Below, one piece after another: positions 1 through 64,000 of a DNA stretch of 64,000 bases. Below the pieces are notes generated by a model that made no database searches, was not told the DNA's origin, and was given only the letters and a program-made list of their open reading frames with translations. The stretch's first letter is position 1. Each line of letters begins with the position of its first letter. A program made the translations under genes and the position numbers. The DNA lies in NCBI RefSeq assembly GCF_000005825.2, contig NC_013791.2, forward strand, positions 186,001-250,000, in the 5' to 3' direction. The stretch comes from Alkalihalophilus pseudofirmus OF4. Its GTDB lineage: Bacteria; Bacillota; Bacilli; Bacillales; Bacillaceae_D.

Positions 1-1
1 A

Positions 2-373
2 TCATCTAATAAGTACGTTAGATCTGTTAGTTCAAAAAGCATCACTTATACAGATGAATTTAAACACATATTTATAGCGGAAAAAGAGAAAGGGAGGTTT
101 GCCAGAGACATATTTGAAGTATGCGGATTTGACGTTGAAGTTTTAGGAACAGAAAGGATTAAATCAGCGAGTAAAAGATGGCAAAAAGCTTACAATCAAG
201 ACGGGTTAATGGGACTACGTGACACGAGAGCTGAAAATTCAGGGCGTACAAAGGAAAAGGAGCTTTCCATGGAGGAGAAGAATGCTCGCTTAGAAGCTCA
301 AATTAACTTACTAAAGGCGGAAAACGAACTTTTAAAAAAGATTCGGTTCGCGGAAAGGGGGATGAAGAAATAG
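2..373 (+). CDS. IS3-family transposase OrfA, 5' partial
   Basis: DNA-binding subunit of the transposase. The frame is open from the window edge to a TAG at 371-373. It shows a helix-turn-helix region (roughly residues 15-70 of the visible part, including the KRWQKAY and GLMGLRD stretches) followed by a leucine-zipper-like segment (ARLEAQINLLKAENELLKK). Near the end lies A AAA AAG at 334-340, the classical -1 slippage heptamer of IS3 elements, which would fuse OrfA to OrfB. The start codon is upstream of the window. Confidence 0.85.
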   Translation, partial: SSNKYVRSVSSKSITYTDEFKHIFIAEKEKGRFARDIFEVCGFDVEVLGTERIKSASKRWQKAYNQDGLMGLRDTRAENSGRTKEKELSMEEKNARLEAQINLLKAENELLKKIRFAERGMKK

Positions 374-411
374 TCCTTCCCCCTAGCCAGAAGTATATCC
401 TCATTCGTACT

Positions 412-1290
412 GTGATTGAAAAGTATCAACTGAAACATATGGTTAAATATCTTTGTGAATTAGCTGGTGTCTCAAGAAGCGGGTACTATAATTACTTTTC
501 ATTAAAGTCACAGGAACACAGGAAACAACGAGATAAAGCCGATCAAAAAGTGAAGAAGGTCATCCTAAAAGCTTTCCATTTTAAAGGTCGTAAGAAAGGG
601 GCACGTCAAATTAAAATGACATTGGCGGGTCAATTTAGTGTTGTCTACAATTTGAAGCGGATCCGACGAATCATGAAGAAATACAACATTATTTGTCCTA
701 TTAGGAAGGCCAACCCTTATAGACGAATGATGAAAGCTACACATGAACATCGGACAATGCCAAACTTATTGAATCGGGAGTTTAGGCAAGGTATTCCAGG
801 AAAAGTCCTCTTAACAGATATCACCTATTTATTTTACGGTAAAAATCAAAAGGCTTACTTATCAACCATAATAGATGGTACCTCTGGACAAGCTTTGGCT
901 TATCATGTGTTAGACCGCCTAACGATGGACTTAGCTACAGACACTCTTTTAAAGTTAAAGAAGAATAGAAACTTCAAGAAAGCAAAGGATGCTTTCATTC
1001 ACTCGGATCAAGGATTTCATTACACAAGTCCTGCTTTTCAAAAGTTAGTGAAGAAGATGGGATATCATCAGTCGATGTCAAGACGAGGAAACTGTTGGGA
1101 TAACGCCCCTCAGGAATCTTTCTTTGGCCACCTTAAGGATGAAGCCTCTATTAAAGAATGTTCAACTCTAGATGAAGTAAAAAAAGAAATGAAACGATAT
1201 ATGACCTACTACAATCACTATAGATACCAGTGGAATAGAAATAAGATGACCCCTGTTCAGTACAGAGATCATCTTATTAAGGCTGCCTAG
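412..1290 (+). CDS. IS3-family transposase OrfB (rve integrase catalytic domain)
   Basis: Catalytic half of the transposase. The DDE residues lie in LLTDITYLF (first D), FIHSDQGFHYTS (second D) and APQESFFGHLKDE (E), with the IS150-type SRRGNCWDNAPQESFF block and the YYNHYRYQ C-terminal signature. A GTG at 412 is the first plausible start, but the frame is open back to about 307. The functional product is most likely an OrfAB fusion made by -1 frameshifting at 334-340. Length (292 aa from the GTG) is normal for OrfB, and no internal stop is visible. Confidence 0.9.
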   Translation: MIEKYQLKHMVKYLCELAGVSRSGYYNYFSLKSQEHRKQRDKADQKVKKVILKAFHFKGRKKGARQIKMTLAGQFSVVYNLKRIRRIMKKYNIICPIRKANPYRRMMKATHEHRTMPNLLNREFRQGIPGKVLLTDITYLFYGKNQKAYLSTIIDGTSGQALAYHVLDRLTMDLATDTLLKLKKNRNFKKAKDAFIHSDQGFHYTSPAFQKLVKKMGYHQSMSRRGNCWDNAPQESFFGHLKDEASIKECSTLDEVKKEMKRYMTYYNHYRYQWNRNKMTPVQYRDHLIKAA

Positions 1291-1302
1291 GCTTTTTAAA
1301 AA

Positions 1303-1322
1303 TGTCCTTTACAAAGGGTACA
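1303..1322. repeat. Right terminal inverted repeat of the IS element
   Basis: The sequence TGTCCTTTACAAAGGGTACA ends in the CA expected at an IS3-family terminus. Read from outside it starts TGTACCC, which resembles IS150-type ends. The matching left repeat is outside the window, so the boundary cannot be confirmed here. Confidence 0.6.
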
Positions 1323-1330
1323 CTTTATTC

Positions 1331-2192
1331 TTAAAGGAGAGTTCTTTCTTCATCATCGTTAGATTTAGTTGTACTAGATAACGCTTTTGCGAGTGAGGAG
1401 GCTGTTGTTAAACGATTAAAACGAAGGCCAAGTTTTATCGATATTTGCGCAATTTCAGGTCTGATTCCAGAAAGAATCGTTTCCACACCAGTTAAGCGCA
1501 GCGATTCGATTAAATGATACAGCTGTTCTGCAACGAGCTCGTCTATTGTCAGCACTCCAGAAAGATCAACAAATAATGTAGAAATTTCTTTTGCGGCACA
1601 TTGATTTAAGGTCTTTTCTAAAATAACTTTTCCGCGCGCAGAATCAATCTTCCCGACTAATGGAAGGAGGGCAGTTTGATTTTGAAGAGGAATTAAAGGT
1701 GAGCTTAATTCATTAATAACCTCTTCCTGTGCAAGAAAGCGCTTGTTTGTATTTTGATGATAAGCCTCGATAAAGATCGTGACTATTAACAAATTTAATG
1801 ACGATCTCAGTCCAGCTGAAGATATCATCAAAATCTACTTTATCTTTATTTAAAAGCGCATATTTTTTAATGTAGGATAGGAGCACTTTCTTTGTAGAAA
1901 AGAACTCGCGTATGACATAGTGCAGAGGCGTGTCTAGATGCTTAACATCTTTGGCAAGTTCTTCTGACCAGGCTTTAAACGCGTTATAAAATTCACATTC
2001 ATCATGAATAAATAATTGAATGATTTGTTCGACATACTCGTGATTTTTGCTTCGTAATTCGTTAACCACCGCTTGGTTATTTGAAGCATAAATAGAGGCT
2101 GGGTCCTGCTCATCGATGGATGCATACCAATCCTCTGATATTTGATGAGAATGTTCTTTTAGGAAATCATATAGTTCTCTCTTCTGATGCAT
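1331..2192 (-). pseudogene. RsbR-family stressosome protein (N-terminal globin-like + STAS), frameshifted
   Basis: Two adjacent minus-strand frames together encode one RsbR-type co-antagonist. The first (from ATG 2192, preceded by AAGGAGA) gives an N-terminal sensor region of about 140 residues. The second gives EAYHQNTNKRFLAQEEVINELSSP and then a STAS domain ([40 protein letters not shown]). The join near 1755-1790 needs a one-base shift, consistent with one inserted base. The combined length of about 287 codons fits RsbR paralogues. An IS element ends 8 bp beyond the stop. It is either a true pseudogene or a sequencing indel. An intact paralogue, rsbRA, is at 61571. Confidence 0.8.
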
Positions 2193-2315
2193 ATCGAAAT
2201 TCTCCTTCATGTTTGTTTATATTAATGTAGCATAAATACGTCATTGAAACAGGTGTAGGAAATATTTAACTGTAGTATAATGGGGGTGATCTTAAAAGGA
2301 AAGAGGGTACATAAC

Positions 2316-2936
2316 ATGATAAAAGCATTTAAATGGAGTCTTTTAGCTATGCTTCTCATGCTGCTGGCTGCTTGCGGACAAGCAGATGAGAGCGAGACAG
2401 TTGATAATGAAGAGGAAGAAAGTGCGGATACTGGATATGAAGCAGGACCGGTCGTTACGATGGAAATGGAGGAAGGGGGCGAAGTGGTTATCGAACTTTA
2501 CCCAGAAGTAGCTCCACAAACTGTCGAGAATTTTGTTTCGCTTGTAGAAGATGGTTTTTATGATGGTCTGACGTTTCACCGAGTCATTCCAGGGTTCATG
2601 ATTCAAGGCGGAGACCCAGATGGAAATGGAACAGGCGGACCTGGACATTCAATCGAGGGTGAATTTTCTAGTAATGGGTTTGAAAATAACTTAAAACATG
2701 AACGTGGTGTCATTTCTATGGCAAGATCACAAGACCCTAATTCTGCAGGTTCTCAGTTCTTTATTATGGTTGCTGATACGCCTTCACTAGATGGTGAATA
2801 TGCTTCATTTGGTAAGGTACTAGAGGGAATGGACGTTGTAGATGACATTGTATCAGTAGAAACAATGCCTGGTGATATGCCGGTTGAAGGACAAGAGCAA
2901 GTTATTAAGCAAATGACAGTTGAAACTAATGAGTAA
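2316..2936 (+). CDS. Cyclophilin-type peptidyl-prolyl cis-trans isomerase, lipoprotein
   Basis: Catalyses proline isomerisation in protein folding, here probably on the outer face of the membrane. ATG 2316 is preceded by an AAAGGAAAGAGGG ribosome site; an in-frame start further upstream would precede this site and is rejected. Residues 1-20 form a lipoprotein signal with lipobox LLAAC, followed by an acidic linker. The cyclophilin domain carries [37 protein letters not shown] and [18 protein letters not shown], which hold the catalytic Arg and the Gln/Phe substrate-pocket residues. A terminator follows. It appears monocistronic. Confidence 0.92.
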
Positions 2937-2961
2937 ATCATTTGATTAAGTGAAATAGTGA

Positions 2962-2989
2962 AGCCCCGCAATTGCTGCGGGGCTTTCTT
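2962..2989 (+). terminator. Intrinsic terminator after the cyclophilin gene
   Basis: The GC-rich hairpin AGCCCCGCA-attg-CTGCGGGGCT is followed by TTCTTCT. It separates the cyclophilin gene from the convergent ferritin gene and could serve both. Confidence 0.85.
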
Positions 2990-3493
2990 CTATTCACCAG
3001 GTGTAAATGTTCGTTTCGCAAACTCATTATCCATCATGAAGAACGCATTGCTGTCATTATCAATACGCTTTAGTTTTTGAATAATGCTGTCAAACATATC
3101 TTCTTCTTCTACCTGCTCTTCAATAAACCATTTTAGAAAGTTAATTGTGGCATGCTCTCTTACATCCCATGCTAAATCGGAGAGATGATAGATCCGTTTT
3201 GTGACTACTTTTTCTTGAGTTAACGCTTTTTCAAACACATCTAAGATGGAATGAAATTCGTTATTAGGTTCCTCAAATCCTGAAATGACAGCTCGCTCTC
3301 CTAAAGTATTAATAAAGTTATAAAACTTCATTGCGTGAAATCTCTCTTCTTCTGCTTGGACTAAAAAGAAGTTAGCAAATCCGTCTATCCCCTCAGCAGA
3401 ACAGTAGGCTGCCATCGCCATATACGTGTGAGCAGAATAAAATTCAAAGTTCATTTGCTCATTTAAAGCTTCGAGAAGTTTATCATTTAACAT
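2990..3493 (-). CDS. ftnA: Ferritin (iron storage)
   Basis: Non-heme ferritin that oxidises Fe(II) and stores iron as a 24-mer cytoplasmic cage. The 167-residue protein has the ferritin four-helix pattern with diiron-site residues in NEQMNFEFYSAHTYMAMAAY, EEERFHAMKFYNF and the later EEQVEEEDMF helix. The ATG at 3493 follows an AAGGAGGGC ribosome site. It is monocistronic and convergent with the cyclophilin gene. No Fur-like box is evident directly upstream, unlike the iron-uptake genes nearby. Confidence 0.93.
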   Translation of the reverse strand: MLNDKLLEALNEQMNFEFYSAHTYMAMAAYCSAEGIDGFANFFLVQAEEERFHAMKFYNFINTLGERAVISGFEEPNNEFHSILDVFEKALTQEKVVTKRIYHLSDLAWDVREHATINFLKWFIEEQVEEEDMFDSIIQKLKRIDNDSNAFFMMDNEFAKRTFTPGE

Positions 3494-3702
3494 TAAAAGC
3501 CCTCCTTAAAATTCTTATTAAGTAGTATGCCTAATACCTTGTACCATTCATTCTAGCTTTATTACTAATTTCCTTTCCCTTCTTTTATGAATCTGAATCA
3601 TTTTCCTTTATGTAATGAAACCTCTTCTTTTTTCGTCTCTCTAAATGTATGCTTAAGAGGTAGACTATAAAAATTCGTAGTGATTAAAACGTGGTGATTA
3701 AA

Positions 3703-5007
3703 ATGAGGAAATGGGTATCAGCTTTTACACTGACATCGTCTGTTCAATGGTTATTTTTTATTTTTGCCAACACGATCGTTGTCCCTCTTTCAGTGGCACA
3801 AGCCTTCCAAGTCCCTTCTGAAACCGTTACATTAATGCTTAGCAGTTCACTGATCTTTACAGGACTGGCATGTATGATTCAAGGGCTTTTTGGTCATAGG
3901 TATCCTTTAATGGAAGGACATTCAGGGCTTTTATGGGGAGTCATGCTCAATCTTGGTTTATCAGCTTCTGCTATGGGCATGTCGTACACGCAAATAGGCG
4001 GGGGGCTTGCAGCTGGCATTCTTTTAGCCGGGGTAGTAACGATTCTTCTTGTTGCATTAAACTGGATTCAATATGTCCAGCGGATCTTCACTCCTATGGT
4101 CATGAGTGTTTATTTATTTTTACTGACCTTTCAATTAATTTTTGTTTTCTTTCAAGGAATGCTTGGCATTACAGAACAGGGAATAATCAATATTCCCGTC
4201 AGCATCCTTTCCTTAGTGCTCGTTGTATTTGTAAGTATTTTAAAAATAAAAGGGTCAAAAATGATCAGCAACTTTTCCATATTAATAGGAATCGTAGTAG
4301 GCTGGATCATTTATGCTGCGGTGTTTCCAAACGAGGGAGAGCCTGTGGTCATGCATGGACTCTCTTTTGCTCTTTATCCATTAGGAACGCCTAATTTGGA
4401 GTATGGGATTATCGCTGTTGCTTTTTTTGCAGGAATGTTAAATTTGACGAACACGGTTGCCTCTATCCAAGCAGCCGCAGATTTGTTTAAGGATACACCT
4501 AATGCTGGGCAGTACCGCAGATCGTTTTTTTGGACCGGCTTTTTCTCGATTATCGTTTCAGGCTTTGGTCTTGTACCATATACGCCATTCACTTCATCGA
4601 TCGGCTTTTTAGAAAGTACACAAATTTACCGGAAAGAACCTTTTTTACTGGCAGGAGGAATGCTCTCTTTAGTAGGGCTGATCCCACCAGTTACAGCCTT
4701 TTTGATTACTCTTCCTATTTCAGTTGGGAATGCCGTTCTTTTTGTAGCGTATCTTCAATTGTTTGGAACTGCATTTAACAGCTTAAGGGGAGAACGTTTT
4801 ACTTCTAATACTATTTTCAGACTGGCAGGTCCTTTGCTCTTAGGTGTCAGTTTAATGGCGATCTCGCCTACAGCATTTAACGGAATTCCCAATCTCATAC
4901 AACCAATCATTTCAAATGGACTGATTATGGGTGTTGTCTTATCTATATGTCTCGAACGTTTTATCTCCTGGGAGGGTATAGATCAAGAGATGCAAAAAGC
5001 TTCTTAA
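3703..5007 (+). CDS. Xanthine/uracil permease family (NCS2) transporter
   Basis: Polytopic membrane protein of about 434 aa with around 12-14 hydrophobic segments. It belongs to the nucleobase:cation symporter-2 family, judging by the family-like LMEGHSGLLWG segment and the later FFAGMLNLTNTVASIQAA and GLVPYTPFTSSIGFLEST regions. The substrate is probably a purine or pyrimidine base but cannot be fixed from sequence. ATG 3703 has GGTGAT 5 nt upstream; a GTG at 3691 is an alternative. No purine riboswitch is visible upstream. A terminator overlaps its 3' end. Confidence 0.82.
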   Translation: MRKWVSAFTLTSSVQWLFFIFANTIVVPLSVAQAFQVPSETVTLMLSSSLIFTGLACMIQGLFGHRYPLMEGHSGLLWGVMLNLGLSASAMGMSYTQIGGGLAAGILLAGVVTILLVALNWIQYVQRIFTPMVMSVYLFLLTFQLIFVFFQGMLGITEQGIINIPVSILSLVLVVFVSILKIKGSKMISNFSILIGIVVGWIIYAAVFPNEGEPVVMHGLSFALYPLGTPNLEYGIIAVAFFAGMLNLTNTVASIQAAADLFKDTPNAGQYRRSFFWTGFFSIIVSGFGLVPYTPFTSSIGFLESTQIYRKEPFLLAGGMLSLVGLIPPVTAFLITLPISVGNAVLFVAYLQLFGTAFNSLRGERFTSNTIFRLAGPLLLGVSLMAISPTAFNGIPNLIQPIISNGLIMGVVLSICLERFISWEGIDQEMQKAS

Positions 5008-5025
5008 TATAGAGGCTTTTTTTTG
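4994..5025 (+). terminator. Terminator overlapping the permease 3' end
   Basis: AAGCTTCT-taatat-AGAGGCTT (one T.G pair) is followed by a run of T residues and begins within the last codons of the permease. Confidence 0.7.
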
Positions 5026-5100
5026 TTTACACTTTTCTAAAGAGCAGCATAGGCTAAGCTCTGATATGCATAGAATGGTAAAATGAATGGAGGTGAGCGG

Positions 5101-5727
5101 ATGAGGCATCCATCCAATGAATTTACAGTACATGATGTAGAGCAATGTGATCTTCCCTTTTGTGCACAAACGAACGATGTGGCCCCGTTGTTTACAGCTG
5201 AGGCTTATCACTCGACAACCGACCGCATTGAAAAAATAAACCTTGTCGATTATAGAGGGAAATGGACAATTTTATTATTTTATTCGAGTGACTTCACCTT
5301 CGTTTGACCAACCGAATTAGCAGCGGTCGCTGCTCTTTATCCTGAGCTTCAAGCCCTAGGAGCAGATGTCCTTGGGATTAGTACAGACAGTGTGTATGCC
5401 CATAAAGTATTTACGAAAGTCTCACCAAATGCAGCAAGAGTAACCTATCCGCTTGTTAGTGATCGAAATCAAGCGATCTCAAGAGCCTATAGAGTATTAG
5501 ATTCAAAAGGTGGCTATGCCATGCGTGGCACGGTCATTATAAGCCCTGATGGAATCATAAAAGCAAGAAGCGTCTATCCCCCTGAAGTAGGGAGGAACGC
5601 TTTTGAAATCCTACGCTTAATCCAAGGCCTGCAGCATAATCAGCAGACAGATCAAGGCATACCAGCCAATTGGGTTTCTGGGCAAGCAGCCATTACACCA
5701 GACCAAGGCCTGATTGGCGAAGTTTAG
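5101..5727 (+). CDS. Selenocysteine-containing peroxiredoxin (AhpC/TSA family), UGA-decoded
   Basis: Thiol peroxidase of the AhpC/Prx1 type that reduces peroxides. The frame from ATG 5101 (GGAGGTG 5 nt upstream) is open to TAG 5725-5727 except for one TGA at 5305-5307. That TGA sits exactly at the peroxidatic position: DFTFV-U-PTELAAV against the family's DFTFVCPTE. Downstream family blocks stay in frame: LGISTDSVYAH, AMRGTVIISPDG and the GRNAFEILR region. With Sec at residue 69 the protein is 208 aa. The usual resolving-Cys motif VCPANW reads GIPANW, so the resolving Cys is lost, while an N-terminal extension carries Cys16 and Cys21. A SECIS-like hairpin follows the TGA. The alternative is a nonsense-mutated ahpC-like pseudogene, which is less likely given the position and the hairpin. 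selA/B/C/D are not in this window. Confidence 0.85.
5305..5334 (+). promoter_or_regulatory. Bacterial SECIS element for UGA recoding
   Basis: Seventeen nucleotides after the TGA begins the loop GGTC (5325-5328), closed by a perfect 6-bp stem AGCAGC/GCTGCT (5319-5324 with 5329-5334). The loop sequence and spacing match the SelB-binding hairpin of E. coli fdhF, whose apical loop is GGUC about 18 nt after the UGA. The hairpin lies inside the coding region, as bacterial SECIS elements do. Confidence 0.8.
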
Positions 5728-6028
5728 CAAAAGTTTTGAACGATATGCGCATCCAGGTGAGTGACATAGCAAACTCGTAATTGCGTGAGGTCAAGCTGTT
5801 TATGCATAGATTAGATAGCATATTGCGCGGGTTCATTGAGTATTTGATTTTATTGCCTGCTGAATTGCGCTGATTCTTTTTTATTGCGTCAGTTCAGATC
5901 TGGTACGTGTCAGTGAGGGGAGGCATTCTACACCTTCTAAGGATAATTACGCCGATTAACCTTCACAGAACGAACAAAAGCTGTTGTTTTTATTTATTTA
6001 AGAAAAACAGTTTTTTTACCTCTTTTAA
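5728..6028. other. Intergenic region with recurring ATTGCG hexamers
   Basis: About 300 bp without a credible gene. ATTGCG or ATTGCC recurs at about 5780, 5822, 5852, 5864 and 5883, several copies being followed by GTTCA-like bases. It may be a degraded repeat array. No clear terminator for the peroxiredoxin gene was found. Confidence 0.4.
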
Positions 6029-6058
6029 TTGAAAATGATTATCTATATCAATTATAAT
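6029..6058 (+). promoter_or_regulatory. SigA promoter with overlapping Fur box upstream of hmoA
   Basis: TTGAAA (6029-6034), an 18-bp spacer and TATAAT (6053-6058). GAAAATGATTATCTATATC at 6031-6049 overlaps the -35 and matches the Fur consensus at about 16 of 19 positions, which implies iron repression of the heme monooxygenase gene. Confidence 0.72.
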
Positions 6059-6087
6059 AATATTACCACCATAAGGAGGGATTTTCC

Positions 6088-6420
6088 ATGTTTGTTCAAG
6101 TAAAAACATTGGTAGTAGAAGAAGGATACGCGGATAAAATGGTAGAAAAATTTGCGACGGAAGGGATCATTGAGGAGCAGCCTGGTTTCTTAGATCTCAC
6201 AGTTTTACAAAAAAAGAAGCGTAGAGGCAATGAAGAAGTTATGGTTTTAATTCGTTGGGAGTCAGAAGAAGCGTGGAAAGCTTGGGAAACAAGCGAAGTG
6301 CACCTTGCTGGCCATAGAGCCAATCGCGGTAAGCCTAAGCCTGCATTTATTCTTGAGGGCGGGCAAGATGTATATCACGTAATCGGAACAAAAGAATATA
6401 GAGAACCTGTTTCAAAATAA
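6088..6420 (+). CDS. hmoA: Heme-degrading monooxygenase (IsdG/HmoA family)
   Basis: Small cytoplasmic enzyme that opens the heme porphyrin ring to release iron. The 110 aa match the antibiotic-biosynthesis-monooxygenase fold: an N-terminal MFVQVKTLVV strand, QPGFLDLTVLQKKK, and the heme-binding WESEEAWKAWETSEVHLAGH region with the conserved Trp and His. Length and ends resemble B. subtilis HmoA. The start follows TAAGGAGGG. A Fur box covers the promoter, and a strong terminator follows. Confidence 0.85.
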   Translation: MFVQVKTLVVEEGYADKMVEKFATEGIIEEQPGFLDLTVLQKKKRRGNEEVMVLIRWESEEAWKAWETSEVHLAGHRANRGKPKPAFILEGGQDVYHVIGTKEYREPVSK

Positions 6421-6426
6421 ACCAAA

Positions 6427-6479
6427 GCCCATCCGTAGGAACTTGCACGTACGTACTTATTAACGGATGGGCTTTTTTT
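6427..6479 (+). terminator. Terminator after hmoA
   Basis: GCCCATCCGT (6427-6436) pairs with ACGGATGGGC (6463-6472), followed by seven T residues. The 26-nt loop is long. It lies between convergent genes. Confidence 0.8.
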
Positions 6480-7509
6480 AGGCTTTAACTCCATTACCTC
6501 GTTTAGTAAGAAGCATATAAATTAGATAAGGCGCTCCAATCACAGAAATGACGATACCAACTGGAATATCAGCCGGAGCTAACAGATTCTTACCCACAAA
6601 ATCCGAAAAGAGCAGAATAAGCATGCCGATTAGCGCTGAGGCGGGCAGAAGGCTGTAGAAGTTTGGTCCGGTTAAACGCCTTGCAAGGTGAGGTGCTAAT
6701 AATCCTAAGAAAGAAATACCCCCGCCAACTGCCACACAAGCACCAGCTAATGCCGCAGCAAGCAGTAACAATATTCTTCTTTCACGCTCTACATTCATTC
6801 CAAGTGCATATGGTACAGGGTCACTAAGTTGCAGCAGATTCATCGTTTTCGCTTTGATAAATGCAAAGGGAAGTAAAACAATGATCCATGGAAGAAGGGC
6901 ATTAACATAGCGCCATTGGGTGCCCCAAATACTTCCTGTTAACCAAATGGTTGCTTGTTGAAAATCTCTTGGGTCCATTTTCAGTTGAATAATAATAAGA
7001 AGTGCCCCGCATAACGCATTAAAGCCGATCCCTATTAATAGCAGCCGGCCAGGATCTACTCCACCTTTAAAAGACAATGAATAGATTAACAAAGCGACTG
7101 TAAGTGCACCAATAAACGCAAAGACAGGCAGTGCAAATGGAGAGACAACATCTGTGGAGCCAGCCTGTTTGAAAACAAAGATAAACAATACAACGGCAAG
7201 GCCTGCTCCGGCGTTGATTCCTAAAATCCCTGGATCCGCTAATGCATTACGGGAAAGTCCTTGTAAAATAGCACCAGAAACAGCAAGACCTGCCCCAATT
7301 AATAACGCAATAACCATACGCGGCAGCCTTAATTGATAGAGGACAAGTTCTTGATTAGCTGTTCCATTTCCAAGGAATGTCTGGATAATCTCAGATAAGG
7401 AAAGCGGCATAATGCCAGTAGAGAGATTAAGTATAAAGGTCCCGAAAATCAAGAATATGATGATTAGCAGAGCTTTCTTTGATTGATGATACGCATTGAT
7501 CCATTCCAT
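6478..7509 (-). CDS. FecCD-family iron-siderophore ABC permease (second of pair)
   Basis: Membrane subunit of an iron(III)-siderophore importer with about 9-10 hydrophobic segments over 343 aa. Family landmarks are RLPRMVIALLIGAGLAVSGA near residue 60, RNALADPGILGINAGAG, and GGISFLGLLAPHLARRLTGP near the coupling region. Its ATG shares one base with the TAA of the upstream permease (TAATG), so the two are translationally coupled. Likely partners are the upstream permease and the binding lipoprotein at 9581. The arrangement resembles the YfiZ/YfhA pair of B. subtilis. No ATPase gene is adjacent. Confidence 0.9.
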   Translation of the reverse strand: MEWINAYHQSKKALLIIIFLIFGTFILNLSTGIMPLSLSEIIQTFLGNGTANQELVLYQLRLPRMVIALLIGAGLAVSGAILQGLSRNALADPGILGINAGAGLAVVLFIFVFKQAGSTDVVSPFALPVFAFIGALTVALLIYSLSFKGGVDPGRLLLIGIGFNALCGALLIIIQLKMDPRDFQQATIWLTGSIWGTQWRYVNALLPWIIVLLPFAFIKAKTMNLLQLSDPVPYALGMNVERERRILLLLAAALAGACVAVGGGISFLGLLAPHLARRLTGPNFYSLLPASALIGMLILLFSDFVGKNLLAPADIPVGIVISVIGAPYLIYMLLTKRGNGVKA

Positions 7510-8546
7510 TACATGCTTCTTCCTTTCACACGAGCTAAATATAGAAAAAAGGGTACACCGATAAGAGCAGTGATAGCGCCAACAGGTGTTTCAAAAGGCG
7601 GGTTAATCATCCTAGCCCCTATATCAGCAACAACTAATAAAAATGATCCTAGAATAGCACTTAGTGGAAGGATATACCTGTAATCAACACCTACAAGAGA
7701 CCGAACAATATGAGGCACGACTAAACCGATAAAGCCAATAGCTCCAGCAATTGATACCGCAGCTCCTGATAATAAAACAACCGCTGCTAGGCTCAGCCAC
7801 CTTACTAGATGAAGTGAATGCCCGAGTCCTGTAGCGATGTCATTTCCCATTGTAAGCGTAGTTAGAGAGCGGCTCATGAGAAAGGCTATTACTAAACCAG
7901 CAACGACTGTAGGAAAAAGTATGTACACATGAATCCATTTTGCTCCCGATAATCCCCCAGCAAACCAAAAACTTAAATCTTGAGAGACTTGATAGTAAAG
8001 AGCAATGCCTGTAGATAAAGAACTAAATAACATACTAAGAGCTGCTCCGGCGAGTGTAAGTGTGACAGGAGATAACTGTTCTTTTGATACCACAGAGAAT
8101 AGTAAGACTAAAATGGCTCCAAGAGCTGCACCCATAAATGACCAGCCAAGAAGAAGCCAATATGATAGATTAGTAAAAAAGGCTAATGCTATAGCAATAA
8201 AGAGAGCCGACCCTTGAGTGATCCCGATTATGGAAGGGTCAGCAAGAGGGTTTCGAGTTAACCCCTGCATAAGTGTTCCTGCCACAGCTAAAGCGGCTCC
8301 AACCAAGGCCGCAGTTAAGGCTCTAGGTATACGAACCTCGTGAATAAGCTGATGCTCAATTAAGTCAGGGGTAAAGGATATGAGTGAATCTAGGATGACC
8401 GATGGGGGAATCCATACTGCACCGAGGCCGATTGATAGTATGAGACTAAACAATACGCCACATAATCCTGCAATCATCCAGCGGCCGGGATGACCATTTT
8501 TAGATAAAAAATTTCTTGTTTTACTTGTTTTCGATAGTATTGACAT
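7509..8546 (-). CDS. FecCD-family iron-siderophore ABC permease (first of pair)
   Basis: 345-aa membrane subunit, partner of the gene at 6478. It carries RIPRALTAALVGAALAVAGT, RNPLADPSIIGITQGSAL and IGFIGLVVPHIVRSLVG, the FecCD signature blocks. It is the promoter-proximal gene of a two-gene operon. A perfect Fur palindrome lies about 31 bp upstream of its start and is shared with the divergent AraC gene. Substrate is inferred only from context: petrobactin or another citrate-type siderophore. Confidence 0.9.
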   Translation of the reverse strand: MSILSKTSKTRNFLSKNGHPGRWMIAGLCGVLFSLILSIGLGAVWIPPSVILDSLISFTPDLIEHQLIHEVRIPRALTAALVGAALAVAGTLMQGLTRNPLADPSIIGITQGSALFIAIALAFFTNLSYWLLLGWSFMGAALGAILVLLFSVVSKEQLSPVTLTLAGAALSMLFSSLSTGIALYYQVSQDLSFWFAGGLSGAKWIHVYILFPTVVAGLVIAFLMSRSLTTLTMGNDIATGLGHSLHLVRWLSLAAVVLLSGAAVSIAGAIGFIGLVVPHIVRSLVGVDYRYILPLSAILGSFLLVVADIGARMINPPFETPVGAITALIGVPFFLYLARVKGRSM

Positions 8547-8577
8547 GATTGTTAATCCCTCTTATAAAATAATTAAT

Positions 8578-8596
8578 GAAAATGATTATCATTTTC
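8578..8596. promoter_or_regulatory. Fur box, perfect 9-1-9 palindrome
   Basis: GAAAATGATTATCATTTTC is an exact inverted repeat around a central T and is nearly identical to the Bacillus Fur consensus. It lies between the divergent permease operon and the AraC gene and could control both. Confidence 0.88.
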
Positions 8597-8666
8597 GTTA
8601 TGATTGATTATAAATCTACTATTCATTTGGTAAATTTGTCAATTCATTTTTTGAGAGGGTTTTGAT

Positions 8667-9428
8667 ATGACTATAAGTAATGATTGTATTCTTCAGCTGA
8701 AATCCACCTCCTTCCAAACGCTGGAATGTGAGGAGCTGTTGGATGTTGGGATAGAAGATAATGAGATGTTATTGCTATACATAGAGACAGGGAGAGTGCA
8801 GGCTGAGCAAACAGGCAAGGAGAGTATTTATCAGAACGGAGACATTTTATGGGTTGATAAAACAGATAGAATTTATGCTTTAAACCAAGTAAATACCCTC
8901 TTTTTTGCTGTCGTTTGGATTGATCGTAAGAGATTGATAGAACCGCCTGTACTATATAAAGCATCACAAACGAAAGTTGATCCTTTATGGAAACAGCTGT
9001 TTACTGCTGCAAAGGACTCGTTTAATCAATACTGCAAACAACAGACTCTTTTCTGGAGCTTGCTAGATTTAATTACGCAAGAGCATACATCGTACCCTGG
9101 GAAAATGGAAATCATTATTGAAGAAATTACTAATCATATAGTTGACCCTGATATGGAACCTCTTACTGTTTCAGAGCTTGCAAAGAAGGCTAATATGACG
9201 CCTGCATCATTTTCAAGAGCGTTTAAAAGACATACGGGGTCTTCTCCTAAAGAGTTTATAAACAGCTGTCGTATAAAAAAAGCAAAGGAGCTAATGAGAG
9301 AGAAAAAGGATATTACTTTAAAAGAAGTTGCAGACCTTGCTGGATTTCAAGATGAATTTTACTTTAGTAAATTGTTTAAGAAAAAAGAAGGAGTAGCTCC
9401 ATCTATCTTTAAAAAAGAATTGCCGTGA
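8667..9428 (+). CDS. AraC-family transcriptional regulator (iron-uptake locus)
   Basis: DNA-binding activator of 253 aa. Residues about 1-145 form an AraC-type sensor region; residues about 150-250 hold two helix-turn-helix motifs (SELAKKANMTPASFSRAFKRH and LKEVADLAGFQDEFYFSKLFKK). It resembles Btr, which activates siderophore-uptake genes in B. subtilis, but lacks Btr's fused binding-protein domain. It is divergent from the permeases, in tandem with the binding protein, and under the shared Fur box. It probably activates the adjacent uptake or asb genes when the siderophore is present. Confidence 0.82.
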   Translation: MTISNDCILQLKSTSFQTLECEELLDVGIEDNEMLLLYIETGRVQAEQTGKESIYQNGDILWVDKTDRIYALNQVNTLFFAVVWIDRKRLIEPPVLYKASQTKVDPLWKQLFTAAKDSFNQYCKQQTLFWSLLDLITQEHTSYPGKMEIIIEEITNHIVDPDMEPLTVSELAKKANMTPASFSRAFKRHTGSSPKEFINSCRIKKAKELMREKKDITLKEVADLAGFQDEFYFSKLFKKKEGVAPSIFKKELP

Positions 9429-9523
9429 TCAACTAATTAAATATAGAAATAGTCAGTGGAAGGAAAAAAACAGGGAATCATTTGTACATGAATAAAGGTA
9501 AAAATGACCATGTTCTTTTTAAT

Positions 9524-9557
9524 TGATAATACTTATCATTGATAATGAATTTCATTA
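9524..9557 (+). promoter_or_regulatory. Tandem Fur boxes upstream of the siderophore-binding protein
   Basis: Two adjacent palindromes are visible: TGATAATACTTATCA (9524-9538, TGATAA/TTATCA arms) and TAATGAATTTCATTA (9543-9557, 7-1-7 perfect). The pattern matches overlapping Fur sites just upstream of the ribosome site of the lipoprotein gene. Confidence 0.78.
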
Positions 9558-9580
9558 TTGATTGTGCAGGGGGAAAAAAG

Positions 9581-10576
9581 ATGAGAAGAAGATGGACACT
9601 ATTGGCTTTGTTATGCTTGATTGCAGTGACTTTATTAGCTGCATGCGGTAATAGTTCGGAAGAGTCTACTGGGGCTGCGGCAGAAGAAGATTCCGAAACA
9701 GTAGAAGAGACAGAAGAGAATAGTTCAGAAGAGTCAAGTGAGAATGAATCACCTAGCAGTTACACTGTTGAACATTTGTATGGTGAAACAGAAGTGCCGG
9801 CTAATCCAGAAAAGGTAGTAGTATTATCACATGTGTCATGGGAAGGTTCATTAGTTTCTGTTGGAGTCGAGCCTTATGCTGTAATGGCGTATGACAACGA
9901 GTTTCCTCCGCATTTAACAGAAGAGTTAGAGAACGTAATGGCACTTCCATATTCTGATGAGATTAACCCAGAAGAAATTGTTCAGTTAGATCCTGATTTG
10001 CTTATTATCAGCGACCGTTATCAACCGTTATATGAGCAGCTTTCTGATTCGATCCCAACTGTCGTAGTAGAAGTTGGCGGGGACTGGAGAGATGACCATT
10101 TAAAAGTAACTGAAGCTGTAGGGAAACTTGAAGAAGGTCAAAAAGTGATAGATGAGCTAGAAGCAGAGGCAGAAGATATTGGCGAGCGTATTCGTGAGGC
10201 GGTTGGTGAAGAAACATTTATGGCTGTTTCCATTAACAAGCAAGACATTCGTGTCTATGGGAGAAACAATCATGCAACCAATGCTTTATTGTTTGATGAT
10301 CTTAAGCTTACGCCAGCAGAGAACATTCCTGATGACTTTGGTGAAAATATCTCGATTGAGGGCTTAGTGAAGTACAATCCAGATCATATTATTGACGTCA
10401 CATACTTTAATAGCGGTGAATTTTATGACAACGTCACTCAAGGTGAGGTATGGAATGGGTTAAATGCTGTTAAAGAAGATAATGTGCATACATTAACAAC
10501 AACTTGGGGATTTTGGGATCCAATTGAACGTCAAAAAGGTTTAAAAGAAATTGAAAACCTTTTATTAGGAGAGTAG
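9581..10576 (+). CDS. Iron-siderophore-binding lipoprotein (FepB/FhuD-like, class III SBP)
   Basis: Extracellular receptor of the importer formed with the two FecCD permeases. ATG 9581 follows a GGGGG ribosome site. Residues 1-22 are a lipoprotein signal with lipobox LLAAC, then an acidic low-complexity linker to about residue 65. The periplasmic-binding domain shows NPEKVVVLSHVSWEGSLVSVG, INPEEIVQLDPDLLIIS and the C-terminal NVHTLTTTWGFWDP region. About 331 aa is typical. It lies directly upstream of asbA and is tightly Fur-controlled, so petrobactin is the likely ligand. YfiY-like hydroxamate-citrate ligands remain possible. Confidence 0.88.
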   Translation: MRRRWTLLALLCLIAVTLLAACGNSSEESTGAAAEEDSETVEETEENSSEESSENESPSSYTVEHLYGETEVPANPEKVVVLSHVSWEGSLVSVGVEPYAVMAYDNEFPPHLTEELENVMALPYSDEINPEEIVQLDPDLLIISDRYQPLYEQLSDSIPTVVVEVGGDWRDDHLKVTEAVGKLEEGQKVIDELEAEAEDIGERIREAVGEETFMAVSINKQDIRVYGRNNHATNALLFDDLKLTPAENIPDDFGENISIEGLVKYNPDHIIDVTYFNSGEFYDNVTQGEVWNGLNAVKEDNVHTLTTTWGFWDPIERQKGLKEIENLLLGE

Positions 10577-10609
10577 TGAGTAAACAGATCTCATTTCACG
10601 AAGGAAAAG

Positions 10610-10628
10610 CGGGGAAACCCGTTTTTTT
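10610..10628 (+). terminator. Terminator after the siderophore-binding protein gene
   Basis: CGGG-GAAA-CCCG, a GAAA tetraloop hairpin, is followed by seven T residues. Confidence 0.8.
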
Positions 10629-10638
10629 CTTCATTCTA

Positions 10639-10657
10639 ATTGAGAATGAGTATCAAT
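10639..10657 (+). promoter_or_regulatory. Fur box upstream of the asb operon
   Basis: ATTGAGAATGAGTATCAAT lies 33 bp upstream of the asbA start. It conforms to the GAGAATGA/TATCA Fur half-site pattern. Confidence 0.75.
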
Positions 10658-10690
10658 TACTAGGTAAATAGAAGCAGGAAGGATGAGAGT

Positions 10691-12502
10691 ATGCAAAGCA
10701 CAGCCAAGCTAATTGCAGAACAAGCTTCATTTAAGGCATTCTTGAATTGCTATGTACGTGAGATGAATGTTAGAGAGGTAGTGAGGCTAGAGGAGGCAGA
10801 AGATCAAGAGGTTAAAAAACAAATGAATGAACCCTATATCCTTTTTATATCTTTGCCCCATCAATCACTTACATATGCAATTGGAGTAACGTATAAGTCC
10901 CTTGTAGGCACTCATTCTTTCGGGAACGTATATAAGCAATCCCCCTATTGTAGTGAGTGGGTACAAGAAGAGAAGCTGCAAGCAATGATTACACTCATCC
11001 GAGAATTACATATGAGAGCAAATGCTGAATCAAGAGCAGGCGATTCTCATTTCGATGAATTACTCCTTAGACTAATAGATAGCTATCAAACAATGGCTCA
11101 ATTTATTGACCACGCAATAAAAAAAGAAGAAACAGCCTCTCCTAGAAATCGAGAATTTATTGATTTTGAGCAGTCGCTGGTATTTGGTCACTGGCTTCAT
11201 CCTACTCCAAAAAGCAGACAAGGGATCGCAAGCTGGCAGCATGAACGCTTTAGTCCAGAGAAGAATGGACATTTTCAATTGCATTATTTTAAGGTGAACA
11301 ATTCTCTCATTGTTGATCAAAGTGATGGCGACGCATCTTGCGGAGAATTACTTTTACGTGAGTTAGAGATTAGAGAGCAGACACCTGGTTGGTCCTTGCT
11401 GCCAGTCCATCCATTACAAGCACAATGGCTTATAACTCAGCCTCAAGTAAAAACATTAATGGATAAAGGCTTAATTGAAGAAGCAGGTGCAATGGGGCCG
11501 GAATTCTATGCTACTTCATCCATTAGGACAGTGTATAACAAGAAAAGTAACTGGATGTTTAAGTTTTCCATACCGGTGAAGGTAACGAATTCACTGCGTA
11601 ATAACCAAAAACATGAATTGTACGCAGGCCGCAATATGACAAAGCTATTAAAGAAACTCCCTTTGCTTAAAGAATACCCTTCTTTTCAATTTATTCATGA
11701 CCCAGCATTTCTTACTGTAAATATTCCAGGAATGAAAGAGAGCGGGTTTGAGGTCATTATTAGATCAAACCCTTTTACAAATGGAAATGAAGCCGGTGTG
11801 ACTCCAATCGCAGCACTTATTCAAGATGCACTTCCTGGGAGGAAATCGATGCTCCAACAGCTTATAGAGGAACTGGCAATGGATGAGGGGAGAAGTCAAG
11901 AAGATGTTAGTTTTGATTGGTTTAAGAACTATTTTGAGAAGACGGTCATACCACTCATCCATTTATATGATACGTATGGGATTGCCTTAGAAGCTCACCA
12001 GCAAAACAGCTTAATTGATCTTTCTGCCGGCTACCCTGCTTCTTTTTATTACCGCGATAACCAGGGGTATTACCTATCCACACAATATAGAGAACGACTC
12101 TTGAAAATGGAGGAATCCTTACAGAAAACACCTGAGCTCTTTTATGAAGAGAAGCTGATCGAAGAACGGTTTACGTATTATTTATTTATAAATCATTTGT
12201 TTTCTATTGTTTATCGTTTCGGAGCAGATGGTCTACTAGAAGAGAATGTAATACTTGACTATATTCAAGATCAACTCAAAGAGATGTATACCTTATGTCA
12301 TGGTGCTGGCAAGAGATTACTAGAGATGCTTCTTACGAGAGAAAAGCTGGCTTTTAAAGCAAATTTACTCACTAGATTTCATGACGTAGATGAACTAACC
12401 GCGGCTCTCGAACAAGCTGTTTACGCAACGCTTGATAATCCATTTATATCTAAAGAAAAAGGAGAGGTCCCTTATGCAGGTAGAGAAAGTGCCAAAGTCT
12501 AA
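10691..12502 (+). CDS. asbA: Petrobactin biosynthesis NIS synthetase AsbA (IucA/IucC family)
   Basis: ATP-dependent NRPS-independent siderophore synthetase that, in petrobactin assembly, joins spermidine to citrate. The 603-aa protein has the family ATP-site motifs FGHWLHPTPKSRQG, LLPVHPLQAQW and FKFSIPVKVTNSLRNN, and the C-terminal FhuF-like half with GIALEAHQQNSLI. It is the first gene of a six-gene operon whose order equals asbABCDEF of the B. cereus group. It overlaps asbB by 29 nt. A Fur box precedes it. Confidence 0.92.
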   Translation: MQSTAKLIAEQASFKAFLNCYVREMNVREVVRLEEAEDQEVKKQMNEPYILFISLPHQSLTYAIGVTYKSLVGTHSFGNVYKQSPYCSEWVQEEKLQAMITLIRELHMRANAESRAGDSHFDELLLRLIDSYQTMAQFIDHAIKKEETASPRNREFIDFEQSLVFGHWLHPTPKSRQGIASWQHERFSPEKNGHFQLHYFKVNNSLIVDQSDGDASCGELLLRELEIREQTPGWSLLPVHPLQAQWLITQPQVKTLMDKGLIEEAGAMGPEFYATSSIRTVYNKKSNWMFKFSIPVKVTNSLRNNQKHELYAGRNMTKLLKKLPLLKEYPSFQFIHDPAFLTVNIPGMKESGFEVIIRSNPFTNGNEAGVTPIAALIQDALPGRKSMLQQLIEELAMDEGRSQEDVSFDWFKNYFEKTVIPLIHLYDTYGIALEAHQQNSLIDLSAGYPASFYYRDNQGYYLSTQYRERLLKMEESLQKTPELFYEEKLIEERFTYYLFINHLFSIVYRFGADGLLEENVILDYIQDQLKEMYTLCHGAGKRLLEMLLTREKLAFKANLLTRFHDVDELTAALEQAVYATLDNPFISKEKGEVPYAGRESAKV

Positions 12503-14237
12503 AGCTGCTCTTAGAGTGAGAAGGCAGCTAGTTGAAGCGATTCTATTTGAGAAGCTGCTTCCTTATAAAGAAGAGAAGGTTACGAGAGCGCTTAGTCACT
12601 TTTTTATAAAGGGAAGGTCAGCTACGTTTAGGTGTACAGGAAAGATATCTGCATTTGGTCGGATTCGTATTGAGGAGGAACTGGTTTACAAGCTAACCTC
12701 AAGCGGGGAGGTACATCAAGCGGTTATTGCTGAATTTGTTGCAGAGTTAAATACAGTTTCAGAGATAGGTAACTTTCTTCTACAAGAACTAGAGCAAACG
12801 ATTTACTTAACAGATTGGAACGAAGAACACCTACCCCAGCTTTTATCGAGAAGGCAGGTAAATGGACTTGAGTTAGATTCAGCTATTATAGAAGGACATC
12901 CGTATCATCCGTGTTTTAAATCAAGAACTGGATTTACAGTGGAAGACCACAAAAGGTATGGTCCGGAGGCCAAACAAGAATTTTCATTAGTATGGCTTGC
13001 CGTGAAAAGGAAAGATCTGAAATTTAATTATCCTAAAGAAGAACAAAGCTTCTGGCAGAAAGAGTTAGGCACAAAACAATGGAGAGACCTGGTCTTGACT
13101 TTATGCCAAAAAGGGGGGCAGCTTGATGAGTATACTTTTTTGCCTGTCCATCCTTGGCAATGGGACGCAATAAAGGAACAATATGCGGACTACCTAGAAA
13201 GCCATGACATCATTGAATTAGGTGAATTTGGAGATTTATATAGAGCTACACAATCTGTTCGAACGCTCATGAATAGGTCTAATCCACAGAGAGCCATGAT
13301 CAAGCTATCTATGAATATGGTTCATACCTCTTCTGTCAGGACGCTGGTGCCGCACTCTGTTTGCACAGCTCCGGCTCTATCTGATTGGCTGCATAAGGTC
13401 CTTTTATCAGATGACTATTTACTAGATAAAGGTGTAGTGATGTTAAAAGAATACGCAGGGGCATTAGTTGAGCCAAAAGGTTGTCAAAGCAATGATTCGT
13501 CTGGTCAATTAGCTGTTATCTGGCGGGAGAACATAACAAACTATTTGAAGAGTAATGAAGAATTTATTCCTTTTAACGCAATATTGCTAAAAGAGAAAGA
13601 TGGTCATTTATTCATCTCCGAGTGGATCAAAAAATACGGAGTAGAAAAATGGGTTACTCAATTAATTAAGTCGGCAGTTATTCCTGTTTGGCATTTATTA
13701 GTTAACCACGGCATCGCTCTTGAGGCGCATAGCCAAAACATGCTATTGATTCATAAAGAGGGCTGGCCGCTCAGGGTGGCACTGAGAGATTTTCACGAGA
13801 GCGTTGAATATGTCGATTCCTTTCTTAAAAGCAAGGAAGGTTTGCCCGATTTTACGCAGCTTGATGAAGTATATAACGGAGCAAAGGACAATCAATATTA
13901 TTGGATGCAAGAAGTAGAAGCCCTACGCGAACTTGTGATGGATACGTTGTTTGTGTATAACCTTTCTGAGTTGTCATTCCTGCTTGATAGGGAAGGTTTC
14001 ATTTCTGAAGAGCAGTTCTGGGAGCTTGTAGATAAAGAACTAACTGACTATATAAGTTGTTTTCCGGAAAATAGAGAGAGAGCGGCCCATATCGACTATA
14101 GAAGAGAGAATATCATGGCGGAATCATTATTAAAAAAGAAGCTAAATCGAGAAAGCCAGATCGAACATAGGCATTTGGTGTCAAACTCGCTTGCTATAAA
14201 TCAAGACACACGGAGGGCAGAACATGTTCTATGTTAA
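12474..14237 (+). CDS. asbB: Petrobactin biosynthesis NIS synthetase AsbB (IucA/IucC family)
   Basis: Second NIS synthetase, which condenses a further spermidine or dihydroxybenzoyl-spermidine unit onto the citrate core. ATG 12474 is preceded by GGAGAGG, giving a 587-aa protein; an upstream in-frame start would bypass that site. ATP-site motifs are EGHPYHPCFKSRTGF, LPVHPWQWD and KLSMNMVHTSSVRTL, with GIALEAHSQNMLL near the C-terminus. It overlaps asbA by 29 nt and asbC by 14 nt, so translational coupling is likely. Confidence 0.93.
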   Translation: MQVEKVPKSKAALRVRRQLVEAILFEKLLPYKEEKVTRALSHFFIKGRSATFRCTGKISAFGRIRIEEELVYKLTSSGEVHQAVIAEFVAELNTVSEIGNFLLQELEQTIYLTDWNEEHLPQLLSRRQVNGLELDSAIIEGHPYHPCFKSRTGFTVEDHKRYGPEAKQEFSLVWLAVKRKDLKFNYPKEEQSFWQKELGTKQWRDLVLTLCQKGGQLDEYTFLPVHPWQWDAIKEQYADYLESHDIIELGEFGDLYRATQSVRTLMNRSNPQRAMIKLSMNMVHTSSVRTLVPHSVCTAPALSDWLHKVLLSDDYLLDKGVVMLKEYAGALVEPKGCQSNDSSGQLAVIWRENITNYLKSNEEFIPFNAILLKEKDGHLFISEWIKKYGVEKWVTQLIKSAVIPVWHLLVNHGIALEAHSQNMLLIHKEGWPLRVALRDFHESVEYVDSFLKSKEGLPDFTQLDEVYNGAKDNQYYWMQEVEALRELVMDTLFVYNLSELSFLLDREGFISEEQFWELVDKELTDYISCFPENRERAAHIDYRRENIMAESLLKKKLNRESQIEHRHLVSNSLAINQDTRRAEHVLC

Positions 14238-15462
14238 CGATACGTATTATTCACACCAAGACCTAGACGAGCAATTTAAGGTATTTGACCAGCTTGATTA
14301 CTTAAAAGAGTGCGATCGTCATCGAATCGCTGTCTGTCATGAAGATGCATTTATCTTATTAGCGTTGTACTTTTATATAAAGAAAAAAGGTGGGTCAGTC
14401 GCGCCGATACATGCAAAGAATCCACTAGGGGCAGCAATTCGGACGGCTGAACATACCAAATCACATTATTTAATTCATCATGATATCGAAAGTCCGATTC
14501 AATTAAAGAAAGAGGGAGATGATCACAGCGGCTCTCTAATTCAATTGAGTTCAGGGACCACGGGAGAGCCTAAGTGTATTGAACGGTCCTGGGCCTCTAT
14601 TGATAGGGAACTAGAGAATTATAATGTCAAGCTCTCTATTAATATGGTCACAACATCGATTGTCGCATGCCCTGTAAATCATTCGTACGGGTTAATAAGC
14701 GGGGTGTTGGCAGCAATGAAAAGAGGGTCTGTGCCAGTCATTATTACGAATCCCAATCCAAAATACATTGTGAAAAAATTAAAAGAATACCCTGTACATA
14801 TCCTCTATGCTGCACCGACATTATTGTATACCTTGTCAAGGTTGCTGCCAATAGAGGAACGTTTTTACGCTGTTATGACCTCTGGCACACTTTTACCGGA
14901 TGCTTGGTTTCGGCTGCTTCAAAAAAAATCACAACGAGTGCTGCAACAATACGGCTGCTCAGAAGCAGGATGTGTAAGTGTGAATGCAAATGTATCAGAA
15001 GCAAATGCAATCGGGAAGGTATTGTCTCATCTAGATGTGACGAGCGGGCAAGGCAAAGAAAACCCTGAAGAGATAGTCATTAAAATAGACAAACAAACAA
15101 TTCAAACAAAAGATTTAGGATATTTTGATGAGCAAGGGACTCTTCATTTTCTTGAGCGAATCGATGAGATGATCAATGTCGCTGGATTAAATGTGTACCC
15201 GCATGAAGTGGAAAATATCATTCGTTCGTATAAAGGAATACAAGATACAGTCGTATTTAAAAAAAGAGACGACTATGCTGGTGAACGTGTATGTGCGCTT
15301 TATTCTAGTGATGAAGAAATTGATCCCATCAATCTTAGACAATGGTGTCAACATAATCTAGCACCTTATCAAGTGCCTGTTGAGTGGGTACGAGTAAAGA
15401 AAGTTGATAGAATGGCGAATGGAAAAGTGAGCCGTAAAAAGCTTGGAGGGGTTTATGCATGA
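14224..15462 (+). CDS. asbC: 3,4-dihydroxybenzoate-AMP ligase AsbC
   Basis: Adenylate-forming enzyme that activates 3,4-dihydroxybenzoate and loads it on the carrier protein AsbD. The 412-aa protein has the P-loop LIQLSSGTTGEPK (about residue 105), the A5-like QYGCSEAG, LGYFDEQGTLHFLERIDEMI, and the C-terminal catalytic lysine in NGKVSRKKL. It is shorter than most acyl-CoA ligases, as expected for stand-alone AsbC. It overlaps asbB by 14 nt and asbD by 4 nt (ATGA). Confidence 0.92.
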   Translation: MFYVNDTYYSHQDLDEQFKVFDQLDYLKECDRHRIAVCHEDAFILLALYFYIKKKGGSVAPIHAKNPLGAAIRTAEHTKSHYLIHHDIESPIQLKKEGDDHSGSLIQLSSGTTGEPKCIERSWASIDRELENYNVKLSINMVTTSIVACPVNHSYGLISGVLAAMKRGSVPVIITNPNPKYIVKKLKEYPVHILYAAPTLLYTLSRLLPIEERFYAVMTSGTLLPDAWFRLLQKKSQRVLQQYGCSEAGCVSVNANVSEANAIGKVLSHLDVTSGQGKENPEEIVIKIDKQTIQTKDLGYFDEQGTLHFLERIDEMINVAGLNVYPHEVENIIRSYKGIQDTVVFKKRDDYAGERVCALYSSDEEIDPINLRQWCQHNLAPYQVPVEWVRVKKVDRMANGKVSRKKLGGVYA

Positions 15463-15734
15463 CAGAAGAGAAGGCAATTACACTTTTATATGATATTTTA
15501 GAAAAACATCTTAATTTGCCTGCTATAGATGCTTTTCATAAGGAAGCTAGATTAAATGAAGATCTATGCATGGATTCAGTGATGATCTTACAGCTTATCC
15601 TGCACCTTGAAGTCGATTATGGGATAGAGGTGCCAGACGATGAGCTGGCTCCTAATGATTTCTATACAGTCTCAAGCTTGGCACAGTTTATTTCTTCTGT
15701 AACAAAGCAAAGTAGTATAGGTGATATGTTGTGA
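15459..15734 (+). CDS. asbD: Aryl carrier protein AsbD
   Basis: 91-aa carrier that holds 3,4-dihydroxybenzoate as a phosphopantetheine thioester. The four-helix carrier fold is recognisable, with the attachment serine at residue 40 in CMDSVMILQLILHLE. The start overlaps the asbC stop (ATGA), and its stop overlaps the GTG start of asbE. An AcpS-type transferase is encoded at 58878, although a Sfp-type enzyme elsewhere is the more usual partner. Confidence 0.92.
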   Translation: MTEEKAITLLYDILEKHLNLPAIDAFHKEARLNEDLCMDSVMILQLILHLEVDYGIEVPDDELAPNDFYTVSSLAQFISSVTKQSSIGDML

Positions 15735-16756
15735 TTAAAGTACATTGTTTTGTGAGCTGTGTGTGTGAAGTTATTAAAAAAAATGAGGGATTAGATCACC
15801 GGCCATTCTACTTCGGTGTATGGGATGCGGACTTTGACATTACAGAGGATTATGTGCTTTCTTATCACTCTGAAATTATAAATCATGACTTTTTTTGTAC
15901 TTGGTATGAGCATCTATATGGAATCAAGTTAAATCGCTGGTATCAAGATGAACTGTCTAAGGAAGAGAATGTAGAGAATATGCTTAAGCTTATGGAAGAT
16001 AAGCCTAGTGGACGCCATCTCATGGTCATGCTTGATTTATCGTTGCTGCCAGAGCGTGAAAATAAATTTCACCAACGCCCTTTTCCTCATTACGTCATGC
16101 TGGATACCACTAGCAATCCAGAAGAGTGGATGATGTTTGACCCTGACTTTCGATGGGAAGGCACTCTTTTAAAAAAGAAAATTTTAAATGCGATTATGGA
16201 ACCTACAGTGGGCGGCGGCTATTATTTTGATGAAAGAGAGCTGGTAAAGCCAACAGATGAAACGATTGAAGCTTATTTTAATACATGTTTGAAACTTGAT
16301 TGCAACCCGATGACTGAAGGTATACGTTCTATCGTGGCTGCCTTTACAGAGGGGGAGCGCAGCAATGAACTTCATGAATTAGGTAATAGTTTAAAACAAA
16401 TTCCGGTCCTGGCTATCAGGAAATATGCCTATGAACATGCATTTGCTTATTTTTTCAACGAGCTGGAGTTAGATGAGGAAGAGTTTGAGATGTGGTGTGA
16501 TGAAATTGAACGTTTAGTTAAAGGATATACAACGGTTCAGTATCGTGCCATGAAGTTAGCGATGACTAGAGACGAGAAACATCAAGAAGCGATCCATATG
16601 CAGCTTGATCATCAAGATGAGCGTGAGACAGCCATAAAACATGCACTCAAGCAGTATTTTGAGAAATGGAGCAACAGGCAGAACCAAGTTGGTCAAGATA
16701 ATATGAACAAAAAGAGGCTAGAAGAGGAAGGGCACCAGATCCTTTCGCTTTCATGA
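15731..16756 (+). CDS. asbE: Petrobactin aryl-transfer/condensation protein AsbE
   Basis: In the B. anthracis pathway AsbE moves the dihydroxybenzoyl group from AsbD to the primary amine of spermidine or its citryl adduct. This 341-aa protein begins with GTG 15731 overlapping the asbD stop. Conserved-looking segments include YFGVWDADFDI near residue 27 and FHQRPFPHYVMLD near 115. The fold is not obvious from motifs, and assignment rests mainly on position, size and operon order. Confidence 0.85.
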   Translation: MIKVHCFVSCVCEVIKKNEGLDHRPFYFGVWDADFDITEDYVLSYHSEIINHDFFCTWYEHLYGIKLNRWYQDELSKEENVENMLKLMEDKPSGRHLMVMLDLSLLPERENKFHQRPFPHYVMLDTTSNPEEWMMFDPDFRWEGTLLKKKILNAIMEPTVGGGYYFDERELVKPTDETIEAYFNTCLKLDCNPMTEGIRSIVAAFTEGERSNELHELGNSLKQIPVLAIRKYAYEHAFAYFFNELELDEEEFEMWCDEIERLVKGYTTVQYRAMKLAMTRDEKHQEAIHMQLDHQDERETAIKHALKQYFEKWSNRQNQVGQDNMNKKRLEEEGHQILSLS

Positions 16757-16775
16757 TGAAACGGAGGCATTAATA

Positions 16776-17603
16776 ATGAATGTATCATTATGTACGATTA
16801 CGTTTAGACATCATTTGCACTCATTACAGGAGATTACGACTTGGGCGAGTGACCAAGGATTCAACGGCATTGAATTATGGGCGGTTCATGCTAAAAATGC
16901 AATAGAGGATGCAGCATTTCATAAGAAGAATATGGCTGAAAAAGGGCTGGCCATTAGTATGCTCAGTGATTACCTGCCGCTTAATCAGTCTGTCGAACAA
17001 TTAATAGAAACCACAGAAAGGAGAGCTAATTTACTAAAGCTTTGGGGTACAAATAAATTACGAACCTTTGCAGGACAAAAAGCAAGTGGAGAGGTAACTG
17101 CAGAGGAAAGGAGTCATATTGTAAAGCAGCTCCAAGCCGTTTGTAGAAGTTTAGCAGTGCATAATCAACTCCTATTAATTGAAACACACCCTAATACGCT
17201 GGCTGATACGCTTGAGTCAACGTTGCAGTTAATAGAGGAAGTAGATCATCAAGCCCTGCGAATAAATTACGATGCTCTTCACATGTGGGAGGCAGGCGTG
17301 GATCCAGCTGCTGGCTTCATTGCGCTAGAACCGTATATCGAACATGTTCACTTAAAAAACATTACCTCAAGAGATCACTTACGAGTATTTGCACCTGAAA
17401 ATGTTTATGCTGCAGCTGGAACCCGGGAAGGAATGATTCCATTGTTTGAAGGATGTATCGATTATCAGAGGTTTTTCAGGCTGTTGAGTGATTCTCTTGA
17501 GAAAGTTGAGGTCTCACTTGAATGGTTTGGAGAAGATGTATTTAGTGTGCTGACAAACGACCTAAGACAACTCCTGAAAGTGAATCAGAGGGTAGGAGTG
17601 TAA
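16776..17603 (+). CDS. asbF: 3-dehydroshikimate dehydratase AsbF
   Basis: Converts 3-dehydroshikimate to 3,4-dihydroxybenzoate, the catechol precursor of petrobactin. The 275-aa protein is a sugar-phosphate isomerase/epimerase-type TIM barrel. Metal ligands are suggested by LLIETHPNTLAD (E, H), RINYDALHMWEAG (D, H), YIEHVHLKN (H) and the C-terminal VEVSLEWFG (E). It starts 19 nt after asbE and ends the operon before a strong terminator. Confidence 0.92.
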   Translation: MNVSLCTITFRHHLHSLQEITTWASDQGFNGIELWAVHAKNAIEDAAFHKKNMAEKGLAISMLSDYLPLNQSVEQLIETTERRANLLKLWGTNKLRTFAGQKASGEVTAEERSHIVKQLQAVCRSLAVHNQLLLIETHPNTLADTLESTLQLIEEVDHQALRINYDALHMWEAGVDPAAGFIALEPYIEHVHLKNITSRDHLRVFAPENVYAAAGTREGMIPLFEGCIDYQRFFRLLSDSLEKVEVSLEWFGEDVFSVLTNDLRQLLKVNQRVGV

Positions 17604-17617
17604 TTAAATATAATGAG

Positions 17618-17652
17618 AGAAGGAGGCCGCCAGTTGCAGCCTCCTTCTATTT
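17618..17652. terminator. Bidirectional terminator between asbF and the M20 gene
   Basis: AGAAGGAGGC (17618-17627) pairs with GCCTCCTTCT (17639-17648), with T/A-rich flanks. It lies between convergent genes. Confidence 0.8.
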
Positions 17653-17653
17653 A

Positions 17654-18850
17654 TTATCTATCCTCTCTAGCCACAGTACGATCAAACTCTTCTTTAATTT
17701 CTTTTACATAAGCTGGGTTGGTTAATAAATCATAACCTGTTGCAGCTAGTGTTTTAATACCTAGAATCATCGCTTCAAATCCCCTAGAATCACCAGTGGC
17801 ATCACGGAATCCTTCTGTATGGGCAGAATATGGACAATTCTCCATCTTGATGTAAGGGTGAATAGACGGTGCCACTTGGCTCACATTTCCCATATCTAGT
17901 GAGCCATGGTCTTGGTCTTTTAGAATTTCCTCTGGTGCAACACCAAGAGCTATAAGATTCTCGCAATAAAGCTCAGATAACGTTTCATTCGTCGTAAGGT
18001 TATCGTAGCTAAGTTCATGGTTTGAAATCTTGAATTCACATCCCGTAGCAAGAGCTGCCGCTTCAACACAACTCTTTACCTTTGCTGATGTTTCTTCTAG
18101 CACCTGCTTTTCGTTTGCGCGTACATAAAATTGTGCTTGTGCTCTTGCCGGCACAACGTTTACAACGTCTCCACCGTTTGTGATAATGCCATGAATTCTC
18201 ACATCATCAGGCAAGTGCTGTCTGAGAGAATTAATTAAATTAAACGTTTGTATAACTCCCTCTAGTGCATTTACGCCCTGATCTGGGCTTGCTGCTGCAT
18301 GCGCTGGCTTGCCGTAAAAATCGAATTGTACAGCTTCCATTGCCATAGATGAGCCGCTTCTTTCATGAACACCCGAAGGGTGAACCATTAATGCAGCATC
18401 AAGGTCGTTTAGAAGTCCTTTATCGGCAAAGATTACTTTAGCTCCGTTCGTTTCTTCAGCTGGAGTGCCAAATACGATTACTTCACCTCCGAATTCTGCA
18501 ACCGCTTCTTTTAGAGCAATGGCTGCACCGGTGCCCATCATTCCTATAAGGTTATGTCCACAAGCATGTCCAATCTCAGGCAAAGCGTCATATTCAGCAA
18601 AATAGCCAAGTGTCGGGCCTGGTTTTTCCGAGCGGAATTTAGCGATGAAAGCCGTTTCTAAATCAGCGATATTCGTTTTTACTTCAAACCCATGGGTGCG
18701 AAGTTCTTCAGTGAGAACTTCCATTGCTTTAAATTCTTCGTTTCCAAGCTCAGGGTTCTCCCATATGTATCGGCTGATTTGGGTCCAGTTATCTTTGTGC
18801 TTTTCAACAATTTCAAAAAGAGTATCTTTGTTTAGAGTGTCCTTATTCAT
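17654..18850 (-). CDS. M20 family metallo-amidohydrolase (AbgB/amidohydrolase-like)
   Basis: Zinc or manganese peptidase-fold amidohydrolase of 398 aa, cytoplasmic. Metal-site motifs are EIGHACGHNLIG (HxCGH), GTPAEETNGAK (paired Glu) and the distal YSAHTEGFRD histidine. The insert dimerisation domain includes GKPAHAAASPDQGVNALEG. The M20D subgroup includes aminobenzoyl-glutamate and N-acyl-amino-acid hydrolases, so the substrate is unresolved. The ATG at 18850 follows AGGAGAT. It is monocistronic and convergent with asbF. Confidence 0.85.
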   Translation of the reverse strand: MNKDTLNKDTLFEIVEKHKDNWTQISRYIWENPELGNEEFKAMEVLTEELRTHGFEVKTNIADLETAFIAKFRSEKPGPTLGYFAEYDALPEIGHACGHNLIGMMGTGAAIALKEAVAEFGGEVIVFGTPAEETNGAKVIFADKGLLNDLDAALMVHPSGVHERSGSSMAMEAVQFDFYGKPAHAAASPDQGVNALEGVIQTFNLINSLRQHLPDDVRIHGIITNGGDVVNVVPARAQAQFYVRANEKQVLEETSAKVKSCVEAAALATGCEFKISNHELSYDNLTTNETLSELYCENLIALGVAPEEILKDQDHGSLDMGNVSQVAPSIHPYIKMENCPYSAHTEGFRDATGDSRGFEAMILGIKTLAATGYDLLTNPAYVKEIKEEFDRTVAREDR

Positions 18851-18936
18851 ATTCGCATCTCCTTATATTTCCTTTTAGTTATCCTAGCTTCAGTTTAATA
18901 GAAATAAAAAAAGAAGCAAATCTTTCTAAGAAAGGT

Positions 18937-18962
18937 GTTTAGACTTTTTGAAAAGAGGGTAT
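18937..18962 (+). promoter_or_regulatory. Candidate SigB promoter
   Basis: GTTTAG (18937-18942), a 14-bp spacer and GGGTAT (18957-18962) closely fit the B. subtilis SigB consensus GTTTAA-N12-15-GGGTAT. It lies 36 bp upstream of the small gene at 18999. Confidence 0.6.
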
Positions 18963-18998
18963 GAGTACACAAATAATTGTTGTAAGGTGTGAGGAGAC

Positions 18999-19178
18999 AT
19001 GAAAAGTCATAAGCATCATAAATTAGAGGATCCATTTGTTGCGACCATTCGTGATCCATTGGTGAGGGAGCAGATAAAGCAAATGCTTGAATCCTATTAT
19101 AAAGAGGGCTACCGTAAAGGCTTAGAAGAAGGCCTGCAAAAAAGAAAAGCCCCTATTGAAGAAGCGAAATTAGGCTAA
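18999..19178 (+). CDS. Small basic protein of unknown function, possible SigB regulon member
   Basis: 59-residue protein with an ATG at 18999 after GTGAGGAGAC, a strong ribosome site. It is histidine-rich at the N-terminus (KSHKHHK) and then highly charged, with a predicted helical segment that includes REQIKQMLESYYKEGYRKG. There is no signal or membrane segment. It is flanked by a SigB-like promoter and a terminator, so it appears to be a free-standing gene. I do not recognise the family. Confidence 0.7.
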   Translation: MKSHKHHKLEDPFVATIRDPLVREQIKQMLESYYKEGYRKGLEEGLQKRKAPIEEAKLG

Positions 19179-19189
19179 ATATAAAAGAG

Positions 19190-19218
19190 GCAGACTCATT
19201 AGTTGAGTCTGCTTTTGT
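19190..19218. terminator. Terminator between the small gene and the CBS-ACT gene
   Basis: GCAGACTCA-ttagt-TGAGTCTGC is followed by TTTTGTTTT. It serves the + strand gene and, with less certain flanks, the convergent one. Confidence 0.82.
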
Positions 19219-19219
19219 T

Positions 19220-19852
19220 TTATTCAATTTCTAAAATGCGAAATCCATGCTTTTCAATTTCTGAGGTGACTTTATCAAGGTGAGGAGATTTTTCAATCTT
19301 TATTAGAATCCGGCGAAGATAGGAAGAATCCGCTTCAAATGCGATATCGGATATGATATTAATATCATACTTATGTAGAATTTTTGTGATCGTATGCAGG
19401 GTGCCGGATTGATTATGAACCCCGATCAGAATACGTGTGCCATCAACACCTACCCCGAAACAATCTTCAAGTGTACGCTCTATGAATGAACGCTTAACAA
19501 TCCCCACAAATGTTCCGTTATCTAATACAGGAACAAACGGATATCTTACAATAATGGGAAGACAATCTTCAAAGTGGCTTGCATGAAGATCAACGCTGTC
19601 ATTTGCGCTGACATCAATACAGTTAGAAATTTCATGCTCATAAAGGCTGGTAAGTGTCATTCTATCATCTTGAGTTTCCATATACTCTAAAATAGATCTC
19701 TTGCTCAAAATACCAAGGTAGGAGCCTTCTTCATTCACCACTGGTAAACTGTAGTGAGAGCCTTGCATTAATGATAAAGCCTCTTTAATCGTTATTGAAG
19801 ACTGAAGTAAAGTTAATTCATTCTTTGGAGTCAGACAGTTGCGGATAAACAT
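19220..19852 (-). CDS. CBS-pair plus ACT domain protein (AcuB/CbpA-like)
   Basis: 210-aa cytoplasmic protein with two CBS repeats (about residues 1-60 and 75-130, including HYSLPVVNEEGSYLGILSKR and FVPVLDNGTFVGIVKRSFIE) and a C-terminal ACT domain (about 138-205: GTRILIGVHNQSGTLHTITK). The same architecture occurs in AcuB and in Listeria CbpA, a cyclic-di-AMP binder, so adenine-nucleotide sensing is likely. No acuA/acuC neighbours are present, so the AcuB name is not supported by context. The start follows GGGGGGA. Confidence 0.82.
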   Translation of the reverse strand: MFIRNCLTPKNELTLLQSSITIKEALSLMQGSHYSLPVVNEEGSYLGILSKRSILEYMETQDDRMTLTSLYEHEISNCIDVSANDSVDLHASHFEDCLPIIVRYPFVPVLDNGTFVGIVKRSFIERTLEDCFGVGVDGTRILIGVHNQSGTLHTITKILHKYDINIISDIAFEADSSYLRRILIKIEKSPHLDKVTSEIEKHGFRILEIE

Positions 19853-19949
19853 AAAAATCCCCCCAGGTTGTATAATGTATGTCTATTATACTTTGTTTTG
19901 AGTTGTTATAATATCATAATTTTCAGATTAATTTTCGAGGGAGAAGGGA

Positions 19950-21344
19950 ATGGGAAACATGGGGCAGGAACGAGAGAGCCAAACTATATATAAATCAGTG
20001 AAACCATTGGTTGAACAATATGGACTCGAGGCGGTACCTAGAGACTTACAAACAACCAAGGCATTACAATATACATTTATTCAAATGGCCGTCTCAGTTA
20101 ATGCAGGTAATGTATTGGTTCCTGCTTTAGCAGTGACAGCAGGGGGGCTCACATTTATTCAAGCCGTCTTCTCTACAGTAATAGGAGCAGCGTTAGCTTT
20201 CTTATTTGTCTCCTTTCTATCATTGCCAGGAGCAAAATACGGCATTCCAGCCCAATATTCAATACGAGCTATTCTCGGATATAAGGGAGCGCGTTATGTG
20301 GCCTCTCCTATACGGACGATTACCTCTATGTATTGGTTTGCTGTGCAAACAATAGGAGGAGCTTATTTGCTAAAAGAACTGATTCTGCGATCTTTTAATA
20401 TAAATGTACCTTTTCTGCTCATCGCCCTGATTGCAGCTACAATTATGGCTGTATTAGCGTTAATAGGGTTTGATGCGGTAAAAAGAGCAGCTAACTATTT
20501 CTTGCCTTTTCTTTTTGTTGGTGGTTTGGTCATGTTGTACATCCTTGTAACAAGTGAAGTAGAGGGCAAGAATTTTTCTTTTCTCATTAGTGGTGCTGAA
20601 CGCTCCTATTCTTTTGAAACAGTGACGATGATGTTGTTCTTTGCAAGCCTCGCTTTCGTTCAATATATATCTGGAGTGAGTGCAGCGTCTGATATGGCTC
20701 GCTATGCAAAGAGTGGAAAACATGCATTTACTGGATTATTTATCGGCAATACTGGCGGCTTCTTTTTAACTGCCGTCCTTGGGGCCTATACAGCAGCTTT
20801 AACTGGTGAGGTTAATCCATACGTAGTATCGAGTCAATTGACAGACTCACCAATTTTTTTATTTCTTATTTTAGTGGCTTCCATTGCATCGATGGTGATG
20901 ATAAATATCAGTAATGCCTATACTGGTGGATATAGTTTACTAAACAGTATCCCGAGTCTTGGCAGGGTGAGATGTGCTTTGTTGTTTGGAGCTTGTGCAG
21001 TCACATTAAGTGCCTTTCCGGCTCTTGTAAATGAAGCGCAGTTATATATCTCTTATTTAGGAGTGTTTATTATTCCTCTATCAGCTGTAATTGTAGCTGA
21101 CTTTTTATCTTTGAAAAAGTTAACGTTTGAAGAAGAAGATTTTAGAAAGTTAGCAGAGAACAGCTACCGGTATAATAAATCAGGATTGATTGTATCTGCA
21201 CTTGGAGCTGGAATCTATATACTCATACCTGATCACTGGTCCCCGGGGTTTATGACATTTATAGTGACAGGTCTTATCTACCTCTTCACGGCTCACTACA
21301 TTCATAGAAAAGAAGTGAGACACCCTATTACACGGGTAAGCTAA
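19950..21344 (+). CDS. NCS1-family nucleobase:cation symporter
   Basis: 464-aa membrane protein with about 12 hydrophobic segments, of the cytosine/purine/thiamine permease (NCS1) family. N-terminal SVNAGNVLVPALAVTAGG and central FVQYISGVSAASDMARYA, with the helix-breaking NTGGFF, fit the family. A cytosolic N-terminus of about 45 residues precedes the first helix. Ligand is unknown. It is monocistronic with AGAAGGGA at the start and is divergent from the CBS-ACT gene. Confidence 0.82.
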   Translation: MGNMGQERESQTIYKSVKPLVEQYGLEAVPRDLQTTKALQYTFIQMAVSVNAGNVLVPALAVTAGGLTFIQAVFSTVIGAALAFLFVSFLSLPGAKYGIPAQYSIRAILGYKGARYVASPIRTITSMYWFAVQTIGGAYLLKELILRSFNINVPFLLIALIAATIMAVLALIGFDAVKRAANYFLPFLFVGGLVMLYILVTSEVEGKNFSFLISGAERSYSFETVTMMLFFASLAFVQYISGVSAASDMARYAKSGKHAFTGLFIGNTGGFFLTAVLGAYTAALTGEVNPYVVSSQLTDSPIFLFLILVASIASMVMINISNAYTGGYSLLNSIPSLGRVRCALLFGACAVTLSAFPALVNEAQLYISYLGVFIIPLSAVIVADFLSLKKLTFEEEDFRKLAENSYRYNKSGLIVSALGAGIYILIPDHWSPGFMTFIVTGLIYLFTAHYIHRKEVRHPITRVS

Positions 21345-21420
21345 ATGGATCAAGGCGTCTGAGTTGTTGTTTTCTTAATGTGATTCTATAATTTAACTAA
21401 GATAGACAAGGGGGATTAAA

Positions 21421-22122
21421 ATGAAAATTGAAGTGTGGTCGGATTTTGTATGTCCGTTTTGCTACATCGGCAAACGTCGATTAGAAAAGGCTTTGGAGCA
21501 ATTTGATGATAGAAATGCAGTAGAGTTAATCTTTCGCAGCTATCAGCTAGACCCAGATGCAGAGCGTAACAGTGAAGATCATTTATACGATGTATTAGCC
21601 AAAAAATATGGAATGACTAGAGAGAAAGCAAAAGAAATGAGTGATCAAGTGGCTATGCAAGCGAAAGAAGAAGGGTTAGTATTTAACTTCGATACATCCA
21701 TTCGTACAAATACAGCTGATGCCCACAGGCTTGCACATTTTGCTTATGAACAAGGAAAGGGGCTTGAAGTAACGGAGAGACTGTTAAAGGCTTACTTTAC
21801 TGACTCCCTGCACATAGGTGACCGCGACATTTTAAGCAAACTGGCAGCTGAAGCAGGGGTAGATAAGGAAGAAGCAGAGGAACTGCTATCAAGTGATCGG
21901 TTTAAGGATACAGTTGAGAAAGATCAGCAGGAGGGAATGACACTTGGAGTCAAAGGAGTTCCTTTCTTTGTATTTGAGAGAAAGTATGCTGTGTCAGGAG
22001 CGCAGCCAACTCATGTATTTTTAGATGTATTACAAAAAGTAAAGGAAGAAGCTGCGGTAGATATTTCTACTGAGCAAGAAGTTAGTGATAATGATTGTTC
22101 AGATGGCAGCTGTAATGTATAA
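21421..22122 (+). CDS. DsbA-family FrnE-like thiol oxidoreductase
   Basis: 233-aa cytoplasmic thioredoxin-fold protein. The CPFC active site is at residues 12-15 in VWSDFVCPFCYIGKRR, followed by a helical insertion and the cis-Pro region GVKGVPFFVFERKYAVSGAQ. This is the FrnE/2-hydroxychromene-isomerase-like branch of DsbA. The C-terminus carries a second CX4C (CSDGSC), as in other FrnE proteins that hold an extra redox pair. No signal peptide is present. A probable role is oxidative-stress disulfide chemistry. Confidence 0.85.
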   Translation: MKIEVWSDFVCPFCYIGKRRLEKALEQFDDRNAVELIFRSYQLDPDAERNSEDHLYDVLAKKYGMTREKAKEMSDQVAMQAKEEGLVFNFDTSIRTNTADAHRLAHFAYEQGKGLEVTERLLKAYFTDSLHIGDRDILSKLAAEAGVDKEEAEELLSSDRFKDTVEKDQQEGMTLGVKGVPFFVFERKYAVSGAQPTHVFLDVLQKVKEEAAVDISTEQEVSDNDCSDGSCNV

Positions 22123-22134
22123 GTGAAGTGTCAG

Positions 22135-22164
22135 AAGCTTTGTATTCATGCAGAGCTTTTTTAT
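22135..22164 (+). terminator. Terminator after the FrnE-like gene
   Basis: AAGCTTTG (22135-22142) pairs with CAGAGCTT (22151-22158, one wobble), followed by TTTTATTTT. Confidence 0.65.
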
Positions 22165-22257
22165 TTTGATTATTAGTAATTGACAGGTGAAAATTTTCGT
22201 GGTAATTTAAGTTTACTATTCTGATTAATTTACTTGGTTTTAGGGAGGCTTATTGCA

Positions 22258-23145
22258 TTGAAAAAATTATTATCATTGATGACTGCACTTATTTTAATAT
22301 TGGTATTGGCTGCTTGCGGCGCAACGGAAGATTCAGAGCAGGATAATGAAGAAGTGACAGATAACGAAGAAACAACTGGTGAAAGTGAAGATACTTCTTG
22401 GACGGAAGTTGAAGAGTCAGGCAAATTAGTGGTGGGTACATCTGGAACATATGCCCCTATTACGTATTATAACGAAAGCAATGAGTTAACAGGCTTTGAA
22501 GTAGAGCTTGTCAAAGAGGTAGCAGATAAATTAGGTCTTGAAATTGAATTTAATACAATGGACTTTGATGGGATTCTTCCTTCATTACGAAATGGTCAAA
22601 TTGATGTAGCGGCACATGATTTTGCGATTACTGAAGAACGTAAGGAAACATTTGATTTTGTCATTCCTCATAAATATTCTTACGGATCGGTTGTAGTAAG
22701 GGCTGAAGATGCTGATCGTTTTAGTGACGCTAATGATTTAGAAGGTGTAGATGTGGCACTTGGCTCACTAACAAGTAATTATGCAATTTTTGCTGATAAT
22801 ATTGGGGCAAATGGAACAGCTTATGATGGTGGAACAGAGGCTATTTTACGTGATGTTATGAACGGAAATACGGATGCCTACCTAAACGATCGTTTAGTCC
22901 TGCAACGTACGCTTGATGAATTTGGTGATGACCGCCTAGTAGTGGCTGATCAAGTGAAATATCATGCAACAGAAAGTGCAATGGCTGTGTTAAAAGGGAA
23001 TACTGCTCTTAAAGAGAAACTAGATGAGGCTGTACAAGAGTTAATTGAAGACGGTACAGTAGCGCGTTTGTCTGAGGAGTTTCTTGGTGAGGATGTTTCT
23101 GAGCCTGTTGATGAAGCAGAAGTCGTGGGTCTAGACGGAGAATAA
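22258..23145 (+). CDS. tcyA: Polar amino-acid ABC transporter substrate-binding lipoprotein (cystine type)
   Basis: Extracellular receptor of the transporter encoded by the next two genes. The chosen start is TTG 22258, ten bases after AGGGAGG; it gives a clean lipoprotein signal with lipobox VLAAC. An earlier TTG precedes the ribosome site and is rejected. The SBP family 3 domain starts at KLVVGTSGTYAPITYY and shows GFEVELVKEVADKLGLEIEF and the DLEGVDVALGSLTSNY hinge region. The cystine assignment rests on similarity of the set to TcyABC and the downstream S-box; another polar amino acid is possible. Confidence 0.82.
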   Translation: MKKLLSLMTALILILVLAACGATEDSEQDNEEVTDNEETTGESEDTSWTEVEESGKLVVGTSGTYAPITYYNESNELTGFEVELVKEVADKLGLEIEFNTMDFDGILPSLRNGQIDVAAHDFAITEERKETFDFVIPHKYSYGSVVVRAEDADRFSDANDLEGVDVALGSLTSNYAIFADNIGANGTAYDGGTEAILRDVMNGNTDAYLNDRLVLQRTLDEFGDDRLVVADQVKYHATESAMAVLKGNTALKEKLDEAVQELIEDGTVARLSEEFLGEDVSEPVDEAEVVGLDGE

Positions 23146-23155
23146 GCCAGGATTC

Positions 23156-23190
23156 GAAATACAAAGGACCTTCCTTTGTATTTCTTTTTT
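23156..23190 (+). terminator. Intra-operon terminator between binding protein and permease
   Basis: GAAATACAAAGGA (23156-23168) pairs with TCCTTTGTATTTC (23172-23184), followed by TTTTTTT. It is strong and lies inside the transporter operon, so it probably lowers permease and ATPase expression relative to the binding protein. Confidence 0.85.
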
Positions 23191-23217
23191 TGAGAAATTT
23201 AATAAAGGAGGGGTAGT

Positions 23218-23919
23218 ATGCTTGAATGGTTTAATCAAATTCAGTGGGAGTATTTATATGACCCAGAACTTGCGGTGAATTCACTTCCTTTTTTACTAGA
23301 AGGTTTAAAGGTAACGATGATTATCGCTCTATTTAGTATGGTTTTTGCCCTCATTTTAGGATTACTCTTAGGAATTGCTCGGATGTCAAAGTACTGGTTT
23401 ATCAGATGGCCGGCAAAAATTTATATTTCATTTATGAGGGGAACGCCTTTACTTGTATTTATCTTTATCCTTTATTATGGTATCCCGGTACTAGGGGTTG
23501 AATTTAAGAGTGCCATTGTAGCGGGGATAGTTGGAATCAGTCTTAACTTTGCTGCTTACAATGCCGAAGTGGTTAGATCAGCCATCATGTCCGTTCCGCG
23601 CGGTCAATGGGAGGCAGCTGCTTCACTGCAAATGAGTTATGTTCAAACATTAAGAAGGGTCATTATCCCGCAGGCAACACGAATTGCCTTGCCGCCTACT
23701 TTTAATATTTTTATGGACATCGTGAAAGGTACCTCTCTTGCGTCGGTTATTACTGTCCAAGAATTATTGTACAGCTCAAGACTTGTGGCTGGCCGTACGT
23801 TTGATAGTATGACGATGTATATAACAGCCGCTCTTATTTATTGGGTGGTATGTATTATTATCGGTTATTTCCAAGAAAGATTAGAGAAGAGATATAACCG
23901 TTACTTAAGTAAGCGATAA
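23218..23919 (+). CDS. tcyB: Polar amino-acid ABC transporter permease (cystine type)
   Basis: 233-aa inner-membrane subunit with about five hydrophobic segments. The HisM-type EAA loop is visible in [28 protein letters not shown]. The N-terminal half contains [20 protein letters not shown], conserved in glutamine and cystine permeases. It starts after AAAGGAGGGG and is 14 nt upstream of the ATPase gene. Confidence 0.87.
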
Positions 23920-23932
23920 AGGAGGACTCAAA

Positions 23933-24673
23933 ATGATTAATGTATCTAAGCTTAATAAAAAGTTTGACGACAATACCGTTTTAGAGTCTATAGATTTTTC
24001 TGTTGAAAAAGGGGAAGTGGTTTGTTTAATAGGGCCTTCAGGTTCCGGTAAAACAACTCTTCTTCGCTGCTTAAATGTGTTAGAACTGCCTAACAGCGGT
24101 ACGATCACAATAGGTGAGAAAAAAGTAAAATTTGGAGCAAAGAATGTTTCCAAAAAAGATATAAGTGAGCTGCGCGCTTATAGCGGGATGGTCTTTCAAG
24201 GCTTTCATCTCTTTCCGCACAAAACGGTCATGGAAAATATCATAGAGGCTCCTTTAACCGTTAAGAAAGCTAGAAAGAGTACTGTTCTTGCAGATGGGGA
24301 AAAGCTTTTAAAGAAAGTAGGCATGTTTGAACATAAGGATAAGTATCCAGATGCGTTATCAGGAGGACAGCAGCAGCGCGTGGCTATAGCTAGAGCACTA
24401 ATGATGAATCCTGATGTCATGTTGTTTGATGAGCCAACTTCAGCACTAGATCCGCAACTCGTAGGTGAAGTTCTCAGAGTTATCGAAGAGCTGGCTAAAG
24501 AAGGACAGACGATGGTAATCGTAACGCACGAAATGAATTTTGCAAAACGAGTGGCTGATAAAGTATTTTTTATGGATGGCGGGTTCATAGTGGAGGAAGG
24601 TAAGGCAAGAGAGCTGCTTGAACATCCAAAAGAAGCTCGTACGCGAGAATTCTTACAGCTATTAGGCGAATAA
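23933..24673 (+). CDS. tcyC: Polar amino-acid ABC transporter ATPase (cystine type)
   Basis: 246-aa ATPase energising the importer. Walker A is GPSGSGKTT, the signature is [15 protein letters not shown], Walker B is [13 protein letters not shown] and the H-loop is VTHEM. It closely resembles TcyC/GlnQ-type ATPases. It is the last gene of the operon, with AAAGGAGGAC before its ATG. Downstream lies the promoter and S-box leader of the methionine transporter. Confidence 0.88.
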
Positions 24674-24685
24674 CTCTGAAAACTA

Positions 24686-24714
24686 TTGACATTTCTTTAA
24701 TTCTTTATTATGAT
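24686..24714 (+). promoter_or_regulatory. SigA promoter for the S-box leader
   Basis: TTGACA (24686-24691), a 17-bp spacer and TATGAT (24709-24714), placed about 30 bp before the riboswitch P1 stem. Confidence 0.75.
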
Positions 24715-24746
24715 GAAATAACTTAGAAAATTTGAATAGTTTAAAA

Positions 24747-24911
24747 CTCTTATCAAGAGCGACCGAGGGACAGGCCCTATGACGTCCGGCAACCTCTAAG
24801 TTTCATACTTAGTCGGTGCTAAATCCTGCAGAGCTATGGCTCTGAAAGATAAGAGGTGCGATCTTAATTGTCAAACCTCTTTCTGAATAGGAAGAGGTTT
24901 TTATTTTTGTT
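24747..24911 (+). ncRNA. SAM-I riboswitch (S-box) with transcription terminator
   Basis: The leader holds the canonical S-box core. P1 arms are CTCTTATC (24747-24754) and GATAAGAG (24848-24855). In between lie AAGAGCGACCGAGGGA, GGCCCTATGACGTCCGGCAACC and a P3/P4 region. The expression platform is the hairpin AAACCTCTT/AAGAGGTTT (24873-24881 with 24892-24900) followed by TTTTATTTTT; its 5' arm can pair with the AAGAGG at the P1 3' side. SAM binding would terminate transcription of metNPQ. Confidence 0.95.
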
Positions 24912-24997
24912 TTTACGGAAGTGGATAAGAACTAGAACCAACATACTTATAAAGTTGAGTTTTCAAATAAGATTACTTAGTTTCTGAGGTGGAAATC

Positions 24998-26011
24998 ATG
25001 ATAGCGGTCAAGAATGTCATCAAAGAATATAAAACAAAAAAGGGCCTGATTAAAGGTGTGGATAATGTCAGCCTTGAGATTGAAAAAGGAGAAATTTTCG
25101 GGATTGTCGGGTATAGCGGGGCAGGAAAGAGCTCGCTTCTACGCTGCCTTAATCTAATGGAGAAGCCAACCTCAGGAGAAATCTATGTAGATGGGGTGAA
25201 CCTAGTCTCATTAAAAGCTAGTAAGTTGCGAGAGGCTAGACAGAAAATAGGAATGATCTTTCAACATTTTTATCTCGCATCATCTAAAACGGTATTTGAC
25301 AATGTCTTTTTCGCCTTAAAGGCTGCTGGGAAATCAAAAGCTGAAAGTGAAAAGAAAGTTCTAGAATTACTTGATTTAGTCGGCCTTTCTGATAAAGCGC
25401 AGCACTACCCGAGCCAGTTAAGCGGCGGTCAAAAGCAGAGAGTCGGTATTGCAAGAGCGCTGGCAAATGATCCAAAGGTTCTCCTTTGTGATGAAGCAAC
25501 CTCTGCCCTTGATCCAAGCACAACCCAGTCCATCTTAAAACTGTTAAAAAGTATAAACGAAAAGCTAGGTCTTACGATTGTTCTCATCACGCATGAGATG
25601 GATGTGGTAAAAGAGATATGTGACCGAATGGCTGTGATGGAAAACGGGAAGGTCATCGAGCTTGGAAGTGTGTATCAACTGTTTGCTAAGCCAAAAGAAA
25701 AGCTGACAAAAGAATTTATCGATGGCGTCATGCAGTTTAAGCTCCCGCAAACATTAATGAATACATGCCAAGGCACAATCATAAAGATTCATTTTCAAGG
25801 TGATGTGGCACACGAATCCGTTGTTTCTGATGTATTAAAAGGGTTTGATGTAAAAGGAAATATATTGCATGGAAAAATTGAATACATCAAAGAAGTGCCG
25901 CTCGGGGTATTCATTATGGAACTGATAGGGGATCATGAAGAAGTTCATAAGGTCATCTCTTACTTAGATGAAAAAGCGGTCGGGGTGGAGGTGATCACGA
26001 ATGACAATTGA
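24998..26011 (+). CDS. metN: Methionine ABC transporter ATPase MetN
   Basis: ATPase of the MetNPQ importer for methionine and its sulfoxide. ATG 24998 follows TGAGGTGG; a GTG at 24989 overlaps that ribosome site and is less likely. Walker A is GYSGAGKSS, the signature is LSGGQKQRVGIARAL, Walker B is VLLCDEATSALDP. The C-terminal NIL/ACT-like domain (about residues 255-337) is the methionine-sensing regulatory domain of MetN. The S-box lies directly upstream. Confidence 0.94.
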   Translation: MIAVKNVIKEYKTKKGLIKGVDNVSLEIEKGEIFGIVGYSGAGKSSLLRCLNLMEKPTSGEIYVDGVNLVSLKASKLREARQKIGMIFQHFYLASSKTVFDNVFFALKAAGKSKAESEKKVLELLDLVGLSDKAQHYPSQLSGGQKQRVGIARALANDPKVLLCDEATSALDPSTTQSILKLLKSINEKLGLTIVLITHEMDVVKEICDRMAVMENGKVIELGSVYQLFAKPKEKLTKEFIDGVMQFKLPQTLMNTCQGTIIKIHFQGDVAHESVVSDVLKGFDVKGNILHGKIEYIKEVPLGVFIMELIGDHEEVHKVISYLDEKAVGVEVITNDN

Positions 26012-26666
26012 TACATTTATTCAATTGCTGCCAGAATTAAATAAAGCTTTTATTCAAACAGTTATTATGGTGGGAATCTCCCTTTCCATTGCTATTATTG
26101 TCGGCCTTCCGGTAGGAATTCTACTATATGTCACGGATAAAGGGTTATTTTTAGAAAATGTATGGATCAAAAGCATCCTTGGACTGATTGTAAACTTAAT
26201 TCGCTCGATTCCATTTATCATCTTACTAGTCGCATTAATTCCATTAACACAAGCCATTGTAGGCGGTACAATTGGGCCGGTGGCAGCATCTGTGTCTTTA
26301 TCAGTAGCAGCGATTCCTTTCTTTGCAAGATTAGTAGAATCATCGATGCGGAAAATTGATAAAGGGGTAGTTGAAGCGGCTATATCAGTTGGAGCAAGTC
26401 CTTGGCTGATTATTAAAGATATTTTATTAACTGAAGCAAAACCAGGAATCGTACAAGGAATAACAATTACAACCATCAGTCTTATCGGATACTCTGCTAT
26501 GGCCGGTGTTGTCGGCGGCGGGGGGATTGGTGACTTAGCCATTCGCTTTGGCTACTACCGTTATGATGAAGCTGTAATGTTTACAACAATAATTATTTTA
26601 ATTGTGCTCGTCCAGGTTATTCAATACACGGGTGACTTGATTGCAAAAACAATAGATAAGAGATAA
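26001..26666 (+). CDS. metP: Methionine ABC transporter permease MetP (MetI)
   Basis: 221-aa membrane subunit with five hydrophobic segments. The EAA loop reads VVEAAISVGASPWLIIKDILLTEAKPGIVQG, and SIPFIILLVALIPLT is typical of MetI proteins. It overlaps metN by 11 nt. A GGAGGTG ribosome site lies within the 3' end of metN. Confidence 0.93.
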   Translation: MTIDTFIQLLPELNKAFIQTVIMVGISLSIAIIVGLPVGILLYVTDKGLFLENVWIKSILGLIVNLIRSIPFIILLVALIPLTQAIVGGTIGPVAASVSLSVAAIPFFARLVESSMRKIDKGVVEAAISVGASPWLIIKDILLTEAKPGIVQGITITTISLIGYSAMAGVVGGGGIGDLAIRFGYYRYDEAVMFTTIIILIVLVQVIQYTGDLIAKTIDKR

Positions 26667-26693
26667 AAAATAAGAGAACAGGGGAGAAAAAAG

Positions 26694-27524
26694 ATGAAAA
26701 AATTAAAAACGGTATTACTATCAGCATTATTAGTAGGAGCACTAGCAGCGTGTGGTTCGGGGGAAACTGAGGAAACATCAGCTGCAGCAGAAGATAAATC
26801 AAAAATTACCTTTGGCTCAACTGCCGGTCCATACAGTGATATGGTAAGCAATGCGATTAAGCCTGTGTTAGAAGAAAAAGGGTATGAAGTAGAAGTCGTA
26901 GAATTTAGTGATTATGTACAGCCAAACATTGCATTAAACAACGGTTCTATTGATGCGAACTTATTCCAGCATAAAATTTATATGGAGAACTTTGCTGAAG
27001 AAAATAATATGGAACTTTCAGAAGTGATTGTTGTGCCGACTGCACCAATGGGGATTTATTCTAATAAGTATGACTCTCTGGATGAAATTGAAGAAGGTAC
27101 GCAAATTGCTATCCCAAATGACCCAACGAATGCTGCTCGTGCCTTTTTAATTCTTGAAGAAGAGGGATTAATCAAGGTCGACCCAGACGTGAATCCACTC
27201 GTTATTTCAGAGCGTGATGTTATCGAAAACCCTAAAAATATTGTGTTCCAGCCAATTGAAGCAGGCCAGCTGCCTCGAGCTGTAGATTCTGTAGACTTAT
27301 CAGCTGTACCAGGAAACTTTGCACTCTCAGCTAATATGGACCTTCTTGATGCACTAAAGCTTGAGACTATGCCTGATGAGTATAGAAACCGTGTCGTTGT
27401 AAGCACAGAAAATCTTGATCAGTCATTTGTTGAAGATATTAAAGAAGCTGTTGAATCGAGTGAATTTGAAGAAGTGATTGATAGTGAATTTGAAGGCTTT
27501 GGAAAACCAGAGTGGATGGAGTAA
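26694..27524 (+). CDS. metQ: Methionine-binding lipoprotein MetQ
   Basis: 276-aa NlpA-family receptor. The lipoprotein signal ends in LAACGSG at about residue 20. Family blocks are FGSTAGPYSDMV, LNNGSIDANLFQHKIYME and TAPMGIYSNKY, followed by IAIPNDPTNAARAFLILEE. It is the last gene of the S-box-controlled operon, 27 nt after metP. Confidence 0.94.
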   Translation: MKKLKTVLLSALLVGALAACGSGETEETSAAAEDKSKITFGSTAGPYSDMVSNAIKPVLEEKGYEVEVVEFSDYVQPNIALNNGSIDANLFQHKIYMENFAEENNMELSEVIVVPTAPMGIYSNKYDSLDEIEEGTQIAIPNDPTNAARAFLILEEEGLIKVDPDVNPLVISERDVIENPKNIVFQPIEAGQLPRAVDSVDLSAVPGNFALSANMDLLDALKLETMPDEYRNRVVVSTENLDQSFVEDIKEAVESSEFEEVIDSEFEGFGKPEWME

Positions 27525-27535
27525 AAGTCACTTAG

Positions 27536-27565
27536 AGAAGGCGCTGTGATCAGCGTCTTCTTTTG
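27536..27565 (+). terminator. Terminator after metQ
   Basis: GAAGGCGCTG-tgat-CAGCGTCTTC (one mismatch) is followed by TTTTGTTT. Confidence 0.78.
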
Positions 27566-27584
27566 TTTATAGAGAGAGGTGAAG

Positions 27585-27665
27585 ATGAGTACTATACAAT
27601 TTGAAGTTAGTGGTGCATATCTCTTTACACCGGGGATCAATAAGTTTAAACAAACGTTTAATTAA
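27585..27665 (+). CDS. Possible 26-aa microprotein
   Basis: A 26-codon frame with ATG at 27585 has AGAGAGGTGAAG, a strong ribosome site, directly upstream. It lies after the metQ terminator. The peptide, beginning MSTIQFEVSG, has no recognised motif. An inverted repeat GGAGCATGA/TCATGCTCC (27692-27722) follows. It could be a real small gene or a remnant. Confidence 0.35.
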   Translation: MSTIQFEVSGAYLFTPGINKFKQTFN

Positions 27666-27741
27666 TAGAAGTTGAACTATCCATTACATGGGGAGCATGA
27701 TGAAGGAAAAGAGTCATGCTCCTTACACAGCGAGCAATAAG

Positions 27742-27775
27742 AAAGCTGACTTATGAAATAACATAAGTCAGCTTT
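27742..27775 (-). terminator. Terminator for the peptide-binding lipoprotein gene
   Basis: AAAGCTGACTTAT pairs with ATAAGTCAGCTTT over 13 bp, immediately downstream of the minus-strand gene. Confidence 0.78.
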
Positions 27776-27783
27776 TCTACACT

Positions 27784-29388
27784 TTAACGATTCAATTCTA
27801 CATCACGTAAGAATAAAGTTGTACTTGGGAACTGCCAGAATCCTTCTACATCATCACGCACACCTGCGATAATTTCAGGGAAGTAAAGGTAGGCATATGG
27901 AGATTCTGCAGCTAGTTCATTTTGCGCAGCCTCATAGAAATCTAGGCGTTCCTGATCATCAGTTGCCTCACGTGCTTGTTGTAATAAGGAGTCAATTTCT
28001 TCGTTATCAATAAATGAACGGTTGCCAGCAGGACCTTTGTTAGCTGAGTGGAAGACTGGATATAATCCGTAGTCGCCATCAAGTGTAACGGTACCCCAGC
28101 TGCCTAAGAACAGCTCAGATTGGCCTTGGCCTGCACGTTCTAAATACGTACCGAATTCATAGGTGTCAATTTCAATGTCTACCCCAATTTCAGCAAGTTG
28201 ATATTGCAGAGCTTGTGCAAGATCTTGGCGTTCACGATCATCGTCAGTCAAAATGGTTGTTTGGAAACCATCAGGGAAACCAGCTTCAGCTAAGAGTTCT
28301 TTTGCTTGTTCAGGGTCATGCTCAATACGGTCAATATTATCACTGTATCCGAATACATCCGGCGCAATTGGTCCGTCTGCAATGACTCCAGTGCCATCTA
28401 ACACCCCATCAATTAATGCTTGCTTATCTACAGCCATATGAAGAGCACGTCTTACATTTACATCGTCAAATGGCTCTACTTCAGTATTGAATCCTAGGTA
28501 AACCATACGCGTTGAGTTTGATTGTTGTACAGACGTTTCAGCACCATTTTCTACTCGTGAAACATCACTTGGGTTTACAGGGAAGATGATGTCCACGCCG
28601 CCAGTTTCGAGCTCGGCAATACGCGTTAAGTCTTCTGGGATAACGGTGAAGGTGACAGAGTCAACTTTCGCTTTTTCCTCATGCCAGTAGTCCTCATTTT
28701 TTACTAAAGTGACAGATTGTCCAGGGCTGCGTTCTTCAAATTTAAAGTACCCTGTACCAGCTGGTGCTTCATTGACAGTAGAGAAAGGCTGTCCGCCGTT
28801 TTCCATTGCCTCATATGAAGCTTCAATTGATTCTAGGCTGATAATGCTTCCGCCGGGGTGAGCAAGATGTGCAGGCAGAGAGGCGAATGGGAATTCCGTT
28901 TCAATATGTACCGTATACTCATCTTCTACTGTGACATCCGTAATCATCCCAAATAAGAAAGAGACAGGAGAGGCCACTTCTGAATCTCGAACACGATCTA
29001 AGTTCGCTTTAACTACCTCTGCATTTAAGTCAGAACCGTCATGAAATGTAACACCTTGACGGATTTTAGCTTCCCACGTCGTGTCATCAATCTGCTCAAA
29101 GCTTTCTGCTAAAGCAGGTTGAATGGTAAGGTCTGTTTCCATATGTACGAGTCGGTCATAAATTGTTGAGTTAATAGAGTTTGACACATTCTCGTTGGCA
29201 CCATGAGGATCAAGTGAGACAGGGTCTGACATAACGGCTACTTTCAGATCGCCTCCTCCTGTACTTTCTCCTGTTTCTCCTCCATCACTAGAAGGGTCAT
29301 TAGATGGTTCACTGCTGCAAGCAACTAGCCCTGCGCTTAGTACCGATAAAATGGCTGCAGACTTCAAAAATTTTGATAGTTTCTTCAT
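27784..29388 (-). CDS. Peptide/glutathione-type ABC transporter substrate-binding lipoprotein (SBP family 5)
   Basis: 534-aa extracellular binding protein. The signal ends in lipobox LVAC at about residue 24, followed by a Ser/Gly-rich linker. The family 5 domain shows PVSLDPHGANENVS, TWEAKIRQGVTFHDGSDLNAEVV and the C-terminal SPYAYLYFPEIIAGV block. No permease or ATPase gene is next to it, so it is either an orphan receptor or pairs with a system elsewhere. The ligand is unknown. The gene has its own terminator and a long upstream non-coding region. Confidence 0.88.
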   Translation of the reverse strand: MKKLSKFLKSAAILSVLSAGLVACSSEPSNDPSSDGGETGESTGGGDLKVAVMSDPVSLDPHGANENVSNSINSTIYDRLVHMETDLTIQPALAESFEQIDDTTWEAKIRQGVTFHDGSDLNAEVVKANLDRVRDSEVASPVSFLFGMITDVTVEDEYTVHIETEFPFASLPAHLAHPGGSIISLESIEASYEAMENGGQPFSTVNEAPAGTGYFKFEERSPGQSVTLVKNEDYWHEEKAKVDSVTFTVIPEDLTRIAELETGGVDIIFPVNPSDVSRVENGAETSVQQSNSTRMVYLGFNTEVEPFDDVNVRRALHMAVDKQALIDGVLDGTGVIADGPIAPDVFGYSDNIDRIEHDPEQAKELLAEAGFPDGFQTTILTDDDRERQDLAQALQYQLAEIGVDIEIDTYEFGTYLERAGQGQSELFLGSWGTVTLDGDYGLYPVFHSANKGPAGNRSFIDNEEIDSLLQQAREATDDQERLDFYEAAQNELAAESPYAYLYFPEIIAGVRDDVEGFWQFPSTTLFLRDVELNR

Positions 29389-29945
29389 GATTAATCTCCT
29401 CTCAGATGAATTAAATAGACAATAACCTACTAAACCTACAAGTAATTGCTAAGAAAACTATAGCTTAATAATGTAGATAAAGTCAATTTAGTATTTTCAA
29501 AATAATAAATTTTCTAACAAATTAGCGCACAAAAACTGATCTCTCTATTAATTTCGACATGTTTCACGGGAAACATGTCAATTAAATGGTAATGACTATC
29601 AATTCAAGTAGATATATGTTGAAGGATTCTTCTACCACACAAAAGGGATTCAAAAGATCTTTCTGGAATGTTTCATAAGTGAAGACGACAACAAATATTT
29701 AAAGATTGAGAGATAACCTTACATTAATACGAAAAACAGCCTAGCTGCGTGGTAGGATAACGCTCAAGGAAATGTGCTTTTTACAAAATGATAAACAAAA
29801 GTATTCAAGGGTTTAACACTTTGTATGATGTATTTGTCCTGACTCACACGTAGAATTGATATTGAAGTCAAACTATTCTAATAATTTAGATGTGGATCAT
29901 TTTACTTATTGTGAAATAACTTAACTTTGCTTAGGGGGAATTAAG
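29389..29945. other. Long intergenic region between divergent genes
   Basis: About 550 bp without a credible gene. It must hold promoters for the divergent lipoprotein and beta-ureidopropionase genes. A parS-like palindrome lies at 29560-29575, and a weak Fur-like segment (GGTAATGACTATCAATTC) at about 29588-29605. Nothing else was recognised. Confidence 0.6.
29560..29575. promoter_or_regulatory. parS-like site (Spo0J/ParB binding)
   Basis: TGTTTCACGGGAAACA differs from the Bacillus parS consensus TGTTNCACGTGAAACA at a single base. It is embedded in a longer perfect inverted repeat, GACATGTTTC/GAAACATGTC (29556-29579), around ACGG. It lies between divergent genes, outside coding sequence. Confidence 0.65.
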
Positions 29946-30836
29946 ATGTCAGATCACGTAAAAATTGGACTAATTCAAGCCTCAAATGATGTACACGGCG
30001 ATGAGCCAGTAGCGGTTCATAAAGAGAAAGCCATTGAAAAGCATATTAAGTTAATTCGTGAAGCTAAAGCAAAGGGTGCTCAAATTATATGTCTGCAGGA
30101 AATATTCTACGGCCCGTACTTCTGTTCTGAACAGAAAACAAAATGGTATGAGGCGGCAGAAGAAATTCCGAATGGCCCGACTACACGGTTGTTTCAAGAT
30201 TTAGCAAAGGAACTTGAAATTGTTATTGTTCTTCCAATCTATGAGCGGGAAGGCATTGCTACTTACTATAATACGGCTGCAGTGATCGATGCGGACGGTT
30301 CTTATTTAGGTAAATACCGCAAACAGCATATTCCTCATGTAGGTGTCGGGGAAGAGGGGTACGGTTTCTGGGAGAAGTATTACTTTAAGCCAGGGAATAT
30401 GGGTTACCCAGTCTTTGATACAGCTTATGCAAAAGTCGGGGTCTACATTTGTTATGACCGTCATTTCCCAGAAGGTGCTAGATTACTAGGCTTGAACGGG
30501 GCAGAGATTGTCTTTAATCCATCAGCAACTGTTGCTGGTTTATCTGAATACTTATGGAAGCTAGAGCAGCCAGCTCATGCTGTTGCAAATGGCTATTATT
30601 TAGGTGCCATCAACCGTGTCGGAATGGAAGCGCCATGGAATATGGGCGAGTTCTACGGACAGTCCTATCTAGTAAACCCTCGCGGACAAATGGTTGCTGT
30701 TGCAAGTCGTGATCAAGATGAGGTCATTATTGGTGAAATGGACAAGAAAATGATTCGAGAAGTACGCGATACATGGCAGTTTTACAGAGACCGCAGACCA
30801 GAGACATATGATGATATGACGGCTCTTCTCCCTTAA
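29946..30836 (+). CDS. pydC: Beta-ureidopropionase (nitrilase superfamily)
   Basis: Hydrolyses N-carbamoyl-beta-alanine to beta-alanine, CO2 and ammonia, the third step of reductive pyrimidine breakdown. The catalytic triad is visible as Glu in LQEIFYGPYF, Lys in YRKQHIPH and Cys in YICYDRHFPEG. At 296 aa it matches short bacterial N-carbamoyl amidases. It is followed by genes for the two preceding pathway steps, which supports the substrate. The ATG follows AGGGGGAA. Confidence 0.9.
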   Translation: MSDHVKIGLIQASNDVHGDEPVAVHKEKAIEKHIKLIREAKAKGAQIICLQEIFYGPYFCSEQKTKWYEAAEEIPNGPTTRLFQDLAKELEIVIVLPIYEREGIATYYNTAAVIDADGSYLGKYRKQHIPHVGVGEEGYGFWEKYYFKPGNMGYPVFDTAYAKVGVYICYDRHFPEGARLLGLNGAEIVFNPSATVAGLSEYLWKLEQPAHAVANGYYLGAINRVGMEAPWNMGEFYGQSYLVNPRGQMVAVASRDQDEVIIGEMDKKMIREVRDTWQFYRDRRPETYDDMTALLP

Positions 30837-30847
30837 AAAATAACATA

Positions 30848-30888
30848 AAAGCGTTCTGCATATGATCGTAGCTCATGCAGAACGCTTT
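30848..30888 (+). terminator. Hairpin between pydC and preT
   Basis: AAAGCGTTCTGCAT pairs with ATGCAGAACGCTTT (14 bp), followed only by CCATCTT, so termination is probably partial. It may tune expression of the downstream genes or mark an RNA-processing site. Confidence 0.6.
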
Positions 30889-30926
30889 CCATCTTAACTA
30901 GTTTAGATATTAAAGGAGGTCTTTCA

Positions 30927-32300
30927 TTGAGTGAGCAACGTTTAATGTTAACGGTAGAAGACTTAGAAAAGCAGTTTCAAGAGGCTCATCCTGGACTAAC
31001 AAATAGAGAAGCAGTTGAAGAAGCAAACCGCTGTTTATTTTGCTATGACGCACCCTGTATTACCGCTTGTCCGACAAGTATAGATATTCCTAAATTCATT
31101 AAGAAAATCTCCTCTGGGAATATGTTGGGATCTGCTAAAACGATTATGACGGCAAACCCAGTCGGTGCAAGCTGTTCACGTGTATGTCCAACAGAAGAGC
31201 TCTGTGAAGGGGCCTGTGTCCTAAACCATTCTACTAAGCCGATTATGATTGGCGATTTGCAAAGGTATGCAACTGATTGGGCAATGAAAAATGAACAAGT
31301 TCTCTTTAAAGCCGGAAAGAAGAACGGAAAAACGGTTGCGATTGTTGGAGGGGGTCCTGCCGGCTTATCAGCTGCTCGTGAACTAGCTCTTATCGGGTAT
31401 GATGTCACGATTTATGAAGCTGAAAAAGAAGCGGGCGGGCTGAATACCTATGGCATCGTTTCTTTCCGCTTGCCACAGCGCGTGTCATTCTGGGAAGTAG
31501 ATCAAGTAAAGAGTCTTGATGTAAAGATTAAAACGAATACGCGAATTGGAGAAGATGTTCCTGTATCAGAGCTGGTAGCCAATTATGATGCGGTTGTCCT
31601 TGCAATTGGAATGTCTAAGGTGCCGGATTTAGGAATAGAGGGTGAAGAGCTAGATGGTGTTCATGATGCGATTGACTTTGTTAAAGCAACGAAATCAGGC
31701 CAACTGACAGAAGAGTACATCGGTAAAAAAGTAGTGGTCATCGGTGCTGGAAACACAGCGGTGGATGGTGCGACATGTTCTGTTCGTCTTGGCGCAGAAA
31801 ACGTTAAAATCCTCTACCGCAGAACACTGGCAGAAATGACGGCTTATGATTTTGAATATGAATTTGCAAAGCAAGATGGAGTCGAATTCCGCTGGTTAAC
31901 TGCTCCTAAGCGTATTATCGGTGATGAGAACGGTAAAGTGAAAGCGATCGAGTGCATCAAAATGGAACTGGGTGAACCGAGTGAAGATGGTCGAAGAAGA
32001 CCAGTACCTGTAGAAGGGTCTGAGTTTACGTTAGAAGTTGATGCGGTGATTAAGGCAATCGGCCAGACTCGCTATATTGACCTAATCGAGCAGTTTGGAT
32101 TAGAGCATGACGGCGGAGTTGTAAAGGTAAATATGGAAGACTTTACGACATCCAACGAAAAGGTCTTTGCATGTGGTGATGTGATCTTCGGTAAAGGTCA
32201 AGGAGAAGCAATGGTTGTAACAGCGGCAGAACAAGGAAAACAGACAGCATATGCGCTGCATCAAAAACTATCTAAAAACATGCAGGAAGAATCGGCTTAA
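30927..32300 (+). CDS. preT: NAD-dependent dihydropyrimidine dehydrogenase subunit PreT
   Basis: Flavin/Fe-S electron-transfer subunit that passes electrons between NAD(H) and PreA. A TTG start at 30927 follows AAAGGAGGT. The N-terminal Cys-rich region (CLFCYDAPCITACPTSID and CSRVCPTEELCEGACV) binds 4Fe-4S clusters. It is followed by an FAD-binding GGGPAGLSAARELALIG (about residue 138) and NAD-binding VVVIGAGNTAVDGA. It is 457 aa, homologous to the glutamate synthase small subunit, and paired with preA 24 nt downstream. Confidence 0.92.
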   Translation: MSEQRLMLTVEDLEKQFQEAHPGLTNREAVEEANRCLFCYDAPCITACPTSIDIPKFIKKISSGNMLGSAKTIMTANPVGASCSRVCPTEELCEGACVLNHSTKPIMIGDLQRYATDWAMKNEQVLFKAGKKNGKTVAIVGGGPAGLSAARELALIGYDVTIYEAEKEAGGLNTYGIVSFRLPQRVSFWEVDQVKSLDVKIKTNTRIGEDVPVSELVANYDAVVLAIGMSKVPDLGIEGEELDGVHDAIDFVKATKSGQLTEEYIGKKVVVIGAGNTAVDGATCSVRLGAENVKILYRRTLAEMTAYDFEYEFAKQDGVEFRWLTAPKRIIGDENGKVKAIECIKMELGEPSEDGRRRPVPVEGSEFTLEVDAVIKAIGQTRYIDLIEQFGLEHDGGVVKVNMEDFTTSNEKVFACGDVIFGKGQGEAMVVTAAEQGKQTAYALHQKLSKNMQEESA

Positions 32301-32324
32301 CCCAAATTACGAGGAGGTAGTTGA

Positions 32325-33611
32325 ATGGCTGACTTACGAATTGACTTTGCAGGAATTAAATCCCCGAATCCTTTTTGGCTGGCATCCGCGCCGCCAACAA
32401 ACTCAGGCTATCAAGTGCAGCGTGCCTTTGAAGCAGGGTGGGGCGGAGCTGTATGGAAGACACTTGGCGACCCTATATTAAATGTATCCTCACGCTTTGC
32501 AGCCGTAAGTTTTAATGGGCAAAAGGTTGCTGGCTTTAACAATATCGAGTTAATTACAGACCGTCCGCTAGAAGTAAACTTAAAAGAAATCTATGAAACA
32601 AAGAAACGTTTCCCGGATCATGTGATTATTGCCTCACTCATGGTAGAGCCGAGGCAAGAGGCGTGGCATGAGATTGTCAAACGAGTAGAAGATGTTGGAG
32701 TAGATGGACTTGAGTTGAATTTCGGCTGTCCGCACGGGATGGCTGAGCGGGGGATGGGTGCTGCATCGGGGCAGGTTCCTGAACTCGTTGAAAAGCAGAC
32801 GTATTGGGCAAAAGAAGTTGCCCAAACTCCTGTTATTGTTAAGCTCACACCAAATATTACAGATATCACTGTAACGGCAGAAGCAGCTGTTCAAGGCGGG
32901 GCAGATGCGGTTAGTATGATTAATACGATTAATAGTTTGGCGGGAGTTGATATTGATTCATGGAATACAGTTCCCCATGTTGCCGGCAAGGGAGCGCACG
33001 GCGGCTATTGCGGTCCGGCAGTAAAACCGATTGCGCTGAACATGGTTGCTGAATGTGCGCGTAACCCGCATGTTAATGTACCGATCTCAGGGATGGGCGG
33101 TGTCTCCAACTGGGAAAATGCAGTGGAATTTATGCTGATGGGGGCAACGGGTGTTCAAGTATGTACAGCTGCGATGCACCACGGCTTTAGAATTGTAGAG
33201 GATATGTTAGATGGACTGAATAATTACCTTGATGAAAAAGGTATTGAATCAGTTATGGATATTGTCGGAAAATCGGTGACCAATTACTCGGATTGGGGCA
33301 ACCTTGATCTGAATTATAAAGTCGTTGCACAAATTAATAATGATGTTTGTATCAATTGTAATAAATGCCACATTGCCTGTGAGGATACCTCTCACCAATG
33401 TATTGATATGTTAAAGGATGACCGAGGAAACGACATCTTAAAAGTTCGCGAGGATGATTGCGTAGGCTGCAACCTATGTTCGATCGTGTGTCCAGTTGAT
33501 GGAGCCATTGATATGGTTGAGCTGAAAACTGAGCTGCCTGCCATGACATGGAATGAACGTCAAGCAGCAATCGGGGCAGCGGGTAACTGCAGTATCCCAA
33601 CCGTAAAATAA
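32325..33611 (+). CDS. preA: NAD-dependent dihydropyrimidine dehydrogenase subunit PreA
   Basis: Catalytic subunit that reduces uracil or thymine to the 5,6-dihydro form. Residues about 1-310 form the FMN-binding dihydroorotate-dehydrogenase-like barrel (NPFWLASAPPTNSGYQV, ELNFGCPHGM, ISGMGGVSNWENAVEFM). The C-terminal part carries two 4Fe-4S motifs, CINCNKCHIAC and CVGCNLCSIVCP. It has 428 aa and GAGGAGG before the ATG. It belongs to the pyrimidine catabolic operon. Confidence 0.94.
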   Translation: MADLRIDFAGIKSPNPFWLASAPPTNSGYQVQRAFEAGWGGAVWKTLGDPILNVSSRFAAVSFNGQKVAGFNNIELITDRPLEVNLKEIYETKKRFPDHVIIASLMVEPRQEAWHEIVKRVEDVGVDGLELNFGCPHGMAERGMGAASGQVPELVEKQTYWAKEVAQTPVIVKLTPNITDITVTAEAAVQGGADAVSMINTINSLAGVDIDSWNTVPHVAGKGAHGGYCGPAVKPIALNMVAECARNPHVNVPISGMGGVSNWENAVEFMLMGATGVQVCTAAMHHGFRIVEDMLDGLNNYLDEKGIESVMDIVGKSVTNYSDWGNLDLNYKVVAQINNDVCINCNKCHIACEDTSHQCIDMLKDDRGNDILKVREDDCVGCNLCSIVCPVDGAIDMVELKTELPAMTWNERQAAIGAAGNCSIPTVK

Positions 33612-33689
33612 CAGGCTAATCATGTGGAGTTGACACACACAAGAGACGTGAACGAATAAAAGTGAAGAAGGTCAAAGGAGGACTAACGA

Positions 33690-35108
33690 ATGAAGAAGTT
33701 GATTAAAAACGGCACGGTTGTAACGGCATCTGAAACGTATGAAGCCGACCTTCTCATTGAAGACGGGAAGATTGCAGCGATCGGTTCAAATCTTTCGGCA
33801 AATGGGGCTGAAACAGTAGATGCTAAAGGATGTTATGTGTTTCCGGGCGGAATTGATCCGCACACGCATTTAGAAATGCCGTTTGGCGGCACTGTTTCAA
33901 AGGATGACTTTGAATCTGGCACAATTGCTGCAGCTTACGGCGGAACGACGACAGTCATCGATTTTTGCTTGACGAAAAAGGGAGAGCCAATGCAGTCCTC
34001 CATTGATGAATGGCACGCAAAATCCAAGGACAAAGCAGTGATTGATTACGGTTTCCATTTAATGATTGGTGAAATAAATGATGACGTATTACAAGAGATC
34101 CCGAGAGTGATTTCTGATGAGGGAATCACTTCATTCAAAGTCTTCATGGCTTATAAAAATGTCTTCCAAGCTGATGATGAAACACTTTTCAGAACGCTTG
34201 TTACGGCAAAAGAGCTGGGCGGTTTAGTCATGGTGCATGCTGAGAATGGGGATGTAATTGATTATTTAACGAAACAAGCGATTGAAAAAGGGCAGACAGA
34301 TCCTATTTATCATGCGCTGACCAGACCACCGGAAGTAGAAGGAGAAGCAACAGGCAGAGCTGCTCAATTAACGGGTCTTGCTGATTCGCAGCTGTATGTT
34401 GTGCATGTATCATGCAGCGACGCTGTCGAGAAAATCGCGGAAGCTAGACGTAAAGGCTTTGATGTGTGGGGCGAAACATGTCCACAATATTTAGTTCTCG
34501 ATCAAACGGCATTAGAGAAGCCTAATTTTGAAGGGGCGAAGTATGTGTGGTCACCGCCACTAAGAGAGAAGCACCACCAAGATGTGTTGTGGAATGCTCT
34601 GAAAAACGGGGACTTACAAACGCTCGGCTCAGATCAATGTTCGTTTGACTTTAAAGGACAAAAGGAACTAGGAAGAGGTGATTTTACAAAAATACCGAAT
34701 GGCGGTCCGATTATTGAAGACCGTGTAAGCATCCTCTATTCGGAGGGGGTAACAAAAGGGCGGATCTCGTTAAATCAATTTGTTGATATCACTTCTACTC
34801 GTATTGCTAAGTTATTTGGTCTCTATCCACAAAAGGGGACGATTGCGATCGGTGCGGACGCGGATCTTGTCTTGTTTGACCCAACGGTTGAGCGGACAAT
34901 TTCGGCTGATACCCATCATATGGCGGTCGATTATAATGCCTTTGAAGGAATGAAAGTAACAGGGGAAGCTGTTTCTGTCTTATCTAGAGGGGAGTTTGTT
35001 ATTCGAGATAAGCAATTTGTCGGATCTCCTGGTACCGGAAAATATGTGAAGAGAGCTAAATACGGTCAAACACTGACCGCTAATGCAGATGAAGTGATAT
35101 CTAAATAA
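33690..35108 (+). CDS. pydB: Dihydropyrimidinase (hydantoinase)
   Basis: Opens the dihydropyrimidine ring to N-carbamoyl-beta-alanine. The 472-aa amidohydrolase has the binuclear zinc ligands HTH in GGIDPHTHLEMPF, the carboxylated Lys in SFKVFMAYKN, His in VMVHAENGD and VVHVSCSDA, and Asp in LGSDQCSFD. The ATG follows AAAGGAGGA. It completes the dehydrogenase-dihydropyrimidinase-ureidopropionase set. Confidence 0.93.
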   Translation: MKKLIKNGTVVTASETYEADLLIEDGKIAAIGSNLSANGAETVDAKGCYVFPGGIDPHTHLEMPFGGTVSKDDFESGTIAAAYGGTTTVIDFCLTKKGEPMQSSIDEWHAKSKDKAVIDYGFHLMIGEINDDVLQEIPRVISDEGITSFKVFMAYKNVFQADDETLFRTLVTAKELGGLVMVHAENGDVIDYLTKQAIEKGQTDPIYHALTRPPEVEGEATGRAAQLTGLADSQLYVVHVSCSDAVEKIAEARRKGFDVWGETCPQYLVLDQTALEKPNFEGAKYVWSPPLREKHHQDVLWNALKNGDLQTLGSDQCSFDFKGQKELGRGDFTKIPNGGPIIEDRVSILYSEGVTKGRISLNQFVDITSTRIAKLFGLYPQKGTIAIGADADLVLFDPTVERTISADTHHMAVDYNAFEGMKVTGEAVSVLSRGEFVIRDKQFVGSPGTGKYVKRAKYGQTLTANADEVISK

Positions 35109-35303
35109 CAAATGAAAAGCGAGCTGCCGCCAGAAGCATTCTATATAGAGAAGCTATAGAGAAGCTGGGAGAGGGAAGCCAGTCACGCATGAACCTTTCT
35201 AAAATGATCGTCCATTTATCATAAAATCAACCTATCTGATAATGGCGCGGTTTAACAAAAGTATGATTGCTAGGTTACTAGCACATAAGAGGGGGATCAC
35301 GTG

Positions 35304-36773
35304 ATGAAGAAAAACTCAAGTTATTTAAAGTCTCCTGACCTGCTTCCGATAACGCATGGCGACCGAAAGATCAGTACATTAGGTTTCGCTATTATCTGGG
35401 TAGGTATGGCGGTTGTCTTAGCAGCATTTGCAATTGGTGGAGAAGGTGTTCAATCTTTGCCTCTTGGAATGGTTATTTTAGCCACCATCATAGGATCAAT
35501 TGCTATTGGACTATGTATGACACTAACCGGTGATATCGGTGTGGAACATGGATTATCATTTCCGGTCTACATGAGGGCACCCTTTGGGACGATAGGCACT
35601 CATATTCCATCTCTTATACGAGGATTTGTGGCCTCATGTTGGTTTGGGATTAACACCTACTTTGGTGCAACGGCCATGAATGGAATCTTGTTTGTTTTAA
35701 CCGGCTTTGATAACTGGTTTGTTTGTTTCTTATTCTTTGCTACGATTCAGGTCATCAATACAGCCCTTGGAATTAAAGCAGTAGAACGTTTTGCAGATCT
35801 TGCAGCACCGATCATTATTATTATATCTGCATGGATGTACACTACCTTATCAGACCAGGCTTTGGCTGCAGGGCGTGACGTGTGGAGCTGGATTGAAAGT
35901 CCGGTAACAGGCGGAGCAGCTGTTACAGCTTTTGCCATTGTTATCATGAGTAACATGGGCTTTTGGGGGACGCTTGCGGCAGATATGCCATCTATTTCAA
36001 GATTTATTAAAGCGCCAAAACTTGAGAGAAATTGGTTTAAACGCAACAAAGGACAAATTGTGGGCAGCTTAATCACACTGCCAATTGTCCAGACGTTTAT
36101 GGTAGTGATTGGTGCGGTGTCCTTCATCGCCGTATCCAATTATGATCCGGTAATCGCTCTTCAAGAAGCGGCAAGCGGTATCGTTCTTGGTGTCCTTCTC
36201 TTAATGATTGTCTTTGCTCAATGGTCTACGAATATATCTGCAAACCTTGTTCCTGCAGCAACGATTTTCTCAAATGTCGGAGGCCCTAAGCTTCCATTCT
36301 GGACAGGAGTAGTAGTAGCCGGTTTAATCGGCGTGCTTGTACAGCCATGGAGTTTATTTGGGATTATTATTCCGGCGCTCCTTATAGTAGGAGGCATCTT
36401 ATCGGCGATCGTTGGAATATTAGTAGCAGATTATTATTTCATTCGTAAGCGCCGTGTAAATGTAGTTGATCTTTATAAAGAGGATGGTCAATATCACTAC
36501 TGGAAGGGTCTGAATCTTGCTGGACTAATTGCCTGGGTTCTTGGCGGAGGTGCAGCATACTTCATTCAAACGTATTCTTTTGCTGTTGGTTTTGTTGTCG
36601 GAGCTGCCGTGTATTATGTTCTTGCGAAGTACTGGTGGTTTGAAAAATATCAGCAGGCCGAGCTGAACGATCCGAGTGATGAGAAGTATTTAGGGATCAC
36701 GGTTGGAAGAGATTGGATTATAGAGGATGATGATGAGAAAGAACAAACAGCCAAAACAGCACAAAATGCATAG
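35304..36773 (+). CDS. NCS1-family uracil/allantoin-type permease
   Basis: 489-aa transporter with 12 hydrophobic segments. NCS1 landmarks include LPITHGDRKIST at the N-terminus, VYMRAPFGTIGTHIPSLIRG and CWFGINTYFGATAMN. Position between the catabolic enzymes and the pucR gene suggests uptake of uracil, thymine or a hydantoin. ATG 35304 is chosen, with GAGGGGGA upstream; GTG 35301 is also possible. About 195 bp separate it from dihydropyrimidinase, so it may have its own promoter. Confidence 0.88.
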   Translation: MKKNSSYLKSPDLLPITHGDRKISTLGFAIIWVGMAVVLAAFAIGGEGVQSLPLGMVILATIIGSIAIGLCMTLTGDIGVEHGLSFPVYMRAPFGTIGTHIPSLIRGFVASCWFGINTYFGATAMNGILFVLTGFDNWFVCFLFFATIQVINTALGIKAVERFADLAAPIIIIISAWMYTTLSDQALAAGRDVWSWIESPVTGGAAVTAFAIVIMSNMGFWGTLAADMPSISRFIKAPKLERNWFKRNKGQIVGSLITLPIVQTFMVVIGAVSFIAVSNYDPVIALQEAASGIVLGVLLLMIVFAQWSTNISANLVPAATIFSNVGGPKLPFWTGVVVAGLIGVLVQPWSLFGIIIPALLIVGGILSAIVGILVADYYFIRKRRVNVVDLYKEDGQYHYWKGLNLAGLIAWVLGGGAAYFIQTYSFAVGFVVGAAVYYVLAKYWWFEKYQQAELNDPSDEKYLGITVGRDWIIEDDDEKEQTAKTAQNA

Positions 36774-36787
36774 AGAGGGGACCATTT

Positions 36788-37024
36788 ATGTCTGACTACC
36801 AAGAATACTTGGCCGAGAGGGATGAAATCGATTATTTGATCCAGCAAGGCTATGTAATTAAAGGAGTTACAGAAAATCTAAGCGGCGCTTTTGTAGAGTT
36901 TGAACTGCCTGCCCAAAGTATGAGCCGCGGTCAGCAGCAATATGAACGTCTTCATATTAAGACAGCGGATGCGAGAAAATACTTTTCTGTTCTCCTATTA
37001 AAGCAAGCTCAAAAAACCGGTTAA
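36788..37024 (+). CDS. Small protein of unknown function in the pyrimidine-degradation cluster
   Basis: 78-aa acidic-to-neutral protein starting 14 nt after the permease gene with AGAGAGGGG upstream, so it is very likely co-transcribed. It begins MSDYQEYLAERDEIDYLIQQ and contains GVTENLSGAFVEFELP. It has no Cys, signal or membrane segment. I do not recognise the family. A strong terminator follows, making it the last gene of that transcript. Confidence 0.75.
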   Translation: MSDYQEYLAERDEIDYLIQQGYVIKGVTENLSGAFVEFELPAQSMSRGQQQYERLHIKTADARKYFSVLLLKQAQKTG

Positions 37025-37029
37025 ATAGC

Positions 37030-37071
37030 AAGCTGTACTGAGATCACTCGTCTTAGTACAGCTTTTTTATT
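37030..37071 (+). terminator. Terminator after the small protein gene
   Basis: AAGCTGTACT (37030-37039) pairs with AGTACAGCTT (37055-37064), followed by TTTTATTT. Confidence 0.82.
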
Positions 37072-37207
37072 TAGGGAGGTTTTCTTACATATCATTTTTA
37101 GAGTGAGGCAGGAGATAGTGGACGAGTTATAGAAGTAAGTACAACCTAGATTAATAACGTAATGTTTACTGATTTCTCTACTCTTTAGAAGAGGTGATAT
37201 TTAGATA

Positions 37208-38815
37208 ATGAAATCGTATATATCAATTGAAGAGATTGTGAAACGGAAGCATTTTGACCATATTGAAGTGGTGGCGGGGGCTTTAGGGCTTGATCGTTTA
37301 GTCAAGTGGGTCCACGTAGTAGAAGTCGTACAAATTAAAAACCTTTTAAGAGGTCATGAATTAATTTTAACAACAGGACTCGGCTTTAAAGATGATCCCT
37401 CTTTATTTGTGCAATTTGTTAAACAATTGATTGATTGCGAAGCTGCAGGTCTATGTATTGAAATCGGCACAAATACATCCACGATCCCTCCAGATGTTAT
37501 TGAAATAGCAAATACTCACCAATTTCCTATCATTGTATTTAATCAAGAAGTTCCTTTCGTAGAAATTACACAAGATATCCATTCAACGCTTATCAATAAA
37601 CAATACCAAGTCATATCAGATCTTGAACATTACTCTCAGCAATTAAATAAGAAGCTCTTAGAAATAAGCGAATATGATGAGATTTTAACATTTTGTCAAA
37701 TGTACTTAGATGTACAAGTCGTAGCAAGGTTTAATGAGAAAGACCTTAAATTCTATCCTGAACCTCCTAAAGGAAGGAGGAAACAGCTGTATAAATTAGC
37801 AGAAGAGGCTGCTATGGATAAACAGTCCAAAGTAGCAAAACAACCGGTCATGTTACTAGGAAATCAATATGCAGAAGTAATGATTATTTCAAAAGACCGT
37901 GATTTAACGGAATATGATTTTTTAATTTTAGACAGAACCGTAACAGCCCTAGCTCAACAGCTCCTTAGAACGATGTATGTGGAAGAAAGAAAAAATGCCG
38001 AGGAGTCACAGTGGATGTTAGATTGGCTGGAAGGCTCACATAGAGAGGCCGTCATTGATGAACATCTCGCTTCCCTTGAACCAGGCTTAAAGCTTAACGG
38101 GGCAGTGGTGTGTGTGTGTAAATACCAGCCGGCAAGGCATGGTGCAGATACCGATTGCACCTATTTAAAATTATGGATCCGTACCGTTTTTGAGCAGTAT
38201 GGCTTTCATTTATTTACGATTGATGTCAGGCAGGACCTAGTATTGATTTTAGGGAATAAAAGGGCTGGTGATGATTGGAAAGAACGAGCCAAAGAAGCGT
38301 TTGAGCGAGTTAGAGCACAAGAAGGCACAGGTGGGAAAAGTGTTTCTTCCTACAGATTTGGGGTGGGAAAATACATTTATCAGCTTGAGGATGTAAATGT
38401 TAGCTACAAAACAGCAAGGGAAGCGCTGCTGCTTACTAATAGAGCACATCATAAAGAGATGAGCATGTTTTATGATGACCTTCATTTATACCGTATCTTA
38501 TCGGTCATTCACCAGCATGCAAACCTTGATGAAATCGTTAGTGATTACTTAGCGCCGGTCATTGAATATGATAAGCGATATAATGGACAATTGCTTGAAA
38601 CGCTAAAAGCCTATTTAACATGCAGCGGGTCTAAGCAAGAGACAGCTAAACGATTATTTATTGTACGCCAAACGTTATATCATCGGATTGAAAAGCTCGA
38701 AAAGCTTCTTGGATCTGACTTTATGGAAGCGGAGAAAAGGCTGGCACTTGAATTTATGCTTCTTGCAAAAGATTATTTAAATGTTGAAGAACAGCTGCAA
38801 AAGCGGACAGTTTAA
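37208..38815 (+). CDS. pucR: PucR-family transcriptional regulator
   Basis: 535-aa regulator with an N-terminal purine-catabolism (PucR) sensor domain (about residues 1-130, including GLDRLVKWVHVVEVV and LRGHELILTTGLGF), a central GAF-like region and a C-terminal HTH_30 (about 465-520: GSKQETAKRLFIVRQTLYHRI). It is flanked on both sides by pyrimidine-catabolic genes. It therefore probably senses a pathway intermediate and controls both segments. The effector is not known. Confidence 0.87.
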   Translation: MKSYISIEEIVKRKHFDHIEVVAGALGLDRLVKWVHVVEVVQIKNLLRGHELILTTGLGFKDDPSLFVQFVKQLIDCEAAGLCIEIGTNTSTIPPDVIEIANTHQFPIIVFNQEVPFVEITQDIHSTLINKQYQVISDLEHYSQQLNKKLLEISEYDEILTFCQMYLDVQVVARFNEKDLKFYPEPPKGRRKQLYKLAEEAAMDKQSKVAKQPVMLLGNQYAEVMIISKDRDLTEYDFLILDRTVTALAQQLLRTMYVEERKNAEESQWMLDWLEGSHREAVIDEHLASLEPGLKLNGAVVCVCKYQPARHGADTDCTYLKLWIRTVFEQYGFHLFTIDVRQDLVLILGNKRAGDDWKERAKEAFERVRAQEGTGGKSVSSYRFGVGKYIYQLEDVNVSYKTAREALLLTNRAHHKEMSMFYDDLHLYRILSVIHQHANLDEIVSDYLAPVIEYDKRYNGQLLETLKAYLTCSGSKQETAKRLFIVRQTLYHRIEKLEKLLGSDFMEAEKRLALEFMLLAKDYLNVEEQLQKRTV

Positions 38816-38828
38816 TCACTTTTATTTG

Positions 38829-38857
38829 CACTCCTTAAATGGGGTGTATTTTTTATT
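38829..38857 (+). terminator. Terminator after pucR
   Basis: GCACTCC-ttaaat-GGGGTGT (one T.G pair) is followed by ATTTTTTATTT. Confidence 0.65.
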
Positions 38858-38994
38858 TGGCTGATGATCATTATGTGGAAAAATTTATGGTGCTTATTTG
38901 ACACAATGTCTAATGCAACCTCGCGCCTTATAACAGATAATAGAAGCATGGATCGAATAGTGTGAAAATTAAAACGATTGAGGGGGAGACAGGC

Positions 38995-40458
38995 ATGGCT
39001 GTACTAAAAAAATCAACTGAGCTTAAAAACTATATTAATGGTGAATGGGTTGCATCAAATGGGAAAGACACTCTTGAGGTGCCAAATCCAGCGACAGGTG
39101 AAATTCTTGCTTCTGTACCCATCTCGACAAAAGAAGATGTGGATCAAGCAGTAAAGGCAGCTAATGAAGCATTCAAAAAATGGAAAAACGTTCCTGTTCC
39201 AAAGAGAGCGAGAATCTTATTCAAATACCATACGCTTTTAACTGATCAGCATGAAGAGCTTGCAAAGCTGATTGTACAAGAAAATGGGAAAGCATTTAAA
39301 GAGGCATACGGAGAAGTTCAGCGCGGGATCGAATGTGTAGAGTTTGCCTCTGGGGCGCCAACATTAATAATGGGTGAAACCCTCTCAGGAATCGCTGAAG
39401 AAATTGATTCAGAAATGTTTCGTTACCCGCTAGGAGTAGTAGGAGGTATCACGCCATTTAACTTCCCTATGATGGTGCCATTATGGATGTTCCCGCTGGC
39501 TATTGCTTGTGGTAACACTTTCGTATTAAAGCCGTCTGAGAGAACGCCATTACTCGCAAATAGATTAGTAGAGCTTTTTACAGAAGCTGGGGCGCCAAAA
39601 GGGGTATTAAATGTGGTACACGGGGCTCATGATGTCGTAAATGGTTTACTAGATCATGAAGATGTAAAAGCCATTTCTTTTGTAGGGTCACAGCCGGTTG
39701 CTAAGTATGTCTATCAGCGTGCCGCAGCCGAAGGAAAACGTGTTCAAGCTCTATCTGGAGCGAAAAACCATCATATCGTGATGCCTGATGCAGATATGGA
39801 AAAAGCAGCTCAGCATATTATCAGCTCGACATTTGGAAGCGCAGGGCAACGCTGTATGGCTTGTAGTGCGGTTGTCGTAGTCGGCGATAATGATAAATTT
39901 GTGAGCCTGTTAAAGAAAAAAGCAGATGAGTTGACGATTGGAAGCGGCCTTGAAGAGGATGTACTTTTAACACCAGTTATTCGTGATTCTCATCGTGAGA
40001 AAGTGCTTGGCTATATCCATAAAGGGGTAGAAGAAGGCGCCTCTTTAATCCGCGATGGACGTAAGGAAATGGATGAAATAAAAGAAGGAACATTTTTAGG
40101 GCCGACGATCTTTGATCACGTCACGCCGGATATGACAATTGCAAAAGAAGAAATTTTTGCACCGGTTTTAAGTCTCCTTCGTGCAGAAGATCTTGATGGA
40201 GGACTTGAATATATCCGCAAATCCCGCTATGGAAACGGGGCAACTCTTTATTCCAAAGATGCGGCATCAGTAAGAAAGTTCCGTGAAGAGGCAGATGCAG
40301 GTATGCTCGGAATTAATGTAGGGGTACCAGCAACGATGGCCTTCTTCCCATTCTCAGGCTGGAAAGATTCATTCTATGGTGATTTGCATGTAAACGGAAA
40401 AGATGGAGTGAACTTCTTCACACGTAAGAAGATGATCACGTCACGTTTTGACTTTTAA
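38995..40458 (+). CDS. mmsA: CoA-acylating methylmalonate/malonate-semialdehyde dehydrogenase
   Basis: NAD- and CoA-dependent aldehyde dehydrogenase (487 aa) that would convert malonate semialdehyde from beta-alanine to acetyl-CoA, and methylmalonate semialdehyde from thymine to propionyl-CoA. The catalytic Cys is in [19 protein letters not shown]-site elements include [16 protein letters not shown] and [16 protein letters not shown] 38995 follows GAGGGGGAG; an upstream GTG in frame lies before the ribosome site. It is paired with the aminotransferase gene 32 nt downstream. Confidence 0.9.
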
Positions 40459-40490
40459 TTGATGAACTAAAATAGGAAGGGGGAGGTCAC

Positions 40491-41846
40491 TTGGAGAAGA
40501 CGAACCAAAAGTTGGATATGAAAGCAGCTGATGAGAAGTACCTTTGGCATTCCATGAAGCCTTATAACCCTAACGCTACGATGGTAGTGAAAAAAGCAAA
40601 TGGAGCATGGGTGACAGATAGTGATGGCAATCAGTATCTAGATGGGATGGCTGGTTTATGGTGTGTAAATGTCGGCTACGGGCGTACAGAGCTTGCTGAA
40701 GCTGCTTATGAGCAATTAAAAGAACTCGCTTATTTTCCATTAACTCAGAGTCATGAACCCGCTATTAAACTAGGTGAAAAGTTAAATGAAATGCTTGGCG
40801 ATGATTATGTCATTTTCTTTTCCAATAGTGGTTCAGAAGCAAATGAAGTAGCTTTTAAAATTGCTAGACAGTATCATCAGCAGCGCGGTGAAGGCTCGAG
40901 ATATAAATTTATCTCTAGATACCGCGCCTATCACGGCAACTCGATGGGGGCACTAGCTGCAACAGGCCAGGCACAGCGCAAGTATAAGTATGAACCGTTA
41001 GCGCCTGGTTTCATACATGTTCCTCCTCCTGACATGTACAGAAGGCCTGAAAATGAAACAGCTGAGCCGCGTTCTTTAACGTCTGTAAGTGATATAGAGC
41101 AGGCAATGACGTGGGAATTAAGTGAAACCGTAGCGGCTGTTATTATGGAACCAATTATCACGGGCGGAGGAGTATTAGTTCCCCCTGAAAATTATATGAA
41201 AGGTGTGAAGGAGGCTTGTGAAGCTCACGGAGCCCTTCTTATCTCAGATGAAGTCATCTGCGGTTTCGGACGCACAGGAAAGCCGTTTGGGTTCCAGCAT
41301 TACGGGGTGCAGCCGGATATTGTTACAATGGCTAAAGGAATCACAAGTGCCTATTTACCGCTGTCAGCAACAGCGGTGAAGCGAGAAATTTATGAAGCAT
41401 TTAAAGGCACAGAAGAGTACGAATACCTAAGGCACGTAAACACGTTTGGCGGCAGTCCTGCGTCATGTGCACTCGCTCTAAAGAATTTAGAGATTATGGA
41501 TAAAGAAAAATTATTCGATCGTTCAGCTGAGCTCGGTAATCAGATGAGAGCGGATCTTCAAACGTTACTGCAAACTAACCCATATGTCGGTGATGTCAGA
41601 GGCAAAGGGTTGCTAATTGGTATTGAATTAGTAAAAGACAAGAGTACTAAAGAACCTCTTGATGTACAATTAGTCAACCAGGTGATTGGAACCTGCAAAG
41701 ATAAAGGCCTCATCGTAGGGAAGAATGGAGCAACTGTAGCAGGATTCAATAATGTTCTCACGCTCTCGCCTCCATTATCCATCGAAACAGAAGATATCCG
41801 TTTTATTATTGAAACGGTTAAAGATGCATTAAACGGATTAAATTAA
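40491..41846 (+). CDS. pydD: Class III omega-aminotransferase (beta-alanine:pyruvate type)
   Basis: PLP enzyme of 451 aa that would transaminate beta-alanine to malonate semialdehyde. The start is TTG 40491 after GGGGGAGG. Class III signatures are LISDEVICGFGRTGKPFG (Asp contacting PLP) and PDIVTMAKGITSAYLPLSA (the PLP lysine). Substrate is inferred from its place between the pathway genes; beta-aminoisobutyrate is equally likely. A terminator follows. Confidence 0.87.
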   Translation: MEKTNQKLDMKAADEKYLWHSMKPYNPNATMVVKKANGAWVTDSDGNQYLDGMAGLWCVNVGYGRTELAEAAYEQLKELAYFPLTQSHEPAIKLGEKLNEMLGDDYVIFFSNSGSEANEVAFKIARQYHQQRGEGSRYKFISRYRAYHGNSMGALAATGQAQRKYKYEPLAPGFIHVPPPDMYRRPENETAEPRSLTSVSDIEQAMTWELSETVAAVIMEPIITGGGVLVPPENYMKGVKEACEAHGALLISDEVICGFGRTGKPFGFQHYGVQPDIVTMAKGITSAYLPLSATAVKREIYEAFKGTEEYEYLRHVNTFGGSPASCALALKNLEIMDKEKLFDRSAELGNQMRADLQTLLQTNPYVGDVRGKGLLIGIELVKDKSTKEPLDVQLVNQVIGTCKDKGLIVGKNGATVAGFNNVLTLSPPLSIETEDIRFIIETVKDALNGLN

Positions 41847-41863
41847 CCTAAATAAAAGGACAA

Positions 41864-41905
41864 AAGAAACGAGAGGTCACTCGATAGACCTCTCGTTTCT
41901 TTATT
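41864..41905 (+). terminator. Terminator after the aminotransferase gene
   Basis: GAAACGAGAGGT (41866-41877) pairs perfectly with ACCTCTCGTTTC (41888-41899), followed by TTTATTT. Confidence 0.87.
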
Positions 41906-41994
41906 TGGTATTAATATCCATAATTTGTTGTGTTCAGGCAGCACATTTATCTTATATAATAAAAATATAGACAGATTCATGGAGAATGGTTGTG

Positions 41995-44084
41995 ATGATC
42001 GTGCCGGAGCCAAAAGATCTAGTAAAAGATGAACTCTTTCTCTCGTGGTTTTACCAAACGAGTGATAGTGTGTTTATTTGCAGAAATACAGATAAAGAGA
42101 TCCTGCTAACCGCATACAACCAGCCAGCAGAAAAATGGGTAGCCGAATTTTTCATGCATGGTAAGAATGGCTTTGTATGTAAGGAAAATGAGTTTGAGCG
42201 CACGTGTAAAAATGCATTTAAAACTCTGAAAAAAGTGTCTTTTTCGTTTTCTCTTGAAGATAAAGGGATTTTAACGGTAAGCTGCAGCCCTGTTTATGTA
42301 GAAGAGATAAAAGAATGGGTCGTTTTAATTGTTGGGAAAAATAAGCAGAATTTAATCGGCTCCTATAATGCTTCCTTGCTCACTTACTTATCAAATACGG
42401 AAGATGCGGTATTAGTTCGTGATGTTAACGGAACAATCACATTTGTAAACATTGCTTTTACGGACATGTTTGGCTGGAAAAGTGAAGAAGTGTTAGGGAA
42501 AAAAGTATTTGAAATTAATATTCTTCCTGTCTCTTTAATTGAAGAATCCTCTAGAATTAACGAAATGTCTTTGAGGGGCTCGAGCTATTCCCATATTACT
42601 ACTCAAAGATTAAGAAGAGGCGGAGAATTATTTGATGTCTCCATTACGTATTCCTACGTGACAGATGTAGACGGGGAAATTGTTGGTTCATTAAGTGTCT
42701 TTCGTGATATGTCTGAACAAAAAAAGATTGAATCCCTGCTGCGGGAAAGCGAAGAGAGATATCGAAAGCTAGTCGACCTTTGTCCTTTGCCGATTTTTGT
42801 TCATCAAGAGGGGACGGTTCAATATGTGAATCATGCGGCCCTTACCTTAATGGGGACGGATGATGAATCCAAATTAATAGGCAAATCCATCTATTCGTTT
42901 GCTAACATGGAGCATCATGCTGAAATAAAAAAACGCTCTACAGATGTACACCAGGAACCGGTTCAAGGTAAAAGTGAATACACTATTAAAACGTTAGATC
43001 AACAATATAAAATTATCGAGGCAATGGTTACGTCAATAAGCATAAGAGATAACAAGGTGAATCTTGTGCTGTTAAATGATGTAACAGAAAAGAAAAGGCA
43101 GGAGGAAGCATTGCGTGAAAGTGAAAAACGCTATCGCTTAATTGCTGATAATTCCTATGATCTTATTTCGATTATAGACCGCAATGGGGTTGGAAAGTAT
43201 ATCTCGCCATCTCATGAAAGGCTGCTTGGCTATAAAGAAAGTGAGCTGATAGGAGATACAGCAACCTTGAGAATCCATCCTAATGACAGGGATCATACTT
43301 ATGAAACCTTTCAAAGGGTTTTGGAAACAAAAGAACAGCAACGAATGGAGTACCGTATGTATCGTAAGGATGGAAGCATCATTTGGATCGAATCCATTTT
43401 AAGGATGTTTGATGAAGGAGAACAATCAGACATCTTAATAGAAAGCCGTGACATTACCGAGCGGAAAGAAAATGAAAAAATGATTCGCAGGTTAGACAAG
43501 CTATCTGTAGTTGGACAGCTTGCAGCAGGAGTGGCTCACGAGATCCGAAATCCATTAACATCGATAAAAGGTTTTCTTCAATTATATCAAGAACAAAATG
43601 TCGAGAAAAAAGATAATCATTACTGGGAGATTATTTTTTCTGAATTAAATAGAATTGAAGAGATTATCAATGAGTTTATGGTCCTGAGGCCCATTTAAAT
43701 AATATTGAAATCGACGTCATCTATGTAGAGACAGAGCAGATGTCCATCTATGCAGTAGAAAATCAGTTAAAACAAGTATTCATCAATTTATTGCGTAACG
43801 CTATAGAAGCCATCAAGCCCCAAAAGGGCAAGATACGAATTAAAGTTGAAAGCTGCTATGGAGAGGAAAGGGTTAGATTTAGATTTATTGATAACGGTCC
43901 AGGCATTCCAAAAGATCGCCTAGCTCATTTAGGAACGCCTTTTTATACAACAAAAGAAAAGGGGATCGGGCTTGGGTTAACAATCAGTCAAAAGATTATC
44001 CATGAACATAAGGGTGATTTTAGGATTCGCAGCGGATACAACAGAGGGACTTTGATTGATATTATTTTGCCGCGCTATAACTAA
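41995..44084 (+). pseudogene. PAS-domain sensor histidine kinase, split by a short deletion
   Basis: The first frame (41995-43698) encodes several PAS domains (about residues 130-245, 255-365 and 375-490) and a HisKA phosphoacceptor region (LAAGVAHEIRNPLTSIKGF). It ends in a premature TAA after NEFMVL. The next frame, open from before 43683 to 44084, supplies the HATPase domain (VFINLLRNAIEA, FIDNGPGIPKDRL, GIGLGLTISQKII). The residues that normally link the two halves, about 20 codons starting after NEFMVL, are missing at about 43685. A small out-of-frame deletion is therefore likely. Layout resembles sporulation kinases (KinA/KinE type). No response regulator is adjacent. Confidence 0.8.
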
Positions 44085-44094
44085 ATATACAATT

Positions 44095-44128
44095 AAGGTA
44101 TTTGAGAAGTTCCTCAAATGCCTTTTTT
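44095..44128 (+). terminator. Terminator after the broken kinase
   Basis: AAGGTATTTGAG pairs with CTCAAATGCCTT (one wobble), followed by a T-run. Confidence 0.8.
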
Positions 44129-44182
44129 TATGGGGGGAATTCCACATTTTCTATATTCTCAGTTTATTTTTTGAACCTTTCA

Positions 44183-44198
44183 TATAAAACTATTTATA
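44183..44198. promoter_or_regulatory. Palindrome resembling a PlcR box upstream of the protease gene
   Basis: TATAAAACTATTTATA is a perfect 6-4-6 inverted repeat with the same spacing as the PlcR box TATGNANNNNTNCATA. A related 16-mer precedes the repeat-peptide gene at 45509. AT-rich DNA makes chance matches easy, so this is tentative. Confidence 0.3.
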
Positions 44199-44219
44199 TT
44201 ACTATATTTATTAAATGTG

Positions 44220-44249
44220 GAATAATAGACGAGAATCCTCCTATTATTC
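44220..44249. repeat. Inverted repeat in the protease leader
   Basis: GAATAATAG (44220-44228) and CTATTATTC (44241-44249) form a perfect 9-bp inverted repeat with a 12-nt loop, about 85 bp before the protease start. It could be an operator or a 5' mRNA stabilising hairpin. Confidence 0.45.
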
Positions 44250-44332
44250 TAGTAAATAGGTTGTAATAACTTGTCACAGAAAATACATACTTTTTTGAAT
44301 TTTGATAGATTATTCATAGGAGGTGATCGCCT

Positions 44333-45457
44333 ATGAATCTTCAAAAAATACGCTCAGCGTTGAAGGTTAAGCAATCGGCATTGGTCAGCAGTTTAACTAT
44401 TTTGTTTCTAATCATGCTAGTAGGTACGGCTAGTGCAAATGGTGCGAAGCAAGAGTACTTAATTGGTTTCAACTCAGACAAGGCAAAAGGACTTATCCAA
44501 AATGCAGGTGGAGAAATTCATCATGAATATACAGAGTTTCCAGTTATCTATGCAGAGCTTCCAGAAGCAGCGGTAAGTGGATTGAAAAATAATCCTCATA
44601 TTGATTTTATTGAGGAAAACGAAGAAGTTGAAATTGCACAGACAGTTCCTTGGGGAATCCCTTATATTTACTCGGATGTTGTTCATCGTCAAGGTTACTT
44701 TGGGAACGGAGTAAAAGTAGCAGTACTTGATACAGGAGTGGCTCCTCATCCTGATTTACATATTAGAGGAGGAGTAAGCTTTATCTCTACAGAAAACACT
44801 TATGTGGATTATAATGGTCACGGTACTCACGTAGCTGGTACTGTAGCTGCCCTAAACAATTCATATGGCGTATTGGGAGTGGCTCCTGGAGCTGAACTAT
44901 ATGCTGTTAAAGTTCTTGATCGTAACGGAAGCGGTTCGCATGCATCCATTGCTCAAGGGATTGAATGGGCGATGAATAATGGGATGGATATTGCCAACAT
45001 GAGTTTAGGAAGTCCTTCTGGGTCTACAACCCTGCAATTAGCAGCAGACCGCGCTAGGAATGCAGGTGTCTTATTAATTGGGGCGGCTGGAAACTCAGGA
45101 CAACAAGGCGGCTCGAATAACATGGGCTACCCAGCGCGCTATGCATCTGTCATGGCTGTTGGAGCGGTGGACCAAAATGGAAATAGAGCGAACTTTTCAA
45201 GCTATGGATCAGAACTTGAGATTATGGCGCCTGGTGTCAATATTAACAGTACGTATTTAAATAACGGATATCGCAGTTTAAATGGTACGTCAATGGCATC
45301 TCCACATGTTGCTGGGGTAGCTGCATTAGTTAAACAAAAACACCCTCACTTAACGGCGGCACAAATTCGTAATCGTATGAATCAAACAGCGATTCCGCTT
45401 GGTAACAGCACGTATTATGGAAATGGCTTAGTGGATGCTGAGTATGCGGCTCAATAA
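44333..45457 (+). CDS. aprE: Secreted alkaline subtilisin (S8 serine protease)
   Basis: Extracellular serine endopeptidase of 374 aa. A signal peptide spans about residues 1-35 (ending TASA-NG). An I9-type propeptide runs to about residue 101, and the mature enzyme begins near AQTVPWGI, as in M-protease/Savinase-type enzymes of alkaliphilic Bacillus. The catalytic triad is Asp133 (AVLDTGV), His163 ([10 protein letters not shown]) and Ser320 ([12 protein letters not shown]), with oxyanion Asn254 in AAGNSG. The start follows an optimal AGGAGGTGATC. The repeat-peptide and PlcR-like regulator genes directly downstream suggest population-density control. Confidence 0.95.
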
Positions 45458-45473
45458 TCCCTAAGGATGTACT

Positions 45474-45499
45474 GGATGCAGAGAGAGCTCTCTGCATCC
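45474..45499 (+). terminator. Perfect hairpin after the subtilisin gene
   Basis: GGATGCAGAGAG and CTCTCTGCATCC are perfect 12-bp arms separated by AG. No T-run follows, so it may act by RNA stabilisation as well as by termination. Confidence 0.65.
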
Positions 45500-45508
45500 A
45501 ACTTGCAT

Positions 45509-45524
45509 TATGAGTACATTTATA
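45509..45524. promoter_or_regulatory. PlcR-box-like sequence upstream of the repeat-peptide gene
   Basis: TATGAGTACATTTATA matches the PlcR box TATGNANNNNTNCATA at all but two of its fixed positions and agrees with the 44183 palindrome at 11 of 16 bases. It lies about 150 bp upstream of the peptide start. Confidence 0.3.
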
Positions 45525-45657
45525 TTTTTAAGAGATATACGAGTTATTCGCTTATACAGGGCTTTAATTAGTAAGAAATAGGGTACTGTGAAGAATTCAG
45601 AAAAGTGGAAAAAGATGTATACTAAACGTAACTTAAAGAGAAGGCAGGGTGAAGAAG

Positions 45658-45843
45658 ATGTCATTAAAACGTTTTGTTTGCGCATTACTAGTAGGAGCAT
45701 TTATTTTAGGAGCTGGTGCATTATCCGCCTCAGCCAATGAAGCTGCTTTTGACCTTCCGCATGCAGGTGACCTGCCACATGCTGGAGACTTACCGCATGC
45801 CGGTGATCTACCACATGCCGGTGACCTTCCGCACGCAGGATAA
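45658..45843 (+). CDS. Secreted propeptide with five tandem DLPHAG repeats, candidate signalling peptide
   Basis: 61-aa exported peptide. ATG 45658 has AGGGTGA about 5 nt upstream; GTG 45649 in frame is an alternative. Residues 1-26 form a Sec signal peptide (MSLKRF, a hydrophobic core and an ASA cleavage site), then NEAAF and five exact DLPHAG units (residues 32-61) up to the stop. The core DLP recalls the PlcR-activating PapR peptides, such as ADLPFEF. A PlcR-type RRNPP regulator lies convergently 37 bp away. I infer a quorum-sensing propeptide that would release several signal copies per molecule, by analogy with Phr/PapR peptides that are exported, trimmed and re-imported. No function is shown directly. 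A surface or antimicrobial repeat peptide is an alternative. Confidence 0.8.
   Translation: MSLKRFVCALLVGAFILGAGALSASANEAAFDLPHAGDLPHAGDLPHAGDLPHAGDLPHAG
45751..45840 (+). repeat. Five tandem 18-bp repeats encoding DLPHAG
   Basis: Units start at 45751, 45769, 45787, 45805 and 45823. Every difference between units falls at a synonymous position (for example CTT, CTG, TTA, CTA for Leu; GCA, GCT, GCC for Ala; GGT, GGA for Gly). The protein repeat is exact while the DNA has diverged. Confidence 0.95.
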
Positions 45844-45868
45844 TAACATACAAATAAACATTAAAAAA

Positions 45869-45904
45869 GAAGCAATAGGGTTATCCTATTGCTTCCTTTT
45901 TTTG
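45869..45904. terminator. Bidirectional terminator between peptide and regulator genes
   Basis: GAAGCAATAGG-gttat-CCTATTGCTTC is followed by CTTTTTTTG, with an A-run on the other side. It overlaps the last codons of the convergent regulator gene. Confidence 0.87.
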
Positions 45905-46753
45905 TTTCTCTGCAATTTCAGCCAATCGCTTTTTTCCCTCAATGTTAAATAAATGAATGGCATCGTTGATTTGTTTTTCACCTTGTTTATATTGGTTCGT
46001 TAATAAGAGGCAGTAACCTTTTTGGTACAAGCACTCTCCAAGTAAGTAGAGCAGCTCATTCTCAATACAAAGCTGAATCCCTTTTTCACTCAGTTCAATC
46101 GATTTAGCGAAGTCGCCAAGGCTTTTTACGGCTTTGGCATAATTATAATATACTCTAACTTTTATTCTTGGGTTTAATTGCGGAATGGTAGAAGTACCAT
46201 GGATCGCTCTCTCATATATTTCGACCGATGTTTCTGGCTTGCCGCTTAAATCATAGACAATGCCGATCGCATTTAAAATTTGAATTTCTTCCTGAGAATA
46301 GCCGTCTTTTCCTTTATAGGTTAAATTAAGTGCGTTAAAAAGCATTTTAAGGGCTTCTTCATAATTCGTACTAATATAGGCCAGTGAGAGTCCTTTATGC
46401 CAAAGGATAAATTGTTTTAAATCTACACTTTCAAACAGAGGATTTTTCTCTTCTGCCAGAATAAGTTCATATACCTCTTTATAATTTCGGTTGACGGTTT
46501 GTTTTCTTACATCTTGTATAAAGTCTTGAATGTAGTCGTACCGGGGGTTTGATGCTTCATGAAAGAAGTGAGTCATATCTACTCCAAGGCGCCTGGATAT
46601 CTCAAACAAGGTGGTTGAAAGCGGGATGAATTTTCCAGCTTCGATATTACTGATCTGTGCTTGGGTACAAATACCTTCTGCTAGATCATTTTGAGTAAGG
46701 CCCTTTAGGGTGCGATAAAACTTTATATTTTTTCCAATTGTATGTATATCCAT
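45881..46753 (-). CDS. PlcR-type RRNPP transcriptional regulator (HTH + TPR)
   Basis: 290-aa cytoplasmic regulator. Residues about 5-60 form an HTH_3 domain (IGKNIKFYRTLKGLTQNDLA, QAQISNIEAGKF). Residues about 70-285 form helical tetratricopeptide-like repeats (EEALKMLFNALNL, SVEIYERAIHG, AKSIELSEKGIQL, LGECLYQKGYCLL). Size and domain order match PlcR, which binds a re-imported heptapeptide through its TPRs and activates secreted-enzyme genes. The adjacent repeat peptide is the obvious candidate ligand and the upstream subtilisin a candidate target. In the B. cereus group papR lies downstream of plcR on the same strand; here the genes converge. Confidence 0.85.
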   Translation of the reverse strand: MDIHTIGKNIKFYRTLKGLTQNDLAEGICTQAQISNIEAGKFIPLSTTLFEISRRLGVDMTHFFHEASNPRYDYIQDFIQDVRKQTVNRNYKEVYELILAEEKNPLFESVDLKQFILWHKGLSLAYISTNYEEALKMLFNALNLTYKGKDGYSQEEIQILNAIGIVYDLSGKPETSVEIYERAIHGTSTIPQLNPRIKVRVYYNYAKAVKSLGDFAKSIELSEKGIQLCIENELLYLLGECLYQKGYCLLLTNQYKQGEKQINDAIHLFNIEGKKRLAEIAEKQKKEAIG

Positions 46754-46790
46754 ATTCTCACCCTTTTCTTTTGATAGATGACATTAGCTC

Positions 46791-46803
46791 TTCGATAATC
46801 GAA
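46791..46803. promoter_or_regulatory. Short palindrome in the regulator promoter region
   Basis: TTCGATAATCGAA is a perfect 6-1-6 inverted repeat 38 bp upstream of the PlcR-like gene. It is a possible operator. The rest of the region (46754-47052) holds promoters for the divergent regulator genes, but no clear consensus was found. Confidence 0.35.
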
Positions 46804-47052
46804 ATACTTCCTTATTATAAGAATACCAGTTTCCCGCCTTTTCGTCATGTGCCGATAGGACGAGGGTCATTCCTACTCACAAAAAATCCATCCTTATGCA
46901 GTGGTTTTTAGTAAAAGATAAATCTAAAAATTTACAGTACAAAGTCTTAGGATTATAATACTATGTATAGGGTATTATTAGTAGAAAAGTTAATAATGGT
47001 ATAGTTCTTTTTTGTGAGTTTAAATAGTAACGAATAAAGGGTGAAGAGTAGG

Positions 47053-47643
47053 ATGGCGAGGAAAAAAATAATAGATCTTCAAGAGTTAATGAAAGTAACA
47101 GAGGAACTGCTATTAGAAATAGGGTATGATCGATTGAACTTTCGGCTGATATCAGGTCGGTTAGGAGTAGGAAGAAGTACAATCTATGAATATTTTTCGA
47201 ATAAAGAAGATTTAGTATGTGAGTATATGTTAAGAGTAATGAATTTAATTACTCAAAGAATGGAGCAGATCTCTAGCGAATTACCTGCAGAACAACAATT
47301 GAAAAAGGTTATAGCTATTTTGATGGATTTTGCACAGATCCACTTAATTTTAGAATTGACAGGGGAGTTACAGGCCGCGTTTCAAGATGATGATGAGAGA
47401 TTGCTGAAAATAATGAAGGAAAAAGAAATGCTGCTTGATGGAATCAATAAGTACGTTCTTATCGCAGAGCAAGCTTGTGATCTCAGGGAGGATATTCCAT
47501 CCAGTGTCAAAACAAGCTATATTTTTCAATTGATCACTCTTCAAAGAACACATTTACATATTTCTGATAAAAAGGAAGACATTGATTTATCAGAGTGGGT
47601 ATCATTAATGTTCTCATTGTTTATGCAAGGCTTAAAGAAATAA
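47053..47643 (+). CDS. TetR/AcrR-family transcriptional regulator
   Basis: 196-aa regulator. The N-terminal HTH (about residues 5-55) includes LLEIGYDRLNFRLISGRLGVGRSTIYEYFSNKEDL. The C-terminal ligand-binding half is not diagnostic. ATG 47053 has AGGGTGA 8 nt upstream; GTG 47041 overlaps that site. It stands alone with an AT-rich terminator after it, and its target is unknown. Confidence 0.85.
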   Translation: MARKKIIDLQELMKVTEELLLEIGYDRLNFRLISGRLGVGRSTIYEYFSNKEDLVCEYMLRVMNLITQRMEQISSELPAEQQLKKVIAILMDFAQIHLILELTGELQAAFQDDDERLLKIMKEKEMLLDGINKYVLIAEQACDLREDIPSSVKTSYIFQLITLQRTHLHISDKKEDIDLSEWVSLMFSLFMQGLKK

Positions 47644-47649
47644 AAGAAG

Positions 47650-47690
47650 AGAAAAAATGAGATCCTAGAATGGATGTTATTTTTTCTTTT
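47650..47690 (+). terminator. AT-rich terminator after the TetR gene
   Basis: AGAAAAAAT pairs with ATTTTTTCT, with additional internal pairing (GATCC/GGAT), followed by TTT. Confidence 0.5.
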
Positions 47691-47722
47691 AGGAAATCGA
47701 CAAAAGAGTCGGATTAGAAATA

Positions 47723-47745
47723 GGAAAGCAATCTTAGATTGCTTC
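47723..47745 (-). terminator. Terminator after the HxlR-type regulator gene
   Basis: On the minus strand AAGCAATC-taa-GATTGCTT is followed by TCCTATTTC, starting two bases after the stop codon. Confidence 0.6.
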
Positions 47746-47746
47746 C

Positions 47747-48055
47747 CTACATCCATTTTTCTCCCCAAGTTTGAATAGAGTGAATAACTGGTTCTAAATC
47801 TAATCCTTTTTCAGTTAACTCATACTCAATCCTAACTGGTGTCTCTGGGTAAACATTTCTCGAAATAATCTCGAGCTGTTCTAGCTCTTTCATCCGTTCT
47901 GTTAAAATTCGATCACTCATATATGGTATTTGTTTTTTGATTTCTTTAAAGCGTTTAGGACCATCAAGCAGCACCCGTATAATTAAGCCAGTCCACTTCT
48001 TTCCTAATAATTCTGCTGCATGCTCGTATTTAGGACACATTTTACTATAATCCAT
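47747..48055 (-). CDS. HxlR-family redox-sensing repressor (YodB-like)
   Basis: 102-aa winged-helix regulator starting at ATG 48055, with GAGGTGA upstream (a GTG at 48064 overlaps that site). Cys7 in MDYSKMCPKYE aligns with the sensing Cys6 of B. subtilis YodB. The domain continues with LLGKKWTGLIIRVLLDGPKRF and ILTERMKELEQLEII. YodB and CatR repress quinone reductase genes and are inactivated by quinones, diamide or hypochlorite. The divergent neighbour encodes a WrbA-type quinone reductase, the expected kind of target. Confidence 0.88.
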   Translation of the reverse strand: MDYSKMCPKYEHAAELLGKKWTGLIIRVLLDGPKRFKEIKKQIPYMSDRILTERMKELEQLEIISRNVYPETPVRIEYELTEKGLDLEPVIHSIQTWGEKWM

Positions 48056-48141
48056 AATGTTCACCTCAAGAACGTTGACCTCAATAATAGGTTTAGTTTA
48101 CCACAAACAAGTGGTATAGATAAGAAACCAAGGGGAATTAA

Positions 48142-48170
48142 TTGACAATTATAAATGATTGAAATAATAT
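48142..48170 (+). promoter_or_regulatory. SigA promoter of the wrbA-like gene
   Basis: TTGACA (48142-48147), a 17-bp spacer and TAATAT (48165-48170). Just downstream, AGTTACTTTAAAAAAGTTAG contains repeated AGTTA elements that could be the operator of the HxlR-type repressor. Confidence 0.78.
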
Positions 48171-48218
48171 AAAATGTATAGTTACTTTAAAAAAGTTAGT
48201 TAATGGGAGTGTTCAACA

Positions 48219-48839
48219 ATGGCGAAGATTCTTGTACCATACTACAGTGCATATGGACATATTTATGAAATGGCTAAAGCAGTAGCAAAAGGAGCAGAAG
48301 AAGTAGAAGGCACAGAAGTAAAGCTTGTAAAAATACCTGAATTTGATGCGGTTAAGGAGGCGATGTCTAGTCAGGACGCCTACGTATCAGCTCAAGAAGA
48401 ACAAGGTCAAGTAGCAGAAGCAACGCATGATGATCTTAAATGGGCTGATGGTATTGCTTGGGGTGTACCAACAAGGTATGGCTCGATGCCAGCTCAAATG
48501 AAACAATTTCTTGATTCAGCCGGCGGTCTATGGGCTAACGGAGAATTAGAGGGTAAAGCAACATCGATCTTTACAAGTACAGGTTCTGTACATGGCGGAC
48601 AAGAGACTACGGTAATTACGTCCCTTATTCCTATGCTTCATTTCGGAATGATTTTTGTAGGCCTTCCATATGGTGAGAATCCCGAGCAGCTAACAACTGA
48701 TGGTATTGGCGGAAGTCCTTATGGAGCATCTACTATCTCAGGGCCGGATGGATCTGCCTTGCCAGATGAGAGAGATATTACAATGGCGAAGCGATTAGGC
48801 GCAAGGTTAGCTAAAGTTGCACATAAATTAAATCAATAA
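48219..48839 (+). CDS. wrbA: NAD(P)H:quinone oxidoreductase, WrbA type
   Basis: 206-aa flavodoxin-like FMN enzyme that performs two-electron reduction of quinones, avoiding semiquinone radicals. The FMN phosphate loop is near the start (VPYYSAYGHIYEMAKAVA), followed by GVPTRYGSMPAQMKQFLDSAGGLW-type and FTSTGSVHGGQETT segments and the C-terminal GASTISGPDGS. It is divergent from the YodB-like gene, which implies induction by quinones or electrophiles. Confidence 0.93.
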   Translation: MAKILVPYYSAYGHIYEMAKAVAKGAEEVEGTEVKLVKIPEFDAVKEAMSSQDAYVSAQEEQGQVAEATHDDLKWADGIAWGVPTRYGSMPAQMKQFLDSAGGLWANGELEGKATSIFTSTGSVHGGQETTVITSLIPMLHFGMIFVGLPYGENPEQLTTDGIGGSPYGASTISGPDGSALPDERDITMAKRLGARLAKVAHKLNQ

Positions 48840-48850
48840 AAATATTGTCT

Positions 48851-48888
48851 AAAGCATCCTAGTATCAATTCCTAGGGTGCTTTATTTT
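48851..48888 (+). terminator. Terminator after wrbA
   Basis: AAAGCATCCTAG pairs with CTAGGGTGCTTT (one G.T pair), followed by ATTTTAT. Confidence 0.75.
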
Positions 48889-48981
48889 ATAAATTAGTGC
48901 CACTTTGTGATATCCGCTCGTATAATAAAATACTCCATTTATTTTGCAGAGTGTTTGATAGTAAGTAAGAGGGGGAAGCTT

Positions 48982-49398
48982 ATGTTCAAACAAATTGTAG
49001 TAGCAGCTGATGGTTCTTGGCACTCTATGAAAGCAATTGAGAAGACAATTGAACTTGCTAAAGGGAGAGATACGAAGGTATTTGTTGTTTATGCAGTCGA
49101 TAGTTCGACTTCTAAGGCAGACGTACTGCAAAATTGGGATACACTTGGCATATCCGAAAAGCGCAAGGAGAGGTTAACTGCTATTTGTGAAATAGCGAAA
49201 AAAGAAAAGATTAATTATGAAATAAAGATCCTTAGAGGAGAGCCTGTTCAAGTAATTATAGGCTTTGCTAGAACAACCAACGCAGATTTAATCGTTATTG
49301 GATGCAGAGGACTAAATCCGCTTCAGCAAATGGTTCTTGGCAGTGTCAGTCACAAGGTAATGAAAAAAGCCTCCTGCCCAGTGCTGATTATGAAATGA
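48982..49398 (+). CDS. Universal stress protein (UspA family)
   Basis: 138-aa cytoplasmic nucleotide-binding protein. It starts with the Usp strand FKQIVVAADGSWHS and ends with the ATP-binding G-2x-G-9x-GS pattern (GCRGLNPLQQMVLGS) and CPVLIMK. ATG 48982 follows AGAGGGGGAA; in-frame codons upstream lie before this site. It is monocistronic with its own terminator. Confidence 0.9.
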   Translation: MFKQIVVAADGSWHSMKAIEKTIELAKGRDTKVFVVYAVDSSTSKADVLQNWDTLGISEKRKERLTAICEIAKKEKINYEIKILRGEPVQVIIGFARTTNADLIVIGCRGLNPLQQMVLGSVSHKVMKKASCPVLIMK

Positions 49399-49403
49399 AC
49401 TTC

Positions 49404-49430
49404 AACCTTGTTATTCAGCAAGGTTTTTTC
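49404..49430 (+). terminator. Terminator after the UspA gene
   Basis: AACCTTG (49404-49410) pairs with CAAGGTT (49419-49425), followed by TTTTC. Confidence 0.72.
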
Positions 49431-49554
49431 TTTTTAAAAAGGGCTTTTTAATCATATTAAAAAAATTAAAAGAAATGATTGACCATTTTGAATCTTCTGT
49501 TATATAATAATAAAAAATAAACGATGATGTATTAATACAGAAAGGGTGATTAAT

Positions 49555-49695
49555 ATGAGCAGGCAAGAACGCGAAAATATGATTCAGTTTCTAACAAAGG
49601 TAGAGGGGATGACTGAGCGTAAATTAATGGTGATGACTGATGCGGACATTGAACATATCTACACAAGAGCATACACGATGCAGGAACGTATATAA
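49555..49695 (+). CDS. Short protein resembling the BH0509 family
   Basis: 46-aa protein with ATG 49555 after AAAGGGTGAT and an upstream TTGACC/TATAAT-like promoter. The sequence begins MSRQERENMIQFL and contains MTERKLMVMTDADIEHIYTRAY. From memory it resembles a short Bacillus family named after BH0509 of B. halodurans. Function is unknown. It is predicted helical and cytoplasmic, and a strong terminator follows, which supports a real gene. Confidence 0.72.
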   Translation: MSRQERENMIQFLTKVEGMTERKLMVMTDADIEHIYTRAYTMQERI

Positions 49696-49704
49696 GGATA
49701 ATAA

Positions 49705-49746
49705 AGCCCTTCAAATCTTAGTATGAAGATTTGAAGGGCTGTTTTA
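49705..49746 (+). terminator. Terminator after the BH0509-like gene
   Basis: AGCCCTTCAAATCT (49705-49718) pairs over 14 bp with AGATTTGAAGGGCT (49727-49740), followed by GTTTTATTT. Confidence 0.88.
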
Positions 49747-49839
49747 TTTGATATGGGTTCATTGTTCAAAAAAAATTCAGTAACAAACTAGTCTAAATAA
49801 GGTATACTACGAAAAGAATAAGTATGAAGGGTGACCATC

Positions 49840-49938
49840 ATGAAACTTTCAAACAAAGCCTTATTTATTATTATTGCGTCAGTTACAGCGTTGTATGGAA
49901 TTCTATATTGGGTAATCGGTCATTTTCTTACAACATAA
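49840..49938 (+). CDS. 32-aa single-pass membrane microprotein
   Basis: ATG 49840 follows GAAGGGTGACC. The peptide is a short basic N-terminus (MKLSNK) and one hydrophobic helix (ALFIIIASVTALYGILYWVIG) ending in HFLTT. A perfect terminator follows directly, so the unit looks like a deliberate small gene. Family and function are unknown. Confidence 0.6.
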   Translation: MKLSNKALFIIIASVTALYGILYWVIGHFLTT

Positions 49939-49943
49939 TTTGA

Positions 49944-49976
49944 ATGGATCTAACCTGAGGTTAGATCCATTTTTGT
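49944..49976 (+). terminator. Terminator after the membrane microprotein gene
   Basis: ATGGATCTAACC-tga-GGTTAGATCCAT is a perfect 12-bp stem followed by TTTTGTTT. Confidence 0.87.
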
Positions 49977-50021
49977 TTATTTTCTCATCAAGCTTCGAGT
50001 TATTTCCCCGGCAATTTGTCG

Positions 50022-50055
50022 AAAAAAAACAGCCTCAACATAAACGAGGCTGTTT
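50022..50055 (-). terminator. Terminator after mgtE
   Basis: AAACAGCCTC (50027-50036) and GAGGCTGTTT (50046-50055) form the stem. The A-run on the + strand before it supplies the U-tract for the minus-strand transcript. Confidence 0.82.
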
Positions 50056-50064
50056 CAAATAAAA

Positions 50065-51438
50065 TTATAAATGCTGCAGTTGAGATAAGAATGCTGTAGC
50101 AATTCCAAAATAAATCATTAAGGAAAAGATATCGTTAATTGTAGTGATGAGAGGACCTGAAGCAACCGCCGGGTCTACTCCAAAACGATATAACATAAGA
50201 GGAATAACGGTTCCTGCCAATGTGCCAACAATCAACGTTATTAACAAGGAACTACCTACAACGACCCCTAATGTTAGACTTCCTATCCATAGAGTAGCTA
50301 CTAATAAAATGAGTGCTCCGCAAGTTAAGCCGATAATTATTCCAACTCTTAGCTCACGAAAGATCAATTTAAAGACGGTTTTACGGTCTACATCGCTTGT
50401 AACAATACCGCGAACAACAACCGCTAGTGATTGAGTTCCAGTATTACCAGTCATGCCTGCAATCATTGGCATAAAAAAGATCAGTGCCACGACTTGGTCT
50501 AGCGTTTCCTCAAAACCACTAATAATACTTCCGGATAATAAACCAATAAATAATAACAAGATAAGCCATGGGAGGCGTCTAAAGGAAGCGGTTGTTGCTT
50601 TTGTGTTGAAGTCAATATCTTTACCGGAAGCTGATAGCTTTTCTATGTCTTCATTGGCTTCTCTGATAACGATATCGATGGCATCATCAACAGTAATAAT
50701 CCCAAGTAGTGTATTTTGTGCATCTACAACAGGAACAGCAATGAAATCATAACGCTCGATTGTTTGTGCAACCTCTTCTTGGTCAGCATCGACCGATACA
50801 GATACAACTCGGCTGAACATGATATCTTCAATGCGCTCATCTTCATCAGCAATTAACAGATCTCGGTAAGAAACCACTCCTACCAGCTTTTTTTCCTCAT
50901 TAATAACATATAAATAATAGATGTTTTCTGAGAAACTGGCATATTCTTTTAGCTTATTAACAGCTTGCCTCACTGTTTGGTTCACATGAATCCATACAAA
51001 CTGATTGTTCATTAATCCGCCGGCTGTGTCAGCTGGATAACTCATTAAAGAGCGGATTTTTTGAGAGTCTTCTTTTCTCATGACCTCTAAAAACTCTTGG
51101 ATTTTGTCTGCTGACAATTCGTTAAGTAAGTCAGCAAGGTCATCGTTATCCATCAAGTTCATAACTTTTGAGGAACGTTCAATTCCAAGTTTGTGTAAAA
51201 TTTCAATTTGCATTTCATACTCTAATTCCTGAATTAAATCAGCTATTTGGTCAGATGTTAAAAATGTTAGAAACTTGTGATGATGTTTCTCAGGAAGGCC
51301 TCGATATAGTTGGGCGACATCATACGGGTGCAGCTCTTCTAATAACTGTTGGAGTGCTGATCGTTTCGCTTCTTTAACATACTTAATCACTAATACAAGT
51401 AATTGGTCTTCAGTCATATTTGCAACCAATGCATCCAC
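50065..51438 (-). CDS. mgtE: Magnesium transporter MgtE
   Basis: 457-aa Mg2+ channel. Domains in order are an N-terminal MgtE_N superhelix (about residues 15-130, DLADLLNELSADKIQEFLEVM), a CBS pair (about 140-260) and five C-terminal membrane helices with MPMIAGMTGNTGTQSLAVVVRG and GVDPAVASGPLITTINDI forming the pore. The start is uncertain: GTG 51438 is given, but TTG 51429 is better spaced from GAGGTGG. No M-box magnesium riboswitch was recognised upstream, unlike mgtE of B. subtilis. Confidence 0.93.
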   Translation of the reverse strand: MDALVANMTEDQLLVLVIKYVKEAKRSALQQLLEELHPYDVAQLYRGLPEKHHHKFLTFLTSDQIADLIQELEYEMQIEILHKLGIERSSKVMNLMDNDDLADLLNELSADKIQEFLEVMRKEDSQKIRSLMSYPADTAGGLMNNQFVWIHVNQTVRQAVNKLKEYASFSENIYYLYVINEEKKLVGVVSYRDLLIADEDERIEDIMFSRVVSVSVDADQEEVAQTIERYDFIAVPVVDAQNTLLGIITVDDAIDIVIREANEDIEKLSASGKDIDFNTKATTASFRRLPWLILLLFIGLLSGSIISGFEETLDQVVALIFFMPMIAGMTGNTGTQSLAVVVRGIVTSDVDRKTVFKLIFRELRVGIIIGLTCGALILLVATLWIGSLTLGVVVGSSLLITLIVGTLAGTVIPLMLYRFGVDPAVASGPLITTINDIFSLMIYFGIATAFLSQLQHL

Positions 51439-51612
51439 CTCACTTCCACACCTTATATACTTTACAAAAAAAGCGTAATGATGTAAAACCTGCTTTGGAG
51501 TTATTTACAGTATTTATTTGTATTCCCTTTAAGAGAATTGGTGAAACAACCCTGCAAGAATTTTGAAATTACTAAAAATATTGAAAGTAACGCTTTTATT
51601 GGTGTTTTTACA

Positions 51613-51668
51613 TTGACGCTTGAAAATGAGCTATGCTATTATTAATCTAGATTGAAATTCATTCTCAA
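51613..51668 (+). promoter_or_regulatory. Promoter and Fur box upstream of the ferric iron ATPase gene
   Basis: TTGACG (51613-51618), an 18-bp spacer and an extended -10 TGC-TATTAT (51637-51642) are followed by GATTGAAATTCATTCTCAA (51650-51668), a Fur-like palindrome at the expected repression position. Confidence 0.68.
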
Positions 51669-51693
51669 AGAAGAGTCTGAGGGGGACTACATA

Positions 51694-52752
51694 ATGAGCT
51701 TTATCCACCTTCAAAACTTAACAAAGACGTATTCTAATGCTGGAAGTCCAGCAGTTAATCATATTGACCTTTCGATAGAAAAGGGTGAGATTATTACTCT
51801 GCTTGGTCCGAGTGGTTGCGGGAAGACCACAACGCTTCGTATGATTGCAGGATTTGAACAGCCATCAAACGGGTCTATTCGTATTGACGATAAAGTTGTC
51901 TTTGACGACCGTTCATATTTACCACCGGAAAAAAGAGGGATTGGAATGGTGTTCCAAGATTATGCACTATTCCCGCACTTAACAATCGAAAAGAACGTAA
52001 CGTTCGGATTAAATAAATGGGGTACGCTCAATAAAAAGAAGCGTGCTAAAGAAGTACTTGAGCTGGTTGGTTTAGCTGATTATGCTAAGCGTTTTCCTAA
52101 TGAACTCTCAGGAGGGCAGCAGCAGCGTGTAGCTCTTGCGCGTGCTCTTGCTCCGCGTCCGCATGTCGTTTTAATGGATGAGCCATTTAGTAATTTGGAT
52201 GCAGGCTTGCGAGAGCGAATGCGTTATGATGTGACAGCTATTTTAAGGAAAGCCAATACAACTGCAATTATTGTTACGCATGATCAAAAGGATGCATTTG
52301 CAGTGTCAGATCGTGTGGTCGTCATGAACCAAGGTGTGATTCAGCAAATTGCATCTCCGCGTGATATGTATCGTTGTCCTAAAAACTGCTTTGTTGCTCA
52401 GTTTGTCGGAAAAACAAATTTATTAACAGGGACACTGTGTGAAGATATGAAACATGTTGAAACGCATATTGGCCGTGTTTGTCTGCCATCAGTATCGAAT
52501 CAAATTCTTGAAGATGTCCGCGTGTCAATTCGTCCAGAAGGTTGCCGTTTAGTAGAAGACGGCCGCTATTCCGGACGTGTAGAACGAGTAACCTATAGTG
52601 GTGAGTATCAAGAGCTTGAAGTGAGGCTTGGTGATGATCATGTAACAAATGAGCCGATGATTGTCTATGCACCTGTAGAACAAGAGATTGAGGTTGGGTC
52701 TGTTGTCTCGTTTGATATTAAACCAGAATTAGTTGCCCTTGTAGAAGCATAA
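51694..52752 (+). CDS. fbpC: Ferric iron ABC transporter ATPase (FbpC-like)
   Basis: 353-aa ATPase of an Fe(III) importer. ATG 51694 follows GAGGGGGA. Walker A is GPSGCGKTT, the signature is [15 protein letters not shown], Walker B is VVLMDEPFSNLD and the H-loop is VTHDQKD. A C-terminal TOBE-like domain follows residue 240. The adjacent binding protein and double-unit permease and multiple Fur boxes identify the substrate as ferric iron. Confidence 0.9.
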   Translation: MSFIHLQNLTKTYSNAGSPAVNHIDLSIEKGEIITLLGPSGCGKTTTLRMIAGFEQPSNGSIRIDDKVVFDDRSYLPPEKRGIGMVFQDYALFPHLTIEKNVTFGLNKWGTLNKKKRAKEVLELVGLADYAKRFPNELSGGQQQRVALARALAPRPHVVLMDEPFSNLDAGLRERMRYDVTAILRKANTTAIIVTHDQKDAFAVSDRVVVMNQGVIQQIASPRDMYRCPKNCFVAQFVGKTNLLTGTLCEDMKHVETHIGRVCLPSVSNQILEDVRVSIRPEGCRLVEDGRYSGRVERVTYSGEYQELEVRLGDDHVTNEPMIVYAPVEQEIEVGSVVSFDIKPELVALVEA

Positions 52753-52766
52753 ATAAATAAAGACCC

Positions 52767-52806
52767 AATTAGAGAGCCCTCAATTAGAGGGCTTTTCTAA
52801 TTAGTG
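52767..52806 (+). terminator. Terminator after the ATPase gene
   Basis: AGCCCTC-aatta-GAGGGCT is extended by outer AATTAGAG/CTAATT pairing and followed by TTTTCT. Confidence 0.75.
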
Positions 52807-52845
52807 TGTACTATGTTAGTAATTGTCTCAAAAATAAAAAAATGC

Positions 52846-52875
52846 ATTGACAATGATTATCAATAGCAGTATAGT
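52846..52875 (+). promoter_or_regulatory. SigA promoter overlapped by a Fur box
   Basis: TTGACA (52847-52852), a 17-bp spacer and TATAGT (52870-52875). ATTGACAATGATTATCAAT (52846-52864) is a near-consensus Fur box covering the -35. Confidence 0.85.
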
Positions 52876-52893
52876 AGGACTTGTGAGAGCGAA

Positions 52894-52912
52894 TGAGAAT
52901 GAAAATCATTAC
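52894..52912 (+). promoter_or_regulatory. Second Fur box upstream of the ferric binding protein
   Basis: TGAGAATGAAAATCATTAC lies downstream of the promoter, between it and the ribosome site, giving a second operator for tight repression. Confidence 0.7.
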
Positions 52913-52945
52913 TCGGAATACATAGAAAGTGTGGGAGGATTAAGT

Positions 52946-54043
52946 ATGAAAAAGTCGTTAAAAGTATTTTTATTTTCTTTATTAGCATTATCACTTTTTG
53001 TTGTTGCTGCGTGCGGTTCTACAGAGGAACCTGCTGAAGAAGCGCCTGCAGAAGGTGAAAATACAGAAGAAGCTGCAGATGAAGCTGCCTTAGAAGAAAC
53101 TGGGGAGCTCGTTGTTTACTCATCCCGTAATGAAAACTTCGTAAACGCTCTATTGGAGAAGTTTACAGCAGATACAGGAATTGAAGTGAAACCGCTTCAT
53201 GCTGGAGATAATGCAGTAAGCAGAATTAAAGGTGAAGCTGGAAATGCACAAGCTGATATTTTCATTTCAAACGATGTCGGTGCGCTTGAAAACTTACGCT
53301 TAGAAGGACTTTTAGAAGGTTCTGATCCTGAGGGAATTGAATCAATCGATGAAAAATATCGTGCAGAGGATAATTCTTGGTTCGCTTTATCAGCACGTAC
53401 TCGTGTTTTGATGTATAATAAAGATCTAATCACAGAAGAAGAAATGCCAAAGTCTATTGAAGATTTAACGGATCCGAAATGGCAGGGTGAGTTTGCTATT
53501 ACTCGTGGTGGTAACGGCAGTATGATTGGACATGTATCCGCGCTTCGTAATGAATGGGGCGATGATAAGACAATTGAGTGGATTGAAGAAGTAAAAGACA
53601 ATGCGGGTTCTGTCCTTGAAGGACACGGAGATATCCGCCGTGCTGTCGGAGCTGGTGAGTTCAAATTTGGATTAGTAAACAATTACTATTACCATCAGCA
53701 GCTTCAAGAGCCAACTGACAATAACGTTGGAGTTATTTACCCAGATCAGGAAGAAGGAGAAATGGGAGCAGTTGTTAACGCAGCAGGAGTCGGCCTTGTA
53801 AAAGACGCTCCAAATGCTCACAGTGCGAAAGTATTCCTAGACTGGATTCTAGAAGAAGAGAATCAACGTGAATTCTCGTATGAGTCACTTGAAGTACCGA
53901 TTAATCCAGAAATTGAAGCCGTAGAAGGTGCAGAATCAATCTCTGACTATAAGACACACGATATGCCATTAAGTGAATTAGGCGAAGTGTGGGAAGATAC
54001 ACGTGAACTTATTGAAAGAGCAGGACTAGATTTAGATTTGTAA
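52946..54043 (+). CDS. fbpA: Ferric iron-binding lipoprotein (FbpA/FutA-like)
   Basis: 365-aa extracellular Fe(III) receptor. ATG 52946 follows GGGAGGAT. The lipobox VAAC lies near residue 22, followed by an acidic linker. The transferrin-like SBP domain begins ELVVYSSRNENFVNALLEKF and shows ADIFISNDVGALENL, WFALSARTRVLMYN and the iron-ligand tyrosines in VNNYYYHQQL. Two Fur boxes precede it; the permease gene follows after 38 bp. Confidence 0.92.
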   Translation: MKKSLKVFLFSLLALSLFVVAACGSTEEPAEEAPAEGENTEEAADEAALEETGELVVYSSRNENFVNALLEKFTADTGIEVKPLHAGDNAVSRIKGEAGNAQADIFISNDVGALENLRLEGLLEGSDPEGIESIDEKYRAEDNSWFALSARTRVLMYNKDLITEEEMPKSIEDLTDPKWQGEFAITRGGNGSMIGHVSALRNEWGDDKTIEWIEEVKDNAGSVLEGHGDIRRAVGAGEFKFGLVNNYYYHQQLQEPTDNNVGVIYPDQEEGEMGAVVNAAGVGLVKDAPNAHSAKVFLDWILEEENQREFSYESLEVPINPEIEAVEGAESISDYKTHDMPLSELGEVWEDTRELIERAGLDLDL

Positions 54044-54081
54044 AAAGAACTAATTATTAGGCGAGTGGGAGATGTGACGTC

Positions 54082-55761
54082 ATGAGTCAGCACCTAGACA
54101 ACGAAAAAAATAATAGGAAAAACCCTCAGGTTGGAGACGATACGTCTCCAACCTCTCGCCGTTTATTTAAGGGTATTCGCTTTAGCAAAAATCGAGGGAG
54201 CAGGCCAGGTGGAGTTTTATTTACATTTGCGGCGTTAACGGGTTTGTTAATGGCTATACCAGTTTTTTATGTTGTATGGAGATCATTGTTTGCTGGTACG
54301 GACAGGTGGATGCGCTTACTTGATACTCGTATTCCCCAATTAATTTGGAATACGATGTCCTTAACCTTTATGGTGACTTTATTCGCGGTCTCAATCGGCG
54401 TGTTGCTGGCATGGATTGTCAATCGGACAAGCCTGCCAGGAAGAAAGATGTGGCAGTGGCTGCTTGCTCTTCCTTTAGTCATACCGCCGTACGTAGGAGC
54501 TGTTGCCTACATTATTGTATTTGGCCCTAGGGGATGGCTATGGAGAGAGTGGCGTGAGAATGAGTGGCTGTTAAATGTATTTGGGGAATACCCAATTAAT
54601 GTCTACTCGTTTTGGGGAATATTTATTGTTCTAACTTTATTCACCTATCCGTATGTATTTTTAATTGCCAGTGCTTCACTTAGAAAAATGAACCGTAACT
54701 ATGAAGAAGTGGCAAGGTCACAAGGAATGACGACTTCACAAATTTTTTGGAAAGTGAATATTCCATTTCTTCGTCCCGCAATTGGTGCTGGAGCTATCCT
54801 AATTGCTTTATATGTACTGTCTGATTTCGGTGCGATTGCGATGATGCGGTATACAACATTTACAGCAGCTATTTACTACCAAATGGGAAGTTATGATAAT
54901 GTTTCAGCTACTGTTTTAAGTGTGGTTTTAATTGTCCTTACACTAGTTATTTTGTGGATTGAATCCAGAACTAAGAAGAAACAATCGTATTATCAAACAA
55001 GTAATACATTTAAAGAGCCTGACATTTTAAGTCTTGGAAAATGGAAATGGCCTGCGCTTATATTTGTAAGCACGATTTTCTTCATCTCGGTTATCTTGCC
55101 GGTCATTGTCCTCGTTTATTGGTCAATTCTTGGCCTAGAGGCAGGGGCACTGGATTCAAGATTCTGGGGATATGCATGGAATAGTGTGAAGGTTTCTGGT
55201 ATGGCAGCTCTCATTTGTATGATCTTAGCTCTGCCAGTAGTTTATTTGCGCTCTAGGTATCCTTCCAAAGCATCTGCTATTATTGAAAAGATGAGTTATG
55301 CAGGTTATGCGTTACCTGGAGTCATAGTTGCACTTGGGATCATCTTTATTTTTAACCAGTATATACCTATGCTTTATAATACCTTTTATTTGGTGGCCAT
55401 TGCTTTTGTGATTCGGTTTTTACCACAGGCAATGCAGTCAACAGATGCTTCGCTCAGCCTCATTTCTCCACGGATAGACGAGGCAGCGAGAAGCCTGGGC
55501 CAGCCTCCTTGGAAGGTCATGATCAAAGTTATTATTCCATCTATTCTGCCTGGTATCCTGGCAGGGGGCGCACTCGTATTTGTAAGCAGTATTAAAGAGC
55601 TTCCAGCTACTTTATTACTCAGACCTCCTGGGTTTGATACACTTGCAGTACGTATTTGGGTAGAGACAAGCGAAGCCATTTACCATATGGCGGCACCCGC
55701 GGCTTTGCTTATTGTTATCGTTTCTATCATTCCTTTGCGTTATTTGCTTAAAAAGTATTAA
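54082..55761 (+). CDS. fbpB: Ferric iron ABC transporter permease (FbpB-like, double unit)
   Basis: 559-aa membrane protein with two fused permease units and about 12 hydrophobic segments. The EAA-type loops are NYEEVARSQGMTTSQIFWKV (first half) and IDEAARSLGQPPWKVMIKV (second half). A hydrophilic N-terminus of about 45 residues precedes the first helix. It forms the channel for the FbpA/FbpC pair. A terminator follows. Confidence 0.92.
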   Translation: MSQHLDNEKNNRKNPQVGDDTSPTSRRLFKGIRFSKNRGSRPGGVLFTFAALTGLLMAIPVFYVVWRSLFAGTDRWMRLLDTRIPQLIWNTMSLTFMVTLFAVSIGVLLAWIVNRTSLPGRKMWQWLLALPLVIPPYVGAVAYIIVFGPRGWLWREWRENEWLLNVFGEYPINVYSFWGIFIVLTLFTYPYVFLIASASLRKMNRNYEEVARSQGMTTSQIFWKVNIPFLRPAIGAGAILIALYVLSDFGAIAMMRYTTFTAAIYYQMGSYDNVSATVLSVVLIVLTLVILWIESRTKKKQSYYQTSNTFKEPDILSLGKWKWPALIFVSTIFFISVILPVIVLVYWSILGLEAGALDSRFWGYAWNSVKVSGMAALICMILALPVVYLRSRYPSKASAIIEKMSYAGYALPGVIVALGIIFIFNQYIPMLYNTFYLVAIAFVIRFLPQAMQSTDASLSLISPRIDEAARSLGQPPWKVMIKVIIPSILPGILAGGALVFVSSIKELPATLLLRPPGFDTLAVRIWVETSEAIYHMAAPAALLIVIVSIIPLRYLLKKY

Positions 55762-55782
55762 CGATTACCTTATTAACTTCGA

Positions 55783-55812
55783 AGGGGTCCTGAAAAGGGA
55801 TCCCTTTTTTAT
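55783..55812 (+). terminator. Terminator after fbpB
   Basis: GGGGTCC pairs with GGATCCC (one wobble), followed by TTTTTTATTT. Confidence 0.75.
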
Positions 55813-55828
55813 TTGACTGAAAATTTAA

Positions 55829-55880
55829 TTGACAATGAGAATCTTTTTCATTTAAAATAAAGTGAGAATAATTATCAACG
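55829..55880 (+). promoter_or_regulatory. Promoter and Fur boxes upstream of the DUF2325 gene
   Basis: TTGACA (55829-55834), an 18-bp spacer and TAAAAT (55853-55858). TGACAATGAGAATC overlaps the -35, and TGAGAATAATTATCA (55863-55877) is a Fur-like 7-1-7 repeat just after the -10. Confidence 0.7.
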
Positions 55881-55894
55881 AAGGAGTGATATAT

Positions 55895-56212
55895 ATGTCT
55901 TCTTTATTAATAGTCGGAGCGGATCGTCTTGGGAGTATTCCTCAGAAGCTAGAAGGGTTGGGTTTCAAACAGATTACACATGTAGATGGGAGAAAGGCGC
56001 AGATGGTAAAGAAAGAAATTCCATCTCATATTGACCTTATATTAGTTCTTACCGATTTTATTAATCATAATTTAACTTCTGTACTCAAGAAAAAGGCTGC
56101 TGAACAAAACATTCCGATTTGTTATGCGAAACGCTCATGGTGTTCTATATATCAATCGATTGGACGGTGTAATTTCGGGTGTGATAAAGAGACTCCATGT
56201 CCATTTAAATAA
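55895..56212 (+). CDS. DUF2325 domain protein, Fur-linked
   Basis: 105-aa cytoplasmic protein. ATG 55895 follows AAGGAGTGA. The DUF2325 pattern is SSLLIVGADRLGSIPQKLEGLGF, then THVDGRK, HIDLILVLTDFINHNL and AKRSWCSIYQSI. The C-terminus adds a cysteine cluster (CNFGCDKETPCPF), with three Cys close together, which could bind metal. Its TAA overlaps the first possible start of the next gene. Function is unknown; the Fur boxes suggest a role under iron limitation. Confidence 0.82.
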   Translation: MSSLLIVGADRLGSIPQKLEGLGFKQITHVDGRKAQMVKKEIPSHIDLILVLTDFINHNLTSVLKKKAAEQNIPICYAKRSWCSIYQSIGRCNFGCDKETPCPFK

Positions 56213-56235
56213 TGAAAAGTGAGGGGGGAATGAAG

Positions 56236-56799
56236 ATGGTTAATGCGAACCTTCAACTGATATATTCGGAATATAACTTGTCTCAGCGTTTATTAAACAG
56301 CATTCAAAAAGTAGTGAATAAAATTGTTAGAGAGTATTGTCTCCAACCAGTTGAAGAACGTCACGTGGTTACATTGTTGAAATTGATTACTACATATAAA
56401 AGAGACCTTGATAAAGGTTTATTTACTACTACAAAACAGTATATTGAAATCTTAGCTGTTTTAGTTGATCACTTCATCTACACACTAACGGAAATCGGTG
56501 GTCAAGTTCAAATCGCTGGAATTAGAAATGATCTTTGCATGATTACAGATGAAGATGGGAAGGTCATTCTGAAAATGATAGTTGTGCAAGCAGATTCACA
56601 AAGGGTTTCTATATATTTACAGGAGCTAAGAAAGATTGGGATAAAACTTTGTGACGAAGGTGATTTAACTCTCGAAGTTATCGATATTATAAGCGGAAAA
56701 AGATATACCAGCTTGCAAAATACAGGTTATATCCAACAAGAGGCACATCCTTATCAGATCACAAACTTAATAACCGATATAAACCATTTTTGTTCATAG
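56236..56799 (+). CDS. Unknown protein co-transcribed with the DUF2325 gene
   Basis: 187-aa protein. ATG 56236 is best spaced (7 nt) from a GAGGGGGG ribosome site; ATG 56212 and 56230 are also in frame. The N-terminal half is predicted helical (SQRLLNSIQKVVNKIVREYC), while the C-terminal half appears alpha/beta. Cys residues are scattered and there is no signal or membrane segment. I do not recognise a family. The 23-bp gap and shared Fur-type promoter place it with the DUF2325 gene in an iron-responsive operon. Confidence 0.75.
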   Translation: MVNANLQLIYSEYNLSQRLLNSIQKVVNKIVREYCLQPVEERHVVTLLKLITTYKRDLDKGLFTTTKQYIEILAVLVDHFIYTLTEIGGQVQIAGIRNDLCMITDEDGKVILKMIVVQADSQRVSIYLQELRKIGIKLCDEGDLTLEVIDIISGKRYTSLQNTGYIQQEAHPYQITNLITDINHFCS

Positions 56800-56820
56800 T
56801 GAAAAATGGTTTATTTTTTT
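56781..56820 (+). terminator. Terminator overlapping the end of the unknown gene
   Basis: AAACCATTTTT (56781-56791) pairs with AAAAATGGTTT (56802-56812), followed by ATTTTTTT. The 5' arm lies within the last codons. Confidence 0.82.
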
Positions 56821-56973
56821 GTCATATACATACTATTTTCAAGGGATCTTACATAGAAATATTTTATATAGGAGTTAATAAAGGAACATAAAGGGCGGCT
56901 TATTCATACAATCAAGTAGAATAGAAGCTGTCTCCAAAGACTAGACATTTTTATAAAAGTGTGACAAAATAAA

Positions 56974-56991
56974 GTTGCCCTAAGACAAAAT
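56974..56991. promoter_or_regulatory. Possible MntR-like box upstream of the metal-binding lipoprotein
   Basis: GTTGCCCTAAGACAAAAT resembles the MntR operator core TTTGCCTTAAGGAAA (TTGCC, TAAG and AA blocks match). This is a weak match judged by eye. Confidence 0.3.
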
Positions 56992-57028
56992 AGTTTTCCG
57001 TGGTGAAGAGTTAACCAACTATTTTTTT
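56987..57028 (+). terminator. Terminator-like hairpin in the metal-SBP leader
   Basis: AAAATAGTT (56987-56995) pairs with AACTATTTT (57017-57025), followed by TTT, about 65 bp before the start codon. It may be an attenuator or the terminator of an upstream transcript. Confidence 0.4.
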
Positions 57029-57092
57029 GTACTATTTTTTGCCTGTACACAACTTTTTTAGTGAGAGTAAAAATAGAGAAAGGATGATGAGA

Positions 57093-57989
57093 GTGCGTAA
57101 GTGGTTTTTTGCTTTAGTCGTTTTATTGATGAGTCTATTTGTTGCAGCGTGTGGAGGAGATGGAGAAAGTGAAGAAACTGGGGAACTGAAAGTCGTTACG
57201 AGCTTTTCGATCTTAGCTGATATTACAAAGAATGTGACCGGGGACCTTGCTGCTGTTGAGTACTTGGTGCCGATCGGTGAAGAACCTCATGGATATGAGC
57301 CTATTCCGAGTGATTTTCAGAAGGCCAGTGATTCATCTGTTTTTTATGTGAATGGTTTAGGGCTTGAGGAGTGGCTAGAGCGTTTGGTTGCTAATGCTGG
57401 CGGGGCTGATATTGTGACAGTTTCTGATGGTATTGACGTTATTCCGGTTGATGGTACAAATGAAGATGACCCTCATGCATGGTTAGATGTTAAAAATGTG
57501 ATAGCTTATGTAGAAACTATTCGTGATGATTTAATGGAACGAGATCCTGATAATGCTGAGGCTTATGAGGCTAATGCTGAAGCCTATATTCAGGAATTAA
57601 CTGAATTAGATGAATGGATTAGTGAAGAATCAGAAGAAATTCCAGAAGATAAACGAACCATTGTAATAAGTGAAAATGCGTTTAAATACTTTGGTGCAGC
57701 CTATGGGTATGAAACAATTGGAATTTGGGAATTGAATTCTCATGAAGAGGGAACTCCGGGTCAAATTTCTCGAGTAGTTGATTTAATTCAAGAAAAAGAG
57801 ATTCCAGCAGTCTTCTTAGAAACAACGATTGACAGCCGTTTTATGGATACTGTCTCTAGTAATGCTGGTGTAGAGATTGCAGGTGAGGTATACACAGATG
57901 CGATCGGGGCTGACGGCAGCGGGGCAGAAACGTATGTAGATATGATGAAACATAATGTAAACACTTTTTTAGAAGGCTTAAAGAAATAA
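57093..57989 (+). CDS. Manganese/zinc-type ABC transporter binding lipoprotein (cluster A-I)
   Basis: Extracellular receptor for a divalent metal, about 298 aa. GTG 57093 is best spaced from AAAGGA; ATG 57084 and 57087 are in-frame alternatives. The lipobox VAAC follows the signal. Metal ligands of the TroA/PsaA/ZnuA family are visible: His in GEEPHGYEP, His in EDDPHAWLD, Glu in VFLETTIDSRF and Asp in VYTDAIG. The lack of a long His-rich loop favours a manganese-type protein. No permease or ATPase gene is adjacent, so it is an orphan receptor here. Confidence 0.87.
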   Translation: MRKWFFALVVLLMSLFVAACGGDGESEETGELKVVTSFSILADITKNVTGDLAAVEYLVPIGEEPHGYEPIPSDFQKASDSSVFYVNGLGLEEWLERLVANAGGADIVTVSDGIDVIPVDGTNEDDPHAWLDVKNVIAYVETIRDDLMERDPDNAEAYEANAEAYIQELTELDEWISEESEEIPEDKRTIVISENAFKYFGAAYGYETIGIWELNSHEEGTPGQISRVVDLIQEKEIPAVFLETTIDSRFMDTVSSNAGVEIAGEVYTDAIGADGSGAETYVDMMKHNVNTFLEGLKK

Positions 57990-57994
57990 AGATG

Positions 57995-58030
57995 AACCCT
58001 CCAATTCGTTATAAGATTGGAGGGTTTTTA
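57995..58030. terminator. Bidirectional terminator between the metal SBP and rhomboid genes
   Basis: AACCCTCCAAT pairs with ATTGGAGGGTT (11 bp), followed by TTTT. Confidence 0.85.
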
Positions 58031-58035
58031 TCTGC

Positions 58036-58776
58036 TTATCTATTGAATATGCCATATAATACGAGTAAAGCGAGGACAATCCAAAACACGTTCTTAAAAA
58101 GCTTTTGATTTCTTCTCTTTTTTTGCCAACGGTTCGGATTAAAGGTTGGCTCGCTCGTGTCGTGGACATGCTGATACATATGATAAGGCTTCACTCCAGT
58201 TAAAAATAAAGGAGCAAGTGCTGCACCGCCGAGTAAGCCAAACAGGTGCGCTAATACGTTAATATTAGAATTTACAAATGTCATAACAAGGCCAATAATA
58301 AGAATAGTCATCACAAGCTGTGAGTTTGCCTGGTCAATTAAATCTTTTCTAAATAAGACAAGGTAGACAAACATCCCGAATAAACCGAAGATAGCACCAG
58401 ATGCACCTAAATGAGGAGGGTAACTCAAGCCTCCTAGATAATAAGTAGCGATATTTGCGATGACACCTGTTCCGAGATAGAAAATGATAAAGCGGAATTT
58501 GCCTAGCATTTGTTCTAAGGCAGGACCAAAGATAACGAGAGAGAAAGAGTTAAATACAACATGCCCAATCGTTAAATGCATGAAAATAGGTGTAATCAGT
58601 CTCCACCATTCACCATTGGCTACAGCCAAGTTATAGCCAATCCCAAGATTTCTAACAAGAGAGCCTCCAGGAAGAAAATTCATCCATACAAATAAGGCTA
58701 AATGGATTACTAATAAACCAAAAATAATAGGGTAGTTCTTTCTAAAGGAATAGAAGCTTTCCTGACGAATAAACAA
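58036..58776 (-). CDS. Rhomboid-family intramembrane serine protease (YdcA-like)
   Basis: About 246 aa with six or seven membrane helices. The chosen start is TTG 58776 (MFIRQESFYSF), which has AGGAGGA 6 nt upstream; an upstream in-frame TTG overlaps that site. The catalytic serine is in HLGASGAIFGLFG and the histidine in NINVLAHLFGLLGG. WWRLITPIFMHLTIGHVVFN is the L1/helix-2 region. The C-terminal tail is basic. Divergent pairing with acpS matches ydcA-acpS in B. subtilis. Confidence 0.87.
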   Translation of the reverse strand: MFIRQESFYSFRKNYPIIFGLLVIHLALFVWMNFLPGGSLVRNLGIGYNLAVANGEWWRLITPIFMHLTIGHVVFNSFSLVIFGPALEQMLGKFRFIIFYLGTGVIANIATYYLGGLSYPPHLGASGAIFGLFGMFVYLVLFRKDLIDQANSQLVMTILIIGLVMTFVNSNINVLAHLFGLLGGAALAPLFLTGVKPYHMYQHVHDTSEPTFNPNRWQKKRRNQKLFKNVFWIVLALLVLYGIFNR

Positions 58777-58877
58777 GCTTAATCCTCCTAACAAAATCGT
58801 ATTCTTTCTATAAGTATATCAAAAAAGAAAGAGGAAATGCCCGATTTAAGAATTCAGACTAGAAAAGGAGAGTTTAC

Positions 58878-59237
58878 ATGATTATAGGCATCGGAATAGA
58901 TATTGTGGAATTAGAGCGAATAGAACAGCTGCTCACAAAGCAGCCAAGATTTGTTCAAAAAGTGTTAACAAAAGAGGAGCAGTCCGTTTACCAAAAGCTT
59001 GCTGAAAAAAGAAAGATTGAATTTATGGCTGGACGCTTTGCGGCAAAAGAAGCTTTTGTTAAAGCGTGCGGGACTGGCATCTCAAAAGAGTTCGGATGGC
59101 AGGATATTGAGGTGTTGAATGAAGTGAACGGAAAGCCGGTACTCACTGCAGACATTGAGGCAGCTATCCATATATCCATATCTCATAGTGAGAAAAATGC
59201 TGTTGCGCAAGTAATTTTAGAGCGCTTGTCAAGCTAG
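58878..59237 (+). CDS. acpS: Holo-[acyl-carrier-protein] synthase AcpS
   Basis: Transfers 4'-phosphopantetheine from CoA to acyl carrier protein. The 119-aa protein has the Mg2+ site GIGIDIVELERIEQLL, the FMAGRFAAKEAFVKACGTG helix and the C-terminal ISISHSEKNAVAQV. ATG 58878 follows AAAGGAGAG. Conserved context: upstream of ydcC and the ndoA/sigB locus. Confidence 0.95.
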   Translation: MIIGIGIDIVELERIEQLLTKQPRFVQKVLTKEEQSVYQKLAEKRKIEFMAGRFAAKEAFVKACGTGISKEFGWQDIEVLNEVNGKPVLTADIEAAIHISISHSEKNAVAQVILERLSS

Positions 59238-59475
59238 TCTGCATATTGTCCGCCCTTGCCTCATATAGTTGTAATGCGGATGGGAGAGCTTGTGCCATTT
59301 CAAGCAGAGTCAGGTCAAAATTTCATCAAGAACCTAATTCGTTTATTCTTTGAATGTTAAACGCATTTAAAAGTTTGGCATTCTAGAGTGAACGAACGGG
59401 GCACAATCATGATTGCCGTCTCTTGATTGGTAGAATTCTCTTCTTTGGCGTTAATTGAGACAAAGGGGTGAAGGT
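59238..59475. other. Intergenic region between acpS and ydcC
   Basis: About 240 bp. No gene, clear terminator or riboswitch was recognised. It presumably holds the ydcC promoter. Confidence 0.5.
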
Positions 59476-60486
59476 ATGAAAAGAGTAAGCTGGTTTATCG
59501 CACTTATTGTGATGGTGACGTTTGTTCTTGCAGCGTGCGGTGAAAAAACGCAAGATGATATTCTAGAAGACCTTGAAAGTAAAATGTCCGATATTAGTGG
59601 TTATAAGGCAGCTGCTACGATGACATTACAAACAGGGAATGAGCCGCAAACATATGAGGTGGAAGTTTGGTATCAAGAAAAAGATTACTATCGTGTAGCA
59701 CTTAAAAATGCTGCCAAAGACCAAAGCCAGATTATCCTCCGCAACGATGACGGGGTATTCGTGTTAACTCCAGCACTTAATAAGAGCTTCCGTTTCCAAA
59801 GTGATTGGCCGATCAACAGCAGCCAAGTGTACTTATACGGCTCACTGATTCAAGATGTGTTAATGGATCCTGAAAGAACCTTTACGGCGACGGAGGATGC
59901 GTATGTGTTCCAAACGAATACAAACTATCAAAACAAGAACTTAAGCACACAAGAAATTACATTTAATAAGAAAGACTTAGCTCCTTTGCAAGTGAAAGTA
60001 ATGAATCCTGATCTTGAAGTTCTTGTTCAATTAGATTTCACAAGCTTTGAAGAGAATGCAAGCTTTAATGAAGGTGATTTCGATATGGAGCGTAATATGA
60101 CGGGGGCACAAATGAATGAGCAGCCAACGATGGCTGAACCTGAAGCAGAGATGGCAGTACATTATCCAATGTACACTCCGGACGGTACATCACTAGACTC
60201 TTCGCAAACAGTGGAAACTGACCGCGGTGAAAGTGTTGTACTGCAATATACAGGAGAAGCTCCATTCACGCTTATTCAAGAGAAAAGTAAAGTGGTGCCT
60301 GCCACCACTCCGATGAATGTAAGTGACGGCGAGCCGGTAGATTTAGGCTTTACGATTGGCGTTATGACTGAAGAGTCCTTAATGTGGTCGTATAATGGTG
60401 TAGATTTCTACCTTGCTTCTTCAACTCTAGGAACAGAAGAAATGGTTTCAATTGCAAGATCTGTTTACGGTACACAAGAAAAATAA
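59476..60486 (+). CDS. ydcC: LolA-fold lipoprotein YdcC
   Basis: 336-aa membrane-anchored lipoprotein. ATG 59476 follows AAAGGGGTGAAGG. The lipobox LAAC is near residue 20. The body resembles outer-membrane-lipoprotein-sorting (LolA-like) proteins: DILEDLESKMSDISGYKAA, VEVWYQEKDYYRVAL and VFVLTPALNKSFRFQSDWP. Residues about 210-336 form a second domain. B. subtilis ydcC has the same position. The precise role is unknown. Confidence 0.88.
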   Translation: MKRVSWFIALIVMVTFVLAACGEKTQDDILEDLESKMSDISGYKAAATMTLQTGNEPQTYEVEVWYQEKDYYRVALKNAAKDQSQIILRNDDGVFVLTPALNKSFRFQSDWPINSSQVYLYGSLIQDVLMDPERTFTATEDAYVFQTNTNYQNKNLSTQEITFNKKDLAPLQVKVMNPDLEVLVQLDFTSFEENASFNEGDFDMERNMTGAQMNEQPTMAEPEAEMAVHYPMYTPDGTSLDSSQTVETDRGESVVLQYTGEAPFTLIQEKSKVVPATTPMNVSDGEPVDLGFTIGVMTEESLMWSYNGVDFYLASSTLGTEEMVSIARSVYGTQEK

Positions 60487-60693
60487 CGATCCAGGGAGGC
60501 TCACATATAATGTTGGGCCTTCTTTTTATGGAAATTAAATAGTATTTGTAAAACCTCTTTGCATTTTACAGAAGTCAATGCTATCATTAAATGTGGATAA
60601 AAGAAGTTCGTTTTTTGCCAAGTGATTAGGCATGAAAGCGTTATGAAAACATATAATATTTAGGTCGTTGGTTGATGCTGGGGGTGGATGTTC
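60487..60693. other. Intergenic region where alr is expected
   Basis: In B. subtilis the alanine racemase gene alr lies between ydcC and ndoAI. Here only about 205 bp separate them, with no racemase coding sequence. Confidence 0.7.
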
Positions 60694-60972
60694 GTGTCAG
60701 AACAGAGAACGAAACGCATTGTAGTGAATTTGCCACAACATTTGTTAAACGAGGTGGACGGTGTGATTCAACAAGAGAATGTAAATTACAGTGAGTTTTT
60801 ATCGCAAGCAACGAAGCTATATCTTCGTGACCGAAAGAAGCGTCAAATTCGTGAAACGATGCAGCAAGGCTATATGGAAATGGCTAAAATTAACCTTAAC
60901 CTTGCATCTGAAGCCTTTCTTGCCGAGGAGGAAGCAGAGAACACCCTTGATCGCTTAGTAAGTGGGGTGTAG
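60694..60972 (+). CDS. ndoAI: Antitoxin NdoAI (EndoAI, MazE-like)
   Basis: 92-aa ribbon-helix-helix antitoxin that binds and inhibits NdoA and represses its own promoter. GTG 60694 is chosen because GGGGGTGG ends 6 nt upstream; ATG 60688 abuts that site. The RHH region is TKRIVVNLPQHLLNEVDGVI with YSEFLSQATKLYLRDR. The GYMEMAKINLNLASEA segment is the toxin-binding part and matches B. subtilis EndoAI closely. It is 3 nt upstream of ndoA. Confidence 0.93.
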   Translation: MSEQRTKRIVVNLPQHLLNEVDGVIQQENVNYSEFLSQATKLYLRDRKKRQIRETMQQGYMEMAKINLNLASEAFLAEEEAENTLDRLVSGV

Positions 60973-60975
60973 CGG

Positions 60976-61326
60976 TTGATTGTAAAAAGAGGTGACGTTT
61001 ATTTTGCCGACCTTTCACCTGTTGTTGGGTCTGAGCAGGGTGGGGTAAGACCTGTTTTAATCATCCAAAATGATATTGGGAATCGTTTTAGTCCTACTGT
61101 CATTGTGGCTGCAATCACGGCACAAATTCAAAAGGCAAAATTGCCGACTCATGTTGAAATCAATGCAAAAAGATACGGATTTGATCGTGATTCGGTCATT
61201 TTGCTAGAACAAGTAAGAACAATTGATAAACAGCGCCTGACCGATAAAATCACCCATCTTGATGATGATATGATGACGAGGGTTAATGATGCTTTGTTTA
61301 TTAGTTTGGGATTAATTGACTTTTAA
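60976..61326 (+). CDS. ndoA: mRNA interferase toxin NdoA (EndoA, MazF family)
   Basis: 116-aa endoribonuclease that cleaves single-stranded mRNA, at UACAU in the B. subtilis homologue. A TTG start at 60976 overlaps the ribosome-site region of the antitoxin end. It has the MazF hallmarks [36 protein letters not shown] and [15 protein letters not shown]. Full length and directly before the sigB stressosome genes, as in other Bacillus. Confidence 0.95.
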
Positions 61327-61334
61327 ATGAGAAG

Positions 61335-61362
61335 AAACTCCGCTTTTAGCGGGGTTTTTTTC
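61335..61362 (+). terminator. Terminator after ndoA
   Basis: AACTCCGC-tttta-GCGGGGTT (one wobble) is followed by TTTTTTC. It separates the toxin-antitoxin unit from the rsb operon. Confidence 0.83.
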
Positions 61363-61570
61363 AATTATTTTACATTAAATCATGCATTTAACGGTTTATT
61401 ATTGATCAAAAGCAGTGAAATAAGGTTTAATTAATATGAGGAACTTTACTGAAGTGGGATTTCTTACATGAACTTGTAAAACCTTTAATTTGAAAATCTT
61501 TGCAACATCAAGCAAGTCGTGAAATAATAACTGTAACAAACTGTAACCACTTTGACTGGAGGAAAGTAAG

Positions 61571-62389
61571 ATGCAACCATATATAGTATCCTTTATATTC
61601 GAGAATCGTGAAGTGTTAACGAAAAGATGGGAAGAGCAGCTCCAAGAAGTTCGTAAGGAGAATTATTTAAACTCTATATCTGATACGGTCTATGAAAATA
61701 CGAATCAAGAGTTTATGAATTTCATCTTTGAGTCAGTAGATCGAAACCAAATGCAAGCGAATGAACGGCTGACAAATTTTACAGATCGATTTATTCAGAC
61801 GGGTTGGCCGCTAGCTTACTTCACTCGAGGCCTACAGTCGTTCCGTCGTGCCATCTTAGCGACGCTTTCTGAAAAAGAACATAATGTCGATCAGCTTTTA
61901 ACTCTTTTTAATGAAGTCGAAGATTGGATTGACGGCATTATTAATCAATTGGTAACAGATTATACAGGTTCTTGGGAAGATATCTTCGAGATGCAAAAAT
62001 TGTCTCTTCTTGAACTATCAGCGCCTTTAATTCCAGTTTTTGAAGGGATTACGGTGATGCCTCTTATCGGAACAATCGATACAAATAGAGCGAAATTAAT
62101 TATGGAAAATCTGTTGGACGGCGTTATTAAAAACCGCTCACAAGTGGTGTTAATAGATATTACAGGCGTTCCTGTTGTTGATACAATGGTTGCTCACCAC
62201 ATTATACAAGCTTCAGAGGCAGTTCGTCTTGTAGGAGCAACATGCATTTTAGTGGGCATTCGCCCTGAGATCGCTCAAACAATTGTCAACCTTGGAATTG
62301 ACTTAGGTAAATTCCCTACAAAGAGTACATTGCGTAAAGGTATGGAATCAGCTTTAGAAATGACGAATAAAAAAATAGAAGAAATATAA
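61571..62389 (+). CDS. rsbRA: Stressosome scaffold protein RsbRA
   Basis: 272-aa RsbT co-antagonist. Residues about 1-130 form the non-heme globin-like sensor domain; a linker helix ([13 protein letters not shown]) leads to a STAS domain (about 150-265). Phosphorylatable Thr candidates lie in [12 protein letters not shown] and [12 protein letters not shown], as in B. subtilis RsbRA (T171/T205). It forms the stressosome with RsbS and holds RsbT. A degraded paralogue is at 1331-2192. Confidence 0.94.
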
Positions 62390-62405
62390 GTTGGAGGAGT
62401 TAAAA

Positions 62406-62762
62406 ATGAGGATCCCAATTTTAAAACTTCATCAATACTTGCTTATCAGTATCCAAGTAGAGTTAGATGATCAAACAGCATTGCGTTTTCAAGAGGACCT
62501 ATTAAATAAAATTCACAAAGAAGGGTCGATTGGAGTTGTCATTGATTTGACATCTGTAGATATGATCGATTCATTCATCGCTAAAGTGTTAGGTGATGTC
62601 GTTGATATGTCTAATTTAATGGGGGCTCGCGTTGTATTAACAGGAATACAGCCTGCGGTCGCAATTACATTAATTGATATGGGTATTAAACTGGATGATG
62701 TTCCTACAGCTCTTGACCTTGAGCAAGGTTTGGACAAATTGCAGCAGGAACTGGAGGGATGA
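62406..62762 (+). CDS. rsbS: RsbT antagonist RsbS
   Basis: 118-aa single STAS-domain protein that sequesters RsbT in the stressosome until phosphorylated. The phosphosite is Ser56 in [17 protein letters not shown] 62406 follows TTGGAGGAG. Conserved C-terminal part: [17 protein letters not shown]. It lies between rsbRA and rsbT. Confidence 0.95.
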
Positions 62763-62764
62763 TC

Positions 62765-63178
62765 ATGGAAACCCAATCCTGTGTAGAAGTGAAAAACGAA
62801 TGGGGGATTGTTGCTGCTAGACAAGCAGGTCGTACCCTCTCAAAGGAAATCGGGTTTGGGAGTGTCGATCAAGCGCGGATAACAACAGCCATTTCAGAAT
62901 TAGCGCGTAATATTTATTTATATGCGCAGCGTGGAGAAATATGTTTAGAACTAATTGAGGCACCGTCGAAAACGGGAATGGTTAAAGGAATACAAGTGAT
63001 TGCTAAAGACCAAGGTCCCGGGATTTCAGACATTAGACAAGTGATGGTAGATGGATTTACAACCTCTAGCGGTATGGGAGCGGGACTTCCTGGAGTGAAA
63101 CGTTTAATGGATGAATTTTCTATTGATTCCGAAGTAGGGGAAGGGACGGTCATCACAACGACGAAGTGGCTTCGTTAA
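62765..63178 (+). CDS. rsbT: Serine/threonine kinase RsbT
   Basis: 137-aa GHKL-type kinase that phosphorylates RsbS and RsbR and, once released, activates RsbU. Bergerat ATP-site motifs are ITTAISELARNIYLYA (N box), AKDQGPGISDIRQVM (G1) and GMGAGLPGVKRLMDEF (G2). ATG 62765 has GGAGGG 6 nt upstream; ATG 62759 overlaps the rsbS stop region. It very closely resembles B. subtilis RsbT. Confidence 0.95.
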   Translation: METQSCVEVKNEWGIVAARQAGRTLSKEIGFGSVDQARITTAISELARNIYLYAQRGEICLELIEAPSKTGMVKGIQVIAKDQGPGISDIRQVMVDGFTTSSGMGAGLPGVKRLMDEFSIDSEVGEGTVITTTKWLR

Positions 63179-63190
63179 AGGAGGGCCAGC

Positions 63191-64000
63191 GTGAATAATA
63201 CTGTTCAAAAGCTAGAAGAATCATACAAACATATATTGCAGACATTCCTTCATGATAAAAGTGAACAAGGGTTATATGAAGCACAGCAATTTAGTAAAAT
63301 TTTACTTGAGCATCAAATATCACCTGAGGAATTGGTCAGTATTCACCGCTCTATTTTAGAAGAGTTGTTTCCGAATGTTTCAAGTGAGGTTCAGGATTCT
63401 TTTGAGTTGCTCTTAGAAGTTATGATGGGATATGGACTTGCCTATCGTGAACATCAAAGTTTACGTGATCGTCAAAAAGAACTTGAATCAGAGATCGATG
63501 TAGCTGCTAATATGCAGCAAACATTGCTGCCTAAAGAAATTCCGTCTGACGATGTGTTAGATATTGGTGTAGTGAGTGTACCGGCTACAAAAATGAGCGG
63601 TGACTACTATCATTTTGTTCGAGATGAGCACGGCAATGTAGGGGTAGCCATAGCTGATATTATCGGGAAAGGTGTTCCTGCTGCTTTGTGTATGTCGATG
63701 ATTAAATACGCCATGGACAGCTTGCCTGAACAAAGACTTAGGCCAGGCGCGCTGCTTGAGAACTTGAACAGGGTCGTCGAGCAGAATGTTGATGATAGTA
63801 TGTTTATTACGATGATGTACGGGGCATATGATACAGGGACGCATGAATTCCATTATTCTGGAGCGGGGCATGAACCTGGGTTTTATTATTCATCTTCTGA
63901 GGATCGTTTCGAAGAATTGTATGCAAAAGGCTTAGTTTTAGGAGTCTCACGTCATACAAAATTCCGTGAGTATCATAAAAAGGTCGAAAAAGATGATTTT
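63191..64000 (+). CDS. rsbU: PP2C-type phosphatase RsbU, 3' partial
   Basis: Positive regulator of SigB that dephosphorylates RsbV when bound by RsbT. GTG 63191 follows AAAGGAGGG. The visible 270 codons hold the N-terminal RsbT-binding helical domain (about residues 1-90), a linker (EIDVAANMQQTLLPKE) and most of the SpoIIE/PPM phosphatase domain (KMSGDYYHF, VAIADIIGKGVPAALCMS, FHYSGAGHEPGFYY). The frame is open at the window end; rsbV, rsbW and sigB are expected beyond. Confidence 0.94.
   Translation, partial: MNNTVQKLEESYKHILQTFLHDKSEQGLYEAQQFSKILLEHQISPEELVSIHRSILEELFPNVSSEVQDSFELLLEVMMGYGLAYREHQSLRDRQKELESEIDVAANMQQTLLPKEIPSDDVLDIGVVSVPATKMSGDYYHFVRDEHGNVGVAIADIIGKGVPAALCMSMIKYAMDSLPEQRLRPGALLENLNRVVEQNVDDSMFITMMYGAYDTGTHEFHYSGAGHEPGFYYSSSEDRFEELYAKGLVLGVSRHTKFREYHKKVEKDDF

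Follow-up and report, generated by a model that had tools for sequence, protein, structure and literature searches.

A Fur-controlled operon that serves iron limitation is a known kind of system, and a DUF2325 gene with a Fur motif is already in print for Campylobacter, where the passages of PMC4491227 on this gene describe it as iron-responsive. Campylobacter jejuni Cj1384c, as treated in the relevant part of PMC9426514, has seven cysteines, is encoded in the katA cluster and is under the control of PerR and RacRS; in the same part the Campylobacter DUF2325 homologue appears as the most induced gene of one light-stress study. A further system of interest is the flavodoxin operon ykuNOP of Bacillus subtilis, which includes the "hypothetical protein" gene ykuO and is given as a member of the Fur regulon in the sections of PMC4409812 and PMC3896406 that list it. 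For the IMEF encapsulins, a Bfd-like ferredoxin has been named for the release of iron, according to the corresponding sections of PMC6668986 and PMC8346489, and the discussion of iron release in the latter treats ferredoxin as a proposal and the matter as not settled. The word DUF2325 was not found in these two IMEF papers; a paper on anammox encapsulins includes DUF2325, in the passage concerned, among the possible secondary cargoes.

Here we describe a two-gene operon of Alkalihalophilus pseudofirmus OF4, in which a DUF2325 gene (gene A) is followed by a second gene (gene B). The operon lies within the stretch of DNA that was analysed as a whole, 64 kb in length and referred to below as the window. 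An earlier note on this DNA had suggested that the pair might be undescribed. This stands for the pair, in that no published account of A-B, of the ancestry of B or of a linkage to Fur and encapsulin in Bacilli was found in the portions of the open-licence literature covered, but not for the kind of control, since a Campylobacter DUF2325 gene with a Fur motif (PMC4491227) and the Fur-controlled ykuNOP operon (PMC4409812, PMC3896406) are in print in the passages cited above. The features of the locus, all on the plus strand, are as follows.

52848..52862, +, one-mismatch Fur box ahead of the SBP gene belonging to the adjacent iron-type ABC transporter (Fur scan)
55781..55807, +, intrinsic terminator that closes the ABC transporter operon 5' of A-B (terminator scan)
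55829..55858, +, A-B promoter, TTGACA-18-TAAAAT (11 of 12 positions as in the consensus)
55836..55850, +, weak Fur-like site TGAGAATCTTTTTCA with three mismatches, within the promoter spacer (Fur scan)
55863..55877, +, Fur box TGAGAATAATTATCA with one mismatch (boxes also lie upstream of relatives)
55880-55886, +, ribosome site GAAGGAG of gene A (from the sequence)
55895..56212, +, gene A, DUF2325 protein of 105 aa with a Cys-rich tail (PF10087 match)
56236..56799, +, gene B, 187 aa, apparently a shortened, divergent and degenerate member of a PD-(D/E)XK/Cas4-like family (matches of relatives)
56781..56820, +, terminator-like inverted repeat AAACCATTTTT/AAAAATGGTTT and T run, 3' of B (read from the sequence)

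The upstream ABC transporter operon consists, by profile matches, of an ATPase, an SBP and a permease, the SBP gene having its own Fur box, and the terminator at 55781-55807 sets the A-B pair apart from it. Genes A and B run in the same direction with 23 bases between them. This layout, with its near-consensus Fur box, upholds the claim that a promoter with Fur-like sites, common to both genes, follows the transporter. The promoter match taken alone is weak, because five promoter-like sites were found in the stretch around A-B and 5.7 are expected by shuffling. The repeat 3' of B has a loop of 10, which is beyond the limits of the terminator scan, hence its absence from that scan's output. An Rfam scan of 55700-57100 gave no match at the gathering score.

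The box TGAGAATAATTATCA upstream of A has one mismatch to the Fur consensus, three to that of PerR and five to that of Zur, the PerR and Zur consensus sequences being general knowledge. The Fur consensus is TGATAATNATTATCA, as cited in the pertinent section of PMC5467902. A scan of the window found nine Fur sites at up to two mismatches, one of them that of A. Six of the other eight precede iron-type genes, namely those for an ABM-domain protein, a FecCD/AraC pair, a Peripla_BP_2 protein (two sites), an IucA/IucC-FhuF protein and the transporter SBP; the other two are the site at 29587 and the site at 20896, which has no gene start nearby. As an observation on the window itself, the region 6030-12502 carries Fur boxes ahead of the ABM-domain (heme monooxygenase-like) gene, the FecCD permease/AraC regulator pair, an iron-type SBP gene and the IucA/IucC-FhuF siderophore gene.

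Of 51 short DUF2325 genes, which encode 49 distinct proteins, 47 have an upstream Fur box at up to two mismatches and 32 have one at up to one mismatch. The corresponding frequencies in the controls, at up to two mismatches, were 22/264 for ORFs distant from the tagged genes, 40/175 for ORFs near them and 0.8% for shuffled sequences; when the search window of the control was applied to the short DUF2325 genes, the count was again 47/51. The four genes in which the box was absent are at L191, L199, L205 and L206. This set of 51 leaves out proteins of at least 160 aa, matches weaker than 1e-12 (the class loci L189, L192 and L193, at which no Fur box was found), the unmatched loci L188 and L207, L026 (which shares a contig with L057) and the split copy at L076. 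For B, 38 of 40 operons carry a box at up to two mismatches no further than 300 bases (+60) from their first gene, and 30 of 40 carry one at up to one mismatch; this test, with its controls, replaced a looser one, a box within 1.5 kb of B, which gave 39/40. The two operons without a box are L096 and L149, the latter having a two-mismatch site inside an over-long flavodoxin frame. With a box at its promoter that recurs in relatives, the A-B operon fits the Fur regulon. The earlier proposal of an iron-linked pair is supported on these points: Fur control is indicated by sequence, and the linkage of the pair is seen again in other genomes.

The product of gene A matches PF10087 with 58.5 bits (cut-off 33.6) and is therefore a DUF2325 protein. 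The positions that do not vary among the 51 short DUF2325 proteins are G8, D10, I15, L19, H29, G32, R33, K34, H58, N59, K65, A68 and S81, and 49 of the proteins have D54. The conserved core consists of H29, GRK (32-34), D54 and H58-N59. The Cys-rich tail, CNFGCDKETPCPF, had been put forward as a possible metal-binding cluster. It is indeed present in A of the window, but a C-x(2-4)-C-x(3-6)-C tail is found in 20 of the 51, so the tail is a feature of a lineage and was dropped as a general, defining metal site. A structure model of A (pLDDT 72) gave no Foldseek hit at E up to 0.001. Cj1384c is like A in being a short, Cys-rich DUF2325 protein with a Fur repression motif, and is strongly iron-responsive (passages in PMC4491227, PMC3815106 and PMC9426514); unlike A, it belongs to the katA cluster and is under PerR control too, and the text on it in these passages mentions no B partner.

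The two genes differ in how widely they are kept. In the 41 genomes of the window's family, a relative of A occurs in 28. All 16 genomes with B are among these, the other 12 carry A only, and the 13 that have neither are all of one genus. When long proteins are included, the DUF2325 domain is found in 53 of 200 genomes of the class. B relatives occur in 24 of 299 genomes of the order and, by profile search, in 61 of 398 genomes of the class, the window's own genome being included in each count. Neighbourhoods were read from 10-kb stretches, covering A loci of 20 of the 27 A-bearing family genomes besides the window's own, B loci of 20 of the 23 other B-bearing genomes of the order, and 20 class B loci from the 60 genomes with B besides the window's own, of which G174 gave two; the data on plasmids come from four of the seven plasmid records that have A. 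When the window is compared with L026, dN/dS is 0.063 in A against 0.273 in B; with L058, of the same species as the window, the values are 0.11 and 0.564, respectively. Though based on few substitutions, these values show weaker constraint on B. In our reading, A would be the core of the system and B appears to be in the course of being lost in the window's lineage.

Searched by itself against Pfam, NCBIfam, PHROGs and PDB sequences, window B gives no significant match, and to this extent the description of B as a protein without a recognisable family was correct. Its relatives at the order and class levels rule out a family-less orphan, and in profile searches they point to a PD-(D/E)XK/Cas4 ancestry. 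The B protein of Alkalihalophilus marmarensis (L026), the single named genome locus seen to carry the A-B pair, is 79% identical over its length; the long relatives, of ~230-280 aa, have a CPYRFYY-like motif at the start and CxxCPFxxxC at the end. With a permissive E limit of 10, PDDEXK_1 matches 12 of 21 aligned members, the best of them at 1.2e-5, and four proteins are above the Pfam cut-off (L142, 1.7e-6; L012, 1.4e-5; L014, 4.1e-5; L017, 7.1e-5). With an E limit of 1, the same profile matches six of ten class members, one of them above the cut-off, and four have no match; neither window B nor either of the two plasmid B proteins matches it. The cas4 profile matches 4 of the 21 at E up to 10, the best match (5.2e-6, model positions 54-179) scoring 26.4 bits against a cut-off of 65, which no B member tested reached. 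An hhalign comparison of long B with local Cas4 proteins aligned 19 columns with a probability of 1.7% and did not confirm the ancestry; the structure model of window B (pLDDT 36) was too poor for use. No relatives were found in viral contigs by the patterns used.

The B family is like the Cas4/AddB/PDDEXK_1 Fe-S nucleases in the profile matches of its long members and in its cysteines: pattern searches show the whole Cas4-like set (N-terminal CPxxF and C-terminal CxxC-x(4-6)-C) in 16 of 40 aligned B proteins, one half of it in 7 and no part of it in 17. It is unlike them in motif III, where the column that we read from the alignment as the acid has no D or E in any of the 40 (I, V, L, F or A instead), and in its failure to attain the cas4 cut-off. 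The motif III K is retained in 36 of the 40 and the motif II D only in part. Window B departs further, having neither the Cas4-type set of one N-terminal and three C-terminal cysteines nor a profile match. By sequence, B is best placed, as a fast-evolving and shortened protein, in a family with PD-(D/E)XK/Cas4 profile matches among its long members. Our reading is that it descends from an Fe-S nuclease fold, as the profile matches suggest, and would no longer be a nuclease, because the motif III acid is missing across the aligned family; an active nuclease is disfavoured for the same reason.

The same evidence bears on the idea of a signalling pair under Fur, in which A, as a Rossmann-like regulator, would sense a ligand and B would serve as its nuclease-like output domain, resembling the CARF-nuclease effectors known in general. 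The invariant putative ligand site of A and the PD-(D/E)XK fold from which B appears to come are what such a pair would have, but the loss of the motif III acid from B, the lack of a CARF match for A in Pfam and the 32 of 40 loci in which A is not directly 5' of B make it very unlikely.

In the loci examined, B more often follows flavodoxin than DUF2325. Among 40 loci, B is directly preceded by flavodoxin in 19, by DUF2325 in 8 and by an FNR-like reductase in 2, whereas 11 have no such gene in this place; of the eight DUF2325-B loci, two run on into flavodoxin. A Fur box accompanies 18 of the 19 flavodoxin-B loci, and the arrangements extend to plasmids, with flavodoxin, then B and a one-mismatch Fur box on Paenibacillus pHD02 and an A-B pair with a two-mismatch box on an Anoxybacillus plasmid. 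Such loci are like ykuNOP, a flavodoxin operon of the Fur regulon that also encodes an uncharacterised protein. This likeness of arrangement makes YkuO a candidate relative of B; window B differs from it in lying 3' of DUF2325, not of flavodoxin. A protein of 134-135 aa is encoded 3' of flavodoxin-B in two loci of one genus (L089:5531-5938 and L094:5590-5994, L094 being turned so that B is on +), and its L089 copy matches the IDEAL domain.

The flavodoxin that precedes B in those 19 loci, together with the Cas4-like Cys set of the 16 B proteins, would suit an iron-sparing function, in which A-B would take over or mend Fe-S functions during iron shortage, as flavodoxin does, for instance as a pair for Fe-S trafficking or repair. 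We regard this as unlikely, given that the Cys set is missing from window B and that A is linked to encapsulin and ferritin.

Encapsulin (PF04454) is present in 8 of 41 family genomes and 31 of 200 class genomes. Comparison of positions places A within 1.5 kb of it in 21 of these 39 genomes, 7 of the 8 in the family and 14 of the 31 in the class, 13 of these 14 belonging to one family (f68) and thus not being independent events. A adjoins shell genes in three families, and in this its loci are like IMEF encapsulin operons. They are unlike them in the window, whose genome has no PF04454 match and cannot be assigned an IMEF encapsulin, while the published neighbours are a Bfd-like ferredoxin and ferrochelatase-like proteins (operon descriptions in PMC6668986). 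Because the window genome lacks encapsulin, an encapsulin-only role of A cannot be general. The IMEF cargo was tested at two loci, both of the window's family: L063, with the order A-B-cargo-shell, has an encap_f1 shell and a TIGR04536 cargo above their cut-offs (cargo 135.8 bits, cut-off 100), and L070, with the order A-cargo-shell, has an encap_f1 shell above the cut-off and a TIGR04536 cargo below it (58.9 bits, cut-off 100). An uncharacterised protein of 151-164 aa also adjoins the encapsulin genes in two genera (L063:2336-2821 and L070:6846-7340 on the minus strand) and, at L147:5500-5955, lies between a flavodoxin-B operon and encapsulin; the L063 copy, for which there is no Pfam match, is 66% and 38% identical to those of L070 and L147, respectively.

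On the plasmid pNitYY0814_PLS of Nitratiruptor (L236), DUF2325 is followed by porin, ferritin and imelysin genes and, further on, FTR1, and it faces a "transcriptional repressor"; the cluster also contains a multiheme cytochrome. A Fur box with one mismatch is found at DUF2325 on the Nitratiruptor and Arcobacter plasmids, and the Peribacillus plasmid copy is without one.

A PerR-like box without mismatches, TTATAATNATTATAA, lies just 3' of A in all five loci of genus g3 (L070, L071, L073, L074 and L076), and none was seen at seven other encapsulin loci examined (L063, L064, L218-L221 and L226). With the PerR-like box ahead of encapsulin and the Fur box before DUF2325, the g3 clusters possibly combine separate peroxide and iron control. 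This box brings into view an oxidative-stress module in which A would quench or sense ROS or free iron, the link to iron arising through Fur-PerR cross-talk. The Campylobacter gene cj1384c points the same way, as it clusters with katA, is regulated by PerR and RacRS and was 352-fold up in violet-blue light (results given in PMC9426514). However, the window box is closer to Fur than to PerR, the neighbours are genes of iron uptake, iron storage and flavodoxin, the PerR-like box is confined to g3 among the encapsulin loci examined, and many A proteins have no more than zero to two cysteines; we consider such a module improbable.

Our preferred reading, held with moderate confidence, is that A-B is a Fur-repressed iron-limitation operon in which A mobilises or redistributes intracellular iron and B is an accessory redox or adaptor partner. 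Iron limitation would derepress the bicistronic operon from Fur. A, predicted to be a small alpha/beta (Rossmann-like) cytosolic protein with a strongly constrained, invariant His/GRK/HN site, would then act on intracellular iron, either mobilising or redistributing stored or chelated iron or protecting the cell meanwhile. B would be an accessory redox/adaptor protein that shares its descent with Cas4/RecB-type Fe-S nucleases in fold but no longer has the nuclease motif; its usual partner would be flavodoxin or a ferredoxin-reductase-like enzyme, and in the window's lineage it may be losing its cysteines and being dispensed with.

A more far-reaching version may also be considered, in which DUF2325 is a Bfd-like iron-release factor across phyla, controlled by Fur and unlocking encapsulin, ferritin and other stores with electrons from flavodoxin or FNR, and in which B is a former Cas4-type nuclease turned Fe-S electron-transfer adaptor, its metal-binding cysteines having moved to the tail of A in the window's lineage. 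In 19 A-B pairs, which are from related genomes and not independent, the A tail occurs without the full B set in nine, the B set without the tail in five, both in three and neither in two. We think this version quite unlikely as a whole.

A and B are probably part of the cells' way of coping with too little iron. The widespread DUF2325 family gains a testable role from its position behind Fur boxes and beside iron stores in Bacillota and Campylobacterota, and B would represent a nuclease fold apparently turned into an iron/redox partner of flavodoxin. Both proteins are candidates for getting iron out of encapsulin stores.
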